A DNA stretch of 64,000 nt from a virus: IMG/VR virus record IMGVR_UViG_3300042335_000796, positions 27,524-91,523 of that record. The stretch is one strand, 5' to 3'. A model generated the notes under the pieces. It saw nothing but the letters and a program-made list of their open reading frames with translations, made no database searches and had not been told where the DNA came from. Shown piece by piece: positions 1 to 64,000 of the stretch. Every line of letters begins with the position of its first letter. Position 1 is the stretch's first letter. The position numbers and the translations under genes were made by a program.

Positions 1-1
1 A

Positions 2-859
2 AACAAAGAGATTTTTGAAACTATTTATTTTGCTGCAATAACTGAAAGTAATGAATTATGTATTGAAGGAAATTATGCGCCATATTCATATTTTAAAGGT
101 TCACCAATGTCAAATGGTGTATTTCAATTTGATATGTGGGGACTTGATTCCAAATCCTTGTCAGGAAGATGGGATTGGGAACTTTTAAAAGAAAGGGTTA
201 TTAAATATGGTGTTTGTAATTCATTGTTTACAGCACAGATGCCTGTAGCCTCTTCCGCTAAAATAACAGGTTCATATGAGATGACAGAACCCGCACATTC
301 TGCAATCTTTAATAGAAGAGTTGTTGGTGGTGAAATTATGATTGTTAATAAATATTTAATTAACGATTTTGAAAAAATTGGTATATGGTGTGAGGAATTA
401 AAGAATGAAATTATAATGAATGATGGTTCAATTCAAAATATAAATTTTAATAATTATCTTGAACAAGATGATAAAAAATACAATTTTAAAATTTCAAGAA
501 TTGAGCATTTAATTAATAAGTATAAAACAATTTGGGAAATTTCACAAAAGTCATTAATTGAAATGGCTGCTGATAGGGCACCATTCATTGACCAATCACA
601 GTCTATGAACATTTATATGGCAAATCCAACGTTATCTAAAATTTCATCATCACATTTTTATTCTTGGGAAAAAGGTTTAAAAACAATGTGTTATTATGTT
701 AGAACTAAAGCAATATCAACAGGTGCTAAACATTTAGCTTTTGATATTTCAAAAGTTAAGCAAGAATTGCCAGAAACACCTAAAGTTGATTACACATATA
801 TGAATTTACCATCAAAACCTGAAAATTCACCGTTTGATTGTTTTGGTTGTTCGTCATAA
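2..859 (+). CDS. nrdA: Ribonucleoside-diphosphate reductase large subunit (C-terminal part, start outside window)
   Basis: Class I ribonucleotide reductase large chain, which makes deoxynucleotides from ribonucleoside diphosphates. The reading frame is open from base 2, so the N-terminal part lies upstream of the window. Class I hallmarks are visible: KEIFETIYFAA, GVFQFDMWG, the ASSAKITGSYEMTEP segment, the NRRVVGGE and NGSIQNI motifs, and MAADRAPFIDQSQSMNIYMA followed by HFYSWEKGLKTMCYYVRT. The protein ends in CFGCSS, a CxxC tail of the kind that relays electrons from thioredoxin or glutaredoxin; a glutaredoxin-like gene is present at 42418-42687. A terminator follows directly, so it is the last gene of an upstream operon. 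Confidence 0.96.
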   Translation, partial: NKEIFETIYFAAITESNELCIEGNYAPYSYFKGSPMSNGVFQFDMWGLDSKSLSGRWDWELLKERVIKYGVCNSLFTAQMPVASSAKITGSYEMTEPAHSAIFNRRVVGGEIMIVNKYLINDFEKIGIWCEELKNEIIMNDGSIQNINFNNYLEQDDKKYNFKISRIEHLINKYKTIWEISQKSLIEMAADRAPFIDQSQSMNIYMANPTLSKISSSHFYSWEKGLKTMCYYVRTKAISTGAKHLAFDISKVKQELPETPKVDYTYMNLPSKPENSPFDCFGCSS

Positions 860-881
860 AATGGATAACTTTAGATAATTT

Positions 882-909
882 AAAAAACCGCAAACTGCGG
901 TTTTTTTTA
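882..909 (+). terminator. Rho-independent terminator after nrdA
   Basis: The stem CCGCA/TGCGG with loop AAC is flanked by an A run before and eight T after it (888-908). It separates nrdA from the baseplate operon. Confidence 0.85.
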
Positions 910-933
910 TTTATAAAAAAAATTGTTTCAGTA

Positions 934-941
934 TATTTATA
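934..941 (+). promoter_or_regulatory. Candidate phage promoter TATTTATA before the baseplate operon
   Basis: TATTTATA lies 5 bases upstream of the ATG at 947. A second copy is at 908-915, inside the terminator T tract. The same octamer precedes many other genes of this window on both strands, so I read it as a candidate phage-specific late promoter. This is inferred from recurrence only. Confidence 0.45.
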
Positions 942-946
942 TACAT

Positions 947-1408
947 ATGGCAAATGGAAAAACATATGGAATTGATTTCCCATTTAATATTTCAGATAAA
1001 GGTCAGTATCTAAAATTAACTGAGACTGCAAATGATGAAATTAGGGCGAATTTAATTCATTTATTATTAACAAAAAAAGGTTCAAGATATTTTTTACCAG
1101 ACTTTGGTACTAATTTATATGGATTTATTTTTGACCCATTAGATTCGCCAACATTTACATCTATTGAATCAGATATAAAAGAATCTTGTGAAAAGTATTT
1201 ACCACAATTAAGAATAACTAATATTGAAATAACTGCTTTAGAATCTGAAGAAACTGATTCAATAATAACAACAAATGGTAATGATATTAATCGTGAATTT
1301 TTATTACCATCAGCAAATAAGAATGAATACACTGCAAAAGTTAGAATAGAATATGCTATAACAAATGATGTATTTAATTCTAAAGACTTTTTAATTATTA
1401 ATATTTAA
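947..1408 (+). CDS. gp25-like baseplate wedge protein
   Basis: Small baseplate wedge subunit of the T4 gp25 / P2 gpW family, which helps start sheath assembly. The sequence has the family pattern of an N-terminal GIDFPFNISDKG segment, then NDEIRANLIHLLLTKKGSRYFLPDFGTNLYGFIFDP (given here as a described region, residues about 27-65) and a helix with ESDIKESCEKYLPQLRI. I chose the ATG at 947 (MANGKTYGID) over an upstream ATG at 923, because gp25 proteins begin close to this segment and because the promoter-like motif sits between the two. The next gene follows after 5 bases and encodes the partner wedge protein, the order 25-6 seen in T4. Confidence 0.88.
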   Translation: MANGKTYGIDFPFNISDKGQYLKLTETANDEIRANLIHLLLTKKGSRYFLPDFGTNLYGFIFDPLDSPTFTSIESDIKESCEKYLPQLRITNIEITALESEETDSIITTNGNDINREFLLPSANKNEYTAKVRIEYAITNDVFNSKDFLIINI

Positions 1409-1413
1409 CCATA

Positions 1414-3255
1414 ATGGCTGAAAAAAGAATATCGTATACTGTCAGAGATTTTCAATCTTTAAGAACTGAATTAATCAACTTTACAAGAATATATTATCCA
1501 GATTTAATAGATAATTTCAATGATGCGGCAATATATTCAGCATTTTTAGACCTTAATGCTGCAATAGCAGATAATTTACATTATCATATTGATAGAAGTA
1601 TTCAAGAAACTGTTTTACAATTTGCTCAACAAAAATCCTCAATTTTTAATATTGCCAGAACTTATGGTTTAAAAATTCCAGGTCAAAGACCATCAGTAGC
1701 ACTCGTTGATTTTTCAATAACAGTTCCTGCAAATGGTGATAAAGATGATGAAAGGTATGAAGGATTATTAAGACGTGGAGCTCAAGTTTTTGGTGCTGGT
1801 CAAATTTTTGAAACAGTTAATGATATTGATTTTTCATCACCATATAATGCTGAAGGTTTTCCTAATAGATTAAAAATTCCTAATTTTGATTCCAATAGTA
1901 ATTTAATTAATTATACAATAACTAAACGTGAAATTGTTGTAAATGGTGTAACTAAAGTTTTTAAACAAGTAATTACACCTGCTGATGTAAAACCATTTCT
2001 TGAATTATTTTTACCTGAAAAAAATGTTTTGGGGGTGACTTCAGTAATACAAAAAGACGGGACAAATTATGCAAATGTACCAACAGCACAAGAGTTTCTT
2101 TCATCTGTTGGTAAATGGTATGAAGTTGATGCCTTGATTCAAGATAAGGTTTTTATTGAAGACCCAACTAAACCAACAGACCAAGCAGGATTAAAAGTTG
2201 GTAAATATATAACAACAAATAACAAATTTATTACTGAATATACTCCAGAGGGTTTTTATAAATTAACATTTGGTGGTGGAAATACTTCTGCCGAAGAACA
2301 ATTAAGAGAATTTGCAAGAACTGGTCTAAATGTTCAGCCTATGGAAAGATATTTAAATAATTTTTCTTTGGGTAGTGCATTGCAACCTAATACAACATTA
2401 TTTATTCAGTATCGTGTTGGTGGTGGATTAGCGACAAACGTTGGTGTTAATGTAATTAATCAAATCGGTACTGTATCATTTTTTGTAAATGGACCATCAG
2501 AAATTCTAAATTCTTCAGTTATAAGTTCACTAAGGTGTAATAATATTACTGCAGCGATTGGTGGTAGTGGTTTACCAACAATTGAAGAGATTAGAAATTT
2601 TGTGGCTTTTAATTTTGCCGCACAAAATAGAGCAGTTACAATTAATGATTATGAATCAATAATTAGAAAAATGCCTTCACAGTTTGGGGCACCAGCTAAA
2701 GTTGCAATTCTTGAGGAAGATAATAAAGTTAAAGTTAAAATTTTATCATATGATGCTTCAGGGTCATTAACACAAATTGTGTCGAATACTTTAATTAATA
2801 ATATAGCAACCTATTTATCAAATTATAGGATGCTTAATGATTATATTTCAATTGAAACTGCAGAAGTTATTGATTTAGGTATGGAACTTTCAGTTGTTTT
2901 AGACAGCACACAAAACCAGGGGGTTGTCATATCATCAATTATTGATACAATATCTAATTATTTTAATCCTGCTGTCAGACAATTAGGACAAAACGTTAAT
3001 ATTTCTGAATTGACAAGGATTGTTCAGGGGCAAAATGGTGTATTATCTTTGGGAGAAATAAAAGTTTTTAATCTCGTTGGTGGACAATATTCATCATCAG
3101 AAACTTCAATGACATATTCTGACAATGCAACTAAACAAATTTCATTTGTTGATAATAACATTTTTGCATTACCAAATCAAATATATCAAATAAGATTTCC
3201 TAATAAAGATATTACGGTTAGAGTTAAAAATTTTAAGACTATCAGCATTCAATAA
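1414..3255 (+). CDS. gp6-like baseplate wedge protein (Baseplate J family)
   Basis: A 613-residue protein at the place of T4 gene 6, directly after the gp25-like gene. The N-terminus (RISYTVRDFQSLRTELINFT, then DLNAAIADNLHYHIDRSIQE) and the C-terminal half (RAVTINDYESIIRKMPSQFG, then NVNISELTRIVQGQNGV) are typical of gp6/J-type wedge proteins of contractile tails. They form the inner ring of the baseplate. The call rests on these motifs and on synteny. Confidence 0.87.
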   Translation: MAEKRISYTVRDFQSLRTELINFTRIYYPDLIDNFNDAAIYSAFLDLNAAIADNLHYHIDRSIQETVLQFAQQKSSIFNIARTYGLKIPGQRPSVALVDFSITVPANGDKDDERYEGLLRRGAQVFGAGQIFETVNDIDFSSPYNAEGFPNRLKIPNFDSNSNLINYTITKREIVVNGVTKVFKQVITPADVKPFLELFLPEKNVLGVTSVIQKDGTNYANVPTAQEFLSSVGKWYEVDALIQDKVFIEDPTKPTDQAGLKVGKYITTNNKFITEYTPEGFYKLTFGGGNTSAEEQLREFARTGLNVQPMERYLNNFSLGSALQPNTTLFIQYRVGGGLATNVGVNVINQIGTVSFFVNGPSEILNSSVISSLRCNNITAAIGGSGLPTIEEIRNFVAFNFAAQNRAVTINDYESIIRKMPSQFGAPAKVAILEEDNKVKVKILSYDASGSLTQIVSNTLINNIATYLSNYRMLNDYISIETAEVIDLGMELSVVLDSTQNQGVVISSIIDTISNYFNPAVRQLGQNVNISELTRIVQGQNGVLSLGEIKVFNLVGGQYSSSETSMTYSDNATKQISFVDNNIFALPNQIYQIRFPNKDITVRVKNFKTISIQ

Positions 3256-3311
3256 TCTATTTAAGATTTCTCATTTCTTACTATTTATTAGTAAATTAAT
3301 TTAAATTAATA

Positions 3312-6300
3312 ATGGGTAAATCGTATAGAATTAGAACCAAAGTTGGTTCAAATGAAAATATTAATATATTATTAGAACAAGATTTTGAACAACTTGAAAT
3401 TTTATCACTTAAAATACGACAAGATGATGTATATATACGTTCTTGCGCTGATTATGGAGTAATTACTGGTAGAGTATTTTGTAATGGCGGATTTGGGGTT
3501 CCAAACGCTAAAGTTTCAATATTTATACCAATAAGTAATGAAGATGAGAATAACCCATTAATATCAACAATTTACCCATACAAAACAGTTTCAGATGTTA
3601 ATGAAGATGGTTTTAAATTTAATTTACTACCTTATGTTCCATCATATCCTGGACATGTACCAACGGGGACTTTTCCATCAAGATTAGATGCAATTAATGA
3701 CCAGAATGTTATAGAATTATATGATAAATATTATAAATATACTGTAACAACTAATGATAGTGGAGATTATATGATTTTTGGAGTACCTGTTGGTACTCAA
3801 ACAATTGTAATGAATGTTGATTTATCTGATATTGGTCAATTTTCATTATCACCTCAAGATATTATTAGATTAGGTATTGGTAATGAGTCACAAATTGATG
3901 GTTTAAATTTTAAATCGTCACCAAACTTTAATGAGTTACCACAAATTGTTGTAATAAATAAAGTTATTGAAGTTTCACCATTTTGGGGTCAAGATGATGT
4001 ATGTCAAATTGGTATTACAAGGTCAGATTTTGATTTGACAAATGAAGCTAATATTGAAATTCAACCAACAGCTGTTTTTATGGGCTCAATTTTTTCATCA
4101 TCCGATACAAAATATTTGGGTAAAAATTGTAATATTAAAAATAGACAAGGTAATTTATGTGATTTGGTAACAGGCCCTGGAGAAATTGTAGCAATTAGGC
4201 AAACGGTTTTTAAAGATTCAAATGGTGACCCAATACTTGAACAACATTTATTAGATAACGATGGTAAAGTTATCGATGAAAATGGCTCATTTTTAGTTGA
4301 GTTACCAATGAATTTAGAATATGTAACAACTAATGAATTTGGCCAGCAAATAATATCTTCAGACCCAAAAATTGGAATACCAACAAAAGGTAAATATAGA
4401 TTTAAGATTAAATATCAAACTGATAAAAATGGTACACCAATATTAAATGGTACAAGTACAGCAATTAAAGGTACAGTAAATCGTGCAAATTTTATCGTTC
4501 CACAAATTAGAGAATATGGCTGGATTGATTCAATAACTGACCCAGCAACAAAATTAATCGGCATTACTAATTATGATTTATTTCAAAAATCATATGCTTT
4601 TAGTTTAGATTGGAATGACTATCCTGATAAAAATGCCGCAATTAATTGTGAAGATTTTTTTTATGAAATGGCGTATAATAAAGTTTATACAACTGCACAA
4701 TTAATTGATGAGTATAGGCAAGGCGGTGGTAGAGCTAAATTTTTAGGTATTAAAGAAATTTTAGATGATACTTGTGAAACAGAAAACAATAAGTTTCCAG
4801 TAAATGATGGGGTTAGAAATTTTGACTTTTTATTTTTCATTTTAAATATTTTTAATACGTTATTTACCAGAACAATTATTACATTAATTCCAATATTACA
4901 TTTAATAGCTATATTATGGCCAATTTTAAAGTGGGTATTATTTACTGTTATTGGTTCATTGTTTGGTTATTTGACTTATTATTTTACTGCTGCAGTAATA
5001 ACTTCTTTAGCTACGGTTCCCCCAGATGTTGCAGATTCAATACTTAATGGAGTTTTGGCAGCAATATTTGCAGGAATTACTGTTGCATATTTTGTTAAAA
5101 TTACGCCATTAGTTCCTAAATTCAAATTTAAAGGCTTATCATTACCAATGTTAAGTTATCCTGAATGTCAAACATGTTCATGTGATATAGATGATTTAGA
5201 TGATGATGAAATTACCGACCAGTTAGCTGTTGTTGGTAATGAGTCAGAATTTAAAATTGGAAATTATACAATTTATAATCGTTCAAATGGTTCAACAATA
5301 GCTGATTTAAATTCTAATACTACCTGGGCAGGATTAGTTGGGGATTTAGGTTCAACACAACCAGTTGGATTGGACCCTGATAATTATTCTGGAAGTCAAA
5401 GTAAAAAACAAGAAAAGTATAATGCTGATTTATTTGGTTTTAGATATGCTTTAGCGGGGTATCCGATTGGTGAAGAAATGGGTACGCCAATTGTTAGAAA
5501 CTATTCAGTGAGTAATAATGATAATAATAATTCATATTATTTAAGTAAAGATGTTACTTTATCACAATCGTTAAATTTAGCAAATTTAAGAAGTAGATAT
5601 TTCACGCAAGAAAACATTATACAAACAACAGTAAATAATTCAACATTACCATTTACTGATAGTATAATGATTTTACTATTAGACCAAAATAGTACATATC
5701 AATTTTCCCCAGGTACACTATTATCATTTGTTAATCCAAACGATAGTACAATTCTTAATGACCCAAATATTACTGGTGGTACATTAAATCAATTTGGTAC
5801 AAATTCTATCACAGGTACCTCTGTTAGCACTAAATTAATTAATCAACAATATATTAAACCTGATGGAACAATTGGAACATCAGTATTTAGTGTTAATAGC
5901 TCAATTACTGAGCAAGAATATTTATATAAAACTGGTATTGAATATTTCCAAGTTATAACTGGATTAACAACTGATTCAATAAATAATTTAATTACTGCTG
6001 GTAATTCATTATTAAAAAATTATTTATTAGATAAGAATCAAAGTATAACATATTTTAATCCTGATACAAATTCATTAAATACTGTAAATATTAACCCTTT
6101 AAAGTCTATTGGGGCTGACTCTTGGAAAAATTATGATGTTCTTATTTTAACTCGTGGTGTTGACCCATATACTGAGAAACAAAACATTAAATACGATTTA
6201 TCTAAATTATTTGGATATTCTTTAGGTAGTGATACAATTACTGTTGAAGGTGAATATTTCTTAAATATTCCAATACAAGCAAATTCTGGTTCAGGTTCTT

Positions 6301-8273
6301 GGTTTAATGACTATAAAACTCCAGAATCACATATTGTATCATATACAACATCAAAAATATTTTATACACCATATAATTTTAATGTAAGTGGTTCATATAC
6401 TTCAGTTACGACAAATTCGTTAAGTTATTATTCATCATTAGATAAGAGCCAAGCATTATTCAAACCTGATGCTACAGCTTTAAGAGTTGAATATTTTACA
6501 AATCCTGATGGTGTTCAAGATGGTGTTAATAATCAAATATTTTTTGATTCTTTAAACAATATAAGACAAGGGATTATTGAAGGTGGAACTTACATGGCAG
6601 CAAGTAATTTAAGTAGCATTGGTAATATTAGTGGATTATCTGCAAGAGTGTATTCACCAAAATATTCAACAATTTCTACAAGCATTGGTGGACCAGCTCC
6701 AAAATTAGTTATGAGGTCTGATAGATTACCTACATCAGATATTGTTCAAGATAATAATAGTAATTCATTTGCCTTTAATTTAAATGATAATTTTGCAATA
6801 TACGTTATTAGTCAAAATGGTAATTCTGAAGTTATATCATTAGGTAATGACGATTCTAATGACAATTTAGAAGATTTTATTCAAAGAATGCCACAATTGG
6901 CTAATAGTGTTGGTTCAACCTTTAATTGTAAAGGTATGGTACCATTAAAATGTTATAAATCAACATCTACAGGTATTGTTGTAAAAACACCTTGTAAAGA
7001 TAATGAAAACCCTGTAAGAGTAAAAGAAGGTTGTTATAAAATAATTCAAAAACCTTATATTTTAAATATAACGAAAGACATTCAAAATATTATTGAATGG
7101 AATTCCAGATTTAGATTTACATTTGCTTTATGTAGAGATGTTGTATCGTTTACATTTGTTAATAATTGGATAAATGGTGGTTTATATATGTATTCATTCC
7201 AAAAAGATGATGTATATCCAAGCAATCCTAATAACACAAAATATAATAGTTTACCTGATTATAGATATTGTAAAAACAATTTAGTCTTTCATGAACAAAG
7301 TAATTCTTTCTTTTATCGTGCAACACCATATATTAGTGGAAATACTACTTTTTATGGTAAGGAAGCCCCAAAAAATATTTTTGGAGATTATTTTTCAGCA
7401 TCTAACACAAAATTACTTGGTAACCCAACAACAATCACAGATTTGGGACCAAAATCAGATGTAATTAAACAATTGAATTTTGCTAAAGAATATTTAGGGT
7501 ATGTTGTTGATGCAATACCATCAACAACATATAATGACATTTCAGATGTTGTACAATTGTATGTGGTTTCAAGATTGATTAATACTAATTTCTTAGAGCA
7601 ACTTTTAAAGTTTAATGATGGCTCAATTAATAGTTTATTTAGTCGTCAAAATTATAGAATTGATGGTGATTTAGCACAATTAATTAGTATAAATTCAGAA
7701 TTTGGTGTTATACCATATTTTGGAGCAAACTATGCGGATTCAAATATATCATATAGTGAATTTAATAATAAACCAACCATAGGAATATTTTATTCCGCAA
7801 ATACTTTAGATAGGGATTATTTATCTCCAGGTAGAGAAACTTTTTATGATGATAGAACAAATTTTATATCTCAAAAATATGGATTTAGAGACCAAAAAGT
7901 GCCATATTATTATTGGAATATTGAAAATACTGCAAAAATATTTGGAAATGAAAAAAATGATTGGTTAATAAAAAATACTCAAAATGGAATAAGTTCAGTA
8001 AAATATCAATCTGTTGATAGATTATTTGCCAATAGTTTATCTAATCCGACATTCCCATCTGATATCCGTAAACCTTCTACAGAAATTCCTGGATATATTT
8101 ATAACTCTAAGTTTTTAGGTACTGAAATAGTTTCTAATGCAGATTTGCCAAATAATTTTAAACAAAATATTCTTGTGGGTGCACCTTATCATTTTTATTT
8201 TGGATTAAAAATTGGTAAAACTTCAATGAATAAATTTATTACAAAATATATAAACAATATTGAACAATTATGA
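3312..8273 (+). CDS. Giant baseplate/tail protein with central hydrophobic segment (position of gp7)
   Basis: A 1653-residue protein following the gp6-like gene, so by synteny it may do the work of T4 gp7; I see no direct sequence proof of that. Residues about 55-170 look like a split carboxypeptidase-regulatory-like beta domain (GVITGRVFCNGGFGVPNAKV and DSGDYMIFGVPVGTQTIVMN). Residues about 503-600 hold three or four strongly hydrophobic stretches (FDFLFFILNIF, IITLIPILHLIAILWPILKW, AAIFAGITVAYFV), followed by a Cys-rich acidic segment PECQTCSCDIDDLDDDE. A second Cys-rich block lies near residues 1205-1245. Soluble baseplate proteins do not normally carry such segments. The rest is Ser/Asn/Thr-rich beta-type sequence. 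Confidence 0.7.
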   Translation: MGKSYRIRTKVGSNENINILLEQDFEQLEILSLKIRQDDVYIRSCADYGVITGRVFCNGGFGVPNAKVSIFIPISNEDENNPLISTIYPYKTVSDVNEDGFKFNLLPYVPSYPGHVPTGTFPSRLDAINDQNVIELYDKYYKYTVTTNDSGDYMIFGVPVGTQTIVMNVDLSDIGQFSLSPQDIIRLGIGNESQIDGLNFKSSPNFNELPQIVVINKVIEVSPFWGQDDVCQIGITRSDFDLTNEANIEIQPTAVFMGSIFSSSDTKYLGKNCNIKNRQGNLCDLVTGPGEIVAIRQTVFKDSNGDPILEQHLLDNDGKVIDENGSFLVELPMNLEYVTTNEFGQQIISSDPKIGIPTKGKYRFKIKYQTDKNGTPILNGTSTAIKGTVNRANFIVPQIREYGWIDSITDPATKLIGITNYDLFQKSYAFSLDWNDYPDKNAAINCEDFFYEMAYNKVYTTAQLIDEYRQGGGRAKFLGIKEILDDTCETENNKFPVNDGVRNFDFLFFILNIFNTLFTRTIITLIPILHLIAILWPILKWVLFTVIGSLFGYLTYYFTAAVITSLATVPPDVADSILNGVLAAIFAGITVAYFVKITPLVPKFKFKGLSLPMLSYPECQTCSCDIDDLDDDEITDQLAVVGNESEFKIGNYTIYNRSNGSTIADLNSNTTWAGLVGDLGSTQPVGLDPDNYSGSQSKKQEKYNADLFGFRYALAGYPIGEEMGTPIVRNYSVSNNDNNNSYYLSKDVTLSQSLNLANLRSRYFTQENIIQTTVNNSTLPFTDSIMILLLDQNSTYQFSPGTLLSFVNPNDSTILNDPNITGGTLNQFGTNSITGTSVSTKLINQQYIKPDGTIGTSVFSVNSSITEQEYLYKTGIEYFQVITGLTTDSINNLITAGNSLLKNYLLDKNQSITYFNPDTNSLNTVNINPLKSIGADSWKNYDVLILTRGVDPYTEKQNIKYDLSKLFGYSLGSDTITVEGEYFLNIPIQANSGSGSWFNDYKTPESHIVSYTTSKIFYTPYNFNVSGSYTSVTTNSLSYYSSLDKSQALFKPDATALRVEYFTNPDGVQDGVNNQIFFDSLNNIRQGIIEGGTYMAASNLSSIGNISGLSARVYSPKYSTISTSIGGPAPKLVMRSDRLPTSDIVQDNNSNSFAFNLNDNFAIYVISQNGNSEVISLGNDDSNDNLEDFIQRMPQLANSVGSTFNCKGMVPLKCYKSTSTGIVVKTPCKDNENPVRVKEGCYKIIQKPYILNITKDIQNIIEWNSRFRFTFALCRDVVSFTFVNNWINGGLYMYSFQKDDVYPSNPNNTKYNSLPDYRYCKNNLVFHEQSNSFFYRATPYISGNTTFYGKEAPKNIFGDYFSASNTKLLGNPTTITDLGPKSDVIKQLNFAKEYLGYVVDAIPSTTYNDISDVVQLYVVSRLINTNFLEQLLKFNDGSINSLFSRQNYRIDGDLAQLISINSEFGVIPYFGANYADSNISYSEFNNKPTIGIFYSANTLDRDYLSPGRETFYDDRTNFISQKYGFRDQKVPYYYWNIENTAKIFGNEKNDWLIKNTQNGISSVKYQSVDRLFANSLSNPTFPSDIRKPSTEIPGYIYNSKFLGTEIVSNADLPNNFKQNILVGAPYHFYFGLKIGKTSMNKFITKYINNIEQL

Positions 8274-10027
8274 TGGATATTAAAATTATATTAGGTTCAT
8301 TAAAGTATAAAAGTTCAGTAGACACTGATAATTTTATATCCGTACCATTTTTAAATAAAATTAAAGAGCTTGATGAATTTGATAGAAATATTAATTATAA
8401 TCTTGCGCAATTATTTGATGATGAAAGACAAGCATCATCAATATTTAGGATATCGGCAAAAATTGATTTTCTTTTTAAGAATGTATATTCAGGATTTACA
8501 AATTCATCAATTTTAAATTATAAACCATTTACTAATAATTTAGCATATGTTGATGCTGTAACTTCATTATTAACTAATAATTGGGGTGGATATCCACAAT
8601 ATAGCGAATTTGATTTAATTAGGACTGATAATAAAGTATCAGGTTATACTACAAATTCTGGAACAACTCAACCACATATTAAATTTATTAATAAAAGTGC
8701 ATCAACATATAATTGGACACAGTATATAACATATCCTTATGAAAACGATAATAATAAAAAGTTACAATACCATATTACACAATCAAACAATCATATTTGG
8801 ACATGTTCAGATGGAATACCTTTTTATATAAAAAGACCTTATACAATAAATGGACAACCTTGCATATCTTTTATTTGTCCAGTTAAACATAATTTAAAAA
8901 TTGGCGATTGGGTTGAAATTGAATTTGTAAATCCTTGGAGCGGTTATAATGGGGTTAAAACTTTTCAAGTGTATTCGTTAGGTAATAATTCATACCAATC
9001 TGATGAATATATATTTAATATTTATGATATCGGGTTTACAGGGTTTACATTTTTAAATTTATCTAAAGGTACTTTTAAAAGAATTTTAGATATTGCTAAT
9101 TCTGCAGAAACCAAATCAATATATTATGTTAGAAAGCATAAAGTATTAACTACCGTAAAAGATTCAGTATTAAATAATGCTGGATATAATCTAAACCCTT
9201 TTAATGTTAAAAAACAATTTGAATATATTACTCCAGATAATCAAACACGGACATCAATCATTGAAAATAATCAATCATATTTATTAAATTTTACAAAAGA
9301 TATTGATATATCAAAGTACAAAGATAATCTAAATAGACCTTTAACACAATTATTTGTAACAATAATAAATAAAGGGTATTTTGGGTGGTTTAATAGACCA
9401 ATATCATCATCTAATTCAGGAATTAGACAAGGGTATTCATTTAATTTAACAAATTATATTTCACCATATTGGAGTTTAACAAATAATGCAATAAATAAAA
9501 CAAATTTAATTGTTGATTCTTATATTAGAACAGAAGGTTCAACTAATTTTCAATTTTATTACACAAAAGATTTAAATGCTGGGGATACTCTTGATGGTGA
9601 TTATTGTGAATTTAATAAATTTGAACAAGAAGAAAAAGTTTTATCAAATTTGTATCATAAATTATATTTTAATCCTAATCTTTTTAAAATTCAAAAAATC
9701 AGCACATCAAATCCTGAAGGTTATTATTATCAACCACACTATCCAATTACTTTAAGGGCCTATTCATCATATATTGAACAAGACAGTATTAATAATTCAG
9801 CATCAGCACCAAATTATTCATATTTTTCAGAATATTCTCAAAATTTAATTTGGAGAGATATATACAATTATGGATTTATAGATGATTCTGGAGTTGGTGT
9901 TGATTATCCATTTTTAAATGGTGCTCATTACCCAACAATAAACATAATATTTAGATTATTCCCTGAAGGAAATGTAACTCAAAATATTACAACAATACAA
10001 AATCCAACAATAGATAATTGTGAATAA
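8270..10027 (+). CDS. Baseplate/tail structural protein, unassigned
   Basis: A 585-residue protein in the virion operon; its ATG overlaps the stop codon of the giant baseplate gene (ATGA). It is rich in Asn, Tyr and Ser, without signal peptide or membrane segment, as expected for a beta-rich tail protein. By position it corresponds to the gp8-gp10 part of the T4 baseplate cluster, but I recognise no family. It overlaps the next gene by 8 bases. Confidence 0.6.
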   Translation: MMDIKIILGSLKYKSSVDTDNFISVPFLNKIKELDEFDRNINYNLAQLFDDERQASSIFRISAKIDFLFKNVYSGFTNSSILNYKPFTNNLAYVDAVTSLLTNNWGGYPQYSEFDLIRTDNKVSGYTTNSGTTQPHIKFINKSASTYNWTQYITYPYENDNNKKLQYHITQSNNHIWTCSDGIPFYIKRPYTINGQPCISFICPVKHNLKIGDWVEIEFVNPWSGYNGVKTFQVYSLGNNSYQSDEYIFNIYDIGFTGFTFLNLSKGTFKRILDIANSAETKSIYYVRKHKVLTTVKDSVLNNAGYNLNPFNVKKQFEYITPDNQTRTSIIENNQSYLLNFTKDIDISKYKDNLNRPLTQLFVTIINKGYFGWFNRPISSSNSGIRQGYSFNLTNYISPYWSLTNNAINKTNLIVDSYIRTEGSTNFQFYYTKDLNAGDTLDGDYCEFNKFEQEEKVLSNLYHKLYFNPNLFKIQKISTSNPEGYYYQPHYPITLRAYSSYIEQDSINNSASAPNYSYFSEYSQNLIWRDIYNYGFIDDSGVGVDYPFLNGAHYPTINIIFRLFPEGNVTQNITTIQNPTIDNCE

Positions 10028-10814
10028 TTATAAATTAATTTTAAATGTAAATTCAACCAAAGAATTAAATATACCAATTCAAATGGATTGGGATTATTTG
10101 GATAGAAGTGATAGTTTAATCGATTTTGAACAAAAAACAATCAATGAAATAATAAATAATGATAAAGATTTTGAAGTTGAAAGGTTTTCACATGCTGGAA
10201 ATTTAAATGATACTGAAATAAATTATAATTTTTATTTTGCACCATCTGGGGCAACTTCGGCAAATACAATATGGGATAAATCATATATTACGCAAGGGTT
10301 TACACCAAATCAGATTTATTATTCGAGTAATAGTTTTGTTCGTTCATTTTTTAAATTAGATTTTTATGATACGACAAATCAAAAAGACCAAAAAAACTAT
10401 TTTACAATAATTTTAACGCCACCAAATAGTATTACGCCTGAAATTGCCGTAGCTACAAATTTTTTAAATGTTAAAATTCCAACATTTAAAATGGATTACA
10501 TCGGAAATAAAGAAGGATTTTTTATTTATTGGCTAAAGAATAGAGATTTCATCAATATTGATACTTTTTACATGACGGCTAAATTTTTTGATGCTAAAAA
10601 TGGAATCTTTTATAAGATGATGAATAGACCACAATCAACATTAAGTGGTATAAATAAATTTAATTTTTCACAAGAAAATTATTTTTATTATAAAGTCAAG
10701 TTAGATTATAGCACTTATCAATATAGTGTTTATGATATAAATAATCCATTAACTGAAGTTTTAGTTGGGGATTCATTAAATCCAATAAAATGGTACGAAT
10801 ATATTAACCCATGA
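10020..10814 (+). CDS. Tail/baseplate structural protein, unassigned
   Basis: 264 residues, starting inside the end of the preceding gene and ending in an ATGA overlap with the next. It begins NNYKLILNVNSTKELNIPIQ and is rich in aromatic and Asn residues throughout. No known domain is evident. Tight coupling on both sides indicates that it is made in step with the neighbouring baseplate proteins. Confidence 0.55.
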   Translation: MNNYKLILNVNSTKELNIPIQMDWDYLDRSDSLIDFEQKTINEIINNDKDFEVERFSHAGNLNDTEINYNFYFAPSGATSANTIWDKSYITQGFTPNQIYYSSNSFVRSFFKLDFYDTTNQKDQKNYFTIILTPPNSITPEIAVATNFLNVKIPTFKMDYIGNKEGFFIYWLKNRDFINIDTFYMTAKFFDAKNGIFYKMMNRPQSTLSGINKFNFSQENYFYYKVKLDYSTYQYSVYDINNPLTEVLVGDSLNPIKWYEYINP

Positions 10815-11911
10815 TTGACGAAGATAAATATAGTATCAAGATATCCCCAGAAGTTTTAAGTGGTGATATTTTCAAAGTCTGTTATCCAAGTGGATTAACA
10901 TATAATAGCGGATGTACATTTGTATATTCATCAATGACAAATGTTTTATCAGGTGGAACAAATGGGTCATCATTATTAACTGGATTAACAATACCAATTT
11001 TATTTAGACAAGTAGCTATAGATTTAGGATATTATTCAGTTTTTGATGGTGCAATAATTCAAAAAGATGTTGTAACAAATTTTGTATTTTCTGCAGTAAC
11101 GGGATTTCCAAATACTTATTATGTTTATAATACCTCAGATGAATTAATTAATTTTTTAGAATTATCATCATATACTATTGATTGGGGTGATGCTACAGTA
11201 CCAACAGTTTTAACAACTACTTCACCAGATTTCATTTCGCATAATTATTTAAATAGTGGCGACTATACTATAAAATTAATACAAAACACTCCATGGGGTT
11301 TAAATATTGTTGAAAAAAATATAACAGTACCATATACTGGAAATACTATTCAAAACCCAAAAGGCACGGCATATTTTATATCAAATGTTGGTTCCTGGTC
11401 AGCAACACCGATTTCATATGATTTTATTTTTAGTGGGGATTCTGAAAATTTTGTTGATAAACAAACAAGTAATAATTATACAACAACACCATTTATTATA
11501 AGTGGGTTAACAAATTCGAGAATTCAAGAATTGTCACAATATGGTGTTAATAAATTTGTTTTACATAAGCCAATAATTAAGCAGAATAAAGTTTTTGGCG
11601 TTATTAATTCTATAACAACAGAATTTACAGGTTATACGATAGATGGTGTAAACTATTTAGATTTTTCAAATGGTACATCAATATTTATAGCTAATTCATC
11701 TGGTCTTACATCAAATTGGTTAGTTCAAGAACCAATAGTAAAAGATGAAAGTTTGTTAAATATTGTTTCAAATCCTGAAGTTCAATCAGATATTTATGTT
11801 GAACGTGGTAAAAGTAGTGTATTTGAAAATCTGGAAAGATTAGGTGAGATAAATAATTTAGGAAATTTAATTAATTATGGTTATGGTTTTTATAAAATAA
11901 AACCGCAATAA
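10811..11911 (+). CDS. Tail structural protein with PKD-like domain
   Basis: 366 residues. Around residues 125-180 the sequence SYTIDWGDATVPTVL, then SHNYLNSGDYTIKL and VEKNITVP, follows the PKD pattern (WDFGDG-like turn, H-x-Y strand, closing strand). PKD domains are immunoglobulin-like folds common in Bacteroidota surface proteins and phage fibres. This suggests a tail appendage or an outer baseplate part. It sits between other virion genes and is followed by a TATTTATA promoter-like site. Confidence 0.6.
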   Translation: MIDEDKYSIKISPEVLSGDIFKVCYPSGLTYNSGCTFVYSSMTNVLSGGTNGSSLLTGLTIPILFRQVAIDLGYYSVFDGAIIQKDVVTNFVFSAVTGFPNTYYVYNTSDELINFLELSSYTIDWGDATVPTVLTTTSPDFISHNYLNSGDYTIKLIQNTPWGLNIVEKNITVPYTGNTIQNPKGTAYFISNVGSWSATPISYDFIFSGDSENFVDKQTSNNYTTTPFIISGLTNSRIQELSQYGVNKFVLHKPIIKQNKVFGVINSITTEFTGYTIDGVNYLDFSNGTSIFIANSSGLTSNWLVQEPIVKDESLLNIVSNPEVQSDIYVERGKSSVFENLERLGEINNLGNLINYGYGFYKIKPQ

Positions 11912-11914
11912 AAC

Positions 11915-11922
11915 TATTTATA
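11915..11922 (+). promoter_or_regulatory. Candidate phage promoter TATTTATA
   Basis: The octamer lies in the short gap between two tail genes, 12 bases before the ATG at 11935. It matches the sites at 934, 34852, 39253, 44044, 49528 and others. Confidence 0.4.
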
Positions 11923-11934
11923 AAAAAATAAGAA

Positions 11935-12843
11935 ATGGCAATAGGAAATTATGGCACAGTACGAAGTGCGGACATGAGTCCAGAAGATGTTGAAATAATA
12001 TTACATTATACACCAAGCAGAGATGCTACAAGCAATTTTGTGCTTAAAACATTAAATGCTGCAAACATATTAAGACCCTATTTTAATAATACAGAAACAG
12101 GTGGTAATCCTGATATTGAAATTTTGGGTGGATTATATAATTTAAGATTACCTGCTGAAGAATTTAATCAGCTTGGAATTTATACATTATATCTTCGTCC
12201 AGCGCAAATACGAACAACAATAACAGATTGTGGTGTATTATCTTCATTACCAAATGTTAAAGGCTTGATTATTGATTTAAATAATATCCCTACACAATTT
12301 AGAAATAAATTTGTGGCACAAGGGCTTGTGGGGTTTAGAGTTGAATACTTAAATAGTGATGGTACAAAAATACCAAATTTTTTCAGAATAATAACTTCAA
12401 ATTTTTTCTGTGAGCCTGTAACACAAAATTTAACAAATACTTCACAAAAAGCTATAAGATACAGATATGTTGATGGTGCAACAAATTTAATTTTTTGTAC
12501 ATTATCACCATCATCATCACCAACTAATAAACCTAATGCGACACCTTTTATTGGTCAACCTGCGCAAAGTATTATTATTACAAATACATTTTTCAATCCT
12601 ATTACTTTAGATATTGAAATGGTTGAATATGATACATCATCACTTGCAATTGCATTGTATGGTAATCAAACTAAATCAATTGATGATGGAATTTACACCA
12701 TTTATGATTCAAATAATAATATTTATAAACAATATAATCTTTATGAAATTAGAGATGAGTTTAATAAATTATTGTTTGAAGTTAAGGAAGACCGTGGTAA
12801 TAATATTGATTTCAGTAAAAACTTTATAAATATTACACAATAA
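11935..12843 (+). CDS. Tail structural protein, unassigned
   Basis: 302 residues, beginning AIGNYGTVRSADMSPEDVEI. No signal peptide or membrane segment is visible. The body has regular beta-type segments (GIYTLYLRPAQIRTTITDCG, LVGFRVEYLNSDG). It shares its last A with the ATG of the next gene (TAATG), so the two are probably translationally coupled. Its position in the virion operon is the only functional clue. Confidence 0.6.
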   Translation: MAIGNYGTVRSADMSPEDVEIILHYTPSRDATSNFVLKTLNAANILRPYFNNTETGGNPDIEILGGLYNLRLPAEEFNQLGIYTLYLRPAQIRTTITDCGVLSSLPNVKGLIIDLNNIPTQFRNKFVAQGLVGFRVEYLNSDGTKIPNFFRIITSNFFCEPVTQNLTNTSQKAIRYRYVDGATNLIFCTLSPSSSPTNKPNATPFIGQPAQSIIITNTFFNPITLDIEMVEYDTSSLAIALYGNQTKSIDDGIYTIYDSNNNIYKQYNLYEIRDEFNKLLFEVKEDRGNNIDFSKNFINITQ

Positions 12844-15809
12844 TGGCTAATAATTTTTTCAGATATCCTCCAAGACCTTCAAGTGGTAATGGTACATTTT
12901 CAGATAATATAGTTGGTTTACAAACTGTTGATGGGGGTGGTTTAACTCAAGGTAATTTTGAGTTTACAACATCTATTACTGAAAAAATTAATCGTGAGTT
13001 TAATACTGGGGTATTTAGTAATCCAATATCATTAAATGATTTAGATTTAAATACTGTTCAAGAGGCGAAAACTATTATTGCTAAAGAATTTAAAGTATAT
13101 CCTAATTATGATTTAAGTGAGGTTACAAAATTTAATTTATATGGGTCATTAACTAAAAGATTATCAGTATCAATACAAAAAATTATTAATTTTTTTCCAG
13201 CATCTTTAGATGTTAGATTAATAAATTCAGACTTTTCAACAGGGTATACTGTAATCAATGTTGTGTATGATTCAATAGAAAATACTACAACATTCAACAT
13301 TGATGTAATAAAATTAAATAACCCATTTGATATTGATTATTCAAAAAATGCTGAACGAAATATTTCTGCAAGAGAATATGTAGTATCACCATTAAGAAAT
13401 TTAACAAAGGAATTTAGGAAATATTCAATTTTTGTTGATGATATTGAATATGATATTTTAATGTTTAGTCCAACTAATTCATTATTTCGTGGTCAATTAG
13501 AAATTATTGTTAGTGGTAATCCGTTTCCTGGTGAATATTTTTCAGTTAAAGACTTTATAATAAAACCTAATACATTTTATACTGAAAAAACATTTACTGA
13601 AGCATTTGATGAAGTTGAAAGATATCTACTTAATAGACTAATAACGCCAAAATATACTGCACAATTTCAAATTCCTAAAGAAACTGATGAAGGTTTAAAT
13701 TATATAAGTTATGAAAACGTTACTTGGCCATTAGAAGGTTCATGGAATTTAGATATAAGAACATTATCTTTTGATAATTATTTAAGTAAGATTAGTACAA
13801 TTGCATCTGATTTAGATACATATCGTACTAATCTAATTTCACGATTTTTAGTAACAGATGCTTTTAAAGAATTTGATACTGATGACCAAAGGGTTTCAAA
13901 AATTCTTAACATTTACGGTAGAAGTTTTGATGAAGTTAAAAAATTCATTGATGCTTTAGCATTTATGAATTCTGTAAATTATACAACTGGAAATGACATA
14001 CCATCACAATTATTAAAAAATTTAGCAGAAACATTAGGTTGGAGTACAAATATATCCCCAATATCAGATAGTAATTTCTTAGATTCAGTTTTTGGGACAA
14101 ATTCACCATCGATGTTTGGTGGATATTCAATCTCAGAAACACCAACAGAAATTAATTATCAATTTTATAAAAATTTAATTCTTAATTCAGCATATCTTTT
14201 TAAATCAAAAGGGACTCGTAAGTCTATAGAAGGTTTATTAAGATTAATTGGTGCACCAGAATCATTGGTAGAATTTAATGAATATATCTATATTGCTGGT
14301 CAACGAATTAATATGTCAGAATTTAACAATCAGTATGCAAGTATTTCTGGAGGGACATATAGTCAAGAGTTACCAGTTTTAGATAATAATTTAACATTTT
14401 CAATATATGGTAAAAAATACTCAGGATTCACATCTGAGGTTATTATATCAGATTCAGATACGTTACAAAGTGATTATCCTGTTGATTCTGAAGGATATCC
14501 AAAGGCTCCTGAAGATACTGAAGATTTTTATTTCCAAAAAGGTGCAGGTTGGTTTGAGTTAGTTAAAACGCATCAGAGTCCACAAGTTATTAACCAAACA
14601 AATAGTGTTTTTACAGGTCAAACTTTTAGTATTCAAACACAATTTGAACCTTTTACATATGGCGAAAAGTATTTAGAAAGATTTAGGAGTTTTCCTAATA
14701 TGACTTTAGGTTTTGATTTAAAAAGAGTTCCTGATAATAAAAAAAGCTGGGGTTATAATGATAATGGTTTAAGAACAAGTTTTGAAGGTAATCAAAATGC
14801 TTATTATTATGTTGGAGATGAAAAATTAGTATTAAATGTTAAGAATGTTGAGTTGTTTTTAAATCCAGCTCAAGGGCTATTATATGATGTTTGGAGTATG
14901 TCAAATAAATATAATTATCCTATACCAAGTTCTGGATTATCTACACCATATCCAACGCCTAATGGTATTGACTGGACATTTATAAATCCCCAACCAAATA
15001 AAAAAACATTTTTTGAATTTGCGCAAACGTTTTGGCAAAAAACTATAAATGTAAGAAATCGTTTTTATACATCTGATGGTAAAACAAGTGGGTATCCTAC
15101 GTTACAATCAATTTATTGGGATTATTTAAATTCTGGGCAAGCAATCAATGTGCCGAATGATAACTTTAATTATCGTACAATGATAGATTATGTTCAAGGG
15201 TTAGGAGATTATTGGGTTAGATTGGTTGAACAGATGATTCCTGCAACAACAATTTGGCAAACAGGAACAAAATTTGAAAACTCAATATTTCATAGACAAA
15301 AATTTGTTTATAGATATCAACGCGGTTGTCAAATTATTCCAGTACCTTGTGAACCATGTATTATTGAAGGTAGTTTATTTCCATATGATTGTGTTTTAGA
15401 GTCAATATCTTGTCCAATTTATCCATGGTTAAATGGAAATCCTTTAGTTAATTCTTTTTCGGATGTTTTATATCAATCTTTAGTTAAATATTTAGCAACA
15501 CAATCAAAATCAATAAATGATTGTTTAACAAATACTTTAATAACTGACTGGTATATTGATTTAAGAATAGATTCAAATATTTTAATTCAACAAAAAATAT
15601 ATACAGGATTTGGTTTAATTGACATACCAACTAATGACTATTGGATAAATCAATTAAATATTTATTTACAGGATTTAGTTTATTCAGGTTATGATTATAT
15701 TATACAAGATAATATCTTAACACTATTTAATTTAGGTTGTGAACCGTTTAACGCCAATAAAAACTTCCAATTAAATATTGGTTTAGATTTTAAAATAACA
15801 TGTAATTAA
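12843..15809 (+). CDS. Large baseplate/tail protein, tail-protein-I-like region
   Basis: 988 residues. A middle region (about residues 395-480) reads LLKNLAETLGWST, later FYKNLILNSAYLFKSKGTRK followed by SIEGLLRLIGAPE. This resembles the helical 'too many segments, short of a full rank' block found in P2 gpI-type tail proteins and in large-phage baseplate proteins, where a chain of segments ends in a restricted-tip GTRKSIE motif. The C-terminus is Cys-rich (CQIIPVPCEPCIIEG). I infer a baseplate protein connecting the tail to fibres; the fibre genes follow immediately. Confidence 0.6.
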   Translation: MANNFFRYPPRPSSGNGTFSDNIVGLQTVDGGGLTQGNFEFTTSITEKINREFNTGVFSNPISLNDLDLNTVQEAKTIIAKEFKVYPNYDLSEVTKFNLYGSLTKRLSVSIQKIINFFPASLDVRLINSDFSTGYTVINVVYDSIENTTTFNIDVIKLNNPFDIDYSKNAERNISAREYVVSPLRNLTKEFRKYSIFVDDIEYDILMFSPTNSLFRGQLEIIVSGNPFPGEYFSVKDFIIKPNTFYTEKTFTEAFDEVERYLLNRLITPKYTAQFQIPKETDEGLNYISYENVTWPLEGSWNLDIRTLSFDNYLSKISTIASDLDTYRTNLISRFLVTDAFKEFDTDDQRVSKILNIYGRSFDEVKKFIDALAFMNSVNYTTGNDIPSQLLKNLAETLGWSTNISPISDSNFLDSVFGTNSPSMFGGYSISETPTEINYQFYKNLILNSAYLFKSKGTRKSIEGLLRLIGAPESLVEFNEYIYIAGQRINMSEFNNQYASISGGTYSQELPVLDNNLTFSIYGKKYSGFTSEVIISDSDTLQSDYPVDSEGYPKAPEDTEDFYFQKGAGWFELVKTHQSPQVINQTNSVFTGQTFSIQTQFEPFTYGEKYLERFRSFPNMTLGFDLKRVPDNKKSWGYNDNGLRTSFEGNQNAYYYVGDEKLVLNVKNVELFLNPAQGLLYDVWSMSNKYNYPIPSSGLSTPYPTPNGIDWTFINPQPNKKTFFEFAQTFWQKTINVRNRFYTSDGKTSGYPTLQSIYWDYLNSGQAINVPNDNFNYRTMIDYVQGLGDYWVRLVEQMIPATTIWQTGTKFENSIFHRQKFVYRYQRGCQIIPVPCEPCIIEGSLFPYDCVLESISCPIYPWLNGNPLVNSFSDVLYQSLVKYLATQSKSINDCLTNTLITDWYIDLRIDSNILIQQKIYTGFGLIDIPTNDYWINQLNIYLQDLVYSGYDYIIQDNILTLFNLGCEPFNANKNFQLNIGLDFKITCN

Positions 15810-17926
15810 TGGCAATATTTTATTCAACATCAATAACTGGAGATTGTCAGAATTTAAGTTCTGGTACAATTATTTTATATCCTTCTGGAGGAACCTCTCC
15901 ATATACTGTGGATTGGTATAATCCAAATTTAGGGGTTGATACTTTGGTTACGACAGGTTCTACAAGAACCTCGTTATCAGCAGGAACATATCAAATTTTA
16001 ATTACTGATTCAACAACACCAATAAATGAATATTTATATGTTAACTTAGTAATATCTTCAGGAGTTTGTACGTCAATAGCAGCATCTAAAGATACAACAT
16101 GTAATGATGAAAATGGTTCAATAACCGCAACAACTGTAAGTTCATATACACCAATTACTTATAATTTATATAGTCAATCTTCAGGAAATTTAATACAATC
16201 ATCAACAACATTTGATTCGTCTTATATTTTCAATAATTTAAGTGCTGATACATATTATATTGATGTATTTGATGGCGGTGGATGTTCAGGAAATACTGGA
16301 ACATGTATAATATCACCATCATCAGCATTTACATGCGGATTATTTATTGTTAACAATTCAGGGTGCGCGGGTACAAATTCTGGAGCATTATATGTTACAG
16401 GTCAAACTGGAACACCACCATATACTTATTTGTGGTCAACAAGTCAAACTACAGAATCAATAAAAAATTTACCAAATGGTAATTATTCAGTTGTTGTTAC
16501 AGATTCTAATGGTTGTTCAGTAACTTTAAGTACAAATATTGAATCAATATTACCGTTAGGTATTATTAACTTTGTTCAAAATCCTCCAACATGTTTTGAT
16601 TCTAATGGGTCAATAACAATAAATGTTTCTGGGGGTACAGCACCATATTATTATCAATTATCAAATGGTTCTGGAATAATTAGTTATTCAAGCTCATATA
16701 CCTTTACAAATTTATCATCAGGTTTATATACCGCAACAATAACTGATGCAGCATTATGTACAACAAGTGGTTCTACAACATTACTTTCACCAGATTCTTT
16801 TTCAGTTGTTGGGGTTGTTGTAACAAACTCAACGTGTTCACAAAATAATGGGGTAATTACAATTAATGTTCTTGGTGGTAATACACCTTATACATATAGT
16901 ATTGATGATACTTTTGGTAATATTATAACATCGGCATCAACATCCCCAACAATACAATTTACAAATTTATCAAGTGGATTTTATGTAGTTAAAATAACAA
17001 ATTCAAGTGCATGTGAATATATTACTACAGTGTATGTTAACAATTCATCAACATTTAATGCTACAGCATCAAAAATAGATACAAGTTGTGGTTTAAATAA
17101 TGGTGAAATTGCGTTAGAAGTTTCAACAAATGGTATATATACATATCAAGTAAATGATAATATAATTTCTAATACAACACAGACAGGTGTTACATTTACA
17201 AATTTAGCATCTGGTTTATATAATGTTTTAATTACAGATTCTTCAGGTTGCACATTTAATACATCAGTTTTAATACTTTCAAGTTCGCCAGTTGAATTCG
17301 GTTTTAATACTGTTGAATGTGGTTCAGGTTCAGAAGGTGCTATAACAGCATTAATTACAAATGGTGTACCGCCTTTCACATTAAATTGGTCATCAAATGT
17401 TGGGGGCCAATCTGGAATTTATGTTACAGGTTTAACTGCTGGCACATATACATTGACAGTAACAGATAATAATAATTGTTCGTTAACAAAATCAACAGAA
17501 ATAACTTGTAAAGAATCAAATGTTACATATGAATTATTTAATATTTGTGAAGGTAATTTTATTCAAACAGAATCTTCTAAAACTGGATTAATTCAATTAT
17601 TAAATCAGGGTTTTGATGATTTAATTGATACTGAAACTGATTGTCGATTACAAAAAGCAGATTTTACAATTATAGTTGAAGTTGGGGTAACTCAATATTC
17701 ATCCACTTTTTATACATCAACATCATTATTAGATGTACCAACTGATGAAGATTATGCCAACACATTGAATAACATATTAATTGGAATAACAGGTATTGGT
17801 GTAGTATTTATTGAACCTTTAACTAATAGTATTAAAATAAACACCGATTGTGAGAAAATTCTTGCAAATAATAAAATTAAAATATCATTAAAAATAACTT
17901 ATGATATTTGTTGTGTAAGTTTATAA
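15809..17926 (+). CDS. Fibre/adhesin with SprB-type repeats
   Basis: 705 residues made mainly of about seven copies of a 70-90 residue unit with a SGGTSPYTVDW-type opening, an aromatic strand, a GTY or GLY turn and a closing TDSNGC or TDNNNC. Examples are TGTPPYTYLWSTSQTTESIK with NLPNGNYSVVVTDSNGC, and NGVPPFTLNWSS with GLTAGTYTLTVTDNNNC. This is the SprB repeat pattern of flavobacterial gliding adhesins. The last 130 residues lack the repeat. In the tail operon it is probably a receptor-binding or fibre shaft protein. Start and stop overlap with the gene upstream. Confidence 0.75.
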   Translation: MAIFYSTSITGDCQNLSSGTIILYPSGGTSPYTVDWYNPNLGVDTLVTTGSTRTSLSAGTYQILITDSTTPINEYLYVNLVISSGVCTSIAASKDTTCNDENGSITATTVSSYTPITYNLYSQSSGNLIQSSTTFDSSYIFNNLSADTYYIDVFDGGGCSGNTGTCIISPSSAFTCGLFIVNNSGCAGTNSGALYVTGQTGTPPYTYLWSTSQTTESIKNLPNGNYSVVVTDSNGCSVTLSTNIESILPLGIINFVQNPPTCFDSNGSITINVSGGTAPYYYQLSNGSGIISYSSSYTFTNLSSGLYTATITDAALCTTSGSTTLLSPDSFSVVGVVVTNSTCSQNNGVITINVLGGNTPYTYSIDDTFGNIITSASTSPTIQFTNLSSGFYVVKITNSSACEYITTVYVNNSSTFNATASKIDTSCGLNNGEIALEVSTNGIYTYQVNDNIISNTTQTGVTFTNLASGLYNVLITDSSGCTFNTSVLILSSSPVEFGFNTVECGSGSEGAITALITNGVPPFTLNWSSNVGGQSGIYVTGLTAGTYTLTVTDNNNCSLTKSTEITCKESNVTYELFNICEGNFIQTESSKTGLIQLLNQGFDDLIDTETDCRLQKADFTIIVEVGVTQYSSTFYTSTSLLDVPTDEDYANTLNNILIGITGIGVVFIEPLTNSIKINTDCEKILANNKIKISLKITYDICCVSL

Positions 17927-17929
17927 AAA

Positions 17930-18148
17930 ATGAGTTCACAAATTATAATTAGCGGAATAACTGGAACATCACCATATAATATATATGTTTGTGATACTCT
18001 CGGAACTAATTGTCAATATATTGGGGTATTTACAACAGTGCCACAGACAATTATTTTGCCATCAACTTTTACATATGCTCCAGCAGTTTTAATTAGAATT
18101 ATTGATTATAATTTATGTGTAATGGAGCAAATTAAAACTTGTACATAA
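17930..18148 (+). CDS. Small fibre-associated protein, paralogue of next gene
   Basis: 72 residues: IIISGITGTSPYNIYVCDTL opening, two further Cys pairs and a C-terminal CT. It resembles a single half-repeat of the SprB type. It is clearly related to the next gene (shared pattern I-x-G-T-x-PYNIY-x-CD-x-L-x2-NC-x-YI). The function is unknown; small single-domain tail decorations are possible. Confidence 0.6.
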   Translation: MSSQIIISGITGTSPYNIYVCDTLGTNCQYIGVFTTVPQTIILPSTFTYAPAVLIRIIDYNLCVMEQIKTCT

Positions 18149-18162
18149 TATATTTAGAATAA

Positions 18163-18384
18163 ATGGCTAAACAAATAACAATTACAAATATTGTTGGTAC
18201 TGAACCCTATAATATTTATTTATGTGATAATTTATATAATAATTGCATCTATATAGCAACAATATCAAATATTGATATTCCATATAATTTTATTGTTCCT
18301 ACGGCTTTCGAAGCATTATCTACAGTTGGTGTTAAAATAATTGATGCAAATAACTGTGAAATTAAAGACACTATAACAATTTAA
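18163..18384 (+). CDS. Small fibre-associated protein, paralogue of previous gene
   Basis: 73 residues, beginning AKQITITNIVGTEPYNIYLC. It aligns along its length with the gene at 17930-18148, including the cysteines and the closing KIIDANNCEI-type strand, so the two arose by tandem duplication. It lies two bases before the next tail gene. Confidence 0.6.
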   Translation: MAKQITITNIVGTEPYNIYLCDNLYNNCIYIATISNIDIPYNFIVPTAFEALSTVGVKIIDANNCEIKDTITI

Positions 18385-18386
18385 TT

Positions 18387-19643
18387 ATGACAATTTTTGT
18401 TTCGGGATGCTGTGATAATAAAGTATATAAACTTAAATCAGAAACTTCTTTAAATGTTGGTAATGTTATAAGTTTAAATCCTAATAATTATTGCTATACA
18501 GCAATAAATCAACCATCTTTTCAAACATCATTTAGTATTTTAGATGATAGTTTAGGGTTTTCAGTATTAAGTGGTGTAACTGGATGTACAAGTCAATATT
18601 GTTTACCTTGTTCAGGATATACTGGAACATCAACAACTAACGAATGTAATGTAATTACATTATTTAGCCTTGGTGTGGAGTGTGTTTCAGTAAATCCAAC
18701 AATATCAAATCCAAATAGTGGAATTTTGTCTGTTAATGTAACAGGTGGAACAGCCCCATATACAATAATTTGGGAGTCTCCAAGTGGCCAAACTTTTACA
18801 GGTCAAACAATATATAATAAAAGTGAAGGATTTTATAAAGTAACAGTGTATGACAAATGGAAAGATTATGTTGTTGTTACAGGATGTACATTAGCATTAC
18901 CAACAGATTGTGTATTTAGCGGTAGTGTTGTACCATTCTATACGCCAACAGCAACTCCAACACCGACACCTACACCTACACCAACAGCAACACCTACGCC
19001 AACTGTTACGCCAACCCCAACACCTACGCCAACATCTGGGCCAATCCCAACTCCAACAGCGACTTCAACAATAACTTGTACACAATGGTATTATTCAACA
19101 AACTTTGGTGAAGATACGATAAATTATGTTGATTGTGCGGGTGTAACACAAGCTTTAGTAATTTCACAATATGAAAGTGGATTTATTTGTGTTAGAGATG
19201 GTAGTCCAGCACCATATTGGTCAATAAATATACCAGGTAATATTTTAACAGCTCTTGGATACGCTTGTGTACCAGCAACAACAACAACAACAACATTATC
19301 ATTTACGCCAATTATATTATATTCTGCAGTAACAATTAGTGGAACTAAATATGTATTAACAGGTGAGACCAGTGAATTAGCTGTTAAAAATTTATGGAAT
19401 GATATAAATAAAGCCTCAGACCATGGTTATACATTCTATATAACAACAGGATTTGCTACAGGGGTACAATTATATTATTTAGATTTAATGGCATTACAAT
19501 ATTATCCATGGACAGATGGTGGCTATTGGGTTGCTGCACCGACTGTTGGAAATCCAATAGGGTTATTAGTTAATGGTGATAAATATGTTGTAACATTAAA
19601 TTCTGGTAGCGTTGATACCATAACAAATTTTAATAGTATATAA
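18387..19643 (+). CDS. Fibre protein with SprB-like domain and Thr-Pro repeat linker
   Basis: 418 residues. An N-terminal Cys-rich domain (ISGCC-type start, CTSQYCLPCSGYTG near residue 75) is followed by a SprB-like unit (VTGGTAPYTIIWESPSGQ, residues about 118-165). A rigid linker of TP, TPTPT and TATPT repeats spans roughly residues 190-225. The C-terminal domain starts CTQWYYSTNFG. Thr-Pro linkers are known in extracellular enzymes and adhesins as extended spacers. The layout suggests a fibre holding a C-terminal receptor-binding domain away from the particle. The linker DNA is a low-complexity CCAACACC-type tract at 18945-19065. Confidence 0.65.
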   Translation: MTIFVSGCCDNKVYKLKSETSLNVGNVISLNPNNYCYTAINQPSFQTSFSILDDSLGFSVLSGVTGCTSQYCLPCSGYTGTSTTNECNVITLFSLGVECVSVNPTISNPNSGILSVNVTGGTAPYTIIWESPSGQTFTGQTIYNKSEGFYKVTVYDKWKDYVVVTGCTLALPTDCVFSGSVVPFYTPTATPTPTPTPTPTATPTPTVTPTPTPTPTSGPIPTPTATSTITCTQWYYSTNFGEDTINYVDCAGVTQALVISQYESGFICVRDGSPAPYWSINIPGNILTALGYACVPATTTTTTLSFTPIILYSAVTISGTKYVLTGETSELAVKNLWNDINKASDHGYTFYITTGFATGVQLYYLDLMALQYYPWTDGGYWVAAPTVGNPIGLLVNGDKYVVTLNSGSVDTITNFNSI

Positions 19644-20974
19644 TGAATCAATATTATACAATACAAATAACTGGTGGAACACCAATAGGTACTTATAGCA
19701 TATTTTATAATACTATTGGCGTTGGGAATTATGCATTATTATATCCAACATTAAATATCGCATCAGGAATTACTTTATCAGAATTAATTACTGGAACAAC
19801 CATTCAAGTTCCAGAACCAACTAATAAAATATATTTATTCAATGAAAATTGTTCAACATTTCAAGAATTTATTGTATCACCACCAGATGAACAATATCCA
19901 TGTTTATGTTTAACAATTACGGAATTGTCACCACTGAGTACAACTTCATTAGATTTTTGTTATTCAGGGGTTACAACAAATTCTAAACCTGAATATACAA
20001 ATTCAAGTGGATATACAATATATTGGAATACTTTAGGTTATTGGGAATTAAGTGGATATACAATTAATGGTGGGTCAACAGTTTTAAGGTCAACATATTC
20101 AAGTAATATTCCAGATTCTGCTTGGAATGCTTATGGGTTAAATGCATTTAATTATTCAATAAATGTTATACAAGGAGAATGTACATCACAAATTACACCA
20201 ATATTATTGAAGTTAGATTTAAATGTTCCAACATGTGAGGGAATTTCTGATGGTTCAGTTATAGCGTTAGCAACAGGTGGTAGTGGAGGATTTACATATT
20301 CGTTGGATGGAATTTTATATTTAAATAATACAGGAATTTTCACAGGTTTAAGTGGTGGAACATATACAATATATGCTAAAGATTCTATTGGTTCAATATA
20401 TAATCAATCTTTCACAATAAATTCACCAACAATTAATTATATATCTATAGGTGCAAATTCAACAACACAAATCAAATTATATACTCTTGGTAATATGTCG
20501 TATTATTTGGTTAATATAATTTATGATACAAGTACAATACCTTCAGGTACAACTGTTGTTGTTAATTTACAAGAAGTTATTAATTTAACATATAGTGAAC
20601 CTGGACAAGTTCTTTTTGATACGTCATTAATTAAAGTTTTTAAAAATAGTTCACAATTAAGTCTTACAACATCTGGTTCAACAGCGTTATCAATAGCTTC
20701 ACCATTACCATGTAATCCATTATTATTTAATAAGTATGTTGGTAATTCGATATATAATTATAATAATATTAGTTTACAAAAAGGTGATTCATTAATTGTT
20801 GAAGCAATTTACGGAATTGATGTTGATACTAATGGTGGTGTTAGTGGTAGTTGTATAACACAAGCACAAGTAAATGTTGAATCAAACTTAACAATTGTAT
20901 CATATGATTGCACATGTTGTGAAATTAATAACATTTCAATAACAGAAAATGGAATACCAATTATTTATAGTTAA
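19643..20974 (+). CDS. Fibre/tail protein with SprB-like unit
   Basis: 443 residues, with its ATG overlapping the previous stop. Around residues 190-255 it carries one SprB-like repeat (LDLNVPTCEGISDGSVIALA, GGSGGFTYSLDGILYLNN, LSGGTYTIYAKDS). The C-terminus has a CTCCEI cluster. It probably belongs to the same fibre complex as the two proteins encoded upstream. Confidence 0.6.
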   Translation: MNQYYTIQITGGTPIGTYSIFYNTIGVGNYALLYPTLNIASGITLSELITGTTIQVPEPTNKIYLFNENCSTFQEFIVSPPDEQYPCLCLTITELSPLSTTSLDFCYSGVTTNSKPEYTNSSGYTIYWNTLGYWELSGYTINGGSTVLRSTYSSNIPDSAWNAYGLNAFNYSINVIQGECTSQITPILLKLDLNVPTCEGISDGSVIALATGGSGGFTYSLDGILYLNNTGIFTGLSGGTYTIYAKDSIGSIYNQSFTINSPTINYISIGANSTTQIKLYTLGNMSYYLVNIIYDTSTIPSGTTVVVNLQEVINLTYSEPGQVLFDTSLIKVFKNSSQLSLTTSGSTALSIASPLPCNPLLFNKYVGNSIYNYNNISLQKGDSLIVEAIYGIDVDTNGGVSGSCITQAQVNVESNLTIVSYDCTCCEINNISITENGIPIIYS

Positions 20975-20987
20975 ATGAGAAATTAAA

Positions 20988-23204
20988 ATGGGATATATAA
21001 TTAAAAATACTTCAGGTTTATTAAATACAAGAATCACAGATATGGGTAGAAAAAAACTATCCGAAGGTAGATTTAATATTAGTTATTTTCAAGTTGGTGA
21101 TAGTGAAATATTATACAATTTAATACCTAATTATAATCAAGCTGATAACTACGTTTTGGAGCCAGCATATAACGCTCAAAATGGGGACCAACAACCTCAA
21201 ACAAATAAAGCTAATATAAAATATCCAATAAAAGTGCAAGGGCCAGTTGTTGTAGTTGCCAGTGATAATACTTATGGAATACCTTTTAGAGATTCTCAAG
21301 TTAGTCCAGTATTCAATACTGCAGCACCAAAAGGATTTTTTAGTGGAAGCCCAAGCGGATACACAGCATATACTTCATCAGCATATACAATCACTTCAAA
21401 TTATATGGTTGAAATGTGTTCATTATGTGGAACTGATATTATGACAATAATTCCAGATTTTTGTTCACCAACAACTGGAACGCCATCAGTAAATGATTTT
21501 GTAACAATATTTTTTGATGCTTCTGGAAGTTGTGGTAATATTGTTGGAGATTTCCCAATATTAACATATAAAGTACAAGGTGTTACAGGAACAACAATTC
21601 AAGTAGACAGAAATCTACCATATTTTAGTGGAATAAGTTGTTGCGGTAATGCCAGAGCAATTTTCTATCCATCAGGTATGACAGTTTTATACGATACTGC
21701 AACACCTCAAGGATATTGGCCACCAAATGTTTTAGATTTTGAAACAATATGTGAAATTAGTGAAATTGATGTTCCAGTCTGGAATATGAATATTCCATGG
21801 TCAGTAAATCCTGCAGGATTATTATCAACTGTAAGTGAAGGATTTCAAAAATTTGGTTCACGAGAGTATTTGGGAACTAAAGAATATTTAGGGTATCAAT
21901 CCATATCAGGTCAAAGTTTTTATGTTACACCTATTTTTACATCAGAAACTACTAACACGTATTTTTATAATTCATTTGATGAACCAATTTTTGTACAACC
22001 TTATGAGCAAAAAACGATAGCAATTGTGCATTTTACAAATAACGCTATTGATACATTTTATGGTGAAAAATTTGCAACTGAACCTTTTGATATTGGTGCA
22101 TTGGACCCAACAGGATTTGCAAGGAATTTTAAAGTAACGATACCTTGGTTAATGTGGCATAAGACAAAAACTGGAATAATGGGTGAAACTTTTTATATTG
22201 ACCCACAAGTCGGTTCTGAAAATTACTTAGATATCAAATATATGAAATCAAGTAGGAATGAAGACATGAATGAACCTGGCTTAAGATATTATCATTTATG
22301 GGATACACATCTTAATGATGATTCCAATCCAAGTAGGGTTGGTAAAGTTTTTCCAGATTTAAAAATTATTGTGTTTGATGATGAAGAAATTGTTGCAGCA
22401 ATGTCATATAAAGCAAATCGAAATTGGACATTACCAGCCCCTAAATTATTTTTGGTAACACCAAATACTTGTGATACAACAGATGATGATTTTGGGTTGC
22501 TTGGTAATAATGATGAATATTTATATGTCACATATAGATTTAATACAACAAGTGGTTTAACAAACTCATTACACTGTAATTATTACGTTAAAATTCAGGG
22601 ACCATCTGAAGATTGTACGACATCAAGACAAGATGTTTCAGTTAAATTTGGTGACGAGTTTTTTTTCCTAAAAGATTGTTGTCCACAAGGGTATAGTGCT
22701 AACGAATTTATGATATTAGCACAAGTTGTTACAGGTTCAACAACTCAACCTGACCCTGAAAACTGGAGAATTATTGATTATACTAACCAATTAAGTGGGT
22801 CGTCAATAAATGGATATATTCAAGCTTCAGGAATGACAGCATCAACATTTACAATATCATACAATCAATATAATAATGCTGGAATATATAATTTGGCCGA
22901 TTATTTAACATTACCTGTACCATTTGGTGAAGAATTTAAATTAAATTTTGGGGATGAATATTATTTTTATGGTAACATTCAAACTGATATTCAAGCAACA
23001 ATTTATGAAATGAAATATTTGTGTAATTTACAACAAACACAATTTTTAACCAGTACAAATCCTACTTGGACATTAAATGATGATATTTATATTACTGAAA
23101 TTGGCTTATTTGACTCTGATAAAGATTTAATGGTAATCACTAAATTACAACAACCTGTAAAGAGACAAGGAACTCAACAGTTTGCTATTAAATTAGATTT
23201 TTAA
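20988..23204 (+). CDS. Large tail/baseplate structural protein
   Basis: 738 residues. The N-terminus (GYIIKNTSGLLNTRITDMGR, then KKLSEGRFNISYFQVGDSE) resembles the start of structural proteins in large contractile-tailed phages, where an 'ITDxGRxxLxxG...F...GDSE' segment is followed by beta-rich domains. The C-terminus (ITEIGLFDSDKDLMVITKLQ) looks like the last domain of collar or tail-fibre proteins. It is the last gene of the virion operon before the replication genes. The exact role is unknown. Confidence 0.6.
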   Translation: MGYIIKNTSGLLNTRITDMGRKKLSEGRFNISYFQVGDSEILYNLIPNYNQADNYVLEPAYNAQNGDQQPQTNKANIKYPIKVQGPVVVVASDNTYGIPFRDSQVSPVFNTAAPKGFFSGSPSGYTAYTSSAYTITSNYMVEMCSLCGTDIMTIIPDFCSPTTGTPSVNDFVTIFFDASGSCGNIVGDFPILTYKVQGVTGTTIQVDRNLPYFSGISCCGNARAIFYPSGMTVLYDTATPQGYWPPNVLDFETICEISEIDVPVWNMNIPWSVNPAGLLSTVSEGFQKFGSREYLGTKEYLGYQSISGQSFYVTPIFTSETTNTYFYNSFDEPIFVQPYEQKTIAIVHFTNNAIDTFYGEKFATEPFDIGALDPTGFARNFKVTIPWLMWHKTKTGIMGETFYIDPQVGSENYLDIKYMKSSRNEDMNEPGLRYYHLWDTHLNDDSNPSRVGKVFPDLKIIVFDDEEIVAAMSYKANRNWTLPAPKLFLVTPNTCDTTDDDFGLLGNNDEYLYVTYRFNTTSGLTNSLHCNYYVKIQGPSEDCTTSRQDVSVKFGDEFFFLKDCCPQGYSANEFMILAQVVTGSTTQPDPENWRIIDYTNQLSGSSINGYIQASGMTASTFTISYNQYNNAGIYNLADYLTLPVPFGEEFKLNFGDEYYFYGNIQTDIQATIYEMKYLCNLQQTQFLTSTNPTWTLNDDIYITEIGLFDSDKDLMVITKLQQPVKRQGTQQFAIKLDF

Positions 23205-23244
23205 AATATTTACTAAAGAATTTTATTTTTTATATTAAATATAA

Positions 23245-23844
23245 ATGAAACTAAAATTAAAAAACAATCCTAAAATATTGGGGCTTGATGTTTCAACAAC
23301 AACAATAGGTTGGGCTTTATTTGATGTTGTTACTCAAGAACTATTAGAATTAACACATATTTCGCCAAAATCCAAACCAAAGAAAGAAAATAAGATGGAA
23401 GAGCTTTTGGTTAAGGCTAAAATGTTTAGGACAAAATTGGAAGAATATAAAAATCTTGGGATTACATATATTGTAATTGAAGAGCCGTTATTACAATCAA
23501 ATAACATTTATACTGTTGGTACCTTGTTAAGGTATAATACTCTAATTATGAAAGAGTGTTATGATGTCTTAGGTATAATACCAGATTTTATATCTACATA
23601 TAACTCAAGGAAATTTGCATTTCCAGAATTGGTTCAAAAAAATGATAAAGGTAAATTTGTATTGTTTGGCGGATTACCAAAAAATATTGATAAAAAACAT
23701 ATAATTTGGGAGAAAGTTGCACAAAGGGAACCACAAATAACTTGGTTATATACAAAAAATAATACATTAAAAAAAGAAAATTATGATTCAACTGATGCAT
23801 ATTCTGCAGCACTTGGCTACATGAAAAGTAAAAATATTTGGTAA
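23245..23844 (+). CDS. RuvC-fold Holliday junction resolvase-like nuclease
   Basis: 199 residues with an RNase H/RuvC fold signature: KILGLDVSTTTIGWALFD at the N-terminus (first acidic residue in GLDVS), IVIEEPLL near residue 78 (second acid), and DSTDAYSAALGY at the C-terminus (final acids). The spacing matches RuvC-like resolvases, which cut branched DNA during recombination-linked replication and before packaging. The gene heads the replication block and precedes the primase. Confidence 0.75.
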   Translation: MKLKLKNNPKILGLDVSTTTIGWALFDVVTQELLELTHISPKSKPKKENKMEELLVKAKMFRTKLEEYKNLGITYIVIEEPLLQSNNIYTVGTLLRYNTLIMKECYDVLGIIPDFISTYNSRKFAFPELVQKNDKGKFVLFGGLPKNIDKKHIIWEKVAQREPQITWLYTKNNTLKKENYDSTDAYSAALGYMKSKNIW

Positions 23845-23873
23845 TTTGATTTTATTTACCTAATATTGTAGTT

Positions 23874-24767
23874 GTGAATGAAAATGAGTCTATTATTGAG
23901 ATACTAAATGAATTTCTTGGCGAACCAAAACATGTAAATGATTATCAAACACAAATTCAGTATAATTGTCCAATTTGTGATGACGGTAGAAAAAAAGGTA
24001 ATCTTGAAGTTAATATAGAAGAAGAAGTCTTTCATTGTTGGTCATGCGGAGATGAAAATGGTACTCATGGTGTAATATCGAAATTATTCGATATGTTTGG
24101 TAATAAAAAATTAAAAAAGTTATATAATTTAATTAAACCTGAAGATAAAAAACCTATAAAGCGTGAAAAGAAAGCTTTACAATATCCTGAAGGATATATT
24201 AAATTTTCAGAGTCTAATCCAAGATATCCTATACATAATGAAGCATTAAATTATTTATACCGTCGTGGAGTAACTGACGAAATTATAAATAAATATGATA
24301 TTGGATATACTGCATTAGGTAAATATATGTATCGAATAATAATACCATCATATGATTCAAAAAATAAATTAAACTATTTTATCGCAAGAGCCTGGGGTAA
24401 AACAAAGTTTAAATATTTAAATCCTGACGCTGAAAAAGATTTAATAATCTTTAATGAAAATAAGATTGATTGGGATAAAGATATATATATTGTTGAAGGG
24501 GTATTTGATTCAATTTTTATTGAAAATTCTATACCTTTATTAGGTAAACATTTATCTGAATTATTATTTAATACCTTATATAATAAAGCAAATGGAAATA
24601 TTCATATTTGTTTAGATGGTGATGCATATAAAGATGCTTTATTAATATATCATACCATAAATGGTGGTAGATTATATGGAAAAGTTGTTTTATATAAATT
24701 TCCAAAAGATAAAGATGTTTGTGATTTAAAAGGTGATATTAGCAGATATAAAATAATAATACTATGA
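23874..24767 (+). CDS. DnaG-type DNA primase
   Basis: 297 residues, probably starting at GTG; no in-frame ATG lies nearby. An N-terminal zinc finger (YNCPICDDGR, later FHCWSCGDENGTHG) is of the CHC2 primase type. The middle has RRGVTDEIINKYDIGYTALG and FIARAWG, seen in phage primases. A toprim core follows: IYIVEGVFDSIFI supplies the glutamate and HICLDGDAYKD the DGD acids. It is shorter than cellular DnaG and lacks a helicase-binding tail. The stop overlaps the next start (ATGA). Confidence 0.88.
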   Translation: MNENESIIEILNEFLGEPKHVNDYQTQIQYNCPICDDGRKKGNLEVNIEEEVFHCWSCGDENGTHGVISKLFDMFGNKKLKKLYNLIKPEDKKPIKREKKALQYPEGYIKFSESNPRYPIHNEALNYLYRRGVTDEIINKYDIGYTALGKYMYRIIIPSYDSKNKLNYFIARAWGKTKFKYLNPDAEKDLIIFNENKIDWDKDIYIVEGVFDSIFIENSIPLLGKHLSELLFNTLYNKANGNIHICLDGDAYKDALLIYHTINGGRLYGKVVLYKFPKDKDVCDLKGDISRYKIIIL

Positions 24768-25627
24768 AATTAACAAAAATTGCACAAGAAATTAGAGAAA
24801 TAATTCGAGACAAACAACTTGAATATAATTTAACGTTTGATGAGGAAACTCACACATATACGATGAAAGATATTGAAGGTAATATTAGAAGTGATTGGTA
24901 TTCAGTGTCTAAAGTTCTTAAGTTTTTTTACGAAGAGTTTGATTCATATAGCATATCACTCAAAAAGGCAAATGGTAATATATTTGAACAAGAAAAATTA
25001 TTAAAGGAATGGGGTGATGCTGGAACATATAGTACACAAATGGGGTCAAGAACTCATTATATTTTAGAAAACCGTGCTTTGGAATTATTTAAACTAAATA
25101 AAAATGTTAGACAACCAATATATGATTGTAATGAAGAACAAATACTAAAAAGCGATTCTATGGTATATTCTGGAATTAAGTATTTAAATCTAATGAAAGA
25201 ACGTGGGGCTGAATTAATTGACACCGAAATGGTTCTCGGAAGCCCACATTTATGTTATACAGGTCAACCTGATAAATTATGGTTGATACCTAATGCTGAA
25301 AAAACTGAATATGGTGTTGTAATTACTGATTGGAAGACAAATAAACCTAAAAATTTTGAGGTTAATAGGTGGACAAAATCGATGTATAAACCATTTAACA
25401 AATATCCAAACAATGCTTTAGGTCATTATTATTTACAATTACCATTTTATGTTAAACTTTTTATTAAAATGTTGGAAAACACTAAATATTCTAATCTAAA
25501 GTTTTATGGTGGTGTTGTAGTATTATTAAAGGAAGATAAAACTTATAAAGAATACAAAGTTCCTAAAGATATTATAACAACAGTAATGAATTTAAATATT
25601 CAAGATTATTTGATAATTAATAAATAA
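24764..25627 (+). CDS. PD-(D/E)xK exonuclease, RecB/Cas4-like
   Basis: 287 residues. The motifs are in the right order for a RecB-family nuclease: YSVSKVLKFF, GSRTHYILENRA (metal-binding His), TGQPDKLWLI (PD motif), VVITDWKTNK (DxK) and HYYLQLPFYVKLF (Gln-x3-Tyr-like motif). Such enzymes process DNA ends in phage recombination. It is coupled to the primase gene by a 4-base overlap. Confidence 0.8.
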   Translation: MKLTKIAQEIREIIRDKQLEYNLTFDEETHTYTMKDIEGNIRSDWYSVSKVLKFFYEEFDSYSISLKKANGNIFEQEKLLKEWGDAGTYSTQMGSRTHYILENRALELFKLNKNVRQPIYDCNEEQILKSDSMVYSGIKYLNLMKERGAELIDTEMVLGSPHLCYTGQPDKLWLIPNAEKTEYGVVITDWKTNKPKNFEVNRWTKSMYKPFNKYPNNALGHYYLQLPFYVKLFIKMLENTKYSNLKFYGGVVVLLKEDKTYKEYKVPKDIITTVMNLNIQDYLIINK

Positions 25628-25645
25628 AAGCTTATTATTATAAAT

Positions 25646-25867
25646 ATGGATAAAGACTTAAGACCAAAAATTGACCTAAAAGAACAGCCAACAGTAAAAT
25701 GTGAATTTTGTGGCTCAAGTTACTTCAAAGAAGTAACCATGTTAAAAAAAGTATCAAAGATTTTAACAGGAAGCTCTGAAGACACATATGTACCTTTTAG
25801 TGTGTACATGTGTAATAGTTGTAATTATGTGAACTCGGATTTTAAAGTTTTTGGGGATGATAACTAA
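25646..25867 (+). CDS. Small zinc-ribbon protein
   Basis: 73 residues with two CxxC knuckles (CEFCGSSYF near residue 20 and MCNSCNYVN near residue 55), a treble- or ribbon-type zinc site. It overlaps the start of the Mre11-like gene. The partner and role are unknown; a nucleic-acid-binding or transcription accessory role is possible. Confidence 0.65.
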   Translation: MDKDLRPKIDLKEQPTVKCEFCGSSYFKEVTMLKKVSKILTGSSEDTYVPFSVYMCNSCNYVNSDFKVFGDDN

Positions 25868-26642
25868 TATTGTACATTTTTCCGACCTACACATTAGAAT
25901 ATTTAAGTATCATGAATTATATCGTGATATTTTGAAAAAAATGTTTACTGAATTTAGGAAAATTAATCCTGATAGGATTGTTTTTACTGGAGATTTGGTA
26001 CATTCTAAAAACCAATTAAGCCCTGAATTAGTTGAAATGGTTATATGGACTTTAAGTGAGAGTTCAAAGATTGCTAAAACAATTCTTATTAGCGGTAATC
26101 ATGATTTTCTAAATTCAAATCTTGAAAGACTTGATACATTATCACCAATTATCTCAGCATTAAACAATGATAATATTGTTTATTATAAAGATAGAGGGGT
26201 TTATGAGGATGAAAATGTTTCTTGGTGTGTTTATTCACAATTTCAGGGTAATGTTCCACCAGATATTAAAGACGCAAAAGGTTTTAAAATTGGTTTATTT
26301 CATGACCCAATTCAAGGATTAAAAACTGATTTGGGGTTTGATTTTGGTGAACATGCATATGATATTGAAAAATTTGATGGTCTTGATATTGTTTTATGTG
26401 GTGATATACATAAACGAGCCACATTTAAAATACCAAATGGTAAACTTGGAGTGATGATTGGGTCAACAATACAACAAAATTTTGGTGAGTCAGTTAAAAA
26501 TCACGGATTTGGTGTGTTTAATATACCGAATTATAAATATGAGTTTGTTGATATTGATAATCCAAGACCTTTTCTATCATTTAAAATTAATGGAATAAAA
26601 GATATTGAGAATGGAACAGAAAAACTTGTCAATCTCGGATAA
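25857..26642 (+). CDS. Mre11/SbcD-like nuclease subunit (gp47-like)
   Basis: 261 residues from the ATG at 25857; a TTG two codons earlier is less likely. Calcineurin-type phosphoesterase motifs appear in order: HFSDLHIR (D-x-H), VFTGDLVHS (GD), ILISGNHDF (GNHD) and LCGDIHKR (GD-x-H). With the Rad50-like protein encoded at 27541 it should form the SbcCD/gp46-gp47 complex, which resects DNA ends for recombination-dependent replication. Confidence 0.9.
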   Translation: MITNIVHFSDLHIRIFKYHELYRDILKKMFTEFRKINPDRIVFTGDLVHSKNQLSPELVEMVIWTLSESSKIAKTILISGNHDFLNSNLERLDTLSPIISALNNDNIVYYKDRGVYEDENVSWCVYSQFQGNVPPDIKDAKGFKIGLFHDPIQGLKTDLGFDFGEHAYDIEKFDGLDIVLCGDIHKRATFKIPNGKLGVMIGSTIQQNFGESVKNHGFGVFNIPNYKYEFVDIDNPRPFLSFKINGIKDIENGTEKLVNLG

Positions 26643-26949
26643 TGAAATAGTAAATGATGTTCTTCAATATGTTTTATTAAATGATATTAAAGATATTGAT
26701 TCATTTACATTGACATGTTTTAAAAATGGATATTTTATCCAAAAATATGGACTATTAAATGAGGAAGCTTCAATAAATATTAAATCAGAAGATAATAAAG
26801 AATTACAAAATAAAATAAACATGTTAACAGAAACAATTCAGCATTTAAAACGTGAAGTTTTAAATAAAGATAATGTTATAAAAGAACAACAAAACAAAAT
26901 AGATAATTTAAGTCAAATTATTTCAAATAAATTATTAAAATTCACATAA
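26611..26949 (+). CDS. Coiled-coil protein, unknown function
   Basis: 112 residues from the ATG at 26611 (MEQKNLSISDN). The C-terminal half (about residues 65-108) is a heptad-rich coiled coil (ELQNKINMLTETIQHLKREV and following). It starts inside the end of the Mre11-like gene and lies between the two subunits of that complex, so a link to it is possible but unproven. Confidence 0.6.
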   Translation: MEQKNLSISDNEIVNDVLQYVLLNDIKDIDSFTLTCFKNGYFIQKYGLLNEEASINIKSEDNKELQNKINMLTETIQHLKREVLNKDNVIKEQQNKIDNLSQIISNKLLKFT

Positions 26950-26951
26950 AA

Positions 26952-27290
26952 ATGGAAAAATTTATAATATGGTCAATTATGCTTTATGGAATCAGTAATA
27001 TACTTGTTTACGGTTCTATATTAAATAGCTTTAGAAATTTTATTGAAAAAATTGGAAATTCTACTATATTAATTATAAGTCCAATTTTTAAGTTTATCAG
27101 AGAAATGCTTAAATGTATGATGTGTACACCTTTTCATTTAGGTTATTTGTCAACTTTTTTTATTTATTCGCCAACATTTGAATATTTTTCATTACCTTTG
27201 TACTATTCTTGGATATTAGATGCTGGGATAGCTTCAGGGGTTGTTTGGGGGATAAATTCAATAATAGAATGGTTTGAAAATAAACATTAA
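26952..27290 (+). CDS. Small membrane protein with CMMC motif (DUF1360-like)
   Basis: 112 residues with about three membrane helices: residues 4-24, a middle segment after LKCMMCTPFHLGYLSTF, and LDAGIASGVVWGINSIIEWF. The pattern of an interfacial C-x2-C-x2-F/P-HLG followed by two helices resembles DUF1360-type phage and Bacillus proteins. No function is known for these. Confidence 0.55.
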   Translation: MEKFIIWSIMLYGISNILVYGSILNSFRNFIEKIGNSTILIISPIFKFIREMLKCMMCTPFHLGYLSTFFIYSPTFEYFSLPLYYSWILDAGIASGVVWGINSIIEWFENKH

Positions 27291-27307
27291 TTTAATATAT
27301 ACATAAC

Positions 27308-27544
27308 ATGCCAAAATCAAGAAAACGCGGTGGTGACAAAGTTCACAGAAGAAGAGTTCAAAATAGAAATAAAAATATCGACACAATGATGAAAACCCAA
27401 CAAAAATTATTTGAACGAGCAATGCTTGAACAAATAAATAAAGTAAGAAACTCAAGTGGTGACACATCAAATGATATAACCACAAGTCAAAATATTAAGT
27501 TAAATACTGAGGGTTTTAACACAAATCTTGCAACAGATTTATGA
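27308..27544 (+). CDS. Small basic protein, unknown function
   Basis: 78 residues with a very basic N-terminus (PKSRKRGGDKVHRRRVQNRN), then a helix. The stop codon overlaps the ATG of the Rad50-like gene. Basic tails of this kind bind nucleic acid. I do not recognise the family. Confidence 0.55.
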   Translation: MPKSRKRGGDKVHRRRVQNRNKNIDTMMKTQQKLFERAMLEQINKVRNSSGDTSNDITTSQNIKLNTEGFNTNLATDL

Positions 27545-29868
27545 TAGATATTGATAAATTAGATAATCCATACGTCCAGGTAATTTGGGAAGATTATTCT
27601 GAAAATTTTACACAAGAACAAATTAAAAGTGTAAAACAATATTTTCAAAATAAATACAACACAAATAATGTTAATGTAATATCTAAAATTAAAAATGATA
27701 TTATTAATGAAACTCAGCAAACTGTTGATGTTTCAATTAACATTATGGATAAAAACTATCAAAAAGAATTAATTAAAAATTATTTAGTTAGTAAAAATTT
27801 TGATAGTTACCAAGAAGATATTATAAAATTAGATAATGAAGTTGAAAACAAAATTGCAGCATCAACAGATGATGTATCAGCATTTAAAAAATGGTATATC
27901 AAAAGAATTGAGTTTTCAAATTTCTTATCATATGGGGATAATCAAGTTTTAGATTTTACAAAATGTAATGGTTTAACTGTTATTAAATCAACACCAGAGA
28001 ATTTTGGAGGAAAAACCGTAATATCTACAGATTTATTGTTGTTTTTATTTTTTAACACAACAACTAAAACATCAAAGGTTGAAGATGTGTTTAATAAATT
28101 TACAGAAAAAGATTATGTTAGAGTAAAAGGTGAAATTACAATTGATGGTGAAGATTATGTAATTGAAAGAAACTTAGAAAGGAAAAAAAGTAAATCTGGA
28201 GATTATAACATAAAAACTTATTTAGAGTTTTTCAAAAAATTACCAAATGGTGAATTACAAAATTTTACAGGTGAACAAAGAAAAGAAACAGAAAATTTCA
28301 TCAAAAATTCAATTGGTGAACAAAATGATTTCTTAATGACAATTTTGACCACAGCTTCAAATCTTGAAGAGCTTTTAGAATCAAAACCAACAACGAGGGG
28401 TCAAATTCTTTCAAGATTTTTGGGTCTTGAGTTCTTAAAGAAAAAGGAAGAAGTTGGTAAAGAATTTTATTCTGAGTTTTCAAAAAGTATGTTATCAAAT
28501 ATATACAATATTGAACAACTTAAACAGGAAATTGAAAATAATCTTGATAAGATATCTGAATATCAAGCTGAAATTAATCAAGCAAAGGTTGTAATTGAAG
28601 ATATTACTGAAAAACTAACTACAGGTAAAGATTATAAGGATAATCTTCTTAAAATGAAGTATAACGATATTGACAAAGATTTGTTAATATTGAACCCTGA
28701 ACATATCAAAAAAGAGATTGATAGTATAAAATATCAGCTTGATAATTCAATACGTGAGCTTGAAAGTTTTGAATTAATTGAGCCTTCAGAATTTTACAAT
28801 GAAGATATTCACGATAAAATTAAGTCAGATATAAATGAGGTTTATAGAAATATTGTTGATGTTGAATCAAAAATAAAAGATATTAAAACTTTACAAAATT
28901 CTGTCAGTGGTGGTGTTAAATGCGAACATTGTGGAATTGATTTAATTAACGCAGCTATAACGCAATCTAAAATTTCAAATTTAGAATCTTTAACAATAAA
29001 TCATGAGGAATTAAAATCTAAAATGGATGAATTATCGGCAAAAGATAATGAGTTTTTAAAGATTAAGAGAGATTTCGATAAATATGAAAAAGATAAACTA
29101 ATTAAAGTCCGTTTAGAATTAAATGTTGAAAGTAATAATTTAAAATATTTAAAAAATGTTGAATTATTAAATCGGTATAATGATGTACAAGATAAAATTT
29201 CTAAAAATAAAGAAATTGAGGCTAAATTAATTAAGGCAAACCTTAGAATTGATGAATTAGAGCGTGATAAAAAGTCTAAAGAGTCAATTATTACCAGTAA
29301 TCAAGTCATGATTAAAAATATTCAAGAAAAGAATGTTAAAAACAATGACTATATTATTAAAATAGGTAAAGAAAACGAGAGGGAAAAAATATATAAAATA
29401 TATTCAGAAATTTTTGGTAAAAATGGTATTACTAAAAATATTATGAAAACTATGATGCCATTAATTAATTCAGAACTTCAGCGTTTATTACAAGATAGTG
29501 CATATTTCAAACTTGAAATCAGAATTTCAGATAAAAATGAAGTAGAATTTTGGATGATAGACAATTCAACGGGCGTTGAAAAACTAATGATTTCTGGGTC
29601 AGGATACGAAAAAACTATAGCATCATTAGCATTGAGGGCTGTTCTTAGTAAAGTTTGTTCACTACCTAAACCAAATATTATTGTAATGGATGAAGTTTTT
29701 GGTAAAATATCAAACGAAAATCTTGAAATGGTTGGTGAGTTCTTTGTAAAAATAAAAGAATATTTTGAAAAAGTTTTCGTAATCTCCCATAATCCGCTTG
29801 TAAACAATTGGGCTGATAGTATTATCAGCATTGAAAAAATTGATAATATTAGTTGTGTTACTCAATAA
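27541..29868 (+). CDS. Rad50/SbcC-like ATPase subunit (gp46-like)
   Basis: 775 residues. The order is an N-terminal extension of about 115 residues, an ATPase lobe starting KRIEFSNFLSYGDNQVLDFT, long coiled coils with a central zinc hook (VKCEHCGIDLI, near residue 463), a second lobe with the signature ISGSGYEKTIASLALRAVLS, Walker B NIIVMDEVFG and the switch histidine VISHNPL. The P-loop reads PENFGGKTV; the usual first glycine is a proline. It pairs with the Mre11-like protein. Long N-terminal extensions are not usual in SbcC. Confidence 0.88.
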   Translation: MIDIDKLDNPYVQVIWEDYSENFTQEQIKSVKQYFQNKYNTNNVNVISKIKNDIINETQQTVDVSINIMDKNYQKELIKNYLVSKNFDSYQEDIIKLDNEVENKIAASTDDVSAFKKWYIKRIEFSNFLSYGDNQVLDFTKCNGLTVIKSTPENFGGKTVISTDLLLFLFFNTTTKTSKVEDVFNKFTEKDYVRVKGEITIDGEDYVIERNLERKKSKSGDYNIKTYLEFFKKLPNGELQNFTGEQRKETENFIKNSIGEQNDFLMTILTTASNLEELLESKPTTRGQILSRFLGLEFLKKKEEVGKEFYSEFSKSMLSNIYNIEQLKQEIENNLDKISEYQAEINQAKVVIEDITEKLTTGKDYKDNLLKMKYNDIDKDLLILNPEHIKKEIDSIKYQLDNSIRELESFELIEPSEFYNEDIHDKIKSDINEVYRNIVDVESKIKDIKTLQNSVSGGVKCEHCGIDLINAAITQSKISNLESLTINHEELKSKMDELSAKDNEFLKIKRDFDKYEKDKLIKVRLELNVESNNLKYLKNVELLNRYNDVQDKISKNKEIEAKLIKANLRIDELERDKKSKESIITSNQVMIKNIQEKNVKNNDYIIKIGKENEREKIYKIYSEIFGKNGITKNIMKTMMPLINSELQRLLQDSAYFKLEIRISDKNEVEFWMIDNSTGVEKLMISGSGYEKTIASLALRAVLSKVCSLPKPNIIVMDEVFGKISNENLEMVGEFFVKIKEYFEKVFVISHNPLVNNWADSIISIEKIDNISCVTQ

Positions 29869-29883
29869 AATGTGCTAATTTTG
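29853..29883 (+). promoter_or_regulatory. Bacteroidota-type promoter (TTG-N20-TAATTTTG)
   Basis: TTG at 29853-29855, 20 bases, then TAATTTTG at 29876-29883, matching the Bacteroidota -33/-7 consensus TTG / TAnnTTTG. The downstream ATG is at 29892, so the leader would be only a few bases. It would drive the sigma factor operon from inside the end of the Rad50-like gene. Confidence 0.7.
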
Positions 29884-29891
29884 CCACATAT

Positions 29892-30446
29892 ATGATAAAT
29901 TCAAATATTAATAATAAGTATCTACTATTTGTATTCGGAGACTTTAACCAACCAACAGCCAAATTTATTGCTGATTTTATAATAGATTTAAACAAAATAA
30001 CTGTTACTAAATTTTATAAATTAAATTATGGATATGTTTACAATTTTTCATCATTAATTGATTTTAATGAGTTAAAAAGAATGGTAAATATATCTTTTAA
30101 AGAACAAAAAATTAGTAATACATTTTTTCTAATTCAAACTAATAATTCAATACATGTTGAAATTCCTGAAGATTTTAATTTCTTAGAGCTTGAGAATATA
30201 AATTGTGAAGATGTTGAATCAGATTATGAAATATCTTATAAATTTACATATGATTTTTGCAATGATGATGAGGATGATGAGGATGATGAGGATGATGAAG
30301 ATATTGTTAGAATGATTAAATCATTTAGTGAAAAATCTAAAAGTCGTATAAATTTAGATGATATTTTAGATAAAATTTCAGAATTTGGAATAAATTCCTT
30401 AAATAAATTTGAATTAGACTATTTAAATGATTATAAAAACAAATGA
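29892..30446 (+). CDS. Unknown protein with acidic Asp/Glu tract
   Basis: 184 residues from the ATG at 29892, chosen because the promoter box ends at 29883; an ATG at 29853 would lie upstream of the transcription start. The middle carries a pure acidic run of DDE repeats (30258-30300), encoded by a GATGATGAG-type microsatellite. The N-terminus (NKYLLFVFGDF) may be a small alpha/beta domain. It overlaps the sigma factor gene by 4 bases. Confidence 0.6.
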   Translation: MINSNINNKYLLFVFGDFNQPTAKFIADFIIDLNKITVTKFYKLNYGYVYNFSSLIDFNELKRMVNISFKEQKISNTFFLIQTNNSIHVEIPEDFNFLELENINCEDVESDYEISYKFTYDFCNDDEDDEDDEDDEDIVRMIKSFSEKSKSRINLDDILDKISEFGINSLNKFELDYLNDYKNK

Positions 30447-31264
30447 AAAATTCTAATAATTACACGAAGAGTACTTCAACCCAAATATCATTTAATCAGA
30501 AAGATATTTATACATATCTCAAAGATTTAAGAAAAATTAATGTTTTAAATCCTGAAAGGGAAAAAGAACTTGCAAATATAATGAATTCAGATTCTGTTAC
30601 TGAAAAGCAAAAACTTGAAGTTGAAAGAGAGCTTGTTGAGGGTAACTTACGATTTGTTATTACTATAGCTAAACAGTATCAAAATCAAGGATTGGAGTTA
30701 TCAGATTTAATAGCAGAGGGTAACCTGGGATTAATTAAAGCTATTAAAAACTTTGATTGGTCTAAAGATATTAGATTTATTTCTTATGCTGTATGGTGGA
30801 TTAAACAGTCAATTTTGCAATGTTTAAGTGAGCATTCAAGGATAATTAGATTACCTGTCAATATTGTTCAAGAAATGCAAAGAGAAAAAAGAAAAGTTGA
30901 CTCTGGAGATTCAGAAGAATCTGAAAAATTTGCAATGTTGCCAACAGTAACGTATCTTGAAAATACTATTAATGAAGAGGGTGATAGTTTGATTGATTTA
31001 ATTGTTAATGATAATGCAACATTGCCTGATAATAGTTTTAATAGTAGTGAAGAACTACATAAAAAAATGTTATCAATATTGAATGTTTTAGATAGTCGGG
31101 AACGTATAATTATCGAAGATTATTTCGGATTATCTGGCAATACTAAAACTCTGGAAGATATTGGGGAAGACCTTGATTTAACAAAAGAACGTGTTAGACA
31201 AATTAAAGAAAAAGCACTCAGAAAATTAAGAAATGAGTCAGAATTTTTATTTGATTATATTTAA
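30443..31264 (+). CDS. Sigma-70 family RNA polymerase sigma factor
   Basis: 273 residues with the layout of a primary-like (group 2) sigma factor: region 1.2 (YTYLKDLRKINVLNPEREKE), region 2 (VEGNLRFVITIAKQYQNQGL, LSDLIAEGNLGLIKAIKNFD, IRFISYAVWWIKQSI), a shortened region 3 and region 4 (TLEDIGEDLDLTKERVRQIK). It should redirect host RNA polymerase. Region 2.4 is close to that of Bacteroidota RpoD, so it may read the TTG/TAnnTTTG promoters or a variant such as TATTTATA. Confidence 0.92.
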   Translation: MKNSNNYTKSTSTQISFNQKDIYTYLKDLRKINVLNPEREKELANIMNSDSVTEKQKLEVERELVEGNLRFVITIAKQYQNQGLELSDLIAEGNLGLIKAIKNFDWSKDIRFISYAVWWIKQSILQCLSEHSRIIRLPVNIVQEMQREKRKVDSGDSEESEKFAMLPTVTYLENTINEEGDSLIDLIVNDNATLPDNSFNSSEELHKKMLSILNVLDSRERIIIEDYFGLSGNTKTLEDIGEDLDLTKERVRQIKEKALRKLRNESEFLFDYI

Positions 31265-31268
31265 TATT

Positions 31269-31553
31269 ATGAAAACAATTATAAAAAACAACATCTTAAC
31301 AATTGCATTAACAATTTCATTATTATCTTTTTTTAAAAGTTGCTCAGATTCCAGGCACTTGTCAAAAATTGAAAAAGATATTAAATCAATAAAAGATTCA
31401 GCATATACTAAAACAGAATTTCAAAAAGAGTTAGAAATAATGGGCCTTGAAGCTGAACATCGAATGATTGAATCAACAGATAGAAAGATGCTTGATTTAA
31501 CAAGACAAGATTCTATTAGAAAAGCTATAAAAGAACTTAAGAGTCAAAGATGA
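31269..31553 (+). CDS. Membrane-anchored coiled-coil protein (lipoprotein-like)
   Basis: 94 residues from the ATG at 31269 (MKTIIKNNILTIALTISLLS). One hydrophobic segment ends at FFKSC, a weak lipobox-like cysteine, followed by a charged helix to the end. It resembles outer spanin-type or small phage lipoproteins. The stop overlaps the next start. Confidence 0.5.
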   Translation: MKTIIKNNILTIALTISLLSFFKSCSDSRHLSKIEKDIKSIKDSAYTKTEFQKELEIMGLEAEHRMIESTDRKMLDLTRQDSIRKAIKELKSQR

Positions 31554-32212
31554 GTTGGTTTCAAAAAAATTTAAAAACCATACTGTACATTGCATTTGTA
31601 ATACCAATTCTTACAGTAGCTTTTGTATCAATTTCACATGTTACTAAATGGTATGGTATTTCAAATCCCGCATCCTGGGCGATGTATCTTTCAGTAGGTA
31701 TTGAGATTGCTGCATTATCGGCTTTAGCAGCATTATCAGCAAAAATGGGTAAAAAAGTATATTTCCCATTTGGTGTTGTAACATTAATACAGTTTATTGG
31801 TAATATTTTCTTTTCATATCATTACATTGATGTTAATTCAGAACTATTTAAAGATTGGGTAGATTTAGTTAATCCACTTATTAGTTTAACTGGGGTTGAG
31901 TCTGGTGATATTTTAGCGCATAAAAGATTCATTGCGTTAATTTCTGGAGGGATGTTACCATTGATATCTTTATCATTCTTACATATGCTTGTAAAATTTG
32001 AAGAAAATAATGATAATACTTCAAACAAAGTTTTAAATACTGATGATACACCATCTATAGAAAACGTAGAAAAAGAAATTATTGTAGAGTCTGAAAATTT
32101 GGAACCAATTGCTGAACCTGAATCTAATACTGAAATTGTTTCTACGGATAGTCAAGAAGATAATGGTACACCTAAAATTAGAAGATTAACATATAAAACA
32201 AATAATGAATGA
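31550..32212 (+). CDS. Four-helix inner membrane protein
   Basis: 220 residues. Hydrophobic helices lie near residues 10-30 (LYIAFVIPILTVAFVSI), 43-64, 72-92 and 125-148, followed by a long acidic cytoplasmic-type tail (about 70 residues, rich in Glu, Asn and Thr). Such helix bundles with a polar tail are common in phages and include holin-like proteins, but no holin family is recognised. It is followed directly by an amidase-like gene, which would suit a lysis role. Confidence 0.55.
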   Translation: MSWFQKNLKTILYIAFVIPILTVAFVSISHVTKWYGISNPASWAMYLSVGIEIAALSALAALSAKMGKKVYFPFGVVTLIQFIGNIFFSYHYIDVNSELFKDWVDLVNPLISLTGVESGDILAHKRFIALISGGMLPLISLSFLHMLVKFEENNDNTSNKVLNTDDTPSIENVEKEIIVESENLEPIAEPESNTEIVSTDSQEDNGTPKIRRLTYKTNNE

Positions 32213-32801
32213 AAATTTTAATCTAAATCATTTAGAAACTTTATATATTAATAATGATAAGAAACAAATTATCCTAACTAATACGTTAAGAGATATTTCA
32301 TATTACATATTAGAACTTACAAATCGTAAAACTGGGTATTTCAAAAGAATACCCAATTTTATTATTGGTAGAGATGGTAAAATATACGAAATCATAAAAC
32401 CTAATTATTATACTAAATATTTTAATAATGATTGGTTAAATAAAAATTCTATAGTAGTTTCATTTGAAAATGTTGGTTGGTTAAAAAATAATCCATTAAA
32501 TAATGAATATATTAATTGGGTGGGTGATATTTATAATGGATTAGTATTTAAAAAACGATGGAGAAATTATATTTATTGGGAGCCGTATAAAGACATTCAA
32601 TTACAGGTTGCTGCAGAGTTGTGCAGTACTTTGGTTGAAGAGTTCTCAATAGATAAAAGATGCGTTCATCATAATACTAAGATAAATGATTATATGAAAT
32701 ATAATGGAATTTTAACGAGGAGTAATATATCTCAATATTATACGGATGTTAATCCTTCTTTTAATTTTGAAACTTTTATAAAATTATTAAAATATGACTA
32801 A
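32205..32801 (+). CDS. N-acetylmuramoyl-L-alanine amidase-like protein (possible degenerate zinc site)
   Basis: 198 residues with an Amidase_2-like layout: FIIGRDGKIYEIIKP, IVVSFENVGWL, CVHHNTKIND and the C-terminal DVNPSFNFETF (D-P-x-F). In active members the N-terminal strand is followed by a zinc-binding HHT or HFT; the corresponding place here reads ILTNTLRD without His. One His motif (HHNT) is kept. It could be a wall-binding structural protein rather than an enzyme, or the missing ligand may come from elsewhere. Confidence 0.55.
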   Translation: MNENFNLNHLETLYINNDKKQIILTNTLRDISYYILELTNRKTGYFKRIPNFIIGRDGKIYEIIKPNYYTKYFNNDWLNKNSIVVSFENVGWLKNNPLNNEYINWVGDIYNGLVFKKRWRNYIYWEPYKDIQLQVAAELCSTLVEEFSIDKRCVHHNTKINDYMKYNGILTRSNISQYYTDVNPSFNFETFIKLLKYD

Positions 32802-33372
32802 GAATAATCAATACGACGAAATTAAAAAATTATTACAGGCATCTAATAAGATGCTATCAAATAAAAATTTGAATGAGAATTTAAGTAAAATCAGAAATCA
32901 ATACAGAATATTAAATGAACAAGAAGATTCAGCAATAGCTCGAATTAATCCAATAAAAGATATTGAGAAAGATATTGAACAAACTTCTAATAAAAAAGAT
33001 AAACAGCAATCATACAAAATTTCAGGAAATATCATTACTTTACATGGTAAAGAAAAAAATCAGCTCGAATTAACAAGCGATGAAAAAAGTGCGTTCCAAG
33101 AAACTATGAATGAATTTAAAGAAGAAGTTAGCGAACTTGTTGATTTTGAAATTTTAAATTTATACACCAATAATGTTGAATGGGGTGGTCAAATTTATGA
33201 TTTAGATATTAAATTTTATTATACCATAGGTGAGAATAATGGAATTTATATTAACGGTGATATGATAAAAGCTGATGATGAATTTTTAACAGTTTTGGAT
33301 AAATTAAAAATATTCTATGAAAAATTTAAATCTAAATGGGGTAGAATTTTAGCAAATAGAAAATTGTCATGA
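32794..33372 (+). CDS. Unknown protein, probably virion-associated
   Basis: 192 residues. The N-terminal third is charged and helical (LLQASNKMLSNKNLNENLSK), ending IRNQYRILNEQEDS, a type of head-targeting or propeptide-like segment often seen in large phages. The C-terminal domain (NIITLHGKEKNQLELTSDEK and following) is mixed alpha/beta. It overlaps the genes on both sides by 4-8 bases. The function is unknown. Confidence 0.5.
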   Translation: MTKNNQYDEIKKLLQASNKMLSNKNLNENLSKIRNQYRILNEQEDSAIARINPIKDIEKDIEQTSNKKDKQQSYKISGNIITLHGKEKNQLELTSDEKSAFQETMNEFKEEVSELVDFEILNLYTNNVEWGGQIYDLDIKFYYTIGENNGIYINGDMIKADDEFLTVLDKLKIFYEKFKSKWGRILANRKLS

Positions 33373-33950
33373 AAAAAAATATTAATTTAAAAAATTGTAT
33401 AATTGGTTTATTATTATTAGTTATAATATTTTTGAAATTCTGCTCAAAACCTGAAGTAATTACAAATCCTAAAGTAATTACTAATACGCAAATTGATACA
33501 TTTTATAAAGATACTGGTAGTATAGTTTATAAAAAAGGTAAAAATCTTATTATTAAAGATAGTATAAGATTCGAAGTACCAGTTGATGTTGACACAAATA
33601 AAATCTTAGAAGAGTTTTATACTCAATACATTTATAATGATACGTTAAATCTTGTAGATTCTTTAGGATATGTTACAGTTATTGATACAATATTTAAAAA
33701 TAGAATATATTCCAGAAAATATGAAAGTAATATTCGACAAAAAATAATTAAAGAGGTTTTTTATGTTCAAGAACCTATAGTTAATGAATATTATCTGGGG
33801 GCAAATATTGGTTTTAATTATTTAGGAACATCATTTATATTTAAGAATAAGAATAATAAAATGTATAGCCTTGGATTAGGAATAACACCAGATGTTAATA
33901 AAAAAATGTCAACTTTAATAGTTGGTGGTATTTATTATAAAATAAAATAA
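33369..33950 (+). CDS. Membrane-anchored periplasmic-type protein
   Basis: 193 residues: one N-terminal membrane helix (CIIGLLLLVIIFLKFCS), then a 100-residue beta/coil region with DTFYKDTG and VTVIDTIFKNRIY, and a C-terminal glycine-aromatic region (YYLGANIGFNYLGTSFIF, YSLGLGITPD) that looks like beta hairpins of an outer-membrane-type protein. The role is unknown; spanning the envelope during lysis is one possibility. Confidence 0.5.
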   Translation: MKKNINLKNCIIGLLLLVIIFLKFCSKPEVITNPKVITNTQIDTFYKDTGSIVYKKGKNLIIKDSIRFEVPVDVDTNKILEEFYTQYIYNDTLNLVDSLGYVTVIDTIFKNRIYSRKYESNIRQKIIKEVFYVQEPIVNEYYLGANIGFNYLGTSFIFKNKNNKMYSLGLGITPDVNKKMSTLIVGGIYYKIK

Positions 33951-33952
33951 TT

Positions 33953-34198
33953 ATGGCTTTAACCGATAGCGATAAAAGAGAACTTGAGATTATGATGAGA
34001 AAAGAAATTAAAGATTTTTTTGGTCATAATACTATGAGACAATTTGAAGAAAAATTAATGGATAATATTGCTAAAGAAATAAAAAGAGGTAAGCTTGAAG
34101 ACGATATAAAAGATATTGTTGTCAGAGTTTTTAGAGAGTTTTATAACTTTATGTGGACAAACCGAAGTTATTGGGAATCAAGAATTAAAACAGCATAA
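33953..34198 (+). CDS. Small helical protein, unknown function
   Basis: 81 residues, highly charged and helical (SDKRELEIMMRKEIKDFF), ending FMWTNRSYWESRIKTA. Similar short helical proteins lie among head genes in large Bacteroidota phages, but I cannot assign a role. It is separated by 2 bases from each neighbour. Confidence 0.55.
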   Translation: MALTDSDKRELEIMMRKEIKDFFGHNTMRQFEEKLMDNIAKEIKRGKLEDDIKDIVVRVFREFYNFMWTNRSYWESRIKTA

Positions 34199-34200
34199 TT

Positions 34201-34821
34201 ATGGCAGACTTAGTTAATAATTTAAAAACTCAGCTTGGTAAAGAATTTAGCAATGCTGATGCGTTTTCAACCACTGATGGTTCATCAACATATAATAATA
34301 TAATTTCATCATTAGCTGAAGAAGATATTGAAGAAGAATGGTCTGAAAAGTATAAAAAGAGTATTAATTGTGATAAACCTAAAGGTTTTAGTCAAAAAGC
34401 ATATTGCACAGGTAAAAAGAAAAAAACTGAAAATACTGAAGCGACAGGTGCAGCATCAGCTGGAGGGTTTGAAGCACCATTATTCTCAAATCCCAGTAAA
34501 GTTGAAACTAAAGAGGCTACAGGGTCAAGTTCATCAGGTTCATATGAAACACCTAAAATATGGGCTAAATCCCAAAACAAAAATGATTGGAGAGGTAAAT
34601 CTAAGCCACAAATTCCAGGGGGTAAATTTGTAACAATAAAAGAAAAATGTAAAACTTTTCCATATTGTAATCAGGGAGATATTAAAGCTTTAAAAATATA
34701 TGAAAATGATATTTTAAAAAAGGTTATTACAAAAATTTCAAAGCAGAATAACATATCTGAAAATATAATTAAAGCGATTATCCAATATACTCTTGAAAAC
34801 AATAAATCAAAATTAATTTAA
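34201..34821 (+). CDS. Probable head/internal protein with KPKGFSQKAYC motif
   Basis: 206 residues. The segment CDKPKGFSQKAYCTGKKKK, then the linker EATGAASAGGFEAPLF and a second copy EATGSSSSGSYETPKIW, are seen in proteins of large environmental phages, often near head genes. The C-terminal part (KEKCKTFPYCNQGD and a helical end) has four Cys. The two repeated 'EATGxxSxGxxExP' units point to an internal duplication. Role inferred only. Confidence 0.5.
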   Translation: MADLVNNLKTQLGKEFSNADAFSTTDGSSTYNNIISSLAEEDIEEEWSEKYKKSINCDKPKGFSQKAYCTGKKKKTENTEATGAASAGGFEAPLFSNPSKVETKEATGSSSSGSYETPKIWAKSQNKNDWRGKSKPQIPGGKFVTIKEKCKTFPYCNQGDIKALKIYENDILKKVITKISKQNNISENIIKAIIQYTLENNKSKLI

Positions 34822-34851
34822 ATTAATTAACTAATTTTATTAGTTAACAGA

Positions 34852-34859
34852 TATTTATA
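34852..34859 (+). promoter_or_regulatory. Candidate phage promoter TATTTATA
   Basis: The octamer in CAGATATTTATAT lies 5 bases before the ATG at 34865. Confidence 0.45.
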
Positions 34860-34864
34860 TAAAA

Positions 34865-35896
34865 ATGTATCGCATGAATAAGCAAAATATAACTAACGAA
34901 ATTAAAGATAGAATTTTAAACGAATCTATTAATAGTAGAATTGAAGAAATAACTGGAAAAATCATGTCAAAAATTAACGAATTTGGAGGTAGTCCACAAA
35001 TTTCAAATCAACCTACAGATATGACTGAAAAACTTCATGGAGGTCAAAAAAAGATTGATGTCGCAGCACCAAAAGGTAAAATTACAAAAGCTGATTTTGA
35101 AAAATTACGTAAATCTAAAAAAATGGAAACTGATGAAGGTAACGCTTTTACTGGTGAGTTAGCCAAAGCTAAAAAAGCTGGTAAAAGTTCTTTTATGTTT
35201 GATGGTAAAAAATATCCAGTTAAAGAATCTAAAAAAACTGAATATATTTTATCTGAAGATAAATTAATAGATTTAATTGAGAGGGTTATTTTGGAACAAA
35301 ATAAGGCAAAAGGTTTAGCAGCGACTGAGAAAGTATTGAGAGCGGATAAAAATATTAACTCAAAAGCTCTTAAAGATGTTAATAAAAAAATGAAAGATTA
35401 TTTAAAACCAATGACTAAAGGTTCATATGAAACTAATCCAGATTTTTACCCAAAAACTAACTCAGATTTTAATAAAACTGAAAAGAAAGCATATAAAGCT
35501 TCTGACGCAGTTGAAGAATATATTGAAAACTTCGCATATGCACCAGGTATGGAAAATTTACAATATGACGAAATTGCACCAAATGAAAAATGGTTAGAAA
35601 AGACTATTGAAGGGGACTCTACAACTGGTAATAATCCAAAATGGGCAAATGCTGTAGATACTGGTCTTGGTAAAAAAATTAATGCGAAAAGAAAGAAAAA
35701 TCTATATGGCCAAGAAAAAAATCGTTCATATAATAGAGTAAAACAACCTGTAGATGTTGCTGGTGAATCCAAGGGGTCGAAATCTTTAGATAAGATGTTT
35801 AAAAAATTAAATACCGAGTCTAAAGATGCTGTCAAGTTAAATGAAGAATTTAATAAGATTAGTAATTTAATTAATTATGATACAAAAACTCAGTAA
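34865..35896 (+). CDS. Lys-rich probable internal/head protein
   Basis: 343 residues, Lys-rich and lacking hydrophobic segments. It contains the segment EYILSEDKLIDLIERVILEQ (about residues 124-143), the same kind of short amphipathic helix found at the N-termini of several other proteins here, with an E-Q end. The C-terminus ends in a helix. High Lys content and this motif suggest an internal or DNA-associated virion protein. Initiation may be at the first ATG or four codons later (MNKQNI). Confidence 0.5.
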   Translation: MYRMNKQNITNEIKDRILNESINSRIEEITGKIMSKINEFGGSPQISNQPTDMTEKLHGGQKKIDVAAPKGKITKADFEKLRKSKKMETDEGNAFTGELAKAKKAGKSSFMFDGKKYPVKESKKTEYILSEDKLIDLIERVILEQNKAKGLAATEKVLRADKNINSKALKDVNKKMKDYLKPMTKGSYETNPDFYPKTNSDFNKTEKKAYKASDAVEEYIENFAYAPGMENLQYDEIAPNEKWLEKTIEGDSTTGNNPKWANAVDTGLGKKINAKRKKNLYGQEKNRSYNRVKQPVDVAGESKGSKSLDKMFKKLNTESKDAVKLNEEFNKISNLINYDTKTQ

Positions 35897-35909
35897 TTAA
35901 TTATATATT

Positions 35910-36374
35910 GTGCAATTTATTTCAGAAGAAGATTTAAATACTTGGATATTATCTAATAATATAGTTATTGAAAAAAATCAATTATTTTTTGATTTTTGTT
36001 TAACATTATTTAATTTTATTAAAACAACATACTTAGGTAATAAAGAAGTTGTTAATGAAACTTCAATAGTGTTAACTGAAAATGATAACTTTAAACATTT
36101 TGAATGGTGCTGGAGACAAACAATTGAATTATTTAAGTATGAAAATATTATTTTTAATTCTGATGGTAATCATTTGAATTTTTTTTACAATATATTTAAT
36201 AAACTTTACTATTTATCAGATAAAATTACAGAAAATAATATTGAATTATACTTCACCGATTTATTTAATTTAGAAATACCTTTTACTGAATATGAATTAA
36301 ATAAATACATTGAGATTTATAAAGTATTAGATACAAATCTTAATATATGTAATATCTTGACTTTTACAAAATAA
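35910..36374 (+). CDS. Unknown protein, GTG start
   Basis: 154 residues from a GTG at 35910; no in-frame ATG is near. Helical, rich in Phe, Asn and Tyr (FFDFCLTLFNFIKTTYLGNK, FEWCWRQTIELF). No family recognised. Confidence 0.55.
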   Translation: MQFISEEDLNTWILSNNIVIEKNQLFFDFCLTLFNFIKTTYLGNKEVVNETSIVLTENDNFKHFEWCWRQTIELFKYENIIFNSDGNHLNFFYNIFNKLYYLSDKITENNIELYFTDLFNLEIPFTEYELNKYIEIYKVLDTNLNICNILTFTK

Positions 36375-36417
36375 TCATTTATTATTTTAACGTAATAAAC
36401 AAGATAAATTAAATATT

Positions 36418-36612
36418 ATGGGAGAAACAAAAACATTCGAAGTTATTAGTCAAAAATTTCAAGAATTAACTGAAAATTATTCAAAATTCATGAAAGGAAC
36501 AAATTCTGCAGGTACAAGGGCCAGGAACAACGCTCAAGACTTGAAAGTCTTAATGAAGACTCTTAGAGATGAAATTTTAGCAACTCGTAATGAGAGAAAA
36601 AGCGATTCTTAA
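36418..36612 (+). CDS. Histone H1-like (Hc1-type) DNA-binding protein
   Basis: 64 residues. The core KGTNSAGTRARNNAQDLKVL matches the Bacteroidota Hc1-like histone pattern K-G-N-x-A-A-G-T-R-x-R-x-x-x-Q-D-L-K, within a long helix before and after. In hosts such proteins bind and compact DNA. A phage copy may coat phage DNA or alter the host nucleoid. It is followed by a strong terminator. Confidence 0.72.
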   Translation: MGETKTFEVISQKFQELTENYSKFMKGTNSAGTRARNNAQDLKVLMKTLRDEILATRNERKSDS

Positions 36613-36628
36613 TTAAATAGAATCAATA

Positions 36629-36657
36629 AAAAGCCCTAAAATTAATTAGGGCTTTTT
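36629..36657 (+). terminator. Rho-independent terminator
   Basis: Stem AAGCCCTAA / TTAGGGCTT around a short A/T loop, then a run of T. It ends the transcript through the Hc1-like gene. Confidence 0.85.
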
Positions 36658-36675
36658 TACATAAAAAAAATACAA

Positions 36676-37068
36676 ATGAATCTATACCAATCATTAAAAG
36701 ACATTTTTGACTACATTGTTTTAATCAAAAGATTAGACAATAGTGTTATGCTCGTTCAAATCGAAGTACCAAGTACTTGGCAAATTTTAAAGAAGTTTAT
36801 TGATGAGACTACATTAGTACCTCAAGATAATACTCAAAAAAATTCAAACGTTAAAAGTTTAGCATTTGCAATTCAATTTGATGGGGATAAGGTAAATTTG
36901 TTGGTTGAAAATATTATTAAAATTATTGCTCATAATAAAGAAATTGAACAAAAAAATTTACTATTTGAGAATAAAGTTGAAGAACTTAAAAAAGTTTTTA
37001 GTACTAAAAAATTGGATGAGTTACAAAATTTAAGATTTGAAATAATAAACACGGGTATAAATGAATAA
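36676..37068 (+). CDS. Unknown helical protein
   Basis: 130 residues: a helical N-terminus (NLYQSLKDIFDYIVLIKRLD), a middle mixed region and a coiled-coil C-terminus (ENKVEELKKVFSTKKLDELQ). The stop overlaps the next start by 8 bases. No family recognised. Confidence 0.55.
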   Translation: MNLYQSLKDIFDYIVLIKRLDNSVMLVQIEVPSTWQILKKFIDETTLVPQDNTQKNSNVKSLAFAIQFDGDKVNLLVENIIKIIAHNKEIEQKNLLFENKVEELKKVFSTKKLDELQNLRFEIINTGINE

Positions 37069-37249
37069 TGAAAAGTTACATAATTGGCTCAATTCTGAAA
37101 TTAACAAAGATGCTAAAGAATTACAAAGAGAAAAAAATAAATTAATCAATGAAATTCTAAAACACACAAAAGTTGATATTGTGCAGCCACCTAAAAAAAT
37201 CAGTATATGGAAGAAAATTTTAAAGATGCTTGGTATATTAAAAAATTAG
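37061..37249 (+). CDS. Small charged helical protein
   Basis: 62 residues, nearly all helix with many Lys (LNSEINKDAKELQREKNKLI), ending in a basic amphipathic tail (IWKKILKMLGILKN) that could sit on a membrane. It overlaps the next gene by 43 bases in another frame; both frames look protein-like. Confidence 0.45.
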   Translation: MNNEKLHNWLNSEINKDAKELQREKNKLINEILKHTKVDIVQPPKKISIWKKILKMLGILKN

Positions 37250-37425
37250 CAATAATTTCAGATGCTTTAGATTCAATAGCTAAAGGTAAAAAAATTGTAG
37301 TATTTGAATTGGATAGAGAAAGTTTTGATAGTATTAAATCAACTCTTAGTGATTCTAATAATTTTGAAAATCAATTTAAGATTGAGATTTCTGAGAATGA
37401 GTTTTTACACCTCTTGTCCGAGTAA
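37207..37425 (+). CDS. Small unknown protein
   Basis: 72 residues; ATG within the end of the previous gene. Alpha/beta character (KKIVVFELDRESFDSIKSTL). The last 50 bases converge with and overlap the end of a minus-strand gene. Confidence 0.45.
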   Translation: MEENFKDAWYIKKLAIISDALDSIAKGKKIVVFELDRESFDSIKSTLSDSNNFENQFKIEISENEFLHLLSE

Positions 37426-38011
37426 TTACATGACTATATAATAATTTTCTACTGTAACCTTTTTTTTCCAATTCTTCATATAAATATTTTCTTTGGCTTG
37501 TTGAAACATCTCTAACAAGCATGTATGTTTTATTTTTATTTGGTATTTTTTCTTCTAAAAATTGCATAAATCTGTCGGCATCATTTATATTTTTCAAGAT
37601 AAATAAATCTAATTTATCATCATCTTGAATTACGATTTTATTATTTAGTTTAGATACCATTTTAAATGTTTTAGTACTTAAAAATGTGTTAATAAATTCA
37701 TTAATTGTAAATCTTTTATGTGAATCATAATGTTGAATTTTTTCTTCAATTTTATAAGGTAATAATTTTAACATTTTATATTCATCATCTTTTAAAACAA
37801 CAGGTATGTTTCTGCCTAAATCATCTGATTTATATATTTTAATATTTTTTCTTGAGTTTCTTTCAATCAAAGCAATTTCATATTCAACTTTTCTGTTATT
37901 CAATGTTTTAATTTCAAAACCAATATCTTTAATTTTATCATATTCTTTTTCAATATATTTTGTAGCTAATTCCAGAGATTTATATGTTTTCAAGTATTTG
38001 TAAATTTTCAT
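37376..38011 (-). CDS. Unknown basic protein
   Basis: 211 residues from the ATG at 38011 (MKIYKYLKTYKSLELATKYI). The frame is open to 38131, but the extra 40 residues are an unlikely Lys/Tyr/Arg run and cover the dnaJ promoter, so I prefer the internal start. The C-terminus is basic (KLLYSHVITRTRGVKTHSQK). It faces dnaJ divergently. No family recognised. Confidence 0.5.
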   Translation of the reverse strand: MKIYKYLKTYKSLELATKYIEKEYDKIKDIGFEIKTLNNRKVEYEIALIERNSRKNIKIYKSDDLGRNIPVVLKDDEYKMLKLLPYKIEEKIQHYDSHKRFTINEFINTFLSTKTFKMVSKLNNKIVIQDDDKLDLFILKNINDADRFMQFLEEKIPNKNKTYMLVRDVSTSQRKYLYEELEKKGYSRKLLYSHVITRTRGVKTHSQKSQS

Positions 38012-38077
38012 ATTTTTAAAAATTAAAACATTATACTTATATTTGTATTTATATTGGACTTTAGGTTTTAATTTACG

Positions 38078-38108
38078 TTGTTTTTTTCTTTTTTTTGTCT
38101 TATATTTG
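38078..38108 (+). promoter_or_regulatory. Bacteroidota-type promoter for dnaJ (TTG-N20-TATATTTG)
   Basis: TTG at 38078-38080, 20 bases, then TATATTTG at 38101-38108, a full match to the consensus. The dnaJ ATG is 25 bases downstream. Confidence 0.7.
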
Positions 38109-38133
38109 CGCTTAACATTACCATTAATCATAT

Positions 38134-39057
38134 ATGAATTATTACGAAATTTTAGAAGTAAGTAAAGATGCTACGCAAGATGAAATTAAAAAACAATACC
38201 GAAATCTTGCAAAAAAATACCATCCTGATAAAAATCCTGATGGTGAAGTTAAATTTAAAGAAATTACTAAAGCTTATGAGGTTTTATCAAATCCAGATAA
38301 GCGAAAACAATATGACAATCCTAATAGTGGTAAGCCTTTTGTTGACTATGAAGATATTCTCAATAATATGAGAAACCATTTTACGCATCAAAACATGGGT
38401 AAGGAAAATTATGAGCAAGTTATAAATTTAAAAATTACACCTGTAGAATCTTATTTGGGTGTTGATAAAGAGGTTACATATGAATTTTATGATGATTGTG
38501 AAGATTGTAATGGTACAGGGGGTGAAGACATTATTTGTTCAGATTGTAATGGGAAAGGTCAAATTACTGAGACATTTGGTACAAGTTTTATGCAACAAAT
38601 TATAAGTAGAACTTGTCAAAAGTGTTCAGGTAAAGGTCGTACTATAATAAATGAATGTAAAACGTGTTATGGTAATGGTAATAAAATCTCCAAAAAAACT
38701 ATAGTTGTAAACATTCCAAAAAATGTTGATAACGGTAATTATTTACGCTTAAATAATATTTGTGGAGTTTTAAATAAAAGAAATGTAGATTTAATTCTCA
38801 GTATACAATTAATACCTTCAGATAATTTTGAAAAAAATGGTCCTAACTTAATATATAATGCATATTTGAATTTGGAAGATTTAAGTAAAGACTCAATACT
38901 TATTTCGCATCCATCTGGGGATTTAAATGTTAAATTACCTACAGAATTCAATACAAAAATACCATTAAGAATTAAGAATAGGGGTTATATATATGAAAAT
39001 AACCAAATTGGCGATTTATATATAAAATTAGAAGTTAAATTTTTAAAACAAAGTTAA
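38134..39057 (+). CDS. dnaJ: DnaJ-type co-chaperone
   Basis: 307 residues. The J domain has the HPD motif at residues 30-32. A Gly/Phe-rich linker is almost absent. Four zinc-binding knuckles follow: [27 protein letters not shown] and CKTCYGNGN. The C-terminal substrate-binding part is slightly short against 370-residue cellular DnaJ. It stimulates Hsp70 ATPase; no phage DnaK is seen here, so it would act through host DnaK, perhaps in virion assembly or replication-complex remodelling. Confidence 0.93.
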
Positions 39058-39177
39058 TATATACTCAGCAGCTTTTAAATGTCCATAAATTATAAATGCT
39101 AATAGATATATTGATATTAAAGTAATCCAAGATAATTTATAATTACCTTTTTTACATTGTTTACAATCTTTTGTCAT
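39043..39177 (-). CDS. Small single-helix membrane protein with CxxC
   Basis: 44 residues: [17 protein letters not shown], then a hydrophobic helix [12 protein letters not shown], then a short end. The open frame fills an otherwise empty gap, converges with dnaJ and overlaps its last 15 bases. A CxxC knuckle before a membrane helix is common in small phage proteins. No expression signal was seen, so it is moderately uncertain. Confidence 0.5.
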
Positions 39178-39252
39178 AATTAATAATTATGTGCTTAAAT
39201 TATATATTGTAAATATTTTAAATTAAAAATTATACAATTATTACTTATAAAG

Positions 39253-39260
39253 TATTTATA
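39253..39260 (+). promoter_or_regulatory. Candidate phage promoter TATTTATA
   Basis: The octamer in AAGTATTTATATATA lies 25 bases before the ATG at 39286, upstream of the paired WCTSP genes. Confidence 0.42.
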
Positions 39261-39285
39261 TATAAAATAATAATTAAACAAATAT

Positions 39286-40725
39286 ATGGAAAATAGACAG
39301 ATAATTTTTGAAATTAATCAGATGAGAAAATTTATGAATTTACCATTACTAATGGAAGATTCAAGATTCGAAATACTTTATAATAAATACATATCAAAAA
39401 ATAAAGAATTAACAAATAACAATTTTAATTTTGATAAATTAAAAACTTTAATATTTACTGACCCAACAACATTACCACAAATTGATGATTATCAAGATAT
39501 GACGGTTGAAGATATGAAAGAAGTTAAAGTTGGTAAATATACTAATTGGTTAATTAAACTTTATTTTAAACCTGAAAGTACTGAAAGAATTTCATTAGAA
39601 ACACATCAAAGGTTAATGATTGAAGATAGTGGCAAAATCAAATTTTTATTAAAACAATTTGATAGATTTAAAAATTTAATACTTGACCCTTCAAAAAAAG
39701 ATATTAACAAAATCACATCAATTGATGAACTATATTCATTACCTGTAAAAATAGGTAACGATGGTAGTACTGAGCTTCTTGGTAAATATAAACCAAAAAA
39801 AGTAAATTCAAAAAAGGATTCACAATCTGGGTTAAGAGATAAATTTGAGTATCCTGGGTCAAGTATTGTTTTTGAAGGTCCAAATTATACTGTTGTTAAA
39901 ATTAGTGAAGAAAATGAAGCTGGACAACGAGCTGCAAGTTATTTTGGGGGGTATTATTTATCACCGTCAGCTAATGAAACATCATGGTGTACATCGCCAG
40001 TAAATTCAAATTATTTTAAAAGCTATGTTTCTAAGGGTCCATTATATGTTATTTTACCTAATACAGACACAGAATTTGGCGAAAAAAGCGGATTACCTGC
40101 AAATAGGTATCAGTTTTGGATAGGAAATAATAATGACGTTCAATTTAAAAATGCTGCAGATTTAGATATAGATGATAGAGGGTACGCAGCATTATTTATG
40201 GATGGGGGTCAATTTGAAGAATTGAGAGAATTTTTTAGACCTGAGTTTGATAAAATTATTAAAAATATTGTTTCAAATGATAAAGTAGGATTTAAAATTG
40301 AACTTAATTCAAGTAGTGAATCTGTAATTAATAATTATGTTAAACTTTATGGTTTAAACAATATTTGGAAAGAAATTCCATCAACTATTACAGATTTTGC
40401 GATAACTAATAATGGCGAATTTGTTGACTTAATTAATAACAATCCTGACAATGAATATTCAAATAATTTTAAAAGATTTAAAGATAATTTATTAGCATTC
40501 ACATTAGAAAATGTTGCAAGTGAAATTCCTGATGTATTTGATGGGTTTTCTAAGTTATTTGCTGTAAATCTTTCAAATAACCCAATAAAAGAATTGCCTG
40601 AAAGTTTATTAAGAAATAGAAATGTTAAAATGATAATTTGTAAAAACACACAAATTAGGTATAATGAAGATGATTTAAAAAAATATGGTAAAATCTATAA
40701 ATCTGAACGTATTATAAATATATAA
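39286..40725 (+). CDS. 'WCTSP' large-phage protein with C-terminal leucine-rich repeats (copy 1)
   Basis: 479 residues. N-terminal amphipathic helix (ENRQIIFEINQMRKFMNLPL, then LMED), a domain containing YPGSSIVFEGPNYTVVKIS, EAGQRAASYFGGYYL, ETSWCTSPVN, and GPLYVILPNTDTEFGEKSG, then two or three leucine-rich repeats at about residues 395-465 (FAVNLSNNPIKELPESLLRN). The conserved WCTSP and GPLYVILP segments suggest an enzyme-like core of unknown activity. The next gene is a full-length paralogue; TAATG overlap. Confidence 0.55.
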   Translation: MENRQIIFEINQMRKFMNLPLLMEDSRFEILYNKYISKNKELTNNNFNFDKLKTLIFTDPTTLPQIDDYQDMTVEDMKEVKVGKYTNWLIKLYFKPESTERISLETHQRLMIEDSGKIKFLLKQFDRFKNLILDPSKKDINKITSIDELYSLPVKIGNDGSTELLGKYKPKKVNSKKDSQSGLRDKFEYPGSSIVFEGPNYTVVKISEENEAGQRAASYFGGYYLSPSANETSWCTSPVNSNYFKSYVSKGPLYVILPNTDTEFGEKSGLPANRYQFWIGNNNDVQFKNAADLDIDDRGYAALFMDGGQFEELREFFRPEFDKIIKNIVSNDKVGFKIELNSSSESVINNYVKLYGLNNIWKEIPSTITDFAITNNGEFVDLINNNPDNEYSNNFKRFKDNLLAFTLENVASEIPDVFDGFSKLFAVNLSNNPIKELPESLLRNRNVKMIICKNTQIRYNEDDLKKYGKIYKSERIINI

Positions 40726-42134
40726 TGAAAAAAATTATATTTAGTGAAAATAGTCTAAATAATATTATTAATAATTTAGAACTTTTAGTTGAGGTTTCAA
40801 AATTAGAATTTTTAGTAAATAAGTATTTAAATACTAAAAATCCAAAATTAAACTGGGAAGTATTAAAAAATATTATATTTATTGACCCAACAACAACTCC
40901 AGTACCTGAAGATATCGAAAATCTTACAATTGATGATATGCAAGGATATAGAATTGGTAAGTATGTTTCATGGTTAATTAAAATGTATTTAACGCCTGGT
41001 GAGGATATTTCTAATTTAGATGAATATCGACATTTGTTTTTTGAAGATTCTTTAAGAATTAAACAAATTCTTGACAAATACGATAGGTTTAAAAATTTAG
41101 CAGCAAATCCTATTAAAAAAGATATTAGTAAAATTGAATCTATTGATGAATTATATACACTACCTATAAAAATAAGTTCTTCAGGTGAAGTCGTGCCACT
41201 TGAAATGTATGTTGGTAGTAAAAAGAAAGGTGCGATAACAAATTTAGACAATAATTTAAGGGATAAATTTATATATCCTGGGTCATCAATTGAGTTTGAA
41301 GGCCAAGAATATACAGTTATTAAAATCACCAGTAAAAGTGAAGCTGGCCAAAAGGCAGCATCATATTTTGGAGGTTATCATTTAGGTGTGAGTTTGGGTG
41401 AAACCGTATGGTGTACATCACCAGAAAAGTCTTATAATTTTAATAGTTATATTAATCGAGGGCCATTATATATCATATTACCAAATAATGCAACAACTTT
41501 AGGTCAAAAAACTGGATTACCTGCAACTCGATATCAAATTGGTTTTAATTCATCAACTACTCTTGAGTTAAAAGATTCAAATAATAGCAATGTTGATGGT
41601 AAAACATTTGGGGAGTTATTTATTGAAGGTGGAAGATTTGAAGAATTAAGGGAATATTTTTCAAAAGAATTGGCTGATTTTTTCGGTAAAAAAATAACAA
41701 AAAATTTTGAGTTTAAGGCTACTAATAGCTCTTCAATATTTGAAAATTTGATATTGTTGGCGGGTTTAGATAATGTATTTGAGAATTATCTTTCAGATAT
41801 TGAAGTATTATCGATTTATGGAAATAAAAATTTAAAATTATCTAAAGATTTTATTGGAAAATATTTTATTAAATTTAAAGATAGTTTAGAGTTTTTAAAA
41901 TTAGAAAATACTATAACTGAGCTTCCAGATATTTTTAACGATTTTATTAATTTAAGTATTGTTAATGTAAGTAACAATTCAAATTTATCAAAACTGCCAG
42001 AATCATTATTAGCTAATGAAAATGTTGCAATCATTTTACATGACAATACAGGGGTTAATTATAGTGATGAATATTTAGAGCATTTCGGAAAGAAAAATTC
42101 AAAACACAAAGCGAATACAATATCGGCTTTTTAA
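40725..42134 (+). CDS. 'WCTSP' large-phage protein with leucine-rich repeats (copy 2)
   Basis: 469 residues, aligning with the preceding protein from end to end: N-terminal MKKIIFSENSLNNIINNLEL, shared FIYPGSSIEFEGQEYTVIKI, EAGQKAASYFGGYHLG, ETVWCTSPEK, GPLYIILPN and a leucine-rich C-terminus (LSIVNVSNNSNLSKLPESLL). A tandem duplication that has since diverged considerably. Function unknown; leucine-rich repeats usually bind proteins. Confidence 0.55.
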   Translation: MKKIIFSENSLNNIINNLELLVEVSKLEFLVNKYLNTKNPKLNWEVLKNIIFIDPTTTPVPEDIENLTIDDMQGYRIGKYVSWLIKMYLTPGEDISNLDEYRHLFFEDSLRIKQILDKYDRFKNLAANPIKKDISKIESIDELYTLPIKISSSGEVVPLEMYVGSKKKGAITNLDNNLRDKFIYPGSSIEFEGQEYTVIKITSKSEAGQKAASYFGGYHLGVSLGETVWCTSPEKSYNFNSYINRGPLYIILPNNATTLGQKTGLPATRYQIGFNSSTTLELKDSNNSNVDGKTFGELFIEGGRFEELREYFSKELADFFGKKITKNFEFKATNSSSIFENLILLAGLDNVFENYLSDIEVLSIYGNKNLKLSKDFIGKYFIKFKDSLEFLKLENTITELPDIFNDFINLSIVNVSNNSNLSKLPESLLANENVAIILHDNTGVNYSDEYLEHFGKKNSKHKANTISAF

Positions 42135-42162
42135 TCAATATATTTAAATTATCGCTAATATA

Positions 42163-42426
42163 ATGAATATTGATGTAGAAATATATTTAAAAAATTTTCT
42201 ATCTTTTTTTGATTCAAATCCTGAAGAATTAACTAAACTTATTGGTGGAAGTTCTAAAGAAATTTTTTATGAAAAAATTAAAGAAGTAAGCTATAAAAAT
42301 TTTGAATCAATTGGAGATATGGTATTAACGAAAAGTCAAATAATAGATATTGCAATAAATATATTTAATCAAACTATTCCTAAGCATTATCAAGAAACTA
42401 AAGTTGGTAAAATATTTTTAAATTAA
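42163..42426 (+). CDS. Small unknown helical protein
   Basis: 87 residues, helical (VEIYLKNFLSFFDSNPEELT). Converges with the glutaredoxin gene and overlaps it by 9 bases. No family recognised. Confidence 0.5.
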   Translation: MNIDVEIYLKNFLSFFDSNPEELTKLIGGSSKEIFYEKIKEVSYKNFESIGDMVLTKSQIIDIAINIFNQTIPKHYQETKVGKIFLN

Positions 42427-42687
42427 ATTTTTAATGATATTTATAGCATCATATATTGTTTCATAATCTCTTTCAGGAGCAAAAAAAGTCGCATTTTCAC
42501 CATCAATAATCATAAATGCTGGAACAAAATCATACCCATCAACAGCTTCTGTAAATAAATCATATTCTTCTTGATATTCATCGATATCACGCTCATAAAA
42601 TTTTATATTTTCATTTTTTAATAGGTTTTTAATCTCACTACAATGTGGACAACCATTCATTGTATATAGTATTAATGTTTTATTCAT
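42418..42687 (-). CDS. Glutaredoxin/thioredoxin-like protein
   Basis: 89 residues with redox motif NGCPHCSEIK (Cys13, Cys16), a helix, DIDEYQEEYD and the cis-proline segment FVPAFMIIDG. Length and layout are those of glutaredoxin. It is a likely electron donor for the phage ribonucleotide reductase whose C-terminal CxxC is at the start of the window. It overlaps the gene upstream by 8 bases. Confidence 0.82.
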   Translation of the reverse strand: MNKTLILYTMNGCPHCSEIKNLLKNENIKFYERDIDEYQEEYDLFTEAVDGYDFVPAFMIIDGENATFFAPERDYETIYDAINIIKNLI

Positions 42688-43015
42688 TATTATTAATTTT
42701 TTTTATTATAGCATTTATTATTAAAATAAGTCTGTCTTGGAGATGTTGCGGATAAAAAAATTTTACAATATATTCTGGGTGTATACCAGAAATCCTGGCA
42801 TCAACATAAAGATATATCGATAGGTCTTTATGCATATACAATATTTCACGATATTTCAGTGTGGTATTGTATATTGAAATTGATTCTAATATTGTAAATA
42901 TTCCCAAGTTCTTAATAAATTCTGGGCTGATATATCTTAGAGGGCCATCACCATCAATTATTGATAAACTTTTTAAGTCATCATAATTATTAATTTTATC
43001 AATTAAACTCATCAT
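42680..43015 (-). CDS. Unknown protein
   Basis: 111 residues, mixed alpha/beta (ISPEFIKNLGIFTILESISI, YLYVDARISGIHPE). Located between glutaredoxin and a 242-residue gene in one minus-strand operon. No family recognised. Confidence 0.5.
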   Translation of the reverse strand: MMSLIDKINNYDDLKSLSIIDGDGPLRYISPEFIKNLGIFTILESISIYNTTLKYREILYMHKDLSIYLYVDARISGIHPEYIVKFFYPQHLQDRLILIINAIIKKINNNE

Positions 43016-43017
43016 TC

Positions 43018-43746
43018 TTAAAATATTATTAAATCTTTAGGGTGTTTATCTCTAATTAACCATGGTTTATCAAAAACATTAACAGGTTCTAAAGAGTCTT
43101 TCATAATATCGTATGATTTAATTTTATCATTAAATGTTACAAAATCAAAATCAAAAATATCTAAAATTAAAGACTTTATTTTATATTCACTTAAGAAATC
43201 TGAATAAGTTCTAATTTCAATATCTTTATCCTCAATATTTACTAATTCTTTAGAAATTTTTAAATCAATTTTATTTGAGTAAATATGATTTATTATGTTA
43301 TGTGCAATATATTCCGAATAATATAATAAATCTCTTCCTGCAGGTAATCCATAACCAAATGGATAAGTTGATTGAACCTGTAATGTATTTTGGGGTCCAA
43401 AGTCTAAGGAATACGGGTTAAACAATGGTCTTTCATTTTTATAAAAACGATTCCAAGTAGATTCAATAATAAGTTCTCTATCATATTTAATTAAATCTAA
43501 TATACCTTTAACATCACTAAATTTAGTTTTTTCACAAATATATGGATACTCTTTTTCAAAGTTCTCCTTAATAGTTTCTAAGTTTAATATCGTATTAGTA
43601 TTTGTTATCCCATTTATATAAATGAAAAAATCATCCAGCATAATAACTGAGATGATTGTTTCAGTATCTTTACCTATATTACTTAGAATATAGTCAGCAA
43701 ATAAATTAACTACACCTATTTTTGATTCAACATTTAACATTTTCAT
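43018..43746 (-). CDS. Unknown protein
   Basis: 242 residues, first gene of the minus-strand operon that ends with glutaredoxin. Alpha/beta character with the segment GYGLPAGRDLLYYSEYIAHN. Only 2 bases separate it from the next gene. No family recognised. Confidence 0.5.
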   Translation of the reverse strand: MKMLNVESKIGVVNLFADYILSNIGKDTETIISVIMLDDFFIYINGITNTNTILNLETIKENFEKEYPYICEKTKFSDVKGILDLIKYDRELIIESTWNRFYKNERPLFNPYSLDFGPQNTLQVQSTYPFGYGLPAGRDLLYYSEYIAHNIINHIYSNKIDLKISKELVNIEDKDIEIRTYSDFLSEYKIKSLILDIFDFDFVTFNDKIKSYDIMKDSLEPVNVFDKPWLIRDKHPKDLIIF

Positions 43747-43823
43747 AATTTATAATTTTATAATAAAAATATAAAAATTATAAACCAATAAATCAAATGT
43801 TTAAACGAATTACTTAAACAATA

Positions 43824-43961
43824 TTACTTTTTTAAGTAATATTTTTCAATTGTTTTTTTTATAGCTTCTTGTACGTTTTCTTCAGTTACTTGGTTAGTAT
43901 TTACTTGTTGAGTTTGTGTAGCTGGTTTTTGTGGTTGATTATTTTTACATCCGCATCCCAT
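43824..43961 (-). CDS. Small MGCGC protein
   Basis: 45 residues: MGCGCKNNQPQKPATQTQQ, then a helix with TEENVQEAIKKTIEKYYLKK. Short proteins beginning MGCGCK with a Pro/Gln linker recur in Bacteroidota phages and hosts. It fills most of the gap between two divergent gene groups. A TATTTATA motif lies upstream on its own strand. Confidence 0.6.
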   Translation of the reverse strand: MGCGCKNNQPQKPATQTQQVNTNQVTEENVQEAIKKTIEKYYLKK

Positions 43962-43989
43962 AGTTTTAAGTTTTAAAATTTTTATTTAT

Positions 43990-43997
43990 TATAAATA
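43990..43997 (-). promoter_or_regulatory. Candidate phage promoter TATTTATA (minus strand)
   Basis: On the minus strand TATTTATA lies 28 bases upstream of the ATG at 43961. It is one of the two minus-strand cases of the motif. Confidence 0.4.
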
Positions 43998-44043
43998 TAC
44001 TAAAAAATAAAAAAAATACCATAAATATAAAGATTAAATTACA

Positions 44044-44051
44044 TATTTATA
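44044..44051 (+). promoter_or_regulatory. Candidate phage promoter TATTTATA
   Basis: The octamer in ACATATTTATAATT lies 3 bases before the ATG at 44055. Confidence 0.42.
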
Positions 44052-44054
44052 ATT

Positions 44055-45155
44055 ATGAAATTATTGAGAATTATTTTAGAAAATGATAAAGTTTTAGAAA
44101 TGAAAAGCGAAGATTTTTTGAAAATTTTAGAGGTTGTTAATTTTGATACAGATATATTATTTAACTTACCAAAATATAGTAAAATAAAGATTATTGGGGA
44201 TTTAAATTTAAGTTATTTACCAATATCAAATATTGATAATATTTTTGAAGTTACTGGCATGTTAGATATTAGCAATACTGATATTGCTAATATTGAGCAT
44301 ATCAAATATGGGACTTTAATTTTTCGAGAAAGTGCATTTGAAAGAAAAAAACTTAGAGAAAAATATTTAAAAAATATTGAACAAGCCGATACTCTTCGAC
44401 AATCTGAGGTATGGAATTATTATAATGATAATCTAACAGAAGAAGCGATAAAAGTTAATGCAATTTTTAGATTTATTATCGAAAATAAATTAACTAAAAA
44501 TATTAGAACAGATGTTGATGAGGATGAATTAAAAGAATTAAAAAGTGAATTAAAAGAGTTAGTTAACTTAAGAAGTATAAATACCAATGATTTGACAATT
44601 GATGAAAAAATTGATGATATTTCAGATAGAATTGAAAAGATTGAAGATTTAATGGATGTTTATTTTTTAAGTCCAAATGGTAAATACTGGGGAATGGATA
44701 AATACGTTGTAATTGATGGTGATTTAGTAGGTCGCAATTTTGTAGTCGCTGATGAAGATGAATTTGATGAAGGTTTTAATAAAGCTGTTCGTAATTATAT
44801 TGATAATATATATATTAGTGATTTACCAGATAATATTATAAATAACTCAATCAATATGTATTATTTTAAAGATGTTGTTGATGAAATAATTCGAGCTAAT
44901 TATGAAGATTCAAAAGATGATGAAGATGCTATAGAGTCGGATATTGAAGCTGACATTGAATCAGCTTTAAATAACCCTGCAAAATTTATCTCAGATTATG
45001 GTTTAGAAGTTTCAAAATATATATCAACAGATAAATTAATTGAAGAATTATCAGATTTAACACAACCTTGCGAGTATTTAGATTGTAATGGCGGTATGTA
45101 TGATTACTATCTAATTGATGGTAATCAATATCATGTTTTTGAAACTTACAATTAA
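44055..45155 (+). CDS. Unknown protein with short leucine-rich and acidic coiled regions
   Basis: 366 residues. N-terminal amphipathic start KLLRIILENDKVLE, a short repeat region at about 45-95 with alternating IIGDLNLSYLPISNI and VTGMLDISNTDIANI units of the kind found in the LRR-like proteins at 62-64 kb, an acidic helical middle (DEDELKELKSELKELV) and a C-terminal acidic part. It is probably of the same broad family as the other large-phage LRR proteins. The function is unknown. Confidence 0.5.
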   Translation: MKLLRIILENDKVLEMKSEDFLKILEVVNFDTDILFNLPKYSKIKIIGDLNLSYLPISNIDNIFEVTGMLDISNTDIANIEHIKYGTLIFRESAFERKKLREKYLKNIEQADTLRQSEVWNYYNDNLTEEAIKVNAIFRFIIENKLTKNIRTDVDEDELKELKSELKELVNLRSINTNDLTIDEKIDDISDRIEKIEDLMDVYFLSPNGKYWGMDKYVVIDGDLVGRNFVVADEDEFDEGFNKAVRNYIDNIYISDLPDNIINNSINMYYFKDVVDEIIRANYEDSKDDEDAIESDIEADIESALNNPAKFISDYGLEVSKYISTDKLIEELSDLTQPCEYLDCNGGMYDYYLIDGNQYHVFETYN

Positions 45156-45193
45156 TTATGTACAAATCGTAATGATTATTTAAATTTGATAAT

Positions 45194-45949
45194 ATGAGTT
45201 TCGAAATAAAATTTTTAATGGATACGGATTGGGTTTTTGATGAGCCTATTGATTATGAGTATAAAAAGTATAAGTTATTAGCTTATTTTAAAAAATTAGA
45301 TGAATTAATTAAAGATATTAAAATATACCCAATGTTTACAGAATTATCCGTACACTTAGCAAGTTTACAGACAATCTTAAAAGAAAATGTTATATTATCC
45401 ACAAATAAGAGTTTTAAATCCTATGATGATGAAGTTTTGCTAAAGGATTTAATTATCAAAACTCCGCCAAAATTAAATACTCAAGAAATTAGTGAAATCG
45501 ATAAAATATTAAAATTGGCAGGGCCTAAATTTTTAGAATATTTTGAAATATTCAAATCACATTGGATGTATATATATGATTCGATTACATTAAAAATAAA
45601 AAGAAACTCTAAGAATATTAGTAGCGAAAAAGGTTACATGGTCTATGAAGACAAGAAAAATTCAAATATATTTATATGGGAATATTATATTAAACCTTTA
45701 GAGGATGATAAACAATTTATTACATATTTAAATTTAATTTTTAATGGCAAGCCGAATGAAGATAAATTTAATAATATAATTGGCAAATATTCTGCTTTTA
45801 CCACAGGGGAACAAAGAAAAGTACCAGTGTTTGAAATAAAATGTAATGCTGAAGCAGCTTTAGATGAAACGCTCGTTCCACTTTTTAAAAGAAAAATTAT
45901 ATCATATATTTTTCAAAGTGCAAATTTTAACTTGAATTATCAAAAATAA
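45194..45949 (+). CDS. Unknown protein
   Basis: 251 residues, helical N-terminal half (KKYKLLAYFKKLDELIKDIK), beta-rich C-terminal half (YMVYEDKKNSNIFIWEYYIK). No family recognised. Confidence 0.55.
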   Translation: MSFEIKFLMDTDWVFDEPIDYEYKKYKLLAYFKKLDELIKDIKIYPMFTELSVHLASLQTILKENVILSTNKSFKSYDDEVLLKDLIIKTPPKLNTQEISEIDKILKLAGPKFLEYFEIFKSHWMYIYDSITLKIKRNSKNISSEKGYMVYEDKKNSNIFIWEYYIKPLEDDKQFITYLNLIFNGKPNEDKFNNIIGKYSAFTTGEQRKVPVFEIKCNAEAALDETLVPLFKRKIISYIFQSANFNLNYQK

Positions 45950-45974
45950 TTTTATATTATTTTCAATATTTAAT

Positions 45975-46163
45975 ATGGAAAGAATTACCCAATCAGAATT
46001 AAAAAGTTTGTTAATGAAATTACAAACACCGCTGCATATTGACTATATTGCAACAAATATTTTAAATAAATCTAATGAATCAACTCAAGAAATATTAAAT
46101 GAACTAATAAGTGAATCATTAATAACAAAAAAAAGTGAAAATTATTATGAAATTAGAAAATAA
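45975..46163 (+). CDS. Small winged-helix-like protein
   Basis: 62 residues with a winged helix-turn-helix pattern: helix (QSELKSLLMKL), helix (HIDYIATNILN), recognition-type helix (STQEILNELISESLI) and wing (TKKSENYYEIRK). It may bind DNA or act as a regulator. Its last 17 bases overlap the DUF3310 gene. Confidence 0.5.
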   Translation: MERITQSELKSLLMKLQTPLHIDYIATNILNKSNESTQEILNELISESLITKKSENYYEIRK

Positions 46164-46404
46164 TACAGAAGATGAAATGATTAACCATCCTAATCATTAT
46201 GGTGGGGATGATGTTTATGAAGTTATTAAAGTAGCTGAGGCTTGGGGTTTAGAATTTGATGCCTATCTATTTAATGTAATTAAATATATTGGTAGGTCTG
46301 GTAAAAAGAAAAATGCCCCAACAATCCAAGACTTAAAAAAAGCTGCCTGGTATTTAAATCGCAGGATTGAGAATTTGGAAAAAGCTTCATCAAAAAGCTC
46401 TTAA
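46147..46404 (+). CDS. DUF3310 (SaV-like) phage protein
   Basis: 85 residues from the ATG at 46147; an earlier GTG at 46135 is less likely. The signature is complete: NHPNHYGGDDVYEVIKVAEA, then FDAYLFNVIKYIGRSGKKKN and DLKKAAWYLNRRIE. DUF3310 proteins are common in phages, and some are linked to nucleotide metabolism. A bidirectional terminator follows. Confidence 0.82.
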   Translation: MKLENNTEDEMINHPNHYGGDDVYEVIKVAEAWGLEFDAYLFNVIKYIGRSGKKKNAPTIQDLKKAAWYLNRRIENLEKASSKSS

Positions 46405-46408
46405 AAAT

Positions 46409-46440
46409 AAAAAACCCCGACTTAAAAGTTGGGGTTTTTT
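46409..46440. terminator. Bidirectional terminator between convergent genes
   Basis: Stem AAAACCCC / GGGGTTTT with inner ACTT/AAGT pairing, an A run on one side and T run on the other, so it can stop transcription from both sides. Confidence 0.82.
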
Positions 46441-46443
46441 ATT

Positions 46444-46977
46444 TCACAGTGACCAATTTTTTACATAGTTTTTATTATTGTAACAGTACGATGCATAATC
46501 ATTTACTGTTGGATATCCTGTATTGTAATATCCACAAGCCAGTGCCCAAGAACCAAATTTCTTATAAAGACTACTTAAAATTTTCATGCTAATTTCAACA
46601 TTTAAGTCAATATTAGTTTTTAATTCTTTTTCACTAACTTTACGTCCAGCATAGTAGTGTGAATATTTGGTTATTATTTGCATTGGGCCAACAGCATTAG
46701 CATTCGATTTTTGATATGGGTTATATGACCAGTGAAAAGGTCCTTTATATCCAGTTTCTCGGTATGCTACATTATATGCAATATTTTTAGGTACTTTATA
46801 TATCTCCGAATACTTTTCAATAGCCTCATACAATTGAAAAGATGGGGGATTCTCAATTTTTTGTGAGGTTTTACTACTTTCAAAAGAGTTAGTAAATTTA
46901 TTGTCTATGACAAATATACTAATAACTAAGATACATAAAATTACATATAAGAGATTAAATAGATTATTTATTTTCAT
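46444..46977 (-). CDS. Lytic transglycosylase (SLT family), membrane-anchored
   Basis: 177 residues. An N-terminal membrane helix (LLYVILCILVISIFVI) is followed by an SLT domain: NVAYRETGYKGPF (catalytic Glu), NAVGPMQIITKYS, LNVEISMKILSSLYKKFGSW and ACGYYNTGYP. It cleaves peptidoglycan glycan strands, anchored in the inner membrane and facing the periplasm. Overlaps the upstream gene by 14 bases. Confidence 0.85.
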   Translation of the reverse strand: MKINNLFNLLYVILCILVISIFVIDNKFTNSFESSKTSQKIENPPSFQLYEAIEKYSEIYKVPKNIAYNVAYRETGYKGPFHWSYNPYQKSNANAVGPMQIITKYSHYYAGRKVSEKELKTNIDLNVEISMKILSSLYKKFGSWALACGYYNTGYPTVNDYASYCYNNKNYVKNWSL

Positions 46978-47314
46978 TATCTTTTAATGGTTCTGGTGAA
47001 TGTTCTTTCCAAATTTTCTTAGCATGAGCACCCAAAATTGTTTGACCAATGCTGTCATCAAGAATAAAGTATTTACCATCATCTTTATTGATAATCATAA
47101 TATTATCATGTTCATCAAATGCTGTTGAAACTTGAAATTTTTTAAATACTTTTGGCTTAATTCTTTCTGTAGATTTAAAATCAATTATTTTTTCATAATT
47201 GAAACCAATCGTAAAGCCGATAATTAAACTTACAGAAATAATAAAGTAATTAGCCAAGTTTTTAAAAAACTTTTGAACTTTACTCATGTTAATTTTAAAT
47301 TGTGTTTTTTCCAT
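46964..47314 (-). CDS. Single-pass membrane protein
   Basis: 116 residues with one membrane helix (NYFIISVSLIIGFTIGFNYE) near residue 25 and a periplasmic-type C-terminal domain (FDEHDNIMIINKDDGKYFIL). Coupled to the transglycosylase gene, so a partner role is possible. Confidence 0.55.
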   Translation of the reverse strand: MEKTQFKINMSKVQKFFKNLANYFIISVSLIIGFTIGFNYEKIIDFKSTERIKPKVFKKFQVSTAFDEHDNIMIINKDDGKYFILDDSIGQTILGAHAKKIWKEHSPEPLKDNENK

Positions 47315-47346
47315 AATTTTTTAAATTAGGTTTCAAAAATACAACT

Positions 47347-47694
47347 TCAAAACGACATTTGCAAATTATCACCCACTTTTATTTTAAGTTTATCACATGA
47401 ACCGCCAGCCAATTCTAACACAATATTACCTTCTCCACAGTAATGTTCACATTCTTTTTCATTGCAAGGGGGGCAATTACTGTGTATTTGTGTTATGATA
47501 TTATTTTTTATGAATATAATATCTAAAGGTATTATACAGTTTTTCATCCAATAGCAATGATTGCCGTCATTTTCAACAAATAACATGCCATTAAATGTAT
47601 CATCGAAATTTTTGCGCATCATACCTTCAGCTCTCTCTTTTTTAGACATTACTACTTTAACATCAAAAAAATTATTATTAATTGATACTTTCAT
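47347..47694 (-). CDS. DUF192 family protein
   Basis: 115 residues with the DUF192 (COG1430) signature: RAEGMMRKNF, GMLFVENDGNHCYWMKN, IIPLDIIFIKNN and ELAGGSCDKLKIKVGD. A short extra loop (NCPPCNEKECEHYCGEG) carries five cysteines. DUF192 proteins occur in bacteria and phages; biochemical role unsettled. It is the first gene of the minus-strand operon, diverging from the large RNA locus. Confidence 0.82.
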   Translation of the reverse strand: MKVSINNNFFDVKVVMSKKERAEGMMRKNFDDTFNGMLFVENDGNHCYWMKNCIIPLDIIFIKNNIITQIHSNCPPCNEKECEHYCGEGNIVLELAGGSCDKLKIKVGDNLQMSF

Positions 47695-47714
47695 ATATTT
47701 AAATATGTTGACAC

Positions 47715-47745
47715 TTGACTATTTGAAATTTTCTTTTTAACTTTG
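47715..47745 (+). promoter_or_regulatory. Promoter P1 of the large RNA locus (TTG-N20-TAACTTTG)
   Basis: TTG at 47715-47717, 20 bases, TAACTTTG at 47738-47745. It is preceded by CAC and followed by CAGAACATTTCAGATA. Nearly the same arrangement recurs 111 bases downstream as P2. Confidence 0.75.
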
Positions 47746-47825
47746 CAGAACATTTCAGATACTTAAATCGAAATACGTTCTAAAGTTCAAAACAAAAAAA
47801 ATTGAAAAAGTTTTTTAAAAAACAC

Positions 47826-47856
47826 TTGACAATTAAAAATTTTGTGATTAACTTTG
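47826..47856 (+). promoter_or_regulatory. Promoter P2 of the large RNA locus (TTG-N20-TAACTTTG)
   Basis: TTG at 47826-47828, 20 bases, TAACTTTG at 47849-47856, followed by CAGAACAATTCAGATA. It duplicates P1 including the transcription-start region, a tandem arrangement like that of ribosomal RNA operons. Confidence 0.78.
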
Positions 47857-47887
47857 CAGAACAATTCAGATAAATATTTGAATTAAA

Positions 47888-47898
47888 GTTCTTTGAAA
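47888..47898 (+). promoter_or_regulatory. boxA-like antitermination element
   Basis: GTTCTTTGAAA, followed at once by the hairpin at 47901-47935 (GATAA-GTTTTAAA paired with TTTAAAAC-TTATC). This resembles the boxA/leader arrangement of Bacteroidota rRNA operons, which prevents premature termination on long structured transcripts. Assignment by pattern only. Confidence 0.45.
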
Positions 47899-47956
47899 TT
47901 GATAAGTTTTAAAATTCGTTTAAAACTTGTTTATCACATGTAACAATGGGATAAAC

Positions 47957-48033
47957 GTGCTGGTTGTACAGCACATGGTGACCAATGAATAAACATTGGA
48001 AGTTCAAACTTGGGAAAGTAATTTCCACTCACC
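47957..48033 (+). other. Hairpin plus cloverleaf-like four-way junction in the large RNA
   Basis: GTGCTG/CAGCAC forms a hairpin at 47957-47974. Then GGTGA (47977-47981) pairs with TCACC (48029-48033) and closes three hairpins: CCAATG/CATTGG (47982-47999), AAGT/ACTT (48000-48011, loop TCAA) and GGAAA/TTTCC (48013-48026). All stems are perfect. It ends where the degenerate CRISPR repeat begins. Confidence 0.6.
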
Positions 48034-48266
48034 AAATACCTTTTTATTATTTCAAAGGTTGTTACAACTTAGGCTGGAGTTGATAATTCTGCGATTCTGT
48101 TGTAACAACCCCTAATTTGAAAGGTATATACAACCCCAGATGTCAGGTACACCTCGGCATCACAGTTGTAACAACCCTTAATTTGAAAGGTATATACAAC
48201 GGTGGCAGCAATACAAGCCAAGGAAAAAGAGTTGTAACAACCCTTAATTTGAAAGGTATATACAAC
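48033..48266 (+). CRISPR. CRISPR mini-array, type VI-B-like repeats, no cas genes nearby
   Basis: Three 36-bp repeats lie at 48099-48134, 48165-48200 and 48231-48266. They begin GTTGTAACAACCC and end TTTGAAAGGTATATACAAC; repeats 2 and 3 are identical and repeat 1 differs by one base (CCCC for CCCT). Spacers at 48135-48164 and 48201-48230 are exactly 30 bp. A degenerate unit at 48033-48068 keeps 16 of the last 20 repeat bases and is followed by another 30-bp segment (48069-48098). The GTTG start, CCTT/AAGG inner stem, CAAC end, 36-nt repeat and 30-nt spacer suit type VI-B (Cas13b); some type II-C arrays share the lengths. Promoters P1/P2 favour plus-strand transcription. Confidence 0.88.
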
Positions 48267-49092
48267 CAACAAGCAAAACCTAAAAAAATAAACGAATAAA
48301 AAACTAATTAAACGATAATTGGCCGTGTATGGTCATCAAATAAACCCCGAAAGGGGTATAAAGTGGAGTCAATGTGTTATGATTCTGCGTCTTGGGCAAC
48401 CGAGGTCGAGTACACAAGTGGGATATCATTTTATCTTAAGTATCGAGGGCAACGCTTTAGAGAAAAAGATAAAATGACTTGGCACCGTGGATGTCAAGTT
48501 GAGGTGGGAACATCAATAAGAATAACCCATAGAAATATTGCAAAAAGTATAATTATCCAATTATATTATTGCGTTTTTCAATATGATAGGAAACTTAAAG
48601 CCGTGAGGTAAGATAGAGAACGAGTGGTGTCGCTACTATCCTTGTTAATAACTTACCAAAGTTTTAACATGAAGTAATCTTGAAATATGATGATTGGGAA
48701 ATCATAAGAAGGTGTTAAGTATTTTGTAGTTCAAAAGATTACAAATCTTAAGGTAGACCGCATCTTCTACAATCCACAAACACAAGACTTATTTTTTATT
48801 TGGAAAAAAATACTATAAGCAAAAGTGTCTATCAGGTTAAAATGAAAGGTGCTTACATAGTCGCTGGCTGTCAGTGGCACGTAAAGACCGCAAGTCTGAG
48901 CGTATTTTCATGAAAAACCTCTAATCTCGCAAGGATTAATTGGGGAGGCATCCTCGAAGAGAGTTGAGTATTGATAGAGTAATTTTAACCTCAAGGAGTG
49001 ATTCACCTAAATAATCAGCACTGGAAATTACCGTCCAAAAGATGGTGGATAAGAAGAGAACCAATAATGCTTCAAAAGATTTCCACAAAAAC

Positions 49093-49122
49093 TTGTAATC
49101 TCAGAGTTTTTTTATAATTTTG
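49093..49122 (+). promoter_or_regulatory. Bacteroidota-type promoter (TTG-N19-TAATTTTG)
   Basis: TTG at 49093-49095, 19 bases, TAATTTTG at 49115-49122. The next ATG is at 49127, so the message would be leaderless or nearly so. Confidence 0.7.
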
Positions 49123-49126
49123 TACC

Positions 49127-49438
49127 ATGCAAAACAAAAAAACAAATAAGTCTGCAGAAGTGACAATGAATGTCAACCATACAATATTTATTCGCCATGA
49201 ACAATTTGGCGAAATTTTAAAAGAAACTTTTGTTAATTCTACACAGTTTAAATTGTTTCTTAAAGCTGTTAATGGTTGTTTCTTAACTTCTGGAGATTTG
49301 ACTTTCTTCAATTCTGATACATTTTTTATTCATATACCATTTAAAATATTAAAAGATTCTGTAATAACAACATCTTTTGATATTTCTTCTGAAATTGAAT
49401 CAATGATAAAGAAATCTGAATTGGAAATGAAAGTTTAA
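49127..49438 (+). CDS. Unknown protein, probably leaderless mRNA
   Basis: 103 residues, alpha/beta, polar N-terminus (QNKKTNKSAEVTMNVNHTIF) and acidic C-terminal helix (EIESMIKKSELEMKV). Its start is fixed by the promoter just upstream. It adjoins the large RNA and could be an accessory gene to it; no evidence for this beyond position. Confidence 0.6.
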   Translation: MQNKKTNKSAEVTMNVNHTIFIRHEQFGEILKETFVNSTQFKLFLKAVNGCFLTSGDLTFFNSDTFFIHIPFKILKDSVITTSFDISSEIESMIKKSELEMKV

Positions 49439-49488
49439 AAATCTTTTACATTAGTAATTGTGGTGGAGCGAACACATCTGTTCAGCAA

Positions 49489-49519
49489 AAAATGGTGAGT
49501 ATTATCTCACCATTTTTGT
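49489..49519 (+). terminator. Rho-independent terminator
   Basis: Perfect stem AAATGGTGAG / CTCACCATTT with a 6-base loop, then T-rich sequence. It separates the 49127 gene from the next. Confidence 0.8.
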
Positions 49520-49527
49520 TTTTCAGA

Positions 49528-49535
49528 TATTTATA
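49528..49535 (+). promoter_or_regulatory. Candidate phage promoter TATTTATA
   Basis: The octamer in CAGATATTTATATTT lies 3 bases before the ATG at 49539 and directly after a terminator, as expected for a promoter. Confidence 0.5.
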
Positions 49536-49538
49536 TTT

Positions 49539-49835
49539 ATGAAAAATTTTTTAATAACTGAAAAACAATTAACAAAAATTATGAGCTTAGTTGAGAATGA
49601 AAACTCTCAAAATAATATTGAAGAAACTAAGCAGAAATTATTTACAATAGCGACAATAGCTTATAAGCTTTGGGAAATGGTTAATGATGATGCAAATCTT
49701 AATAAAGATTTTGCGTTAAAAGTTAGCCAATATGAGACAGGGTTAATGTCTTTAATCAAGAACTATATGAGTGATGATGAAAATAAAAATAAATTTAAAG
49801 ATATTAATTACGATGATTTGGTTATTGGTAATTAA
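49539..49835 (+). CDS. Small protein with recurrent N-terminal 'ITEKQL' helix
   Basis: 98 residues from the ATG at 49539; the frame is open further upstream but passes through the terminator. It starts MKNFLITEKQLTKIMSLVEN, an N-terminal motif shared with several unrelated proteins in this window, then a helical body. Converges with the spanin-like gene and overlaps it by 14 bases. Confidence 0.6.
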   Translation: MKNFLITEKQLTKIMSLVENENSQNNIEETKQKLFTIATIAYKLWEMVNDDANLNKDFALKVSQYETGLMSLIKNYMSDDENKNKFKDINYDDLVIGN

Positions 49836-50112
49836 CGGTATCTTGAACTTTAATTCTCAAATTTCGTAATTCTAAATTCTTTTTTTTCAATTCAGTTCTT
49901 AATTTAAAGTTTTCTTTTCTTAACTGTTCTTCGTTTTTTTCAGCATCATCAATTACTTTTTCATATAATGTTGAATCACTTAATAAACGTTCAACATTAG
50001 AAATTGTTGAGTCATACTTTTCAAAAGAATCTTTACTACTATTGTTATTTTGTAAATTCTTGTTACAAGATAAGAATAATAAAATTGGTACTATTATAGT
50101 TAAATTTTTCAT
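49822..50112 (-). CDS. Lipoprotein with coiled coil (outer-spanin-like)
   Basis: 96 residues. A short signal peptide with lipobox (LLFLSCNKN, Cys near residue 16) is followed by a Ser/Asn linker and a long coiled coil (NEEQLRKENFKLRTELKKKN). This is the layout of outer spanin lipoproteins that fuse the two membranes in the last step of lysis. The gene is coupled (4-base overlap) to an inner-membrane coiled-coil protein. Confidence 0.6.
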   Translation of the reverse strand: MKNLTIIVPILLFLSCNKNLQNNNSSKDSFEKYDSTISNVERLLSDSTLYEKVIDDAEKNEEQLRKENFKLRTELKKKNLELRNLRIKVQDTVNYQ

Positions 50113-50369
50113 TTGTCTTGTTTTAATTCATTCAAATATTCAAGCCTGGCTGCAGCTCTGGCAAGTGTTGAATCACTTTTACGTAGTTTATTTTCAAGAA
50201 TTTCAACTTTAATTGTTAATTCTGATGTTAATTTTTCACACTTATCAATTTGTGAAGTATAATTGATTCTATTATCAATATAAAGATAGCCCACAGCTAA
50301 AATGACCATAAAGAATAGTCCTTTAATTGGGTCTTTCATAAATTCTGAAAATGTTAGTGGTAAATTCAT
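50109..50369 (-). CDS. Single-pass membrane coiled-coil protein (inner-spanin-like)
   Basis: 86 residues: membrane helix IKGLFFMVILAVGYLYI near residues 15-31, then a coiled coil (QIDKCEKLTSELTIKVEILE). Located between the GH19 endolysin and the lipoprotein, overlapping both by 4 bases, it fits an inner spanin; it could also be a holin-associated protein. Confidence 0.6.
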   Translation of the reverse strand: MNLPLTFSEFMKDPIKGLFFMVILAVGYLYIDNRINYTSQIDKCEKLTSELTIKVEILENKLRKSDSTLARAAARLEYLNELKQDK

Positions 50370-50974
50370 GTTGTTAATAAATTAAAAAAACGTTTAAACT
50401 CTTTTATACGGTGAGCCAATCCGATTGTTCCACCATTAACTCTTAATGATACGTTTCTAACAGCAGTATCATCACTACCTCTATCACATAAAGGCCATAA
50501 ATTATTACTGTTAAAAAAGAATCCTGCAGATGTTAAAGGATATTTTGATGCTACAATATCTGGGTTCGATACAGTATCTTCACCGATAAATTGCCCAAAT
50601 CTTTTATAATTTTCTTTACCTGTTAATTGAATATAGCCTCTACCACGAAATTTATAACCTTCTTTAGTAGACTCATCGCCATTACCCATTCTACCACCAT
50701 ATACTCTTGACGCAATTTTTTCAGGGTTTCTTGCGTAAGATTCTGCTAAGTTTTGTGGAAAATATCTCGGAAATATTTTCTTTAATCCATCAACTGAGTA
50801 ATTTAAATTTTCTTCAACAAATTTAAAATTGCCAGATTCATGTGAGCATTGGGCTAAAAAGTGTGCTAATCTTAATGGAGTTTTTATATTGAATTTTTCA
50901 ATAACTAACGGTAATTCATTAATTACCGAATCAGGTATGTGATTCTTTAATTTATTTAAATTAATTTCGCTCAT
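50366..50974 (-). CDS. Endolysin, GH19 chitinase-like
   Basis: 202 residues. GH19 fold signature: LAHFLAQCSHESGNFKFVEE (catalytic Glu in HES), NLNYSVDGLKKIFPRYFP, VYGGRMGNGDEST, and YKFRGRGYIQLTGKENYKRF. Phage GH19 enzymes degrade peptidoglycan. There is no signal peptide, so it depends on a holin or other export. First gene of the minus-strand lysis cassette, with a TATTTATA motif just upstream. Confidence 0.9.
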   Translation of the reverse strand: MSEINLNKLKNHIPDSVINELPLVIEKFNIKTPLRLAHFLAQCSHESGNFKFVEENLNYSVDGLKKIFPRYFPQNLAESYARNPEKIASRVYGGRMGNGDESTKEGYKFRGRGYIQLTGKENYKRFGQFIGEDTVSNPDIVASKYPLTSAGFFFNSNNLWPLCDRGSDDTAVRNVSLRVNGGTIGLAHRIKEFKRFFNLLTT

Positions 50975-50977
50975 ACC

Positions 50978-50985
50978 TATAAATA
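50978..50985 (-). promoter_or_regulatory. Candidate phage promoter TATTTATA (minus strand)
   Basis: On the minus strand TATTTATA lies 3 bases before the ATG of the lysis cassette. Being strand-correct for a minus-strand operon, it supports the motif as a real promoter. Confidence 0.5.
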
Positions 50986-51037
50986 TTTAATTTTTTAATT
51001 TTTTATATATTTGTTTACAAAAAAAAATATTTTTTCA

Positions 51038-51045
51038 TATTTATA
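51038..51045 (+). promoter_or_regulatory. Candidate phage promoter TATTTATA
   Basis: The octamer directly abuts the left inverted repeat at 51046 and would drive the 51145 gene through a 100-base structured leader. Confidence 0.42.
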
Positions 51046-51059
51046 TTAACCTTGTGATT
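51046..51059 (+). repeat. Left copy of a 14-bp perfect inverted repeat flanking the 51145 gene
   Basis: TTAACCTTGTGATT here; its exact reverse complement AATCACAAGGTTAA lies at 52017-52030, right after the gene's stop codon and just before the terminator. The match does not extend further on either side. Confidence 0.75.
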
Positions 51060-51117
51060 GTTGTCCACCCGAACTTAGAATCGGTTGAGTTGGAGTAACC
51101 GCCAACGAAGTGAACAA
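51060..51117 (+). other. Structured leader of the 51145 gene
   Basis: GTTGTCCAC (51060-51068) can pair with GTGAACAAC (one mismatch, ending near 51117), enclosing CCGA/TCGG and GTTG/CAAC hairpins in a three-way-junction layout. The segment is less A+T-rich than its flanks and non-coding. It could be a riboswitch-like or protein-binding leader; no known class recognised. Confidence 0.4.
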
Positions 51118-51144
51118 CAAATAAACAAATAAAAAAATAAGGAT

Positions 51145-52008
51145 ATGAAAAAAACATTTAACATCTCGGATGCAAATCCGACTGCTTTCATTACCGTCAA
51201 AAAGCAGAGACAAAAACAAAACGGTAAAAACATTTATCTGCACGATAAAACAGAGTTTGAAATTGAACTCTATAATCCCACAAATGATAGTGTAAAAGCA
51301 ACAATTGAACTGAATGGTAAATCCATTTCAACTTCGGGAATTGTTCTCAAACCAGGTCAAAGAGTGTTCTTGGAAAGATTTTTGGATATTGACCGAAAAT
51401 TTTTATTTGACACTTATGACGTTGATTCAAATGAAATAAATTCTAAGGCCATTGAAGATAATGGTTTGGTTGTTGTCAGATTCTTTACCAAATTCATTCG
51501 ACAATATTATGATGCTACAAATACTTTTAATGCAACTCGGTTCAATGATGTTTTTTATACAAATACTTTGGATATCAATAAAATATCATGTTCATTATCA
51601 AAAAAAATTGAAACGGGTAGAGTGGAAATGGGTGATATAAGTAACCAATCTTTTGGGACTTCTTACGAAACATTTAATCCTTGGTCAAGTTGGGTAAGCG
51701 AATGGAAAATTTTACCATATTCAAGTAAAGACCTCACGACTGATGATTTGGTTAAAAAATGTGGTTGTGGACACAAAATCAAAAGCAATTATAAGTTTTG
51801 TCCACAATGTGGAAATCAGGTTATAAGGACTAAAACTGAAATTCATTACACATTAAATACTAATGTAAGTATCAATGGTAAACATTATTTTATGGAGACA
51901 TACCATGATACATTGGATAATTTTCTGAAACGACATGAAAATAAACTAATCTATATCAAAAGCGATTCTCTAACTGAAAATAGTTTAAGGGCTGTCGTTA
52001 TTGATTAA
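51145..52008 (+). CDS. Unknown protein with C-terminal zinc ribbon
   Basis: 287 residues. The N-terminal part (residues about 35-75: ELYNPTNDSVKATIELNGKS and VLKPGQRVFLERFLD) reads as a beta-sandwich. Residues about 205-225 form a zinc ribbon (CGCGHKIKSN, then FCPQCGNQV). Codons and base composition are less A+T-biased than in the virion genes. A weak RBS-like AAGG precedes the ATG. Flanked by the 14-bp inverted repeat. The combination resembles structural or decoration proteins seen in mobile or phage accessory regions, but the function is unknown. Confidence 0.6.
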   Translation: MKKTFNISDANPTAFITVKKQRQKQNGKNIYLHDKTEFEIELYNPTNDSVKATIELNGKSISTSGIVLKPGQRVFLERFLDIDRKFLFDTYDVDSNEINSKAIEDNGLVVVRFFTKFIRQYYDATNTFNATRFNDVFYTNTLDINKISCSLSKKIETGRVEMGDISNQSFGTSYETFNPWSSWVSEWKILPYSSKDLTTDDLVKKCGCGHKIKSNYKFCPQCGNQVIRTKTEIHYTLNTNVSINGKHYFMETYHDTLDNFLKRHENKLIYIKSDSLTENSLRAVVID

Positions 52009-52016
52009 ACAAAAAA

Positions 52017-52030
52017 AATCACAAGGTTAA
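52017..52030 (-). repeat. Right copy of the 14-bp inverted repeat
   Basis: AATCACAAGGTTAA, the exact reverse complement of 51046-51059. Confidence 0.75.
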
Positions 52031-52033
52031 CGA

Positions 52034-52060
52034 CCCTCACTTAACAGTGGGGGTTTTTTA
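52034..52060 (+). terminator. Rho-independent terminator
   Basis: CCCTCAC / GTGGGGG stem (one T-G pair) with loop TTAACA, then TTTTTT. Ends the 51145 transcript. Confidence 0.85.
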
Positions 52061-52089
52061 TTTCAAAAAAAAATTCTTATATTTTGATT

Positions 52090-52464
52090 ATGAAATTAGC
52101 ATTGATAGCACACGACGGAAAAAAAGCAGATATGGTGGCATTTGTTATGAAACGATTGGAATTCTTTAATCGAGCTGATGTTGAGATATTTGCAACTGGA
52201 ACCACAGGAAAAAGAATTATTCATGCGGGAGTAGAGAAAGTAATAACCTTGAATTCAGGACCTATGGGCGGAGATGCTGAAATTGGTGCAATGGTTGCAA
52301 AAAATGAACTTGATGGTGTTATATTTTTTCGTGACCCGTTGGATAAGCATCCACATGAACCTGATGTACAAATGTTAATGAGGTTATGTGATGTGCATGA
52401 TATTCCGTTGGCGACAAACTACAAGAGCGGACATATTTTGGTTAAATATTTTTCTGAAAAATGA
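52090..52464 (+). CDS. mgsA: Methylglyoxal synthase
   Basis: 124 residues from the ATG at 52090. It converts dihydroxyacetone phosphate to methylglyoxal and phosphate, bypassing lower glycolysis. The catalytic set is complete: AHDG (His8, Asp9), ATGTTGKR phosphate loop, [11 protein letters not shown] (Asp62) and [16 protein letters not shown] (Asp82, His89, Asp92), ending [12 protein letters not shown]. Length is slightly below the roughly 150 residues of E. coli MgsA because the N-terminus is short. ATGA overlap with an HNH gene. A phage location is unusual. Confidence 0.93.
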
Positions 52465-52820
52465 AGATTAACAGAGAGGATGTTTATTTAAAGTATCACG
52501 GTCATTGCGCCTATTGTGGTGTTGAAATTACAATTAAACAAATGCAGATTGACCACATTGAACCTCATTGGCATACATTAACTGAAATGGAAGCACAAAA
52601 ATCGAAACTAAAAAAAGGTTCACACGACATTTCAAATTTAAATCCATCATGCGCGAGATGTAATAAATGGAAATCCACATATAGTTTGGAACAATTCAGA
52701 GAAGTGATTGAAACATCTTTAAATAGATTGGAACGAGATACACCAAACTTCAGGCTTGCTCGTGATTTTGGATTAATTCATGTGAAACCTTCAAAAATTA
52801 TTTTTTTCTTTGAAAAATAG
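52461..52820 (+). CDS. HNH endonuclease
   Basis: 119 residues: [20 protein letters not shown] (CxxC plus the His of the beta hairpin), then [20 protein letters not shown], completing an HNH site with two CxxC knuckles. It may be a free-standing homing-type nuclease or a restriction-like enzyme. Its coupling to mgsA suggests that the two moved together. Confidence 0.85.
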
Positions 52821-52839
52821 TTAATATTTTTGCACCACT

Positions 52840-53589
52840 ATGACACTGTTTAAGATGTACGAAGTTGGTGGATGCGTAAGGGACGAAATTCTTGGATTGA
52901 AATCCAAAGATATTGACTACGTTGCTGTACCAAACGATGAATTGCTAAAAGATATTAGTTCAGCTCATACCATGTTTGGCATTCTTGAAGGCTATCTTAA
53001 AGAGGAAAGATTTGAAATATTCTTGGTAACTCCAGACTGTTTTACCATCAGAGCAAAGTTTCCAAAAGAACATAAATATCAGGGGGTTGTGGATTTTGTA
53101 ATGGCAAGGAAAGAGATTGGTTATGTGGAAGGAACCCGAACACCGATTGTTGTTCCTGGAACATTGTATGATGATTTGGAAAGAAGGGACTTTACACTGA
53201 ACGCACTTGCAAAAGATGATGACGGTTCCATCATTGATTATTTTGATGGTCTATGGGCTTTGGAAAACAGATTGTTGATTACCCCATTGGATGCACATGT
53301 AACAATGTTGGATGACCCACTCAGACTTTTGAGGGCTTTCAGATTTTCAATCACAAAAGGATTTACAATCTCACCAAGAGTTTGGGAAACTTGTTTGATG
53401 GATAGTGTTGTGGATAAACTTGAAAAAGTTGTTTCACAGGAAAGAATCCGAGAAGAGGTTCTGAAAATGATGAAGCACGATACATTGAAATCTCTTGAAC
53501 TATTTGAGCAAGTTAGAAACCTTAATCCAAGGATTTTGAAAATCATGTTTGGTAACGGAATGTGGTTAAAACCAACAATGGAACTGTGA
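52840..53589 (+). CDS. CCA-adding enzyme-like tRNA nucleotidyltransferase (short)
   Basis: 249 residues. Class II CCA-enzyme/poly(A) polymerase head: YEVGGCVRDEILGLKSKDID (GG-x-V-R-D and the D-x-D metal site), RRDFTLNALAKD, IIDYFDGLWALENRLL, and DDPLRLLRAFRFS, then a helical neck. Cellular enzymes are 400 residues or longer; body and tail domains are missing. It would repair tRNA 3' ends, or could have another nucleotidyl transfer role. A -7 box TATTTTTG lies at 52823-52830, without a clear TTG at the right distance. Confidence 0.82.
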   Translation: MTLFKMYEVGGCVRDEILGLKSKDIDYVAVPNDELLKDISSAHTMFGILEGYLKEERFEIFLVTPDCFTIRAKFPKEHKYQGVVDFVMARKEIGYVEGTRTPIVVPGTLYDDLERRDFTLNALAKDDDGSIIDYFDGLWALENRLLITPLDAHVTMLDDPLRLLRAFRFSITKGFTISPRVWETCLMDSVVDKLEKVVSQERIREEVLKMMKHDTLKSLELFEQVRNLNPRILKIMFGNGMWLKPTMEL

Positions 53590-53601
53590 AAAAAAATAAA
53601 T

Positions 53602-53632
53602 TTGAATAATTTAAAAATTTAATTTATTTTTG
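53602..53632 (+). promoter_or_regulatory. Bacteroidota-type promoter (TTG-N20-TATTTTTG)
   Basis: TTG at 53602-53604, 20 bases, TATTTTTG at 53625-53632. The next ATG is 22 bases downstream, with AGGAAA (a possible ribosome-binding site) between. Confidence 0.68.
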
Positions 53633-53654
53633 TACCAACAAATAGGAAAAAACT

Positions 53655-53954
53655 ATGGCAAACTTCACATTTAAAACAAACAAACCTACGGGAAGGTATA
53701 AAGCTTTTTATAACATATCAATTGATATCAAATACGAAAAAGCTATTGTTGGCTCTATTGACCATGACGCACCATATAAGATTCGTTTGATGGTCGAAAA
53801 GACCGATACAATAACCGATAATAACCCAAACTGTTCTTGGAAGTGGATTACGCTTAAATATGAATTTGAAAGCATCGATGCTTCAAAGGAATGGTTACAG
53901 ACAAATAAGGATTCTATTTTGAGGTCATTCACATTGCACAAATTGGAAGAATAA
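53655..53954 (+). CDS. Unknown small protein
   Basis: 99 residues, beta-rich with conserved-looking Trp (NPNCSWKWITLKYEFESIDA) and helical end. Less A+T-biased codons, as in mgsA. Located 3 bases before the next gene. No family recognised. Confidence 0.58.
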   Translation: MANFTFKTNKPTGRYKAFYNISIDIKYEKAIVGSIDHDAPYKIRLMVEKTDTITDNNPNCSWKWITLKYEFESIDASKEWLQTNKDSILRSFTLHKLEE

Positions 53955-53957
53955 GTT

Positions 53958-54227
53958 ATGGCAAAACAATTAAAGATTTGGAACGGTCGTGGTCACGGCA
54001 AACATGACAAAGGGCATATATATGTGGCCGCATACTCACAGAAACAAGCCACTGAATTGGTTAGTTTGGCGTGTTATGAACTCCCTGATATTATCAGTGT
54101 GAATGAAATTAGAAACTATTATAGTCCAGCTTGGGGTAATTCCATGGATGGTATTGAACCAACCGAACCTTGTGTTTATGTTCAAGAAAGGGCATATTCA
54201 ACAGAAAACCCTGTAAGAGTTATTTGA
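53958..54227 (+). CDS. Unknown small protein
   Basis: 89 residues: an N-terminal AKQLKIWNGRGHGKHDKGHI and YVAAYSQKQATELVSLACYE, ending VYVQERAYSTENPVRVI. It shares an operon with the 53655 gene. The GRGHGKHDKGH segment is His/Gly-rich. Function unknown. Confidence 0.58.
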   Translation: MAKQLKIWNGRGHGKHDKGHIYVAAYSQKQATELVSLACYELPDIISVNEIRNYYSPAWGNSMDGIEPTEPCVYVQERAYSTENPVRVI

Positions 54228-54246
54228 AAATTTTTAAGTATTAGAT

Positions 54247-54705
54247 ATGAAAACAAATAAGAAACCATCAAAAGAAGAACTTTTAAAAACATTGAAAGAA
54301 GTTTCAGATAAATGTCCAACAGCAGTAATTGGTGGTAGTATTACATTTATTTCAAGAGGATTGTTAAGTAGAGAGCCAAATGATATTGATATATTTTTAG
54401 GATTAAATGATTCATTATCAAAAATTGGTATTATGGACTGTTCAATTTCAGAAATTGGTAGTGATACAACAACAGATATTGATGGCGATATTATTCAAAG
54501 AACCCCCATGATATTAAATGGTGTTAAAGTTTGTATTTTTAAAGTTAAAGATAAATATCTTCAGTTTGATGAGGTTTTATACGAAGGTATATTGATTAAA
54601 GCGCAAAAACCATTTTACGGACTTTCAGCAAAGGCGGCATACGCTGAAAAAAACGAAAAACATTTGACAGATTTAAAAGAAATTTTGTTAAAAATGAATT
54701 TTTAA
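54247..54705 (+). CDS. Nucleotidyltransferase-fold protein
   Basis: 152 residues with an N-terminal helix, then AVIGGSITFISRGLL and NDIDIFLGLN: the GGS and D-x-D marks of the minimal nucleotidyltransferase fold, followed by a third acid strand (VKVCIFKVKD) and C-terminal helices (YAEKNEKHLTDLKEILLKM). Such proteins can be toxins (AbiEii, MNT) or modify tRNA. No antitoxin partner is recognised next to it. Confidence 0.6.
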   Translation: MKTNKKPSKEELLKTLKEVSDKCPTAVIGGSITFISRGLLSREPNDIDIFLGLNDSLSKIGIMDCSISEIGSDTTTDIDGDIIQRTPMILNGVKVCIFKVKDKYLQFDEVLYEGILIKAQKPFYGLSAKAAYAEKNEKHLTDLKEILLKMNF

Positions 54706-54709
54706 AATA

Positions 54710-54955
54710 GTGGTTAATTTTAAATTAGAAACATTTACTAATCGATTAGCTAAGATTGGGATTATTGTTAAACTAACATCAAATTATCCATGGATATATC
54801 TTAATGAGATAAATGGTAAGACTATAGTCGAAAAATTTCAAAGCAATCATGGATTTACTATAGCGTTTTTTCCAATAAAAGAAGAACAAGAACTACAATT
54901 CACAAATATTAATATTATTTTTAAGATTATTCGAAAATATAAAAATGAAATTTAG
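54710..54955 (+). CDS. Unknown small protein, GTG start
   Basis: 81 residues from a GTG at 54710. Alpha/beta (FKLETFTNRLAKIGIIVKLT, NGKTIVEKFQSNHGFTIAFF). Overlaps the next gene by 11 bases. No family recognised. Confidence 0.5.
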   Translation: MVNFKLETFTNRLAKIGIIVKLTSNYPWIYLNEINGKTIVEKFQSNHGFTIAFFPIKEEQELQFTNINIIFKIIRKYKNEI

Positions 54956-55208
54956 AATTACACAAATTATTTACAATCCTAAAGAATTTAAAAATGAGAA
55001 TTTTCTCGCAAAGACAGAATATATAATCGAGAAAAAAACTTTTTGGGGCTGGTGCGAAATATTTCAAAAAGAAATTAACCCAAAAAGAAACTCATTTAAT
55101 ACTTATGAAGCTGCTGAAGCCTATATGTTTTCAAAATATATGGGGCACGGACTTTGTAAAATTAACGGTAATGAATATTCATATGAACCATATGCATATT
55201 TTGTATAA
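54945..55208 (+). CDS. Unknown small protein
   Basis: 87 residues, beta-rich with aromatic residues (EKKTFWGWCEIFQKEINPKR, YEAAEAYMFSKYMGHGLCKI). No family recognised. Confidence 0.5.
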   Translation: MKFRITQIIYNPKEFKNENFLAKTEYIIEKKTFWGWCEIFQKEINPKRNSFNTYEAAEAYMFSKYMGHGLCKINGNEYSYEPYAYFV

Positions 55209-55249
55209 GTGGATAATACGGTTGTAAACTACCCACTCACGCTAAAGCT

Positions 55250-55468
55250 ATGAAAAAACATAAAGAAACAATTGAATGTCCAGAATGTAAAAAAAAACAA
55301 ATAGCTGAAGTTTTACATACATTTCCTTGGTGGTCATACATACACAATTGCGTGAATTGTAACTATACAATTATGGAAAGTGAATGGACTTGCATAGATA
55401 CAGAAGAAGAAATTTATTTGAACAACCCAACCACTAAAGATGGTTTGAGTTTCGGTGAATTTATATAA
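55250..55468 (+). CDS. Small zinc-ribbon protein
   Basis: 72 residues with two knuckles: TIECPECKKKQ and HNCVNCNYTIMESEWTC. Layout of a small zinc ribbon, unknown role. The 41 bases upstream (55209-55249) contain an AGTGG/CCACT stem with a long loop. Confidence 0.55.
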   Translation: MKKHKETIECPECKKKQIAEVLHTFPWWSYIHNCVNCNYTIMESEWTCIDTEEEIYLNNPTTKDGLSFGEFI

Positions 55469-55519
55469 AAATTTGAAGATAAAACAGATATAAGGACTTA
55501 GGTTACAAAAGAAAATTGT

Positions 55520-55573
55520 GCCTAACGGCAACAAATAAAACATTGTTTTAATATTTTTTATCATTTGTTAGGC
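55520..55573. repeat. Bulged inverted repeat GCCTAAC...GTTAGGC
   Basis: GCCTAAC (55520) and ATTTGTTAGGC (ending 55573) are complementary, with a GGCA bulge, around an inner AAAACA/TGTTTT hairpin and T run. It lies in the 180-base gap 55469-55648 and may act as a terminator for the preceding genes. The boxes resemble integron attC core sites, but the internal layout does not fit. Confidence 0.5.
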
Positions 55574-55613
55574 TTTGTCATTAATTTGTTTTACCTTTGA
55601 AAAAAATAAAAAT

Positions 55614-55644
55614 TTGGTTATCTAAAACTTAATTCGTATCTTTA
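55614..55644 (+). promoter_or_regulatory. Bacteroidota-type promoter (TTG-N20-TATCTTTA)
   Basis: TTG at 55614-55616, 20 bases, TATCTTTA at 55637-55644 (one mismatch to TAnnTTTG). The ATG is 5 bases downstream, so again near-leaderless. Confidence 0.58.
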
Positions 55645-55648
55645 CATC

Positions 55649-56248
55649 ATGATTGATAATATTGAACTAATTAAAGAACTTCTCAATTTCCAAAATGAGG
55701 GAGATTTTTATTATTGTCTTATTCTCAAAAGGAAAAAAGACCAACCCGAAGGTGAAAGAGACAATCACCAATCAGTTAGAACAATCAAAACATATTGTAT
55801 TGAAAATATTGAATACCTTGAAAAGAGGTATGATGAAATTAAGCAACTCTGCGAAATGTTCAAAGCTCGTGCATATATTCATGTGCAAAAACAAAACCAT
55901 AGGGATGTAAGCCTGAATATGATGGTTGCACTTGCACAACGCATCCAAGATGGTAGCCATGTGCAGAAAAACTTATTCGACTCCGTTGTTGGTCAATTAA
56001 AAACCTATGAAAAACGTTGGATTGTTGATTTGGACACCAAAGACGAGGATGAAGTTTTAAGAATGACCAAGGTAATCAACGTCACAAGACCCGAAGGAGA
56101 TAAGATTGAAGCAATTATTCCAACAAAGAACGGATATCATTTTATCACAAAGAGATTTGACGTTCAAATGTTTGAAAATGTTTATCCAGAAGTTGATATA
56201 CAAAAGCGAAACCCTACGTTACTTTTTTTACCAGAATCTTTATCATAG
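55649..56248 (+). CDS. Unknown protein, faint primase-polymerase-like motifs
   Basis: 199 residues. After a helical N-terminus come ARAYIHVQKQNHRDV, KRWIVDLDTKDEDE and EAIIPTKNGYHFITKRFD. A 'W-h-x-D-h-D ... T-x-N-G-x-H-h-I' arrangement recalls the catalytic core of archaeo-eukaryotic primase-type proteins, but the protein is small and the match is weak. Codon use is less A+T-biased than in the virion genes, placing it with the accessory genes. Confidence 0.5.
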   Translation: MIDNIELIKELLNFQNEGDFYYCLILKRKKDQPEGERDNHQSVRTIKTYCIENIEYLEKRYDEIKQLCEMFKARAYIHVQKQNHRDVSLNMMVALAQRIQDGSHVQKNLFDSVVGQLKTYEKRWIVDLDTKDEDEVLRMTKVINVTRPEGDKIEAIIPTKNGYHFITKRFDVQMFENVYPEVDIQKRNPTLLFLPESLS

Positions 56249-56271
56249 CAGAATTTTTTCATTTATTTTGA

Positions 56272-56279
56272 TATTTATA
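56272..56279 (+). promoter_or_regulatory. Candidate phage promoter TATTTATA
   Basis: The octamer in TTGATATTTATATCA lies 6 bases before the ATG at 56286. Confidence 0.45.
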
Positions 56280-56285
56280 TCATAT

Positions 56286-56729
56286 ATGAAAAAGGTAATA
56301 AGGTTAAGCGAATCTGAATTAGTAAAATTTATTAAACTTGTTAGTGAACAAGTTACTGCAGAATATGATGATATTTCTGTTGAAGATTATGATGATAATC
56401 AAATGATTAGTGATGAGTTAGTTATTAAATTTTCAAAAAATGCAATAACAACTTTTTTTGCTAAAAGGGATATTAACGTAACTGATGTTAAAGTTGTTGA
56501 TTCAACTCCAGAGGGTGTTGATATAACAATATATTCAATTACAATATTTAGTGAAGAAACTAAGATTAAAAATTTTGATGAAATTGAAAGTGAATTAAAA
56601 ACTTTTACAGAAAAGCTAATTGGTGATGAATATATTGATGAACATCAGTTAATGGTTAACACCGATGTTATGTCAAATGCTGCATCAATAATAATTAATG
56701 GTAAAGATTTTAAAGTAGTTATTGCTTAA
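56286..56729 (+). CDS. Unknown protein with recurrent N-terminal 'LSESEL' helix
   Basis: 147 residues from the ATG at 56286; the open frame extends back into the previous gene, but the promoter-like motif and the N-terminal motif fix this start. It begins MKKVIRLSESELVKFIKLVS with EQ next, the clearest example here of a shared N-terminal helix. The body is an acidic alpha/beta domain (VDITIYSITIFSEETKIKNF). Confidence 0.6.
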   Translation: MKKVIRLSESELVKFIKLVSEQVTAEYDDISVEDYDDNQMISDELVIKFSKNAITTFFAKRDINVTDVKVVDSTPEGVDITIYSITIFSEETKIKNFDEIESELKTFTEKLIGDEYIDEHQLMVNTDVMSNAASIIINGKDFKVVIA

Positions 56730-56734
56730 AATCT

Positions 56735-57175
56735 TTAAAATTCATCCTCAAAAAACTCTTCGAACAGTAGTTCAACTTTTTCAATATTTTTAATTAAAAC
56801 ATTTTTACCTTTATTGTTTACGGTTATTTCATTTTCATGAGGATATAAGATTCTATTCGATAATGTTTCTTGAATGTTGATTTGTGATTTTTCAATTACC
56901 GCTGTAACCAAATAAACATTTGTTTGGTAATTATCAACATAACCTCTTGAATCAAGAAGCATTTGTTTGTTCATTCCGAAATGTGAACCAATTTCATTGG
57001 TATTAATGTCAGTTTTAGATTTAGTATTCAAAACTCTATAGGCAACAAGCTTATTTGGTAGTTTTTCAAACCATGTAATCAGCTTTTCCAATTCAACTTT
57101 TGCAGCTTTTTCTGAATAATCCATGCTCATCAGATTTGAGAGAAGTGCGGCTTTGTTTATTGTTTGGCTTGTCAT
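56735..57175 (-). CDS. Possible ADP-ribosyltransferase-like protein
   Basis: 146 residues: helical N-terminus, then KLVAYRVLNTKSKTD, NEIGSHFGMNKQ, NVYLVTAVIEKSQINI and YPHENEITV. The order Arg (YRV), a Ser motif and a late E-N-E before a strand resembles the R-S-E type of ADP-ribosyltransferase fold used by phages on host proteins. The match is weak, so treat it as a hypothesis. It has its own minus-strand host-type promoter. Confidence 0.4.
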   Translation of the reverse strand: MTSQTINKAALLSNLMSMDYSEKAAKVELEKLITWFEKLPNKLVAYRVLNTKSKTDINTNEIGSHFGMNKQMLLDSRGYVDNYQTNVYLVTAVIEKSQINIQETLSNRILYPHENEITVNNKGKNVLIKNIEKVELLFEEFFEDEF

Positions 57176-57183
57176 AACGGTAG

Positions 57184-57212
57184 CAAATATAATTACTTTT
57201 TTGTAAAATCAA
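57184..57212 (-). promoter_or_regulatory. Bacteroidota-type promoter (TTG-N18-TATATTTG, minus strand)
   Basis: On the minus strand TTG (57210-57212) is followed after 18 bases by TATATTTG (57184-57191), 8 bases before the ATG at 57175. Confidence 0.6.
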
Positions 57213-57236
57213 AAAAAATATTTACATTTTTATAGA

Positions 57237-57244
57237 TATTTATA
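57237..57244 (+). promoter_or_regulatory. Candidate phage promoter TATTTATA
   Basis: The octamer in TAGATATTTATAAAA lies 14 bases before the ATG at 57259. It stands back to back with the minus-strand host-type promoter. Confidence 0.45.
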
Positions 57245-57258
57245 AAAAAAATACAAAT

Positions 57259-58164
57259 ATGCTGATAAATGAACTTTTAAATAAAAATGAAAATCCTATA
57301 GACACCTTTGATGAATTTATTTTTAAACAAATTCAGAAAAAATTACCGTTAAGTCAATCACAAATTATTGATGAGTTTATTAAATTATTGCCGATGATAA
57401 ATGTTGATAAAAAGTTTGCTAAAACATACTATAATGTTTTTAAACATAATTTTAGGGAGGACGGTAATTATTCGGAAATCACCTGGCAAGAATTTAAAGG
57501 GTCTGAAAATTGGGAATCAAGAAAAATTCCAAATTCTAAAGCTTCAGAATTTGTTAATAATTTGAGACCATTTAAAGGAAGTAATCTTAGTGCAGAGTGG
57601 GTGACAAAAAATGGAAAACATTATTATGAAGTAAATTCATATGGTTATTATCCAATATACATATATTATGATAATAAATGGTATGGTAATTTAAACAGGT
57701 ATTCGGTAACAACTGCTAAACATATGTCAAATACTCGGCCACATGATGAAATTACTTGGCTTTCACAGAATGAAATGAAAAATTTTGCATATTATCAGTC
57801 ATTTAATGAAATAATTTCAAATAGAAGACAAAAAATTTTAAGTGATAAAAATAATTATATTGGCCGAAAAATAACTTTTAAAAATTTTAATTTGGGTATT
57901 CGTATAATTTTCAAAATTACTGACATTTCAGAAGTTGAAAATGGTTTGGTCATGAAAATTGATGTTGAAGATGTATTCATATCAGATAGAAATTTTAAAC
58001 CAAAATCAAATGAAAATTATTTATTAGGTGAAATTCCAAATGTTAATAGAGAAGTTGTTGAAGATTTAATAATTAATTACATTTCAAACGATGACTATTA
58101 TAGATATTTGGAATTATCATCAGATAATGAATTAATTAAAACTTATGATTTTGAGTTTAATCAT

Positions 58165-58179
<15 letters not shown>
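57259..58179 (+). CDS. Unknown protein
   Basis: 306 residues: helical N-terminus (MLINELLNKNENPIDTFDEF), a middle domain with NGKHYYEVNSYGYYPIYIYY and RPHDEITWLSQNEM, and a beta-rich C-terminal domain. No known family. The middle domain's short Tyr/Trp-rich strands with two Asp/His positions could be an enzyme core, but nothing identifies it. Confidence 0.5.
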
Positions 58180-59496
<1,317 letters not shown>

Positions 59497-59523
59497 AAAA
59501 TTATATTGATATTTGAAACAATT

Positions 59524-59742
59524 ATGGAAACAGCAAATAGAATTACTGACAACATTATTGAAAACCAAGGTTCAACTGAAGTATTTATTTCAGCATTAAG
59601 TTTAAAACCGAATCAAACTATTCAAGAGTTTAGTTATGTATTTCCTGGGCATAATTTTCATTATATTTTTTCTGGGAACCCTAATTCAATAAACAAGCTT
59701 AAAAATGATTTTTATATATACGGCTTTGATATGTTTGATTAA
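59524..59742 (+). CDS. Unknown small protein
   Basis: 72 residues from the ATG at 59524 (METANRITDNIIENQGSTEV). The frame reaches a TTG at 59506, but the ATG is preferred. Alpha/beta (YVFPGHNFHYIFSGNP). No family recognised. Confidence 0.5.
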   Translation: METANRITDNIIENQGSTEVFISALSLKPNQTIQEFSYVFPGHNFHYIFSGNPNSINKLKNDFYIYGFDMFD

Positions 59743-59769
59743 TTGAAAAAAAATGTTTATTATTAAATA

Positions 59770-60069
59770 ATGAGTAAAAAAGAAAAGCACGTAGTAATTA
59801 CTAAAAATCCTCAAATTTTTGATGAGTATTTTAAATTACCATTTAAATTTAATGGTGAATATATATATTATAAAGTTTTTAGCAGACTTGAAAAAGCTAT
59901 TGAATTTGCTGAAATAGAGGCACAAATTTATCATAAAAACTTAGGCATTAAAATTCCAATTGAATTGGAACAAGACGTTGAAATACCGTTATTAAATAAT
60001 ATTATTGGTTATTCTGTAACTTGCAATAATAAAAATTGGATTGTTCAACAAAATCCTGCTTGGGTATAA
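59770..60069 (+). CDS. Unknown small protein
   Basis: 99 residues: KKEKHVVITKNPQIFDEYFK, a central helix (LEKAIEFAEIEAQIYHKNLG) and a C-terminal strand pair. The end of its coding region overlaps no gene but abuts a TATTTATA motif. Function unknown. Confidence 0.5.
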   Translation: MSKKEKHVVITKNPQIFDEYFKLPFKFNGEYIYYKVFSRLEKAIEFAEIEAQIYHKNLGIKIPIELEQDVEIPLLNNIIGYSVTCNNKNWIVQQNPAWV

Positions 60070-60077
60070 TATTTATA
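60070..60077 (+). promoter_or_regulatory. Candidate phage promoter TATTTATA
   Basis: The octamer in AATATTTATATTT lies 3 bases before the ATG at 60081. Confidence 0.45.
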
Positions 60078-60080
60078 TTT

Positions 60081-60458
60081 ATGGATTTTAATAAATTATT
60101 AAATAAACTACAAAATAATTTACCTAATATTTTATCATGGGTAATTATTTATTTTATATATTTTTTTGTGTGCAATAGTGCAATATCAAAATTATTTAAT
60201 AATCCTGAAATGATTGAAGAATTAACAACATATGGTTTAATTAAATATAAGTATTTTATTGCAGTTTTTGAAATCATTGCGGTTTCTTTACTACTTTCGC
60301 AAAGATTTATGTTATTTGGGGTTGTATTATTAACTGGGTTAATGAGTGGTGCTATAGCTATTAATTTATCACACAATAATGGTATTGGTGTATTTTTACC
60401 CTTAATTATTGCAATGTTTGCCTGGGGATGGTATTTTTTACAGAAAAATAATAAATAG
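60081..60458 (+). CDS. DoxX-like four-helix membrane protein
   Basis: 125 residues from the ATG at 60081. Four membrane helices: about residues 17-35 (LSWVIIYFIYFFVCNSA), 54-73 (YFIAVFEIIAVSLLLSQ), 74-93 (FGVVLLTGLMSGAIAIN) and 101-119 (VFLPLIIAMFAWGWYFL). Helix lengths and the SKLFNNPEMIEE loop fit DoxX/DoxX-like proteins of Bacteroidota. The function in phages is unknown. Confidence 0.62.
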   Translation: MDFNKLLNKLQNNLPNILSWVIIYFIYFFVCNSAISKLFNNPEMIEELTTYGLIKYKYFIAVFEIIAVSLLLSQRFMLFGVVLLTGLMSGAIAINLSHNNGIGVFLPLIIAMFAWGWYFLQKNNK

Positions 60459-60459
60459 T

Positions 60460-60645
60460 ATGAATATTGGGGCCTTACATCAGCATAATATTGGTTGGGT
60501 TGTTAAAGATATTAATAATAATGAATACCCTGTACAAATTGACCAGTTGAATATTAATAATATTCATAAATTTAAAATTTCAAAAATTGTTAATTTTGAA
60601 ATTCTTGATGATAATTATGTTAAAATAATATGGTTGGACAATTAG
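60460..60645 (+). CDS. Small SH3-like beta protein (copy 1)
   Basis: 61 residues from the ATG at 60460, one base after the DoxX-like stop. A short all-beta pattern (HNIGWVVKDINNNEYPVQI, FKISKIVNFEILDDNYVKII). Related to the next gene by pattern (G-W-V-V, N-N/D-N, then V-E/F-I near the end). Confidence 0.5.
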   Translation: MNIGALHQHNIGWVVKDINNNEYPVQIDQLNINNIHKFKISKIVNFEILDDNYVKIIWLDN

Positions 60646-60803
60646 AGTATAGTAATGGTTTTTGGGTAGTTTTTGTTGAAATTAATGATAATAAAAAATA
60701 TTATCATATTGCGCCAGAATATTTACCAATATTAGAATCATATCATGATGGTACAATTGTTGAAATTGAAATAATTAGTAATAATTTTGCTAAAATTATT
60801 TGA
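60630..60803 (+). CDS. Small SH3-like beta protein (copy 2)
   Basis: 57 residues from an ATG overlapping the previous gene by 16 bases: MVGQLEYSNGFWVVFVEIND, then YYHIAPEYLPILESYHDGTI and VEIEIISNNFAKII. It aligns with the 60460 gene strand by strand and is probably a divergent duplicate. It is short but has good coding character and a clear stop. Confidence 0.5.
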   Translation: MVGQLEYSNGFWVVFVEINDNKKYYHIAPEYLPILESYHDGTIVEIEIISNNFAKII

Positions 60804-60838
60804 TTTTTATAATATCTTGATATTTAATAATAAAAAAT

Positions 60839-61189
60839 ATGAAACATTTATTGAATAATTTAACGGAAGAAGATAAGTATAAAATACTTAAAATGCATTC
60901 AAAATTTAAACCAACTTTAAATGAGGATGAATATGAATATAATGAAGATGTATATAATCAATTAATTAAATTTGCAAATTCTTTTAAAATTTTGCATGAT
61001 TTAATTGATAATAATAATTTACAAATTTCTAAGGAAACTTATGACTCAATGATTGAGTTTATGAAACAATTACAAAATGAAATGAGAAATCTTAATCCAA
61101 AGGATGAGAAAAACTTTGATTTTTCATATTTCTGGTCAGGTACTGAAGTTAATAAAAACTTAAGTTTATATAATCGCAACAACAGTTAA
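60839..61189 (+). CDS. Unknown helical protein with recurrent N-terminal 'LTEEDK' motif
   Basis: 116 residues: MKHLLNNLTEEDKYKILKMH, an acidic linker (NEDEYEYNEDVYNQLIKFAN) and two helices. The N-terminus belongs to the shared 'MK-x-[IL]-x-x-LTE' type of this window. A terminator follows. Confidence 0.5.
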   Translation: MKHLLNNLTEEDKYKILKMHSKFKPTLNEDEYEYNEDVYNQLIKFANSFKILHDLIDNNNLQISKETYDSMIEFMKQLQNEMRNLNPKDEKNFDFSYFWSGTEVNKNLSLYNRNNS

Positions 61190-61216
61190 AATCTAAAAAT
61201 TATGATTTATTTTTTT

Positions 61217-61246
61217 ATGGGAAGAATTTAAATTCTTCCCATATTT
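61217..61246 (+). terminator. Rho-independent terminator
   Basis: Perfect palindromic stem ATGGGAAGAATT / AATTCTTCCCAT with little or no loop, followed by a T-rich tract. Confidence 0.75.
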
Positions 61247-61260
61247 ATTTAATAAAAAAA

Positions 61261-62073
61261 ATGAATAATTTAATAGTAAATCTTAATTTAATAATTTCTG
61301 AAAATTCTAAAACACAAATTTTAGTTAATAAAGTCGGTTTAGATTTAAATACTGCCAATCATTTATATAGAATTGCTGGCAAATTATCAGTATTTATTGC
61401 AAATAAAATTATTAATTATTATTTTGAGTATTTAAATAAAAAATATTCAAACATTAACAAAGAATTCGTTATTGATTATTTAACAAATGATGAAGTTTTT
61501 TATACAGAACAAGATTCTATAAGAGATATTATAGAATATATTAAAATTGAATTAAATGGTAATATTGAACCAATTAAAAATAAAAATTATGAACAAATAC
61601 AACAGGAAGCTTATAACTGGAAAAAATTCATAGCAGATGGTCGAGGTAGTATAAATTATGTTGAAACGCATAATATAATTCTTGATTTCAGAAATCCTGA
61701 TGGTATGGGTTTTTATTGGGTAGATTTAGAAACCACAAAATCTTATGAAGAATGTTTAAGATTAAAACATTGTGGCGAAGGGGCTATGAATGAAAATTTA
61801 TATTCGTTACGAGAAAATATAATAATGAGCGAAAAATATTCAGTTAATAAAAGTTATATTACAATGGGGTTATTAAATGGTTATTTAACTGAAATGAAAT
61901 CTAATTATAATCAAAAACCTAAAGATTTTTTATCAAAATATATTATCCCAATTTTTAATTATAAAAATTCTTCAGGATTTCTTATAAAAGAATTGTCAAA
62001 TAATGTTAAAAAATACTTACCAATCGATGTTGTTAATTATTTATTAATTAATCGTAAAGAGTTATTATCATGA
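61261..62073 (+). CDS. Large-phage protein with HCG...LYSLRE motif
   Basis: 270 residues: a helical N-terminal half, then MGFYWVDLETTKSYEECLRL, KHCGEGAMNENLYSLRENII and a helical end. The segment 'C-x-R-L-K-H-C-G ... N-x-x-L-Y-S-L-R' looks like a conserved core seen in proteins of large phages, in the same role as WCTSP in the 39-42 kb pair. I cannot name the family. Coupled to the LRR gene that follows (ATGA overlap). Confidence 0.5.
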   Translation: MNNLIVNLNLIISENSKTQILVNKVGLDLNTANHLYRIAGKLSVFIANKIINYYFEYLNKKYSNINKEFVIDYLTNDEVFYTEQDSIRDIIEYIKIELNGNIEPIKNKNYEQIQQEAYNWKKFIADGRGSINYVETHNIILDFRNPDGMGFYWVDLETTKSYEECLRLKHCGEGAMNENLYSLRENIIMSEKYSVNKSYITMGLLNGYLTEMKSNYNQKPKDFLSKYIIPIFNYKNSSGFLIKELSNNVKKYLPIDVVNYLLINRKELLS

Positions 62074-62606
62074 AAACTTTAATCCGAAAACTATTAAAAG
62101 AACAAGAAGAAATAATAACACTTCCAAAATTTTATTATTTTGATAATGATTGGAATCTGGTATTGGAATTAAGTGAAGGTAAACCATTTAAAATTTTGGG
62201 TGATGTTAATTTAACTAATAATCAAGAAATAACAACTCTTGGCAATTGTTATGCTGTTGGTGGTCATTTGTATTTAAATTGGTGCCAAAATCTCGAATCA
62301 CTTGGAAATTTAACTGAAGTTGGTGGTGATTTCGATTTAAGGGAGACAAATATCCAATCACTTGAAAGTTTAACTGTTGTTGGTGGTAATTTGGATTTAT
62401 TTGGGTGCAAAAATCTCCAATCAATTGGAAATTTAACCGAAGTTGGTGGTTGGTTGGATTTATATTATTGCAAAAATCTCCAATCCCTTGGAAATTTAGC
62501 CGAAGTTGGTGGTTGGTTGGGATTGAGTTATACACCAATAGCTAATACCATGACAGAATATGAAATAAGACAACAAGTTAATGTTGGTGGTAATATTTAT
62601 TTATAA
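62070..62606 (+). CDS. Leucine-rich-repeat-like protein (tandem family copy 1)
   Basis: 178 residues. N-terminal MKTLIRKLLKEQEEIITLPK (amphipathic helix), a shared domain DNDWNLVLELSEGKPFKILG, then about five 21-residue repeats of the form N-L-x-S-L-G-N-L-T-E-V-G-G-x-L-D-L-x-x-C-K, and a C-terminal cap EIRQQVNVGGNIYL. Start and stop overlap its neighbours. The family continues in the next three genes. Repeat solenoids of this type bind proteins; target unknown. Confidence 0.68.
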   Translation: MKTLIRKLLKEQEEIITLPKFYYFDNDWNLVLELSEGKPFKILGDVNLTNNQEITTLGNCYAVGGHLYLNWCQNLESLGNLTEVGGDFDLRETNIQSLESLTVVGGNLDLFGCKNLQSIGNLTEVGGWLDLYYCKNLQSLGNLAEVGGWLGLSYTPIANTMTEYEIRQQVNVGGNIYL

Positions 62607-63830
62607 TGAAAAAATTAATCAGAAAACTATTAAAAGAAGAAGAAATAATAACTCTTCCACCATTTGAATATTTCGACTACGATTGGAACCTGGTATTGGA
62701 ATTAAGTGAAGGGAAACCATTTAAAATTTTGGGTGATGTTGATTTAATTAATAACCAAGAAATAACAACTCTTGGCAATTGTTATGCTGTTGCTGGTAAT
62801 TTGGATTTAAGATATTGTACAAATCTACAATCACTTGGAAATTTAACTGAAGTTGGTGGTAGTTTGAATTTAAGATATTGTACAAATCTCCAATCCCTTG
62901 GAAATTTAACCGAAGTTGGTAATCATTTGGATTTATATTGGTGTAAAAATCTCCAATCACTTGAAAGTTTAACTGTTGTTGGTGGTAATTTGGATTTATT
63001 TGGGTGCAAAAATCTCCAATCTCTTGGAAATTTAACAGAAGTTGGTGGTTGGTTGGATTTATATTATTGCCAAAATCTCGAATCACTTGGAAATTTAGCC
63101 GAAGTTGGTGGTTGGTTGGTTTTAGAAAATTGTACAAATCTCGAATCACTTGGAAATTTAACCGAAGTTGGTAATCATTTGGATTTAAGAAATACACCAA
63201 TAGCTAAGACAATGACAGAAAATAAAATAAGACAACAAGTTAATGTTGGTGGTAATATTTATTGGCGGTAATATTTATTTATAATGAAAACTTTAATCCG
63301 AAAACTATTAAAAGAACAAGAAGAAATAATAACACTTCCACCATTTCATTATTTCGATAATGATTGGAACCTGGTATTGGAATTAAGTGAAGGGAAACCA
63401 TTTAAAATTTTGGGTGATGTTAAATTAAATAATAATCAAGAAATAACAACTCTTGGCAATTGTTATGCTGTTGGTGGTGATTTGGATTTAAGATATTGTA
63501 CAAATCTCCAATCACTTGGAAATTTAACCGAAGTTGGTGGTTGGTTGGATTTAGAAAATTGTGCAAATCTCGAATCACTTGGAAATTTAACCGAAGTTGG
63601 TGGTTACTTGAATTTATTTGGGTGCAAAAATCTCCAATCCCTTGGAAATTTAACCAAAGTTGGTGGTTATTTGGATTTATTTGATTGCAAAAATCTCCAA
63701 TCCCTTGGAAATTTAACCGAAGTTGGTAGTGCTTTAAGTTTATATAATTGCAAAAATCTCCAATCACTTGGAAAGTTAACTGAAGTTGGTGGTCATTTGA
63801 ATTTGAGATATACACAAATAGCTAAGACAA
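62280..63830 (+). repeat. 63-bp tandem repeats within the LRR-like gene family
   Basis: About eighteen units of a 63-bp repeat are spread over three genes. The core is AATCTCCAATC(A/C)CTTGGAA, followed by ATTTAACCGAAGTTGGTGGT-type sequence. Between-gene identity is as high as within-gene identity, so unit exchange is likely. Confidence 0.7.
62606..63271 (+). CDS. Leucine-rich-repeat-like protein (tandem family copy 2)
   Basis: 221 residues, near-identical to copy 1 in the N-terminal and capping parts but with about seven 21-residue repeats. The N-terminus is MKKLIRKLLKEEEIITLPPF. Some repeats (ESLTVVGGNLDLFGCKNLQS) are identical to those of copy 1, pointing to recent duplication or gene conversion. 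Confidence 0.68.
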   Translation: MKKLIRKLLKEEEIITLPPFEYFDYDWNLVLELSEGKPFKILGDVDLINNQEITTLGNCYAVAGNLDLRYCTNLQSLGNLTEVGGSLNLRYCTNLQSLGNLTEVGNHLDLYWCKNLQSLESLTVVGGNLDLFGCKNLQSLGNLTEVGGWLDLYYCQNLESLGNLAEVGGWLVLENCTNLESLGNLTEVGNHLDLRNTPIAKTMTENKIRQQVNVGGNIYWR

Positions 63831-63889
63831 TGACAAAAAATGAAATAAGACAACAAGTTAATGTTGGTGGTAAAATTTATATGCTATGA
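63284..63889 (+). CDS. Leucine-rich-repeat-like protein (tandem family copy 3)
   Basis: 201 residues with about six repeats; the N-terminal 40 residues match copy 1 almost exactly. The end overlaps the start of copy 4. A TATTTATA octamer at 63276-63283 precedes the ATG, and one at 62598-62605 precedes copy 2; both lie in the recurring TAATATTTATTTATAATG gene-end sequence. Confidence 0.68.
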   Translation: MKTLIRKLLKEQEEIITLPPFHYFDNDWNLVLELSEGKPFKILGDVKLNNNQEITTLGNCYAVGGDLDLRYCTNLQSLGNLTEVGGWLDLENCANLESLGNLTEVGGYLNLFGCKNLQSLGNLTKVGGYLDLFDCKNLQSLGNLTEVGSALSLYNCKNLQSLGKLTEVGGHLNLRYTQIAKTMTKNEIRQQVNVGGKIYML

Positions 63890-64000
63890 AAACTTTAATC
63901 CGAAAACTATTAAAAGAACAAGAAGAAATAATAACACTTCCACCATTTCATTATTTTGATAATGATTGGAACCTGGTATTGGAATTAAGTGAAGGAAAAC
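63886..64000 (+). CDS. Leucine-rich-repeat-like protein (copy 4, cut off by window end)
   Basis: The ATG at 63886 overlaps the stop of copy 3. The visible 38 residues (MKTLIRKLLKEQEEIITLPP and FHYFDNDWNLVLELSEG) are identical to copy 3. The gene runs past the window edge. Confidence 0.65.
   Translation, partial: MKTLIRKLLKEQEEIITLPPFHYFDNDWNLVLELSEGK

Follow-up and report, generated by a model that had tools for sequence, protein, structure and literature searches.

Which effector would use the guides of a phage CRISPR array that has no effector gene beside it? This question is raised by a short array in G000, a 91.5-kb IMG/VR virus contig, whose final 64 kb form the window, i.e. the whole stretch of DNA presented here. 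An earlier note on this DNA described the locus as a cas-less type VI-B (Cas13b) mini-array with a degenerate flanking repeat, and proposed that it provides a host Cas13b with guides or decoy crRNAs. That reading overlooked a tracrRNA located immediately 5' of the array and a GOLLD RNA located immediately 3' of it. The features of the locus are as follows.

47347-47694, minus strand: DUF192 gene, bordering the slot upstream
47715-47745, plus strand: promoter-like sequence 1, Bacteroidota-type, TTGA-N19-TAACTTTG, first copy of a 51-nt direct repeat
47826-47856, plus strand: promoter-like sequence 2, Bacteroidota-type, TTGA-N19-TAACTTTG
47888-47898, plus strand: boxA-like element GTTCTTTGAAA, conserved before tracrRNAs, GOLLD and tRNAs in related phages
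47953-48044, plus strand: tracrRNA core of the Cas12f1/V-U3 type (covariance model match, 82.3 bits, E 8.6e-18)
48036-48068, plus strand: tracrRNA anti-repeat, complementary to the repeat; formerly read as the degenerate repeat
48099-48134, plus strand: CRISPR repeat 1, 35/36, C for T at position 14
48135-48164, plus strand: spacer 1, CCCAGATGTCAGGTACACCTCGGCATCACA, 57% GC
48165-48200, plus strand: CRISPR repeat 2, 36/36
48201-48230, plus strand: spacer 2, GGTGGCAGCAATACAAGCCAAGGAAAAAGA, 47% GC
48231-48266, plus strand: CRISPR repeat 3, the last, 36/36
48267-48296, plus strand: possible third guide, A-rich, perhaps a mere linker
48310-49110, plus strand: GOLLD RNA; the Rfam RF02032 model covers 48707-49107 and phage GOLLD homology begins at 48310

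The mini-array and its spacers

The presence of a CRISPR mini-array on this phage contig is confirmed. Three repeats, one of them with a single change, alternate with two spacers at a period of exactly 66 nt (36-nt repeats and 30-nt spacers), and the repeats are far above chance, since nothing outside the array matches the repeat at better than 23/36. Both spacers are GC-richer than the window as a whole (27% GC). Repeat 3 is followed by an A-rich segment without a terminal repeat. Because Cas12 crRNAs carry their guide 3' of the repeat and require no terminal repeat, the segment may be a third guide. No exact copy of the array repeat was found in other viral contigs. Spacers 1 and 2 had no match in the loci compared, no exact 21-nt match in viral contigs, and no convincing protospacer in phages, plasmids or 396 genomes of one order; among the genome matches listed, nearly all come from the A-rich third segment and not from spacer 1 or 2.

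A tracrRNA of the Cas12f1 type upstream of the array

The 280 nt 5' of the array are homologous to the matching region of three phage contigs, G010, G009 and G012 (E 2e-21 to 3e-13). All four contigs share the same order of elements: after a promoter-like sequence and GTTCTTTGAAA come two hairpins, the closing stem GTGA/TCAC and then CACTCACCAAATACCTTT. The tracrRNA core of G000 is made up of the hairpin GTGCTGGTTGTACAGCAC, which reads GGGCTGGTTGTACAGCCC in the other three contigs, the hairpin CCAATGAATAAACATTGG, the GTGA/TCAC closing stem and the conserved CACTCACCAAATACC. The covariance model (R1) that yields the 82.3-bit match was built from four other phage tracrRNA units with the G000 unit left out; its second-best score in the window is 17.7 bits, and the same search returned no match in nine Cas13b-type control loci. 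When five units are aligned, two-sided compensatory changes appear in 13 of the 26 consensus pairs. For the other phage loci, tracrRNAs were recognized by homology and covariation instead of anti-repeat pairing scores.

The G000 tracrRNA carries an anti-repeat in two parts. The 8-nt ATACCTTT (48036-48043) is complementary to repeat positions 22-29, and the 15-nt AAAGGTTGTTACAAC (48054-48068) to repeat positions 1-15. The computed repeat:anti-repeat duplex has an energy of -26.0 kcal/mol, compared with -8.4 ± 1.8 kcal/mol for shuffled anti-repeats. This segment accounts for the degenerate flanking repeat described before: the copy at 48033-48068 is indeed in register, but over its full length it matches the repeat at only 20/36, which is the background level, and it is better explained as the anti-repeat. 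Its 3' half, however, matches the repeat directly (16/20), and G012 has the same 30-nt spacing, so that an initial repeat of nearly palindromic form may have given rise to the anti-repeat. The components of a V-F1 guide module are present at this locus: a tracrRNA of the family beside the array, a complementary anti-repeat, and regular repeats and spacers.

Extra tracrRNA units are also located away from the main array in G009, G010 and G011 (L175, 10341-10431; L180, 5877-5966; L179, 9163-9221), and the RNA unit is thus modular. The extra unit in G010 is followed by one repeat and one guide, and that in G009 by no clear repeat.

Assignment of the array to type V-F1

The repeat alone cannot separate the candidate types, because the 36/30 geometry and the GTTG...ACAAC ends, both found here, occur with Cas13b as well as with Cas12f1 arrays and are hence not diagnostic. 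The repeat does resemble cas13b-linked repeats, with up to 31/36 identity to the best VI-B repeats (Bacteroidota Cas13b), but the best Cas12f1-linked repeats (phage and Bacteroidota) are almost as near at 30/36, and the comparison is not decisive. The final 16 nt of the repeat agree at 15-16/16 with the arrays of G009, G010, G012 and Parapedobacter, versus 11-14/16 with the VI-B set compared.

A signature pattern for this geometry (TTTGnnnGGTnnnnACAAC, 29-31 nt, GTTG-N13-TTTG) matched 15 other viral contigs and 110 stretches of bacterial genomes; among the bacterial matches listed, most are from Bacteroidota, including Bergeyella zoohelcum with its Cas13b. Of the 15 viral contigs only G002 has Cas13b, which was found neither in the record of G000 nor in the other 14. 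A Cas12u/TnpB-like gene lies 50-310 bp from the array in 13 of these 14, several of the 13 (G001, G003, G014 and G015) being near-copies of one phage; in the remaining contig, G004, the array sits at the contig end. The signature is thus common to two unrelated effectors. As a result, 36/30 geometry with a GTTG...ACAAC signature is not proof of Cas13b in phages, where most such arrays examined here adjoin Cas12f/TnpB-like genes, while the tracrRNA model R1 tells Cas12f-type from Cas13b-type arrays. The Cas13b of G002 is complete and lies beside an array of at least eight repeats (L132; G002 26068-28971), which is perhaps a prophage or host flank.

To our knowledge, Cas13b systems use no tracrRNA. 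The covarying tracrRNA upstream of the G000 array, homologous to those of phage Cas12f1 loci, therefore places the unit with high confidence in type V-F1 (formerly V-U3) and not in type VI-B as first proposed. The ideas of RNA targeting and of a Cas13b decoy lose their basis with that assignment, whereas the phage may still supply guides to an effector in trans. It is highly improbable that the array is of type VI-B after all and that a host Cas13b receives guides or decoy crRNAs from the phage, the upstream hairpin being a VI-B leader-repeat hairpin. The geometry and the 31/36 identity of the repeat would fit, leaders of such arrays can pair with the first repeat (PMC13187072), and 47940-47946 is able to pair with the degenerate repeat; but a leader-repeat hairpin leaves the homology with Cas12f1 loci unexplained, the upstream RNA is absent from the Cas13b loci searched, and both the neighbouring genes in viral contigs of the same signature and the final 16 nt of the repeat point away from Cas13b.

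Absence of an effector gene and completeness of the record

In G009, G010 and G012, whose tracrRNAs are clearly homologous to that of G000, a Cas12u3 gene, that is Cas12f1 (V-U3), is separated from the array by 50-210 bp. Judged by their sequences, the Cas12u3 proteins of G009-G013 look active, as they retain the RuvC acidic residues D, E and D (in the motif GIDxG or GVDLG, as the E of ED/EN, and as the final D). By contrast with these loci, searches of all 91.5 kb of G000 for Cas13b, Cas12u3/Cas12f and the TNB domain found no member of these families, and the description of the locus as cas-less holds to this extent. Neither Cas12u3 nor the tracrRNA was found in 42 further contigs of close relatives, which were chosen by their baseplate protein and many of which are fragments; the unit is thus patchily distributed.

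No terminase was found in the G000 record. A terminase is present in all six checked records of more than 160 kb and in none of the four records of 140 kb or less, G000 among them, and the baseplate protein of G000 shares 69% and 56% identity with its counterparts in contigs of 309 and 311 kb. The missing terminase and this baseplate kinship indicate that G000 is probably a fragment of a larger phage genome, and an effector gene may therefore lie elsewhere in that genome. Such a distant position would be unusual, since the effector adjoins the array in every comparable locus. The window also encodes a phage-borne adenylosuccinate synthetase (58204-59496) and a DnaJ-like protein (38134-39057).

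Linkage of the unit to GOLLD RNA

The GOLLD match at 48707-49107 scores 311.7 bits against an Rfam gathering score of 150. The array is not part of GOLLD proper, as the GOLLD homology begins at 48310, 44 bp 3' of the end of the last repeat. On the plus strand of 47600-49200, the only Bacteroidota-type promoter matches are those at 47715 and 47826, both 5' of the tracrRNA, and elements similar to the second are found 5' of the tracrRNAs in G009 and G010. A simple scan found no plus-strand terminator between the array and GOLLD. With promoter matches confined to the region 5' of the tracrRNA and no terminator-like site in the gap, the tracrRNA, the array and GOLLD probably share a single transcript. 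In a relative, L139, a Bacteroidota-type promoter match and GTTCTTTGAAA stand directly before GOLLD, whereas G000 has no promoter match at that place. The element GTTCTTTGAAA is similar to boxA of stable-RNA operons, and by this analogy it may have a role in antitermination.

A CRISPR guide unit is hereby tied to GOLLD, an RNA of unknown function. GOLLD is also present in the array-bearing contigs G001, G006, G008 and G015, but far from the array, and in G006 a tmRNA gene lies near GOLLD (L133, 63-481).

Proposed function and alternatives

Because the tracrRNA travels with the array, the G000 unit would be self-sufficient as a source of guides for a tracrRNA-dependent effector. We consider it probable, with moderate confidence, that this V-F1 tracrRNA and mini-array, having no effector gene at the locus, supply guides to a Cas12f in trans. 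We infer co-transcription, processing, effector source, target and outcome along the following lines. Transcription from one promoter region would pass through the boxA-like element, the tracrRNA and the three repeats, with their two or three guides, before entering GOLLD. The anti-repeat of the tracrRNA would pair with each repeat to give a dual RNA, which would load a Cas12f-type effector provided by the unassembled part of the large phage genome, by the host or by a co-infecting element, and the loaded effector would be directed to DNA matching the spacers. Weighing against supply in trans are the lack of an effector in 91.5 kb and in the close-relative contigs, the adjacent effector of all comparable loci and the lack of a protospacer for spacers 1 and 2, while the changed first repeat together with the missing effector would also suit a decaying relic.

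A further reading, possible but rather unlikely, is that the unit is a stand-alone, effector-free tracrRNA-CRISPR cassette built into the GOLLD transcript. The phage would then make guides for the Cas12f of its host or of a rival phage together with GOLLD, a giant oligomeric RNA, and might also store or release the guides along with that RNA.

Chromosomal loci of Bacteroidota raise a further alternative. Parapedobacter, Sphingobacterium and Pedobacter encode 370-aa Cas12u3-like proteins that have lost the RuvC acidic residues and the C-terminus, and such a dead protein can be accompanied by several tracrRNA/mini-array units, as in L076 (4985-6921), where a sigma-like ORF adjoins its gene; L022, L056, L059, L087, L097, L117 and L118 are further loci with such a protein and such units. 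We take these loci to be nuclease-dead Cas12f and sigma systems, recently described for RNA-guided transcription. The phage RNA unit might parasitise a nuclease-dead Cas12f of this kind in its host and redirect transcription to sites matching the phage spacers. The repeats of these loci have almost the same 3' end, AATTTGAAAGGTATATACAAC, and their tracrRNA-like sequences do match the phage model; but these matches reach only 15-25 bits, the chromosomal loci have a tracrRNA core shorter by about 30 nt, and no spacer target was found; we regard this parasitism as unlikely.

It is quite unlikely that the unit is a relic, i.e. what is left of a V-F locus after loss of its effector, with the GOLLD promoter carrying it along. 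The absent effector, the short array, spacers without targets and one mutated repeat would all be expected of a relic, but two of the three repeats are identical, the tracrRNA structure is intact by covariation, the duplex with the repeat is strong, and promoter-like and boxA-like elements are present. Very unlikely is an RNA anti-CRISPR, in which the tracrRNA-repeat RNA would act as a decoy occupying a host or rival Cas12f regardless of the spacers: the unit has few repeats and no effector, and decoys of this sort are known for other types according to PMC13187072, which cites Camara-Wilpert et al. 2023, but the complete tracrRNA, the intact repeats and the distinct 30-nt spacers resemble a working guide source, and nothing indicates which Cas12f would be the victim.

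Comparison with known systems

The G000 unit shares with type VI-B arrays the 36/30 geometry, the GTTG...ACAAC ends and a TTTG..GG core, and differs from them in its tracrRNA, as 0/9 of the VI-B loci tested match the tracrRNA model. With the nuclease-dead Cas12f and sigma-like loci it has in common the 3' end of the repeat, the tracrRNA core motif CACTCNCTAAATAC and the mini-array form, whereas those loci are chromosomal and have a shorter tracrRNA and a dead effector.

Phage V-U variants and V-F subtypes have been reported in huge phages (PMC7162821). Like phage V-F1/V-U3 (Cas12f1, Cas12u3) loci, which occur in large tailed phages with a related baseplate protein in several, G000 has 36-nt repeats, 30-nt spacers and a homologous tracrRNA with its anti-repeat 5' of the array; unlike them, it has no effector gene by the array or elsewhere in the record, and its unit lies directly before GOLLD. 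Effector-less phage arrays, which are thought to rely on host Cas proteins (PMC7162821), likewise lack an interference gene and have repeats like those of host arrays, but the G000 array is accompanied by a tracrRNA and its record is incomplete. As in other phage GOLLD loci (RF02032), GOLLD lies in a phage contig in G000 (48310-49110). The difference is in the slot between DUF192 and GOLLD, which in L139 contains, besides a tRNA, a promoter-like sequence belonging to GOLLD itself and no CRISPR unit, and in G000 contains the tracrRNA and array. GOLLD itself is an oligomeric RNA (PMC12286853).

Both V-U/V-F systems and arrays without an effector have thus been reported from phages before, and no precedent for an orphan tracrRNA-array joined to GOLLD was found in the literature searched. 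This orphan unit joined to GOLLD is the new element, and G000 offers a directly testable example of a phage-borne tracrRNA with guides but without an effector.
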